Source of the DNA: Acrasis kona
Lineage: Eukaryota; Heterolobosea; Eutetramitea; Acrasida; Acrasidae
NCBI GenBank assembly: GCA_026419775.2
Contig: JAOPGA020001860.1
Span: forward strand, 1-20,129
Direction: 5' to 3'
DNA length: 20,129 nucleotides
Shown in pieces: positions 1 to 20,129 of the stretch (position 1 is its first letter; each line of letters starts with the position of its first letter). Position numbers and translations under genes: made by a program. The notes under the pieces were generated by a model. That model was not told where the DNA came from and did no database searches. It was given only the letters and a program-made list of their open reading frames with translations.

Positions 1-420
1 CTCTTGAGATGTGCTGTCGTTTCTTCATGATGACAAATTGATTTAATGTAGTGGGATGACTTGTAATTGTGCTGATCCAATCCCNAAACTGTTGATGGTA
101 CTAAAGTTTTTTCCTTGATTGAAAGTTGTAAAATGGTTGGTTTGATTGTTATCCTCATGTTGTCACGCCTATTCGTTACATCATTAGAAAAAGTAATAAT
201 AAGGTACTTACGGCATGCCCATGATGGCGATGAAGATTCTTTGCATAGAATCGTCGGTCATGGAGCTCTAGATTTTGCCTTTGGCAAATGTATAGGAGAA
301 TCAATGTTTTTCAATGTTGGGTGTGGAGGTGTAAATGTGGTTGATTCCATTCATGTTGAAAAAGGCATCCATCTTACCAGACTCTTCGCTCGTTAGTGAA
401 ATGAAAACAAAATTTTACTT
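1..420 (-). other. Multicopy family, copy A1 (partial, cut by window edge)
   Basis: On the minus strand a frame is open from about 257 to the window edge (at least 85 codons). It contains the recurring blocks LQLSIKEKTL, then GLDQHNYKSS and HHEETTAHLK. The same residues appear in the copy at 17984-18300, in two frames there but in one continuous frame here. An unknown base (N) lies at 85. A GTAAGT..AATAG segment of 43 nt (about 212-170) could be an intron. Splicing would join an upstream ATG frame beginning MTDDSMQR in phase, but the unspliced frame is open too, so the structure is unresolved. The protein is not recognised. The plus strand also has a 93-codon frame here, which I take as a shadow because the family-wide donor-like sites are on the minus strand. 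Confidence 0.4.
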
Positions 421-792
421 CCGTTTGAGACGGTTGGTAGCGAATGAATTTAATGGTAGGAACCAGGACGAATATGTTGGACGTGGCGGAATTTGTTGCT
501 CTTGTTTGGTTGACTCAGTGTATGTGTGGATCGTTCCTTCGTGACTCAATGTATGTGATCCATTACTCAAAGTGATCTTTCTTGTAGAACTATTGTTCCT
601 CAAAGTTTTCTCCTTGATTGAAAGTTGTAAGATGGATTGATTGTCAACAAGACTATTCGTTACATTAGAAAAAGTAACATTAAGGTACTTACACCAAATG
701 CCGGTGGTGAGAACACTCTTAGGTGGTTCTTCCCTTGTTAAACGTCTATTCTTTACAGGTAGAATTGCCGGCCGTGGAGCTCTACATTTTTC
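415..792 (-). CDS. Open frame in family copy A2, unrecognised protein
   Basis: 125 codons are open with no stop between a TGA at 795-793 and the TAA at 417-415, but there is no ATG in the frame, so this would be an internal or 3' exon. The frame reads EKCRAPRPAILPVKNRRLTR, later WCKYLNVTFSNVTNSLVDN, then LQLSIKEKTL, and ends in a Thr/Ser-rich basic tail (..NRLKRK). The middle block is shared with the copy near 12015-12203, and LQLSIKEKTL is shared with nearly all copies. After that block the copies diverge completely, as expected from indels or from different 3' exons. Function unknown. It could be a live family member lacking a visible first exon, or a pseudogene still open by chance. Confidence 0.35.
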   Translation of the reverse strand, partial: EKCRAPRPAILPVKNRRLTREEPPKSVLTTGIWCKYLNVTFSNVTNSLVDNQSILQLSIKEKTLRNNSSTRKITLSNGSHTLSHEGTIHTYTESTKQEQQIPPRPTYSSWFLPLNSFATNRLKRK

Positions 793-799
793 TCAATAA

Positions 800-2116
800 A
801 GAAGGACTTTGCGTAGGAGAATCAATTATACATGATCCATTATCATCAATGTTATCCATCTGCCAGACATTAAAGAAATGAAAATACAATTTTACTTACA
901 TTCGGTATGACACGTAATGTGTATGGTATTACATACTCTGTGGAGAGTAGGTTGGTAACGAAATGGGATTAATGGGAGGAACAAGAACATCTCAGTAACA
1001 TGCTGGAATGAATCTGTTATAGGTCTTGGTTAATGATGGGAGTGTTTGTCATGATTATAATTGTTTGTTCTTTCATGGGATTGATTGTTGTTAATGTATT
1101 TGTTAATGTCTATGTGAGACAATGCTCTCGGTTTGGTGAGTGAAAGGCAATTTCGCGGTCAGTGGGTTTGCGACATCTCTTGGTTCTTTGTAATCTTGGC
1201 CCATGATTACAAAGAAACCTTCTGTAGTGTGACGTTGGAAAATGCAGGACAGTTTGACACGCTCTAACGTAGAATGGGCTTGTGGATGGGAATCATACGA
1301 TAAGTTTTGATGTAAATGTATGTCCTCGTTGAATGTTGTGATGGTTGGAAGGGTGTGTGTTGAAAATGTCATCCGATTTGCCAGACTCTACGCACCATTA
1401 GTGAAATGAAAATGCATTTACTTACGTTCGAGATGTAATATGCAAAGGCTCATATTCAGTTGGTGGCGATTAATCGGAGAAGATACTCTAGGAGGTTGGT
1501 GACGTAATGGGATAGTGTATGTTTGATCTGATGTATATACGTTGGTATGCTCAGATTTGAAATGTTGTGCGGCGTGGTGATGTCGGTGTTTCGTTTGTTG
1601 TAATTTGTTGTTGTTCAAAAGTATTTGATGAGTACTTGTGCGATGTTGGATTGATGCTGTCTGGTAAAGAAGGACTCTGGGTTGGATCATTGAAAATGTG
1701 CCATCGGTCGTGATGCGTTAATGTAATTTATTTGTTGTGAGCGTCGGTGTTTGTGGTGTAGTATGTTGTGTGGACAACGTTGTGAAGCTTGGTGGGAATT
1801 GAAAATGCTCTTGAAGCGTTTGTGTTTGTCTGCTGTTCTGCTTGTTGTATCTGTGCGGAACAATGTTTGTTTGATCGCTTGTCGTTGATGTTATGTGGAC
1901 AATGTTGTGAAATGTGTTGGTGTATATCTGTTGCTGGTATCTGAAAATGTACTTGCTCTGGTCGTTGTACTTTCTAGTTGGAGATGACGAAACTTGAGAA
2001 GGACTTTGGATTGGACTCTCTATTTGTGAGCCATCCTCTCTTGTACTTTGGATAAGCAGAAAACAATACGAAACGGTACCGCAGCGACAGTAGACGTTAT
2101 TCCCAAATGGTTTCAC
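800..2116 (-). pseudogene. Family copy A2, upstream part (exon-like blocks)
   Basis: Blocks on the minus strand match the copies at 7390-7990, 12300-13037 and 18370-18890. Read 5' to 3' they are STHQILLNN..HHHAAQHFKSEHTN (about 1640-1540), a GTAAGT donor-like site after ..CILHLE (1421-1416) with a TAG acceptor about 38 nt on, and TTFNEDIHLHQNLSYDS..STLERVKLSCIFQ (about 1345-1225). The upstream 132-codon frame (2116-1718) is Gln/Thr/Asn-rich. Joining blocks at the apparent splice sites runs into stops here, and indels between copies are often not multiples of three. I therefore call it a decayed or untranslated copy. It lies directly upstream of copy A1 in the same orientation. Confidence 0.4.
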
Positions 2117-2239
2117 ATACTACTATCAACAACGGAGAACTACTTTAAAAGTTTTCATCTCCAGTTGTCAAACGGAAAAGACAGGACCATTAAAAGTGTA
2201 GTGAGCACTTCTAACGAGACCCCTCACACGCCCACCAAG

Positions 2240-2890
2240 TAACCCCACTACAAGTTAACAAGATAAGAATATGAAGTACTCTGCCTAAACCTACATCACC
2301 TAGCTGCCCATCAAAAAGCAACCGGCGACGCTGAGTGGAATTGAAATGACGAAGTGAAGCATGTAGAGAACTTTCATGCCCCGGACAACAACTCTACCAC
2401 ACATATGGAACAGAAGAGAATAAGACGTCGACTATTACCCCCGAAGGATGTGTGGCGTTCTAAGCGTTGACTTTTACAACATCTCCCACCAAACTGCGGA
2501 TTTCGAATCCTTGTACATCCTGTGACAGTATGACCTCCCCTTCCAGTTATATGTTATGTCGTAGGTGCCCGCAATGGACATCCATAACTGGTTTGATTGC
2601 TGATTTGCTCTCACAACACGAAGGATGTGAGTGGTTTGCCGTTACACCAATCCGGCAGATCAGGGCAAACCTATCAGGCACATTGCTGTGCATCGAACGG
2701 TCTTTACTTCTCATTGTCAACAGGGCACAGAGGGAAACGCTATTGTTAACCTAAAGCAAATGTACGTGGGTAAAAACCAAACTAAACCAAGCCAAACTGA
2801 ACCTAAAAGGTTTTTACCACACAGGAGAATATATCCTGTTGTACAATGCGATGAGTGTAACAAATGAAAGTGCGACAATATGAACTTTTA
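2240..2890. other. Unassigned region with short open frames
   Basis: No gene is recognised. Two overlapping plus-strand frames are open: 2467-2754, which includes a CxxC..CxxC-like spacing, and 2631-2867, a basic Lys/Gln/Pro-rich sequence. Each lacks an ATG at a convincing place and neither resembles a known family. A short segment near 2745-2775 recurs inverted near 3685-3705 (shared core ttttacccacgta). Confidence 0.3.
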
Positions 2891-2891
2891 G

Positions 2892-3503
2892 TTACGTTAC
2901 CTTGATTGTGCAACAGCTGACTTCGCGAAGATGTGCAGAAACACCGACCGACTGTACAACATGTATAGCATCAATCTTTGGCAGTGAGTAACCTGGTTCA
3001 ATGTCTTTACGCACAACCTTCTTCGCCAATCCGGCAGAGTAAGGTTCAAATGTGTGTTTCGTAAGGTATCTGAGAAAGTTTGTCAAGTCAAGATAAAGTG
3101 GGTTACTTACCTTCTTTATAGGGTGTACTTGTCTGTTGTGGCCTCAAATAGCATACGGCATGGTTCTCAACGGCAGAGTATGGATGCTTCTTGCATTTTA
3201 GGATGTCTCCTGATGTCTTTGTTTTGGATTTTGTTTTATTCAATTTTTTTCCTTTGTCGGTTTTTATACTTGCCGTTACAAAAATAATTAGTATGTTGGT
3301 TGACCACCACCTACACAATCATGTTGAAGTGAGATATTCAGATTTACAATGCGTGTACAACCATTCGGAAGACTTGTACCTTTTTGAATCAAGACCTTAT
3401 CACCTTTATTGATGAAAATATCATAAAAATACATTTTATTCATAATNATGTTGACCGAATGCGACATTTTTAGACGTCGCACATTATCAGCCACGGTATT
3501 CAA
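2892..3503 (-). CDS. Candidate multi-exon gene, unrecognised
   Basis: Three coding-like minus-strand blocks follow one another: 3503-3288 (..FYDIFINKGDKVLIQKGTSL..), 3318-3114 (Lys-rich, ..YSAVENHAVCYLRPQ..) and 3069-2892. A donor GTAAGT at 3110-3105 and acceptor CTCAG ending at 3070 define a 41-nt candidate intron. Splicing it keeps a frame open for about 58 more codons to a TAA near 2897. The alternative unspliced frame of the last block (..KDIEPGYSLPKIDAIHVVQ..) looks at least as protein-like, so the join is uncertain. The first two blocks cannot be joined in phase with the visible sites. An N at 3447 falls in the first block. Function unknown; could be a relic. Confidence 0.3.
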
Positions 3504-4150
3504 ATTATTAATCGATTTAGAGAGATGTTGTGTTGGAATTAAAAAAAGATGTCATAATATGAGAAAATGCTCAAGTTTATTGTGAAAAAGAATGCGGAAT
3601 ACAATAATAGTACTTTATGCGGAACTAGTTGTGGACAGTTCGTGTTTCCAGCTAATGCTACATTTCTGTGAAAGTCAATAAACATTTTTTACCCACGTAA
3701 ATGTTTCGCTTCGGCCTGTTGCGGTTTTTTCATTTCCATTGAATGATATCTGCACAATTAAATTAATTCTCTTTCCTGCCTTGCCACGTTATTAAGGCCG
3801 ATGAATTATCATCGCAAAATGTAAAAGGATGTAGCCGTCAACTTGAAGTCGAAAATGTGCCGCCATCCTTGTATTGCATCCTTGATGATTAGGTTGCTCA
3901 TTGATGTCAATAAATAATGAACAAAAGCATTAAGTATCATTAATAAGAATCACGTGATTTAATTGTCAAATGTTAAAACTGTCATCCTGACTGTGCCGTC
4001 GTCGGAGGTAGATATTAACACTTTATTATTGTATACGAAGAGGTGACTTATCAAACCAGTATGTCTATCCAACTGACCTACACACTCTCCGACCACAGTT
4101 TCATGGTTTTGCGCTCATTTAATAACACACTTTCGCTGGACTTAATCAAC
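3504..4150. other. AT-rich intergenic region, nothing recognised
   Basis: No open frame of note and no known motif apart from a perfect 12-bp palindrome with a CACGTG core at 3948-3959. A segment near 3785-3800 (cacgttattaagg) resembles one near 11105-11118. Confidence 0.4.
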
Positions 4151-4285
4151 AGACGAACACGATACGGTATGGGGACGACTTGTAATTGTGCTGATCCAAT
4201 CCCAAAACTGTTGATTGTCAAAGTTTTTTCCTTGATTGAAAACTTCATGTTGTCACGCCTATTCGTAACATTAGAAAAGTAATCC
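4150..4285 (-). repeat. Family copy B (short fragment)
   Basis: This segment repeats the block coding (minus strand) FSIKEKTLTINSFGIGSAQLQ, nearly identical to 18170-18235 and to 60-125. It ends within a few bases of the left end of the inverted-repeat element. The minus frame 4311-4078 runs through the whole fragment and into unrelated sequence on both sides. Confidence 0.6.
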
Positions 4286-4300
4286 GGATTTGGCGGTTCC

Positions 4301-4420
4301 TCACTTGACAATTAAAATTCTCACTTGACAATTAAAATCCTCACTTGACAATTAAAATCCTCACTTGACAATTAAAATTCTCACTTGACAATTAGAATCC
4401 TCACTTGACAATTAATATCC
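4301..4420 (+). repeat. Six 20-bp tandem units, left end of element
   Basis: Exact 20-bp period with unit cctcacttgacaattaaaat. Units differ by one or two bases near the 3' part (attaaaattc, attagaatcc, attaatatcc). Confidence 0.9.
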
Positions 4421-4538
4421 TCACCTAGATTACAATAAAGATGACGTTGGAGGGAAGGAGAGATGTTTTTATCGCTGTTGCAACAGACAAACAAGACAAC
4501 ACTCTAAATAACAATACTTGTTTACTACAATATAAACT

Positions 4539-5343
4539 TTATTCATCAAGAACCCTAAATAAAAAGTCTTCAAACGTCTCGTTCACATTTATCTCAACGT
4601 CTTGTCGATTTTTCTTGTTTGGCGGTTCAATGTCCTCCTCTGGTTGAAGCTGGCCATCTATCGCATCATCTGCCTCATCATCTTCGAAATATCCATCATA
4701 ATAACCCATCTCTTCATACTCGTGATCTTGAAGCACGTCCTCTGAAGGAACGTCTGGTTGAGGTTCAGGGTCATATTTCTCCTGGGCAAGCCTAACCAGG
4801 TCTAGAAGAGACTCCTTAAATGACACAGTGACACATTTTGGTTGCCAGCCCTTTGTCTCCTTCTCCCGACAAGCGTAAACCAGTTGTCATGGAAACATTC
4901 TTTGGTTTCCTCTTTAGATCCTTCATGTTGACAAGAAATGTATCCAGACCATCAAAAAGCTTAACAACGGCTGCTTTTGAAGGCTCCTCGACAACATTTC
5001 GATTACCATCCTCAAATTGAAGAACTAACGTGGGATCATTCAAGTTGGTTATAACCTTTTGACTGTCATCAGCATACGTGAACCGGAAAGAGAATACATT
5101 TGAAACAACAGTTGTACCGTTCTGAATAGCTACTATGGAATCTTCATTTGCTCTATCATGTACCTTCCTCTTCCTACCACGCTTCTTGTGTACCCGTGCA
5201 CTTGTGAGAATTAACTCATTTTGGGGTCCAACAGGTTGGAAGTGGTCCTCTGAATCCACAAGATTGTTTTGTGTCTGCGGAAGTGGACGTTGACCAAGTA
5301 CATATTTATACCTGCACTGTGCGAGATGTGTGAATACAAACCG
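4539..5343 (-). pseudogene. Element-borne gene, two frames (possible frameshift)
   Basis: Frame 1 is open from 5343 to 4816 (175 codons, no ATG; starts right at the inner inverted repeat). It reads CRYKYVLGQRPLPQ, a basic patch KKRGRKRK that could be a nuclear signal or AT-hook-like, then a globular-looking stretch with FSFRFTYADDSQKV. Frame 2 is open from 4886 to 4539 (115 codons): QLVYACREKETKGWQPKC, then a very acidic Asp/Glu-rich middle and a C-terminus ..ETFEDFLFRVLDE. The frames overlap at 4886-4816 and the protein-like signal passes from one to the other. This suggests one gene of about 280 codons broken by a frameshift, an unrecognised intron or a sequencing error. The stop codon is embedded in AATAAA. 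I do not recognise the family. Its place between the inverted ends suggests it is the element's own or captured gene. Confidence 0.5.
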
Positions 5344-5410
5344 TTAAAAACGTCTCTCCTTCCCACCAACATTCCTTATTGTCATCTTTATTGTAATCTA
5401 CGTGAGGATG

Positions 5411-5486
5411 TTAATTGTCAAGTGAGGATTCTAATTGTCAAGTGAGGATTTTTATTGTCAAGTGAGGATTTAATTGTCAAGTGAGG
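5411..5486 (-). repeat. Four inverted 20-bp tandem units, right end of element
   Basis: Reverse complements of the left-end unit, with periods 20, 20 and 19. They lie outside the inner inverted repeat, mirroring the left end. Confidence 0.9.
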
Positions 5487-5489
5487 AGC

Positions 5490-5880
5490 ACCCTATTCGC
5501 AAAGTAATCTAGATCTGTTGCTAATTATTACAATGAACCTTATCCCATTCCAGAGAGAATGTACACATTCCCACCGAATATTCACGCTAGAATTTTAAAA
5601 GGCAGAAAAACATCCAGAAGATAGTACAGCAAGAACAAATAAAACTTCCACAACGGAATATCAAAACTTTATAAATTTTCAATTATATCCCTCGCATCGA
5701 AGACAAACAAGAAAATTATTACGAAAAAGAGTACTGAGACTAAATATACGGTTTTAATGTCAAGAGGTGACTGAAAAGCACGAAATATCCAAAAACACAG
5801 AACAGATACATTCAATGATAAGAAAATTTGTTTGTTTTATTATAACACGTAGCAACATCTACTCTCTAATGGCCAGAAGA
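5490..5880. other. AT-rich region, nothing recognised
   Basis: No frame, repeat or motif stands out after the short flank match next to the element at 5492-5509. Confidence 0.4.
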
Positions 5881-5881
5881 T

Positions 5882-6045
5882 TTAATTTGGTGCATCACCA
5901 ATTGTAAATGATATCTCGGCAGAGATATGATTTTCTGTTGTGAATTCGCTTGTAGTTCTTGACATCAATCTTGATTTATTTTTGATTTGATATCTTTGAT
6001 ACCATTTTTCGTTCGTTTTGAGCAACTCTCCAATCGCTTTTACCC
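5882..6045 (-). CDS. Possible 3' exon of an unrecognised gene
   Basis: A minus-strand frame of about 53 codons reads VKAIGELLKTNEKWYQRY.. and ends ..HISAEISFTIGDAPN before a TAA at 5884-5882. An acceptor-like TATAAGTAG immediately precedes the frame (ending at 6045), and there is no ATG before MSRTT, so a 3' exon is the simplest reading. A short ATG frame upstream (6092) cannot be joined in phase through the visible donor GTATAAG. Not recognised. Confidence 0.35.
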
Positions 6046-6127
6046 TACTTATAAAAATAAATTGATCTTATACTCATTTCCTTGAGAGTCATATACATGT
6101 GTACACATTTATAATTTTATTGAAGGA

Positions 6128-6376
6128 TGTGTATGGTGGTGATTCGAACTCACGGCAACACCATATTGACAGGTTTTATGAACAAGAGTGACTTGTCTTA
6201 TGATTGATGGCACAGCAGAAGGAGAAGAAATAGGCCGTCACGCAATAGCTATAATTGGTGTAAGCATGGAGGGAGGCAGAGCATGGCTATTCCTACAGAA
6301 CTGGTGCAAGAAAAAGCAGTTTGTTAAGGTCAGCGACACTTATTTGAATAGCTGCGATGGTGTGTGTTGTTTGTGA
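6128..6376 (+). pseudogene. Papain-like cysteine peptidase C-terminal relic
   Basis: The frame ending at 6376 reads GRHAIAIIGVSMEGGRAWLF, then LQNWCKKKQFVKVSD and a short tail. A His followed by a hydrophobic strand, a variable loop and a Q-N-W motif is the His/Asn half of the papain-like (clan CA) peptidase active site. The nucleophile Cys half is missing. The preceding frame (..GNTILTGFMNKSDLSYD) is in another phase and would fit just upstream of the His, so the two halves are separated by a frameshift or by a 28-nt GT..AG segment around 6188-6215. No ATG start is credible. It appears to be a 3' fragment of a decayed gene. Confidence 0.5.
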
Positions 6377-6479
6377 AGACCCAACAGATAATGATTCCAG
6401 AAAACCATAACAATGCATTTGTACGCGGAGAGCGATAACTTCTGATCTTGACTTTATTCACTAATGTGCCTGAATGCAT

Positions 6480-7330
6480 TTCATATCATCTATTCAGTTG
6501 TAATGCATCGATTCGTTGCCTAGTGCTTCGTCAAGTATTTATCTTTTGATTAAAAGTCATAATTCAAAATCACACAGATGGTGCTACCATCAAATGTCGA
6601 TCATGATGTTTGTCTTGATAATTCGCGACCGAAACATTCGTCGGTAAATTAATTCGATCAGAATTCATCTATAATTGGGTCCTTACTGATTCTTGAAAAT
6701 CTCAATCTCCGGATGTGAGCCGATCAAGTCGCTCTCTTAACGAACCAACACGGTGATAGTTTTCATCTTGATGTGCAAATGGTAATAATCGATTGTAATT
6801 CGAGCGTATATTGTAAGAGTTCTGTTCGTTTCGGCACTTGTTGGAGAGGAGGGATGAATGACCTTTTGTTGATGAGGAGCATTCTATGATGCAAAGTTGA
6901 TTGTCAAAATTGTGATTTTGTAACCGATAATCTCGTCCTTTGCAATGATTTAGATTTGTTGTCTCGCCTTGTTTGATTGACAGTGCTGATTCAATTGTAA
7001 TGAATGTAAATGTTTCATCGACTGTGATTGAATCTACTATGAGCTTGTAGTATTCCGATCCACTCGATCCATCCTCCACATTGATTCCTCGAGTCCATTC
7101 CTATAATGTATCGAATCGTTGGCTTATGGTGCTTTGGCGAGTGTCGAGGCGAATTTGATCTCATTCTCGTAGGTTTGATGTCCACCATTTAATCCGATCA
7201 GAACTTGTTCTTGAAAATCTTCATCACGGGATATGAGCTATCAAACGCTAAGTGCTAGAGTGCTAGTTTTCATCTTGATGAACATTCTTGTGCCGAATCT
7301 TTCGTTGCTCTGGTTGTGTGAATAATTGTT
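6480..7330. repeat. Diverged tandem duplication
   Basis: Segments around 6490-6790 and 7100-7320 share collinear blocks: taatg.atcga.tcgttg, cgatcagaa..ttcttgaaaatct, and tagttttcatcttgatg. They are separated by about 600 bp with many indels. A 125-codon minus-strand frame spans 7079-6702 and its C-terminus lies in the first copy; the second copy has stops at the corresponding place. Confidence 0.6.
6702..7079 (-). CDS. Hypothetical 125-aa protein
   Basis: An ATG frame starting MEDGSSGSEYYKLIVD, with a mildly hydrophobic first half (..TVDETFTFITIESALSIKQ) and a polar, Asn/Arg/Ser-rich second half ending ..LRERLDRLTSGD. No signal peptide, membrane segment or known motif is visible. Its 3' part belongs to the duplicated segment whose second copy (about 7200-7280) is interrupted. 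This argues either for one functional copy or for a chance frame. Confidence 0.35.
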   Translation of the reverse strand: MEDGSSGSEYYKLIVDSITVDETFTFITIESALSIKQGETTNLNHCKGRDYRLQNHNFDNQLCIIECSSSTKGHSSLLSNKCRNEQNSYNIRSNYNRLLPFAHQDENYHRVGSLRERLDRLTSGD

Positions 7331-7389
7331 TGTTTGAGATGATTTCGATCATCTTTCCATCATTGTCGTTGTTCGATTTGAGTTGCTCG

Positions 7390-7990
7390 CTAGACGTAGT
7401 TCTTTTCGGTCGTTGGTCCTTCATGGTGATAAAATGATTTAATTGTACGGTCGATGGGGTTTGAAGATGCTTGGTGTCGGGATAGCATCATCTCTTGGTC
7501 GTCCATTATGCTTACAAAGAAATATCCTTAGCATGTTTGGAAAGGGACAATTCTGGTTGATGTGAATGACTCGCTCTAACGTAGAATGGGTGTGTAGATG
7601 GAGTCACGCAGTACAAAATTTGATGTGAATGCAGGTCCTGGTCGCAGTCTTGATGAATGTCGGAAGGCAATGTAGCTGTAAGAGTTGTTGATTCCATTCA
7701 TGTCATAAAAATCATCCATCTCACAGTGCCATGCGGAGTTTAATAATCTGCTGGTGAATTTGTGCGTGATGGCTTTTGGTCTAACTTGTAAATGTTTGTT
7801 GTGGCGAGGTTTGTTGATCCGGCATGGTGTTGCGTTTGTAATAAAGTGTCGTTTGTCGAAAGTATTTTGTTGTTCCATAATATCCCTCTATTTCCATCGT
7901 AGCGTGTTTGACGTGCATTCCAAAAGTAGTTCTGGTATCCATTCCATCCCACACTGCGTACTTAAACAATCTACACGTTTCCAACTTGAT
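7390..7990 (-). pseudogene. Family copy C
   Basis: Matches family blocks in order. At 7420-7450 the tail block (ccttcatggtgataaaatgatttaa) recurs at 18130 and 25. At 7500-7740 it holds the block seen at 1190-1390 (HSTLERV with a His-rich neighbour). At 7800-7870 it holds ..NDTLLQTQHHAG.., matching ..NNTLQTRHHHAAQ.. of copy E. The reading frames of these blocks differ from those in other copies. Overlapping minus frames of 61-100 codons exist but none follows the homology from end to end. Confidence 0.5.
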
Positions 7991-8230
7991 TCGTGTCGTG
8001 AAATGTACGTACTGTCACCTCAACCGTGGTCTCTTTCGACGAAATTAGTTTGATGTCCCAGCGATTCGATTGTACGTTGGTACGGTATTTTGGTCTCTCG
8101 GTGGGTTGTTCGTGTTTCGGTTCATAGTGTGCGATTGTGAACAGCGGACGTTCTTCTACTCCAATGCGGGATTTTGATTAGACATAGTGGTTGTCTCCGG
8201 AGTATGGTGTACGGTTGTAAAGGTTGATTC
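7991..8230. other. Unassigned T/G-rich stretch
   Basis: Nothing recognised between family copy C and the Thr/Pro-rich locus. Confidence 0.4.
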
Positions 8231-9085
8231 TGGGCAGCTGGTTTAGCGATGGTTGTTTGTTAGGGTATGGTGGTAGTAGTTGGATCTGGTGTTGTAGCAG
8301 TGGTGGTTGGTTGAAACTTTGTGATATGTATTATTATTCTATCCTCCGTGTCACGAATCTTTTCGAAGTGTTCTGACTCTATTTGGCTCTTTATGCTGGC
8401 ACATGATTGATTTGGTTACTAGCGATTGTGGTCGGCAAAGGCGCTGGATTGGCAGTTGTGTTGTTGGTTCTGAAGTTGGTGTAACGGTAGTGGTGGGTGC
8501 TTCAGCGGTGGTGGTGTTGCGGTGATTGGACAGGCAGTTGCAGCTGTTGACTCAGGTGTTGCAGCAGTGGTGGGTGCGGGGTTTGGTGCAGTAGTGGCGG
8601 TAGTAGGAACACAGTTGTAGTGGCTGAAGCGGCAGTTGTAATGGATAGTTCAACAGAAGGGTACCTATTGGAGGATGGCAAATTGGTTTTCTACGAGATG
8701 TAGCAATTGTCGTAGGTAGAAGTTGGTAATGGCATGGCTTCAAGAAATTTACGTACAAGCGGAGGCATAGTAGCAATGGCAACTACTGTTGTTTGGTACG
8801 GCATATTCGTTTTGCTGTCGAGGTGGTAGTTGTCATTCGATTGCTGTAGTTGGAATTAGTGTTGCTGAATCTTCCGGTGTTGTTTTGTATGTGTCTATTG
8901 GTGCGGTTGTGGGTGTTGAATGTTGTGTATCGCTCTAGTGATGTTGAAGCTGTTGCTGGTGCTAGTGGCTGGATGCTGTCTACTTGAGAAGTTAGTTAAG
9001 CTGTCGTGATGAATTACTTACAAGTAGTGTGTGGTGCTAGCTCTCTCCTTCTTTTTCTTCTTCTACTTTTTTGCTCTTCGCTCAT
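8230..9085 (-). pseudogene. Thr/Pro/Ala-rich (mucin-like) locus, frame-shifted, with first intron
   Basis: A first exon starts at ATG 9085 (MSEEQKSRRRKRRRELAPHT..), followed by donor GTAAGT at 9021. A 39-nt intron with the branch-like sequence cttaactaac ends in CAAG at 8983. Splicing is in phase and continues for 66 codons to a TAG at 8785-8783 (total 87 aa, Asn/Thr-rich second half). Another frame of the same exon, and further frames down to about 8400, read as low-complexity Thr/Pro/Ala strings such as TPTTAPIDTYKTTPEDSA, APTTAATPESTAATAC and TTAEAPTTTVTPTSEPT. They are separated by single-base frame changes. This fits a secreted or surface mucin-like gene that has decayed, or a small real gene followed by a relic. 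The very basic N-terminus is unlike a signal peptide. Confidence 0.45.
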
Positions 9086-9660
9086 TTCTGTTTCGCTCTT
9101 CTACTGTGTATGTGGTTGCCGCTCAACCCCCTGATGATCATTCTGATGTAATGTCGTTGAACTCCATCTTGTATTCTTGTAACATTACAAACGATGATGC
9201 TACAGTAGGAGTTGAGCGGCGCCTGTTTGATGTGTATATTCGTCTTGGTAGTGGTGGATGTTTTAATCGCTAATGTACATGATGTGCTGGTTGAAACGTG
9301 GGCTGTATGTCCGTTGCTGATGAAGCTGCGAATGATGGTATTGTTACGAAACATTGACGTGAATTCCTTCGAATTTGAAGCGACGCGGGTATCCGCAATT
9401 GGTGAATAGATGGACGATGGTAGTTATGATGTGATTCTTTGTATGTAGTGTTGTGTGATCATTCCTAAGTTGCTGTATGATCGGCGGTCGATGATGTTGT
9501 GTTGTTGATCTTGTAGCGTTCGATGCGTGATTCGCGAAAGTAAACCAAAGTGTTGGACTTGGAAGTTGGGATGGCGTGGTCTTGAGGGTTGGAGTAACTG
9601 GTCACTTTCTGTTTGTTTGTTTGTTTGTTTCTGTTTGTGTCTGGTTATTGCTTCCTACTG
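9086..9660. other. Unassigned region with a GTTT microsatellite
   Basis: Both strands have frames of 65-90 codons (9031-9273 plus, 9354-9082 minus) without family features. A (GTTT)5 tract lies at 9611-9630. Confidence 0.4.
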
Positions 9661-9663
9661 GTT

Positions 9664-9872
9664 ATATGTATCACACTTTGTTGTGATGGTTGCTGTTTCA
9701 TTATGTACTACAGATTAACAGAGTAACCTATGATACAAGCAGAAGGAGCAGAACCCATAACCTTCTAATGATATATGTATCACAGTTTTGCTGTGACGGT
9801 CGCCGTTTCTTCATGTTCCGTAGATTAACAGTGTCAACCTATGGTACAAGCCGAAAGGGGCAGAACCCATAT
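9664..9872 (+). repeat. Tandem duplication, about 111-bp period, with hairpin
   Basis: Two collinear copies of about 100 bp (9664-9759 and 9773-9871) share tatgtatcaca, agattaacag, aacctatg.tacaag and gcagaacccata. Roughly one base in six differs and there are small indels. Each starts with a short hairpin; in the second copy tcacag (9780-9785) pairs with ctgtga (9791-9796) around a 5-nt loop. Confidence 0.8.
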
Positions 9873-10074
9873 CGTAGGACCGTATGAAACTATGGTTTCT
9901 CAACGATTTAGTAACCCTGCCTGGACGGAAGATAGATTTGTTTTCTAATGTGAGGTTAGCGGAAACTGATGAAAGTGTCTTCTTACCTTCTTCATCTCTC
10001 GGCAGTAGCAGGTTTGGACGAAAACTTCCAAGATACGGTACCAGATGAAGGTCCATGTGATGGTCGTAGCTCAT
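9811..10074 (-). CDS. Possible small gene with an in-frame intron
   Basis: An ATG frame MSYDHHMDLHLVPYLGSF.. of 87 codons. It contains GTAAGA (from about 9986) and, 42 nt on, CATTAG preceded by a branch-like gctaac. The candidate intron is a multiple of three, so both spliced and retained forms stay open. The C-terminus (..GSAPFGLYHRLTLLIYGT) is encoded by the second copy of the tandem duplication. Upstream is T/G-rich low-complexity DNA without a clear promoter. No family recognised; may be a chance frame. Confidence 0.3.
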   Translation of the reverse strand: MSYDHHMDLHLVPYLGSFRPNLLLPRDEEGKKTLSSVSANLTLENKSIFRPGRVTKSLRNHSFIRSYDMGSAPFGLYHRLTLLIYGT

Positions 10075-10328
10075 CCGTATGGATTTGGTTCATGCAGTGT
10101 TGTGTTGTGTTATTGTTTTTGTTTTTCTGTTTGTGTTTTTGTTGTTTGAAGTTGGCCAATTTAAAGAGTTTGAACTAGAAGAAAATTATGAAATTTGACG
10201 AGCTACTTTACAATCCTAACGGATTTTTTTTACTCGCATTACAATGACAACTTTGACTTTTCGACATGTCAATTTTGAGTTTGACACAAAGAATAAAACA
10301 TGTCTCCCTTACCTGCAGATTAAGGAAA

Positions 10329-10575
10329 TCAATAGTGGTGAATAGCTTTTGAAAAAAGATTGAAACTTTGAGACGTATCGTCATTCGATTGAAAAACACT
10401 ATAGAGCAAATAAACTCCTTTAATGAATTGATAACTTTATAATCCTCTCAAACACATACCTTTCACAAAAGGACAATTAACAATTCTAACTTGGCCTGTA
10501 GGGAAGATGAGACGGTCTTTTTCGTCACATTCTGCAACCAGGAGATGATTGAATGGAAATCCTGGATGACTACAC
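10329..10575 (-). CDS. Unrecognised gene, last two exons with a 42-nt intron
   Basis: The upstream exon (about 10575-10460) reads CSHPGFPFNHLLVAECDEKD, then RLIFPTGQVRIVNCPFVK. A donor GTATGT at 10459 and acceptor TTAAAG ending at 10418 define a 42-nt intron. The join is in phase (phase 1) and the next exon adds VYLLYSVFQSNDDTSQSFNL and a few more residues before a TGA at 10331-10329. Without splicing, the first frame stops within a few codons. The 5' end is unclear: an in-frame TGA lies about ten codons upstream of CSHPG, so either an acceptor (..CGAAAG) precedes it or the gene is truncated. No family recognised; the exon has the mixed composition of a globular protein. Confidence 0.45.
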
Positions 10576-10682
10576 TGCTTTCGAGTTCATGATACTTTTA
10601 GTGCTGCAAGTAAGACATTTTTGATTTAACAACAATCATTAACCATAAACTTCAAGATATATTTAATATGTTTTGAAGAACA

Positions 10683-10892
10683 TCAAGCATCATTAAATAA
10701 GATCACATCTAGAGATATGCATTGGACTGTATTTGGTTGGTCGACGAGTATATACATTACGTTCAATTGTAGAAAATACTTCGCCATGAAATGGTTGGAG
10801 TAGTCAAATCCTCCTTTTAACGCGACTAGAAATGTAGAGGTTCTATTGGTGTCACAAGATGTAATGACAGACTTATTCGGAATTATGCTCAT
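10683..10892 (-). CDS. Hypothetical 69-aa protein
   Basis: A frame from ATG 10892: MSIIPNKSVITSCDTNRTST, then FLVALKGGFDYSNHFMAKYF and a hydrophobic C-terminal part. It lies 68 bp downstream of the stop of the next gene upstream on the same strand and could be a separate gene or a further exon. No motif recognised. Confidence 0.35.
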   Translation of the reverse strand: MSIIPNKSVITSCDTNRTSTFLVALKGGFDYSNHFMAKYFLQLNVMYILVDQPNTVQCISLDVILFNDA

Positions 10893-10960
10893 TGTCAAAC
10901 TTTAAAAAGCTGAGAATCGTTTTATAAAAACGTTTATTATGATACATGCAGAACAGCAGC

Positions 10961-11197
10961 TCATATTGCAGCTTTCAATCTAGCTTCAAGTCTGTTCTTT
11001 GAAAGTCTTTTGCCTTTTAGTCTTTGTACAGGTTTGTTCACATTCCCATTAAATAGCGTGTCGGCATAGTTGTAATCCTTTCTCCTTCTTGTTCCTGCCA
11101 CAACGTTATTAAGGTCAATGTTTGACTTGATTTGTTTGGTCTGGTCAGCTGGTTTCTTTATCCATACCGTTCTTGTTGTTTCTTGTGTGTACTTCAT
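10961..11197 (-). CDS. Hypothetical basic 78-aa protein
   Basis: A clear ATG frame, MKYTQETTRTVWIKKPADQT.., with a strongly basic second half containing GTRRRKDYNYAD and ..RLKGKRLSKNRLEARLKAAI. The charge suggests nucleic-acid or ribosome binding, but no family is recognised. An AATAAA-like signal (cataataaacg) follows within 30 nt of the stop. It may be the 3' exon of a longer gene. Confidence 0.4.
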   Translation of the reverse strand: MKYTQETTRTVWIKKPADQTKQIKSNIDLNNVVAGTRRRKDYNYADTLFNGNVNKPVQRLKGKRLSKNRLEARLKAAI

Positions 11198-11369
11198 ATT
11201 GTTGTGTTGTTTTTTGTGGCGAACCGAATTTTACATGTCATTTTTATACTATTTTCCTTCCTACTTTTTCTACAGTTCTATGGAACAGAAAGGAGAGGTT
11301 GAGTTCAATAAAATCAAGACAGATGATTACAAATTGAGTCAACGTTCGTTTATAGTGATTGTGTGATCC

Positions 11370-11565
11370 CCTTCAGTTGCAATCAAGTCATTATTCGGAT
11401 GTTGAGAAAGAATGATGGAAATCAGAAGTTTTGATAAATGTAAATTTTATTACGTACAGATTTGAATCAGTTAGGACGCGTTAGCCTCCGCATGATGTCT
11501 GTCTTTTGACATTGAAAATCAAATGTCATAGTTGCCTCATAGCATTTATACCAATGAGTCTAAAA
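11370..11565. other. Intergenic, nothing recognised
   Basis: AT-rich sequence without frames or repeats of note. Confidence 0.4.
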
Positions 11566-11569
11566 GTAT

Positions 11570-13037
11570 GATTCAATCCACTCCTCTTGCGATGATGCAT
11601 CGCATAATGTTCTGCTTGTACTTGTCCATTTAAACGTTCAAAGTAACTTGTAAAGAATCTCACGAGATGTGCTGTTGTGTTCTCATTCAAACTATCGTTA
11701 CATTAGAAAGAATGCAAAATGTCTACTTACAACACTGTATTGTTCTGGTCATCATGTGCATTCTCTTAAGGACTCTCTGCTTACATACGATGAGATAATT
11801 TAACGATCTTTGCAACGAAAATGTTCTGGATCAGAGGTGGCACGGCGATAATGGAATCTAAACGGGATAAGTGAATATTATTGTGTGAAAGTTGTTATCA
11901 TACTAAAAACGTTATAATACCATCATCGATATGTTGACTTACACAAGCATTTAACACTTGTAGTCCAGTATCGGCTGCTTGATTGATTCAATCATTTTGT
12001 CCTGATGAACAATTTCACTTCCATAATTTCTCAAAAATGTTGATGGTCAAAGTTTGTTTCTTCATGATTTGATGTATGTGTGATCTCAAAGTTTTCTCCT
12101 TGATCGAAAGTTGTAAGATGTTTCGATTGTTATCAACAAGACTATTCGTTACATTAGAAAAAGTAATAATAAGGTACTTACACCATATGGGTGATGAGAA
12201 CACTCTTAGGTTATTCTTTCCTTGTCAAATGTCTATTCTTTACAGCCCAGTGGATCTCAGACAAACTTCGTTGTTCCTTCATGGGATTGGTTTTTGTTAA
12301 AATGTATTTGTTAATGTCTATGGAATACAATGCTGTAGTCGGTTTTGTTGGTGAAATGATAATTTCGGGGTCAATGGGTTTGGTTCTTGTAATCTTGGCT
12401 TATGTTTACAAAAAAACCTTCCGTAGTGTACATGATGTTGAAAAATGCAGGACAGTTCGACACGCTCCAACGTAGAATGTTTGTGGATGGAATCATACGA
12501 TAAGGTTTGATGTAAATGTATGTCCTCGTTGAAAATTGTGATGGTTGTGTATGTGTTGAAAATGTCATCCATCTTGCCAGACTACGCACCATTAGTGAAA
12601 TGAAAATGCATTTATTTACGTTTGAGTTGTAATGTGCAAAGGCTAGTGCACATACTCAGTTGGCGGCGCACATTGGATTAATAGGAGAAAATACTCTGGA
12701 GGTTGGTGACGAAATGGGATTGGTGGGAACCAGAATGTCTCTGGCCGACCATGTTGAATTAATCTTTTGTAGTCATGCGGAGTTTGATGTTGATCTTATT
12801 ACAAGTGACTATATGTGTAATGTCTTTTAATGCTTTCTGGAAATGTTGTGGCGGGTGGTGTGTTTGCTGCTCTTGCGATTATTGCAGAAGGTGGGAGTGT
12901 AATGCGATTAATGTATCCGCTTGTGATGATGTACGTTGGTATGCTCAGATTTGAAATGTTGTGCGGCGTGGTGATGTCGGCGTTTCATTTGTTGTAATGT
13001 GTTGTTCGAAAGCATTTGATGAGTACTTGTGCGATAC
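11570..13037 (-). pseudogene. Family copy D (longest, exon-intron-like)
   Basis: On the minus strand, 5' to 3': HHHAAQHFKSEHTN (about 13000-12940), TIFNEDIHLHQTLSYDSIHK and STLERVELSCIFQ (about 12550-12430), WCKYLIITFSNVTNSLVDNN with LQLSIKEKTL (about 12190-12080), and the tail ENTTAHLVRFFTSYFERLNG (about 11690-11620). GTAAGT donor-like sites lie near 12180, 11942 and 11728. Each is followed after 39-40 nt by a TAG acceptor with a branch-like taat/ataac. Not all joins are in phase and some blocks carry frame-disrupting indels compared with copies A and E. Homology to other copies stops abruptly at about 13037, where unrelated sequence begins. Confidence 0.5.
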
Positions 13038-13039
13038 AA

Positions 13040-13430
13040 TGCAGGATCGCGACTACTAGCAGCAGAAAACTTCGTATTACCAATCGGTGAACCAAAAAAA
13101 GTAGATCATATAGAACATATTTCGTAAAGATATAACTTGTATTTTCGATCACCACTATATGTAATACTCATAAAAATCAGGTTAACATTCCATTCGGTTA
13201 CAGGTGTAACATTAGACGTCAGTAATTCATCGGTAAAGGATAAATAGTAGTTTACATTTATCAAGTAATAGAAACTAACAAAATGAGTTGTATCATCAAC
13301 ATACATTTTGTTTACATTCATATATCATATCCTAAACGTCAATCAACGAATGTGGAAGAGAACGTAAAAGAAATATATGTATAAACGTAACCCATGATAT
13401 GATGAAAGAAAAAGTGATAAAGTGTACTGT
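13040..13430. other. AT-rich region upstream of a retrotransposon tail
   Basis: Minus frames of 71 and 94 codons exist but show no family features. The abrupt loss of family homology at about 13037 suggests an insertion or rearrangement boundary. Confidence 0.4.
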
Positions 13431-13435
13431 GCTGA

Positions 13436-13605
13436 TCACTGGTTGACCTAAATACGTCAAAGACGTTACGTCAGTTATCCCTTCGTGATATCCTCGTAAA
13501 TTGTTGTTTTTGTGATGACGAGGCAACCACCAGACACATCCTATTCGACTGTACACAAGCAAAGATTGAACACCGTACACTAACAAAAGAAATATGTGAC
13601 ACCTG
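13436..13605 (+). pseudogene. Non-LTR retrotransposon ORF2 tail (zinc-knuckle fragment)
   Basis: Fifty-five codons read ..LRQLSLRDILVNCCFCDDEA, then TTRHILFDCTQAKIEHRTLT and a TGA. The C-x2-C ... H-x4-C spacing, with an LRD block before it and an H-I-L-F-D-C ending, is typical of the zinc-binding segment after the reverse transcriptase domain of LINE-type elements. The reverse transcriptase itself is absent (a TGA lies just upstream in frame), so only the 3' tail remains, as expected for a 5'-truncated insertion. Confidence 0.6.
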
Positions 13606-13686
13606 AACATCTTCACTTAAGAATTGTAATGTTTACCTTTTCTAATACTTAATTACAAATATCGTTGCAAGTTCTCCACGCCTTTC

Positions 13687-14841
13687 ATGTGCAGCACAAG
13701 CAACTTAAACACCGATCATGATAATCTAGGTGATAATATCAGGGGATATAAAAAGACACGTGAAGACATAAATCTAGATGTTGTGGGGGAAGATATTCTT
13801 TTTTGCATTGCAACATTTCTTGACGTCAAAGAGTGGATTGCGTTTTTTAAAACATGTTCCTCAGTCTACAAGATAAAACAAAACAATCACGTGCACATCA
13901 ATAAGATGTATAAAGCCTCTCGCTATAGCACTGAAGCAGAATTTGCTAATTTTAGGGGATTGCATACATTAGATATATCCAGAATCAGTTCAAGAACAGT
14001 AACAGATTCTGCTTTTTCATTTTTAGAAGGTATTTATGCATTGTACATGTCATGTTATCAAATCACGGATGCGGCATTTATACATCTAAAAGGCATTCAT
14101 ACATTGGACATGTCGTCCTGCCACAACATAACGGATGCGGCATTCAAACATCTAAAAGGCATTCATACATTGGACATGTCATCCTGCCACAAAATAACGG
14201 ATGCGGCATTTATACATCTGAAAGGTGTTCATACATTGTACATGTTATCCTGTTATCAAATAACGGATGCAGCATTCATATATCTGAAAGGTATTCATAC
14301 ATTAAACATATTAGGTTGCGATAGAATCACAGCTGCGGCATTTATACATCTAAAAGGTATTCATACATTGAACATATCATACTGCCACAAAATAACGGAT
14401 GCGGCATTTATACATCTAAAAGGCATTCATACATTGAACATATTAGGTTGCTTTCGAATCACGGATGCAGCATTCAAACATCTAAAAGGCATTCATACAT
14501 TGAGCATGTCACAGAGTGCTCGAATCACGGATGCGGCATTTATACATCTAAAAGGCATTCATACATTGGACATGTCATCCTGCCACAACATAACGGATGC
14601 AGCATTCAAACATCTAAAAGGCATTCATACATTGAACATGTCACATAGTGATCGAATCACGGATGCGGCATTTATACATCTAAAAGGCATTCATACATTG
14701 GACATGTCATCCTGCCACAAAATAACGGATGCGGCATTTATACATCTGAAAGGCATTCATACATTGAACATATCATACTGCGACCAAATAACCGATGCAG
14801 TATTTGTACATCTAAAAGGTGTCACCATTTACTTTAAATAA
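13687..14841 (+). CDS. F-box and leucine-rich-repeat protein
   Basis: 384 aa, intronless. Residues 31-65 (VVGEDILFCIATFLDVKEWI.. TCSSVYKI) have the pattern of an F-box, the Skp1-binding domain of SCF ubiquitin ligases. Residues about 92-378 are 13 units of a 22-residue leucine-rich repeat, consensus IHTLDMSSCHKITDAAFIHL plus KG; the first two are diverged and the last is followed only by VTIYFK. The repeat would form the substrate-binding solenoid. The DNA repeats at 66 bp are almost identical, which points to recent amplification or gene conversion. F-box/LRR proteins with similar short repeats occur in protists and, to my knowledge, in giant viruses of amoebae. The predicted role, choosing targets for ubiquitylation, is inferred from domain order. 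Start: the first ATG after stops in frame. An AATAAA overlaps the stop codon. Confidence 0.85.
   Translation: MCSTSNLNTDHDNLGDNIRGYKKTREDINLDVVGEDILFCIATFLDVKEWIAFFKTCSSVYKIKQNNHVHINKMYKASRYSTEAEFANFRGLHTLDISRISSRTVTDSAFSFLEGIYALYMSCYQITDAAFIHLKGIHTLDMSSCHNITDAAFKHLKGIHTLDMSSCHKITDAAFIHLKGVHTLYMLSCYQITDAAFIYLKGIHTLNILGCDRITAAAFIHLKGIHTLNISYCHKITDAAFIHLKGIHTLNILGCFRITDAAFKHLKGIHTLSMSQSARITDAAFIHLKGIHTLDMSSCHNITDAAFKHLKGIHTLNMSHSDRITDAAFIHLKGIHTLDMSSCHKITDAAFIHLKGIHTLNISYCDQITDAVFVHLKGVTIYFK
14104..14820 (+). repeat. 66-bp coding tandem repeats
   Basis: Eleven near-identical 66-bp units encode the LRR array. Units with the same variant residues (SSCHN..K, SSCHK..I, ..DR..) recur in non-adjacent positions, as expected from unequal exchange of multi-unit blocks. 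Confidence 0.9.
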
Positions 14842-14855
14842 AAAATTATGACCAA

Positions 14856-15127
14856 AACCAAATGTTTCGATTACACAACACTTCATTATTGAGAATACCT
14901 ACAATCATGTCCAGACTCTTGGAATAGAGTATTCATGTAAATAGTTCAGTCTCCCAGATGGTTCGTGTGGTAAATTTGTGAAGAGGATTGATGTTACTCA
15001 ATGGGTAACATTTGATAAAGAAGATTTAGAGGAGTTGGTTGGATTGAGAGATGTGTTGTGCTCCTCCAAACTCATTTTCTTTGAGCTTAGCCGCCCATGC
15101 TGGCATCTCCAACATTTCTAAATTTTT
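14856..15127 (+). pseudogene. Coding-like frame with an internal stop, unrecognised
   Basis: One plus-strand frame reads PKPNVSITQHFIIENTYNHV.. to ..GIEYSCK, a TAG at about 14939-14941, then FSLPDGSCGKFVKRIDVTQW and VTFDKEDLEELVGLRDVLC.. to a TAA at about 15127. Composition is protein-like on both sides of the stop. The opposite strand is also open (15256-15026, ..HMSDELILFKNLEMLEMPAW..), so the coding strand is not certain. It follows the F-box/LRR gene by only 15 bp and could be a decayed neighbour. Confidence 0.35.
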
Positions 15128-15460
15128 AAAAAGGATGAGTTCGTCTGACATGTGAAATGAGACGGGAAAACCAATCACCGGAGAACACCGGCTTTCAACG
15201 GAATAACAGGAGTATGCATTTAGACAAAACAAGTCGTGGTTTTTATTTAACGACAATAACCTGCATTACCTTTCCCTTTCAGCTTTAGATCTTCATTTAT
15301 TATAGCGGATTAAGCAGTTGCTATTTAATTAAGATTATGTCATGTTTTCTTATAAACCTCTTTAACTAGCATACTAGAGCCATGAAAAATTCACCAAGAA
15401 CACCTATGGTATGGCACTACAGACCCTATTCTCATGTAGACTAATTGTAAAGTGATGACG
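15128..15460. other. Intergenic, upstream of the amidoligase
   Basis: Apart from the end of the minus-strand frame noted above nothing is recognised. A pyrimidine-rich cctttccctttcag at about 15270-15283 looks like a splice acceptor but opens no frame. Confidence 0.35.
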
Positions 15461-15464
15461 TTTC

Positions 15465-16473
15465 ATGTCACATGTCATTCAGATTAAAATTCCAATAGTG
15501 ATGAGCGTCAAGCAAAGGTTCCCCAATAGATGCTTTGGAGTAGAAGTGGAATACTATAATAATTCCCAAATAAAAGAGCCAAGCGAAACAGACTTGGACA
15601 ACTATGGTACTGCAATATCAAACGCCCTGTCAACAGAGACAGGCCTGCAAGTAGATTACGTCAGGAAACCATCAAAATCTATCAGCAATTCATGGGTTCT
15701 AACAACAGACGAAACAGTTAGGACTAGTGTTAATTTAGCTGTTGTCGATGAAAAAGTAGATTGGGGAATGGAGCTAGTATCTCCGAAACTAGCCGGCAGA
15801 ACAGGCCTAAAAAATGTAATCAAAGTGTTGTACAGCCTAAGCAATCAGCAGAATGTGCATATGGTGTCGTCAGCTGATCTACACGTCCACATTGACGGTT
15901 CTGACTGGTTGGTGGACGACAAGAGTGAGGAGGCTAAGAAAGTCTTCCAATTGTTTATAAAATATGAGGAGGTCCTCATACTTCTCTCGAGTGGAATGAC
16001 GAGAGATGATACTATGTCAGTGTACAAAAAAGCCCGATATTTGAGGGATGAGCGTGGTTTTGATACCGCAAAAAGATACCATCCTGATGATATAATATCA
16101 GCGCTGGAAAAAGCCCCTGACAATCACACTATGGCGCAAATCATGTGCAATAAAGACAGGAACTGGTGCCTCAATTTGATGAATTGGAAGAAGGACGGAT
16201 ACAAATCCATTGAGTTTCGATCACACAATGGGACGGTGTAAGTTTTTTATTCTCAAGAATTTAAACCTTGTTAGGGACGCGCGAGAAGTGGTGTATTGGA
16301 TCGCCCTTCTGGTTATTTTCGTTGAACATGGGATGAAGGTAGTTGGTCAAATAAACTCCTTCGACGAAAAGGTTACAGTCAGGGAGAAGTTTATTTCTCT
16401 GTATAATGAAATTCCATACGCCGGAGCAATATTGAGGTATTACGATACCAAATTAAATATAACGTCAAATTAA
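15465..16473 (+). CDS. Putative amidoligase (ATP-dependent COOH-NH2 ligase) with one 37-nt intron
   Basis: Exon 1 is 15465-16237, the intron 16238-16274 and exon 2 16275-16473, giving 323 aa. A start at ATG 15501 (311 aa) is equally possible and closer to the conserved N-terminus. Motifs, with residues from the first ATG: CFGVEVEYY at 23-31 (metal/ATP-binding Glu residues), MELVSPKLAG at 102-111, SADLHVHIDG at 136-145, and IEFRSHNGTV at 249-258, whose continuation DAREVVYWIALLV is in the next exon. These match the order in the putative amidoligase family (PF12224; glutamate-cysteine-ligase/glutamine-synthetase-like fold). Members are thought to form amide or peptide bonds between small molecules or on proteins; the substrate here is unknown. 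The intron has GTAAGT..TTAG and falls inside the last conserved motif, and only splicing restores it. The gene is convergent with the next one. Confidence 0.8.
16238..16274 (+). other. Spliceosomal intron, 37 nt, in the amidoligase
   Basis: Donor GTAAGT at 16238-16243 and acceptor TTAG ending at 16274, phase 2. Reading through gives an immediate stop (the TAA within the donor). Removing 37 nt restores the frame that continues the conserved ..HNGT-V-D.. motif. Confidence 0.85.
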
Positions 16474-16620
16474 ATTATTACCGATTAAATTCCGAGTTGA
16501 TTTTTAAAATTGAACTGTCAATCCAGACTTGATCGATTTTTCAATCCATAAAATTCTAACCCTAAACACCAAGGGTAAACCAAGACCCACATATTAAAAA
16601 ACAGACTTTTCGAAATTTTT

Positions 16621-17128
16621 TTATTCAGGTGAGCCCCTTTTCTTTGCTCTTTTGGTCCTCGCCGCCGTTGCAGCATCCCCAATAATGGCATTAAGATTGG
16701 GTTCATTCAAGAATTTCGGGTGATTGGATCTTAGCTCTTCTTTTAGACTTTCGACTTGCTCCTCGGTGAATTTGTATTTGGCACTATTTTCATCATGTAA
16801 TATTCCGAAATATCAATTCCCATCATAGCGCAATACAGTGATACAATTGTCGGATTTTGATTGGACTTTCTAAACTGCATGTATTCCTCGGTGTTGACAA
16901 TAAAGTCTGTATTGCAGTATCTTAATTTCACCGTCCTGCATGTAGAATTGATATCTGCTCCTGAAGTTTTTGAACCTCTGACGTTGGCTCCACGACTTTA
17001 TCTTTTAATTCTTCGTGTGTTCGTTGCCTTTTGTTGGGTTGTTCTTGATCTTGCATTGACGCTTCTGGTAATCTTTTGCGAGAATCTAACACAATTTGCT
17101 CGTCATTTTGCTGATCCTTCGGTACCAT
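16621..17128 (-). CDS. Unrecognised small protein, probably three exons
   Basis: Starts at ATG 17128: MVPKDQQNDEQIVLDSRKRL.., with a basic patch PNKRQRTHEELKDK that could be a nuclear signal. A middle block reads YCNTDFIVNTEEYMQFRKSN. The C-terminal block begins AKYKFTEEQVESLKEELRSN and ends ..ARTKRAKKRGSPE. The last two blocks join in phase through a 53-nt GTATTG..AATAG intron (16836-16784). The first two join through a possible 47-nt GTCAGA..TGCAG intron (16982-16936), whose donor is weak. The spliced product would be 135 aa, hydrophilic, with a helical C-terminus. AATAAA overlaps the stop. Family unknown; a small nuclear or nucleic-acid-binding protein is only a guess from composition. Confidence 0.45.
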
Positions 17129-17216
17129 CGGTTTTTTATAAAACAGGGATCAAGCCTGAAAGTTTATTGGTAGTTTCTAAAACCCCCGTCAATAGTCATT
17201 GATGAGTTACCATACA

Positions 17217-17360
17217 CTAAAATAATATATACAAATCACCAAGAAGGTGATTGCTCATGTTCACTATTTGCTTTGAAAACACATCGAGCGGTCCAAATGG
17301 AAATTCGGTACCATCGGTTCCACCGGTTATTAATAATTTGTCTTTGTCACAAAGAAGAAA
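17217..17360 (-). CDS. Open exon-like frame, unrecognised
   Basis: Forty-seven codons without ATG at the start: FLLCDKDKLLITGGTDGTEF, then PFGPLDVFSKQIVNMSNHLL and a short tail before TAG. It lies just upstream of, and on the same strand as, the 17128-16621 gene. It shares with that gene's start an exact 16-bp sequence, ttcggtaccatcggtt (17304-17319 and 17118-17133). It could be an upstream exon or a duplicated piece. Confidence 0.3.
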   Translation of the reverse strand, partial: FLLCDKDKLLITGGTDGTEFPFGPLDVFSKQIVNMSNHLLGDLYILF

Positions 17361-17364
17361 TTAA

Positions 17365-17595
17365 TAAACAATCAAATCAATTTTTTAAAAATTCTAAATC
17401 CGTTTGATCTGTACACTTGACTTGGTCAAATACAAGCTATCGATGCATAATAATCCAGATACAATCATAATTGGATCCGATCGAGTGAGTAGATTGCATC
17501 GCTACTCAAAGTCCTCGAATTAAATTTCCTCCGAATTGACTCCCAGGTACATAGGGAGGATTCTTGTGGGAGAATTTATTTTTGATGGCGCGATA
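17365..17595. other. Intergenic or decayed GH31 downstream part
   Basis: No clear frame. Sequence directly beyond the GH31 relic stop (about 17590-17520, minus) reads in another phase as KDIAPSKINSPTRILPMYLG, which may or may not be further GH31 sequence. Confidence 0.3.
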
Positions 17596-17598
17596 TCC

Positions 17599-17904
17599 TT
17601 ATCCTACTTGCTTTTCAATTCCCTGATCGACGATTACAATGTATTGTTGATTGTTGGCGTAAAGTTTATACACAAATTGTCTCATTTGATCCTCTGGGTA
17701 ACGATCCCTATCGAAAGTAAAATCCTTGTAATCCTTAAGAGAGCGAGTGGTGGTGATGGATTTTGCATACCTGCATGTAATCAATGTCGTTCCATATGGT
17801 ATCGAGTGGAAGATCGTCTCGGATGTGCGCATGTTGAGAAATTTATTGGAATCTTTCTACTTACCTTCCCTCTTGTAGTGATATCAGCTGTATACCCTAC
17901 ATCT
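17599..17904 (-). pseudogene. GH31 alpha-glucosidase relic with two intact introns
   Basis: Exon b (17817-17771) encodes DLPLDTIWNDIDYMQ and exon c (17733-17599) encodes DYKDFTFDRDRYPEDQMRQF, then a long stretch ending YIVIVDQGIE. This is the start of the catalytic barrel of glycoside hydrolase family 31, where W-N-D-I-D-Y-M, DFT-D--R-P and V-D-P-G-I are hallmark motifs. Two introns separate the pieces: 47 nt with GTAAGT..CCGAG (17864-17818) and 37 nt with GTATGC..TTAAG (17770-17734); both joins are in phase. Decay signs: an in-frame TGA at 17886-17884, loss of most residues between the C-R and Y-K-R-E parts of exon a, Gln replacing the usual Pro in D-P-G-I, a stop soon after, and no catalytic Asp motif. 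Intact homologues hydrolyse alpha-glucosidic bonds, for example in glycoprotein trimming or starch breakdown. Confidence 0.75.
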
Positions 17905-17983
17905 GTATTGATTTATTTTTCCAACTGAAGTATAAGTTTTTTTTGAGAGAACACACCTGTATATTATGTCTTTTTAATAGTAT

Positions 17984-18890
17984 TTACACCAATGAGTCTA
18001 AAGTATAATTCAATCCACACTCCTCTTGCGGTATCATTAAAATGTTGCATCCATAATGTTCTTCTGCTTGTACTCTTCCGTTCAAACGTTCAAAGTATCT
18101 TGTAACAAATCTCTCGAGGTGTGCTGTCGTTCCTTCGTGATGACAAAATGATTTAAATGTACGGGACGACTTGTAATTGTGCTGATCCAATCCCAAAACT
18201 GTTGATGGTCAAAGTTTTCTCCTTGATTGAAAGTTGTAATATGGTTGGATTGATTGTTATCATTTTCATGTTGTCACAACAAAGTGATGGGTATGTATTG
18301 AAAATGTCATCCATCTTGCTAGACTCTACCATTAGTGAATTAAAAATGCATTTACTTACGTTTGAGATCTAATGTGCAAAGGCTACTGCTCATACTCAGT
18401 TGGCGGCGACATTGGATTAATTGGAGAAAATACTCTTGGAGGTTGGTGACGAAATAGGATTAATGGGACGACCATGTCGGATTAATCTTTTGTAGCCGTG
18501 CGGAGTTTGATGTTGATCTTGTTACAAGTGACTGTGTGCGTAATAGCTTTTAATGTGTTTGTTGGTCTTGTGATTGTTTGTTGAAGATCGTGAGGGAAAG
18601 TGTAATGCGATTAATGATAATGTATGTTTGATCTGATGTAAGGGTGATTTACATGTTGGTATGCTCAGATTTGAAATGTTGTGCGGCATGGTGATGTCTC
18701 GTTTGTAATGTGTTGTTGTTCAAAAGTATTTGATGAGTACTTGTTGGATTGATCATATGTTGGTGTGTCCGCTGCTGTCTGGTAAGAAGGACTCTGGATC
18801 TAGTTTTGATGTCGGGGATCCGTTTGTCGTTATTGTTTTCATCCAATGGACAGAGCATGCCCGGTCGAAGCTTTGAGATCAGACTATAAA
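17984..18890 (-). pseudogene. Family copy E
   Basis: On the minus strand: STHQILLNNNTLQTRHHHAA then QHFKSEHTN (about 18745-18655), a GTAAGT donor-like site at 18359 with GGTAG about 34 nt on, DDIFNTYPSLCCDN (about 18315-18275), LQLSIKEKTLTINSFGIGSA (about 18235-18180), and a tail open for 70 codons (18196-17984) with HHEGTTAHLERFVTRYFERL. The last two blocks are in different frames here, whereas copy A1 has them in one frame, so a small indel separates them. The unit ends just before the GH31 relic on the same strand and begins just before the divergent desaturase gene. Confidence 0.5.
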
Positions 18891-18891
18891 A
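18885..18891 (+). promoter_or_regulatory. Possible TATA box of the desaturase gene
   Basis: TATAAAA lies 113 bp before the chosen ATG and 20 bp before an earlier ATG that opens only four codons. Position and sequence fit a eukaryotic core promoter, but AT-rich DNA makes chance matches likely. Confidence 0.3.
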
Positions 18892-19003
18892 GCTTCCATA
18901 ATACAAACCAATGTCAGTTTATTAATTTCCAAAATTACAAAAAACTAATTACAATCAAGATATTGACCGCATGCGGCCATAACAAAGCAATCAAAACGGT
19001 TCA

Positions 19004-20026
19004 ATGCAGAGAGTGCACTTCGAACTAATCGGGTCTTCTTTTGCAGACGACCCATTTGTGAAAGAAGCAAGGTTAGTGAAAAAGTCTAGTGCATCAAAGA
19101 AATCTATGCCTGTAATCAATAGGAAGCACTGTAATCTAGATCAAGAGCAACAAAAAGAGTTCAAAAGAATTGTACAACGTTCAGAACAGAATGCTCCTGC
19201 ATTTGGTTTTATGAGTCGAAATAAAACAACCATGATACTGTGGGTGATGCTCGTCATGACTTTTGGTATCTTCTCAATTTGGTTATGCTACGATCATGTG
19301 AACCTACCTTCTCTAGTTGCAGCGATTCTCTTGATTGCCTCTGGGATGGTGGCTCTTCAGTTATTGTTTGTCTCCTCCCACACTGCATCTCATGCCATGT
19401 TTTTAGAGTATGAAAATATAAAGTTGGATAATGAACGCTGGTCAGAACAACATCCTATCTTTTATTATGCATTCTATCACCATCATCACTCTTTCAAAAA
19501 CAATTGGTTCCCTGAACTTTCGTATCATAATCCAAAAGGAACCATCAACGTGGTTGCTGCACATTGGGATGGATATTCTCTGTTGGCGAAAAAGGAGAGG
19601 ATCATGATTGTTTTATTCTTTATGCTGTTGAATCCAATTTGTGGCTTATTCTTCTTTGGATATGAATTGGGAGCACTACTACTTCCTTATGCTCACTTAT
19701 GGCAACACATAAGCCATAGCAGAATGGCAGTATTTGAATATATCTTGAGGATATGCGAAAAGTGTGGCCTGATTGCGAACGGTGCTGACCATCACAGACA
19801 CCACAACCACAACCATGATACAGTGTACCAAGATTTTAGTTCAAGCGGAATATACATGAAGCATATTGATGACTGGATAAATTACCTTTGGGATTGCGCT
19901 TTCAAGACTGCCAAAGAAACAGAGCACAATCGCCCTTATGATGTGATGCAACCTTATTGCTGGTGGATAAATAGAGCAGTCATCGGAAGTTTACCGGCGT
20001 TTGTTGTTGTTCTTGGATGGTTATAA
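19004..20026 (+). CDS. Membrane lipid desaturase, histidine-box type
   Basis: 340 aa, intact. A hydrophilic N-terminus of about 75 residues is followed by two adjacent membrane segments (about 77-97 and 101-125). Then come His clusters: HTASH at 126-130, HHHH at 159-162, a third hydrophobic stretch (about 200-230), H231-L-W-Q-H235 with SH238, and a dense HH-x-HH at 263-267. Such clusters bind the di-iron centre of membrane desaturases. The C-terminal half (H-x3-H-x2-H, about 25 residues, HH-x-HH, then a short loop and D-x-x-N) recalls the Kua/TMEM189 lipid desaturase domain (PF10520), whose members include plasmanylethanolamine desaturase and plant FAD4. A general fatty-acid desaturase is the alternative. 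Likely site: endoplasmic reticulum. A TTTTGCAG at about 19041-19048 could be an acceptor, so the first 15 residues are uncertain. AATAAA follows at 20040. Confidence 0.75.
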   Translation: MQRVHFELIGSSFADDPFVKEARLVKKSSASKKSMPVINRKHCNLDQEQQKEFKRIVQRSEQNAPAFGFMSRNKTTMILWVMLVMTFGIFSIWLCYDHVNLPSLVAAILLIASGMVALQLLFVSSHTASHAMFLEYENIKLDNERWSEQHPIFYYAFYHHHHSFKNNWFPELSYHNPKGTINVVAAHWDGYSLLAKKERIMIVLFFMLLNPICGLFFFGYELGALLLPYAHLWQHISHSRMAVFEYILRICEKCGLIANGADHHRHHNHNHDTVYQDFSSSGIYMKHIDDWINYLWDCAFKTAKETEHNRPYDVMQPYCWWINRAVIGSLPAFVVVLGWL

Positions 20027-20129
20027 ATTAAAACATCAAAATAAAATAGTTGGAATTTATTACAAAATCATATATCTATAATTAAAACTATAGAAGTTGT
20101 AAGCATACGCCCGTCTAGCTCAGATTCTT

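Follow-up and report, generated by a model that had tools for sequence, protein, structure and literature searches.

An internally deleted, probably Mutator-like transposon with foldback-like ends in the genome of Acrasis kona

What kind of element carries inverted ends built of tandem 20-bp units around a broken gene, and where does that gene come from? The question is raised by a contig of the fruiting amoeba Acrasis kona (Heterolobosea), which was analysed over its whole length of 20,129 bases (contig C975, hereafter the window). From the letters alone, the original prediction had placed a composite foldback-like mobile element with repeated sub-terminal units at 4258-5535, enclosing a gene with no recognisable transposase, which might be captured cargo or a new type of element protein. 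The window was compared with an assembly of 37.35 Mb in 1,021 contigs, in which every match count is a minimum and also counts the query's own locus. For the published A. kona genome, a 454 and Illumina assembly, an estimated size of 44.02 Mb and a repeat content of 16.8% are given (PMC11589745), so copies may be missing from the smaller assembly searched here. Elsewhere in the window, a leucine-rich-repeat gene with ~11.5 tandem 66-bp units lies at 13687-14841, and 15465-16241 matches the Pfam family Amidoligase_2, yet is CobT in the public record.

With a probability of about 0.92, the element could be described as a non-autonomous, internally deleted cut-and-paste transposon that has foldback-like ends and is Mutator-like (MULE) in the wide sense. 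The comparisons between copies show an insertion with a 9-bp duplication, an empty site, common ends, a full-length relative, and a deleted sister that has moved. The element proper occupies 4285-5500 (1,216 bp), with borders set by the end motifs compared between copies, and is bracketed by the exact 9-bp direct repeat AAAGTAATC at 4276-4284 and 5501-5509. An element was thus rightly placed here, but its borders, as given by the 9-bp duplication, lie slightly inside those predicted. Its parts are as follows.

4276-4284, no strand: left target-site duplication of 9 bp, the same as 5501-5509 and present as a single copy at the empty site on C129.
4285-5500, no strand: whole element of 1,216 bp, read as non-autonomous and Mutator-like from the 9-bp duplication, the empty site, and end motifs common to other copies.
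4285-4299, plus strand: left outer end motif of the CGG...GGTT type, outside the tandem array; a related motif stands at one end of C607, C64, C405, C86, C16, and C209.
4300-4419, plus strand: left array of 6 units of 20 bp (repeat search and unit scan).
4420-4474, plus strand: incomplete unit together with the left-hand inner inverted repeat (inverted-repeat search and copy comparison).
4539-4826, minus strand: second frame, the acidic C-terminal end of the transposase remnant; in the C806 and C480 frames the same residues directly continue the first part.
4816-5259, minus strand: first frame, transposase remnant from the region behind CxC...CCKH, with a basic patch (identity to C480, C607, C806, and C22).
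4854-4855, minus strand: point at which 23 bp present in the sister copy are missing, so that the frame is split (alignment to C22).
5250-5301, minus strand: junction zone of the ~1.9-kb internal deletion (alignment to the C607 element).
5303-5310, minus strand: motif TATAAATA, a candidate TATA box retained from the region 5' of the gene; a similar motif, TATAAACATG, lies upstream of the first ATG in C607.
5342-5401, minus strand: inner inverted repeat of the right end (inverted-repeat search and copy comparison).
5402-5487, minus strand: right array of 4 units, one of them 19 bp long, and one partial unit (repeat search, C607 alignment, and unit scan).
5488-5500, minus strand: right outer end motif, reading GCGAATAGGG inward and differing from the left one; the same or a related motif is found in C22, C607, C64, C405, C86, C16, C403, and C209.
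5501-5509, no strand: right target-site duplication of 9 bp, an exact match to the left copy.

The predicted architecture of the ends was borne out by the unit scan, which gave ten 20-bp units, six forward at 4300-4419 and four reversed at 5407-5485, each with 0-2 mismatches to CTCACTTGACAATTAAAATC. No further site was found in the window when up to 4 mismatches were tolerated, and in 20 dinucleotide shuffles the scan gave 0 hits in 18 and a single hit in the other two. The longest inverted arms are 91 nt with 96% identity (4355-4445 and 5381-5471), and the inner inverted repeat, likewise predicted, measures 29 nt with 90% identity (4446-4474 and 5342-5370).

The comparison that the original prediction had named as its possible refutation came out in favor of a mobile element. 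On contig C129 the two flanks are joined in the absence of the element, with one copy of the 9-bp sequence and with the surrounding repeat as in the window. The left flank, the single 9-bp copy, and the right flank are contiguous there and identical to the window in 436 of 454 columns; six of the 18 differences fall within the first 431 columns and 12 in a divergent tail. This empty site shows the insertion of an element rather than a local inverted duplication. The insertion lies within a dispersed repeat: counting the window itself, at least 50 match pieces to the left flank occur in the genome. The same repeat family recurs in the window at 1-700, 4130-4284, 12030-12190, and 18060-18430. 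Contig C1010 matches the left flank precisely as far as the insertion point, where it lacks the element and goes on as the usual dispersed repeat, but the right flank shared by C129 and the window is different there. Because the sequence behind the insertion point differs, C1010 does not provide a second clean empty site, and from these right flanks the preinsertion site itself looks rearranged.

The proposed search for other genomic copies returned at least 25 DNA matches for the left array, two of which are the window's own ends. The window frame at 4816-5259 gave at least 39 protein match pieces, itself included, and a frame of C248 with the catalytic region gave at least 54. A full-length copy carrying the window's own unit sequence was not found in the 37.35-Mb assembly. 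Both borders could be set in eight two-ended copies (window, C607, C209, C64, C403, C405, C86, and C16), a set that leaves out C61, with borders lacking an exact-string match, as well as C448, C685, C883, and C614. Exact 9-bp duplications, within the MULE range of 8-11 bp, flank five of the eight: the window element, C607 (3,110 bp), C209 (1,352 bp), C64 (1,299 bp), and the miniature C403 (103 bp; L017:1473-1575), in which only one array remnant and the inner motif are left. In the remaining three, C405, C86, and C16, the 9-mers on the two sides are unlike. The left 9-mer of C405 is the right one of C86 and vice versa; similarly, the right 9-mer of C16, ATTAAAATT, precedes the same type of element on C760, and the left one, ATAATCTTT, follows a truncated element on C760. 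These swaps would be explained by ectopic exchange between copies or by misjoined contigs, and misjoins are likely because the assembly is built from short reads. At the target ATTAAAATT, the array of a window-type element appears to have received a family member whose two sides lie on different contigs, C760 and C16. The end of C16 and the start of C22 share 668 of 668 bases and are probably one locus.

The origin of the gene became apparent from the longer copies. The window holds two overlapping minus-strand frames, as predicted, at 4816-5259 (147 codons) and 4539-4826 (95 codons), although together they amount to 242 codons instead of about 290. The first frame is 72% identical to frames of C480 and C607, 90% to that of C806, and 99% to C22 over residues 66-135. 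Almost all of it can be aligned with the C-terminal portion of the frames in C480 and C607 (72%) and in C883 (41%), and the matches in C480 and C607 fall within open frames of 519 codons. In C607 a stop-to-stop frame of 383 codons precedes the 519-codon frame in the same element, and the two overlap in different reading frames, an arrangement expected from a single short intron; a full transposase of ~850 codons can be estimated from the two. Along the transposase frames a Cys-rich segment comes first, followed by a region with GSDxWxKSN and (I/V)DND, then CKFH, YNTNNYTE, and CxC...CCKH, the last of which is invariant in all three aligned frames; we read these family motifs as putative DDE and SWIM motifs. 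The 242 window codons correspond to the part after CCKH, roughly the last quarter to third of the protein at its estimated length. At the DNA level, positions 571-966 of the window element correspond to 548-943 of the C607 element and positions 1016-1203 to 2890-3077, with nothing between, so that ~1.9 kb is missing from the window element between positions 966 and 1016. The split of the window frame is a 23-bp deletion relative to the sister copy C22, which has a 4-bp deletion elsewhere, and sequencing error was rejected as the cause of the frame change.

Judged by these alignments, the window "gene" is a C-terminal remnant of the family's own Mutator-like transposase, and as debris of an internal deletion it is probably without function. 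The claim that no transposase is recognisable therefore falls, as the frames match the tail of a protein whose frames are long and open in C607 and C480, and with it fall the two suggested origins, captured cargo and a new type of element protein. In Pfam neither window frame matched a family above the cut-off (best BapA_N, E 0.18), and NCBIfam gave the catalytic frames sub-threshold names only, the best being a transposase-like family (E 0.0013; two of four members). A PDB sequence search had no meaningful match (best E 0.077). A protein search with a profile of three frames returned P0001, an A. kona fragment, and a single distant relative, P0002 (E 5.4e-17), and a search with P0002 found only P0002 itself. 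Structure prediction for the window frame with P0001 and for P0002 gave models of insufficient quality (mean pLDDT 48.2 and 36.6, respectively).

The deleted form has also been mobile. The C22 copy shares the internal deletion of the window element, with the same ~1.9-kb loss. Since C22 begins inside the element, the comparison spans element position 302 to the right end; it shows 893 identities in 926 columns, with 28 gap columns and five substitutions in the 898 ungapped columns. The gaps include 23 bp present only in C22 and 4 bp present only in the window. The right flank of C22 starts with ATATCATCA and is otherwise unlike that of the window, indicating a different insertion site. As the two copies share their deletion at different sites, the deleted form itself has moved, and as both are devoid of the catalytic part, the enzyme was presumably supplied in trans by another copy. 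C607 and C480 differ by only four mismatches and 22 gap columns in 2,602 columns (C480 without its 5' end), and this near identity suggests that the family was probably active recently.

The design of the ends is kept across much of the family while the unit sequence changes. Arrays with a period of 19-20 bp occur in 11 of 15 loci found by protein matches (C806, C347, C480, C607, C209, C672, C946, C883, C448, C685, and C614); there is none in the examined stretches of C399, C248, and C303, and C978 shows only an A-rich 21-bp repeat of 2.1 copies. The unit is CTCACTTGACAATTAAAATC in the window, approximately CTCACCCGGCAATTAAATTT in C607, and approximately CTCTCCCGGTAATTACAATT in C209, and more distant in C883 and C614, so that the 19-20 bp period persists while the unit differs between subfamilies. 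The two ends of C607 share an identical run of 119 bp in inverted orientation from position 13 inwards, whereas the outer 12 bases differ. Together with the 91-nt arms of the window element, this run represents the long terminal inverted repeats (TIRs) that are a MULE trait. In the copies compared, one outer end bears a CGG... motif and the opposite end ...ATTCGC, both outside the arrays, and the outer motifs of the two ends are unlike in all eight two-ended copies. The number of units is variable, being six and four within the window, three in C806, and four in C347. C806 and C347 have near-identical left flanks, an observation that implies changes in unit number in place. The family thus has composite TIRs of the foldback type, in which variable tandem units are combined with a distinct terminal motif. 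Relative to the gene, the CGG end is on the 3' side in the window, C607, C480, and the C405 group, and on the 5' side in C209 (L052:1209-2560), where the outer motifs are reversed relative to the gene, as if the interior had been flipped between the inverted arrays.

The place of the transposase relative to the MULEs was judged from profile searches. The Pfam family MULE (PF10551) is the top match in all eight scanned frames with the catalytic region (three plus five frames, which are related to each other), with E values from 9.1e-6 to 0.026, and the end of the profile is reached in several; all eight nevertheless stay below the Pfam cut-off of 27.6 bits (best 26.5), as do the best family members in a genome scan with MULE, C48 and C1011 (27.1 bits). 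The SWIM family gave a weak match in one of four scanned frames with CCKH (E 0.35). These scores leave some room for the view that the same cut-and-paste element with its 9-bp duplication is served by a transposase of a separate lineage between MULE and ZSWIM, which overlaps with the wide-sense MULE reading and which we regard as unlikely. It agrees with the C72 frame also matching ZSWIM1-3_RNaseH-like (E 0.0068), and with P0002 matching ZSWIM1/3 helical (E 9.4e-6) and SWIM (E 0.017) while MULE is not listed for it. No significant relation emerged from comparisons with other MULEs of the genome either: profile comparison (hhalign) with three over-cut-off MULE frames gave probabilities of 0.4% and 0.9%, and hmmsearch with four such frames gave at best E 0.072 (C921), barely better than the best shuffled control (E 0.24). 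In the genome as a whole, 10 of 21 MULE-domain matches exceed the Pfam cut-off, all in other genes, on C921, C495, C158, C135, C269, C432, C316, C99, and C1015. Against a separate lineage stand the uniform first rank of MULE among the catalytic frames and three features listed as MULE traits in the survey of PMC6446971, namely the 9-bp duplication, TIRs that are long and complex, and a SWIM-type motif. Zinc fingers listed for MULEs are of FLYWCH, SWIM, or C2H2 types.

The other explanations concern the interior and the very existence of the element. It is improbable that the fragment has been retained for a function, such as that of a repressor or accessory DNA-binding protein of the derivatives. 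The 3' part of the gene is indeed present in diverged derivative lineages (window and C22; C405, C86, C16, C64, and C61; C209; C448 and C685), and the frame is open in C209 (261 codons) and C685 (292 codons); however, it is broken in the window, C22, C806, C347, C448, and the C405 group, and the pattern is partly selected, the protein search having started from this very fragment. Still less credit can be given to a host gene captured in a foldback element in the manner of Pack-MULE cargo. The want of a Pfam family above the cut-off in both window frames would suit such cargo, but the first frame aligns with the C-terminal part of the C480, C607, and C883 frames, directly behind CxC...CCKH, and a host-derived interior was ruled out by the full-length copies, which show the element's own transposase tail. 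Practically no weight remains for a local inverted duplication of a minisatellite without any mobile element. Tandem arrays can form locally, and the three and four units of C806 and C347 in near-identical flanks accord with this, but the exact 9-bp duplication and the dispersed copies with different flanks do not, and the C129 empty site refutes it. Collectively, the wide-sense MULE reading with foldback-like ends is preferred.

Elements of similar construction have been described in animals. Muta1 and other MULEs of Aedes aegypti resemble the Acrasis family in their 8-9 bp target duplications, a MULE-like transposase, and long TIRs composed of a short terminal motif and sub-terminal tandem repeats (PMC5225508). 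The same report gives nine copies of a 12-bp unit for Muta1 and nine of a 15-bp unit for Muta5, and Muta1, which its authors assign to the type 2 Foldback elements, likewise has many non-autonomous derivatives and a variable unit number (PMC5225508). The differences lie in the unit, which is 19-20 bp in Acrasis without the 3-4 bp linkers of Muta1, in the transposase, estimated at ~850 codons compared with 504 residues in Muta1, and in the putative zinc finger, CxC...CCKH standing behind the catalytic part in Acrasis, whereas most Muta families are described with an N-terminal FLYWCH and only Muta6 with a C-terminal SWIM (PMC5225508). The Tm1 Mutator/Foldback elements of root-knot nematodes are also alike in asymmetric outer motifs outside the inverted repeat, reported as 7 bp long with one beginning CGG, and in variable unit numbers (mostly 14-bp units), 9-bp duplications, and MITE-like derivatives; by its description, a MULE-like transposase in one class of copies is a further likeness, and the unit length, the unit sequence, and the animal host set Tm1 apart (PMC3169594). 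Among SWIM-bearing MULE groups, Curupira resembles the Acrasis family in its 9-bp duplications and its SWIM-bearing transposase, the Acrasis SWIM-type motif being putative, but is listed without TIRs (PMC6446971). Rehavkus shares 9-bp duplications, a minisatellite near one end, and a relation to MULEs; it differs by the PHD finger reported there and by a minisatellite at one end, compared with arrays in both TIRs in Acrasis (PMC6446971). No PHD family was among the Pfam matches of the scanned transposase frames.

A plausible course of transposition could be drawn from these features. The transposase of another family member would bind the tandem 20-bp units, which offer several sites per end; with units about two helical turns apart, several proteins might be lined up on one face of the DNA, which is conjecture. 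The bound transposase would then pair the two ends, cut at the outer motifs, and insert the element with a 9-bp stagger, while slippage or unequal exchange could shift the unit number in place. A more far-reaching picture, which we hold to be quite doubtful, is that of a MULE/ZSWIM-related lineage of Heterolobosea with unlike outer motifs, diverging units, and a conserved period of about two turns, in which transposase and array would co-evolve and derivatives encoding the C-terminal basic tail could regulate the full-length copies.

The family represents a genuine mobile element of an established kind, in a host that has received little study, and its mechanism is ordinary. In the literature searched, no earlier description of such elements was found for Acrasis kona, Heterolobosea, or Naegleria, although the supplementary repeat table of the A. 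kona genome paper may list MULEs. The hosts named in the 2019 survey are animals, fungi, amoeba, stramenopiles, parabasalids, and plants (PMC6446971), and the present family places Mutator/foldback-type transposons in Acrasis (Heterolobosea), outside these six groups. It also offers a natural series with related ends, from full-length copies through deletion derivatives to a 103-bp miniature, and the variation of the unit sequence across subfamilies at a constant period of 19-20 bp provides a good setting for addressing the role of the sub-terminal repeats.
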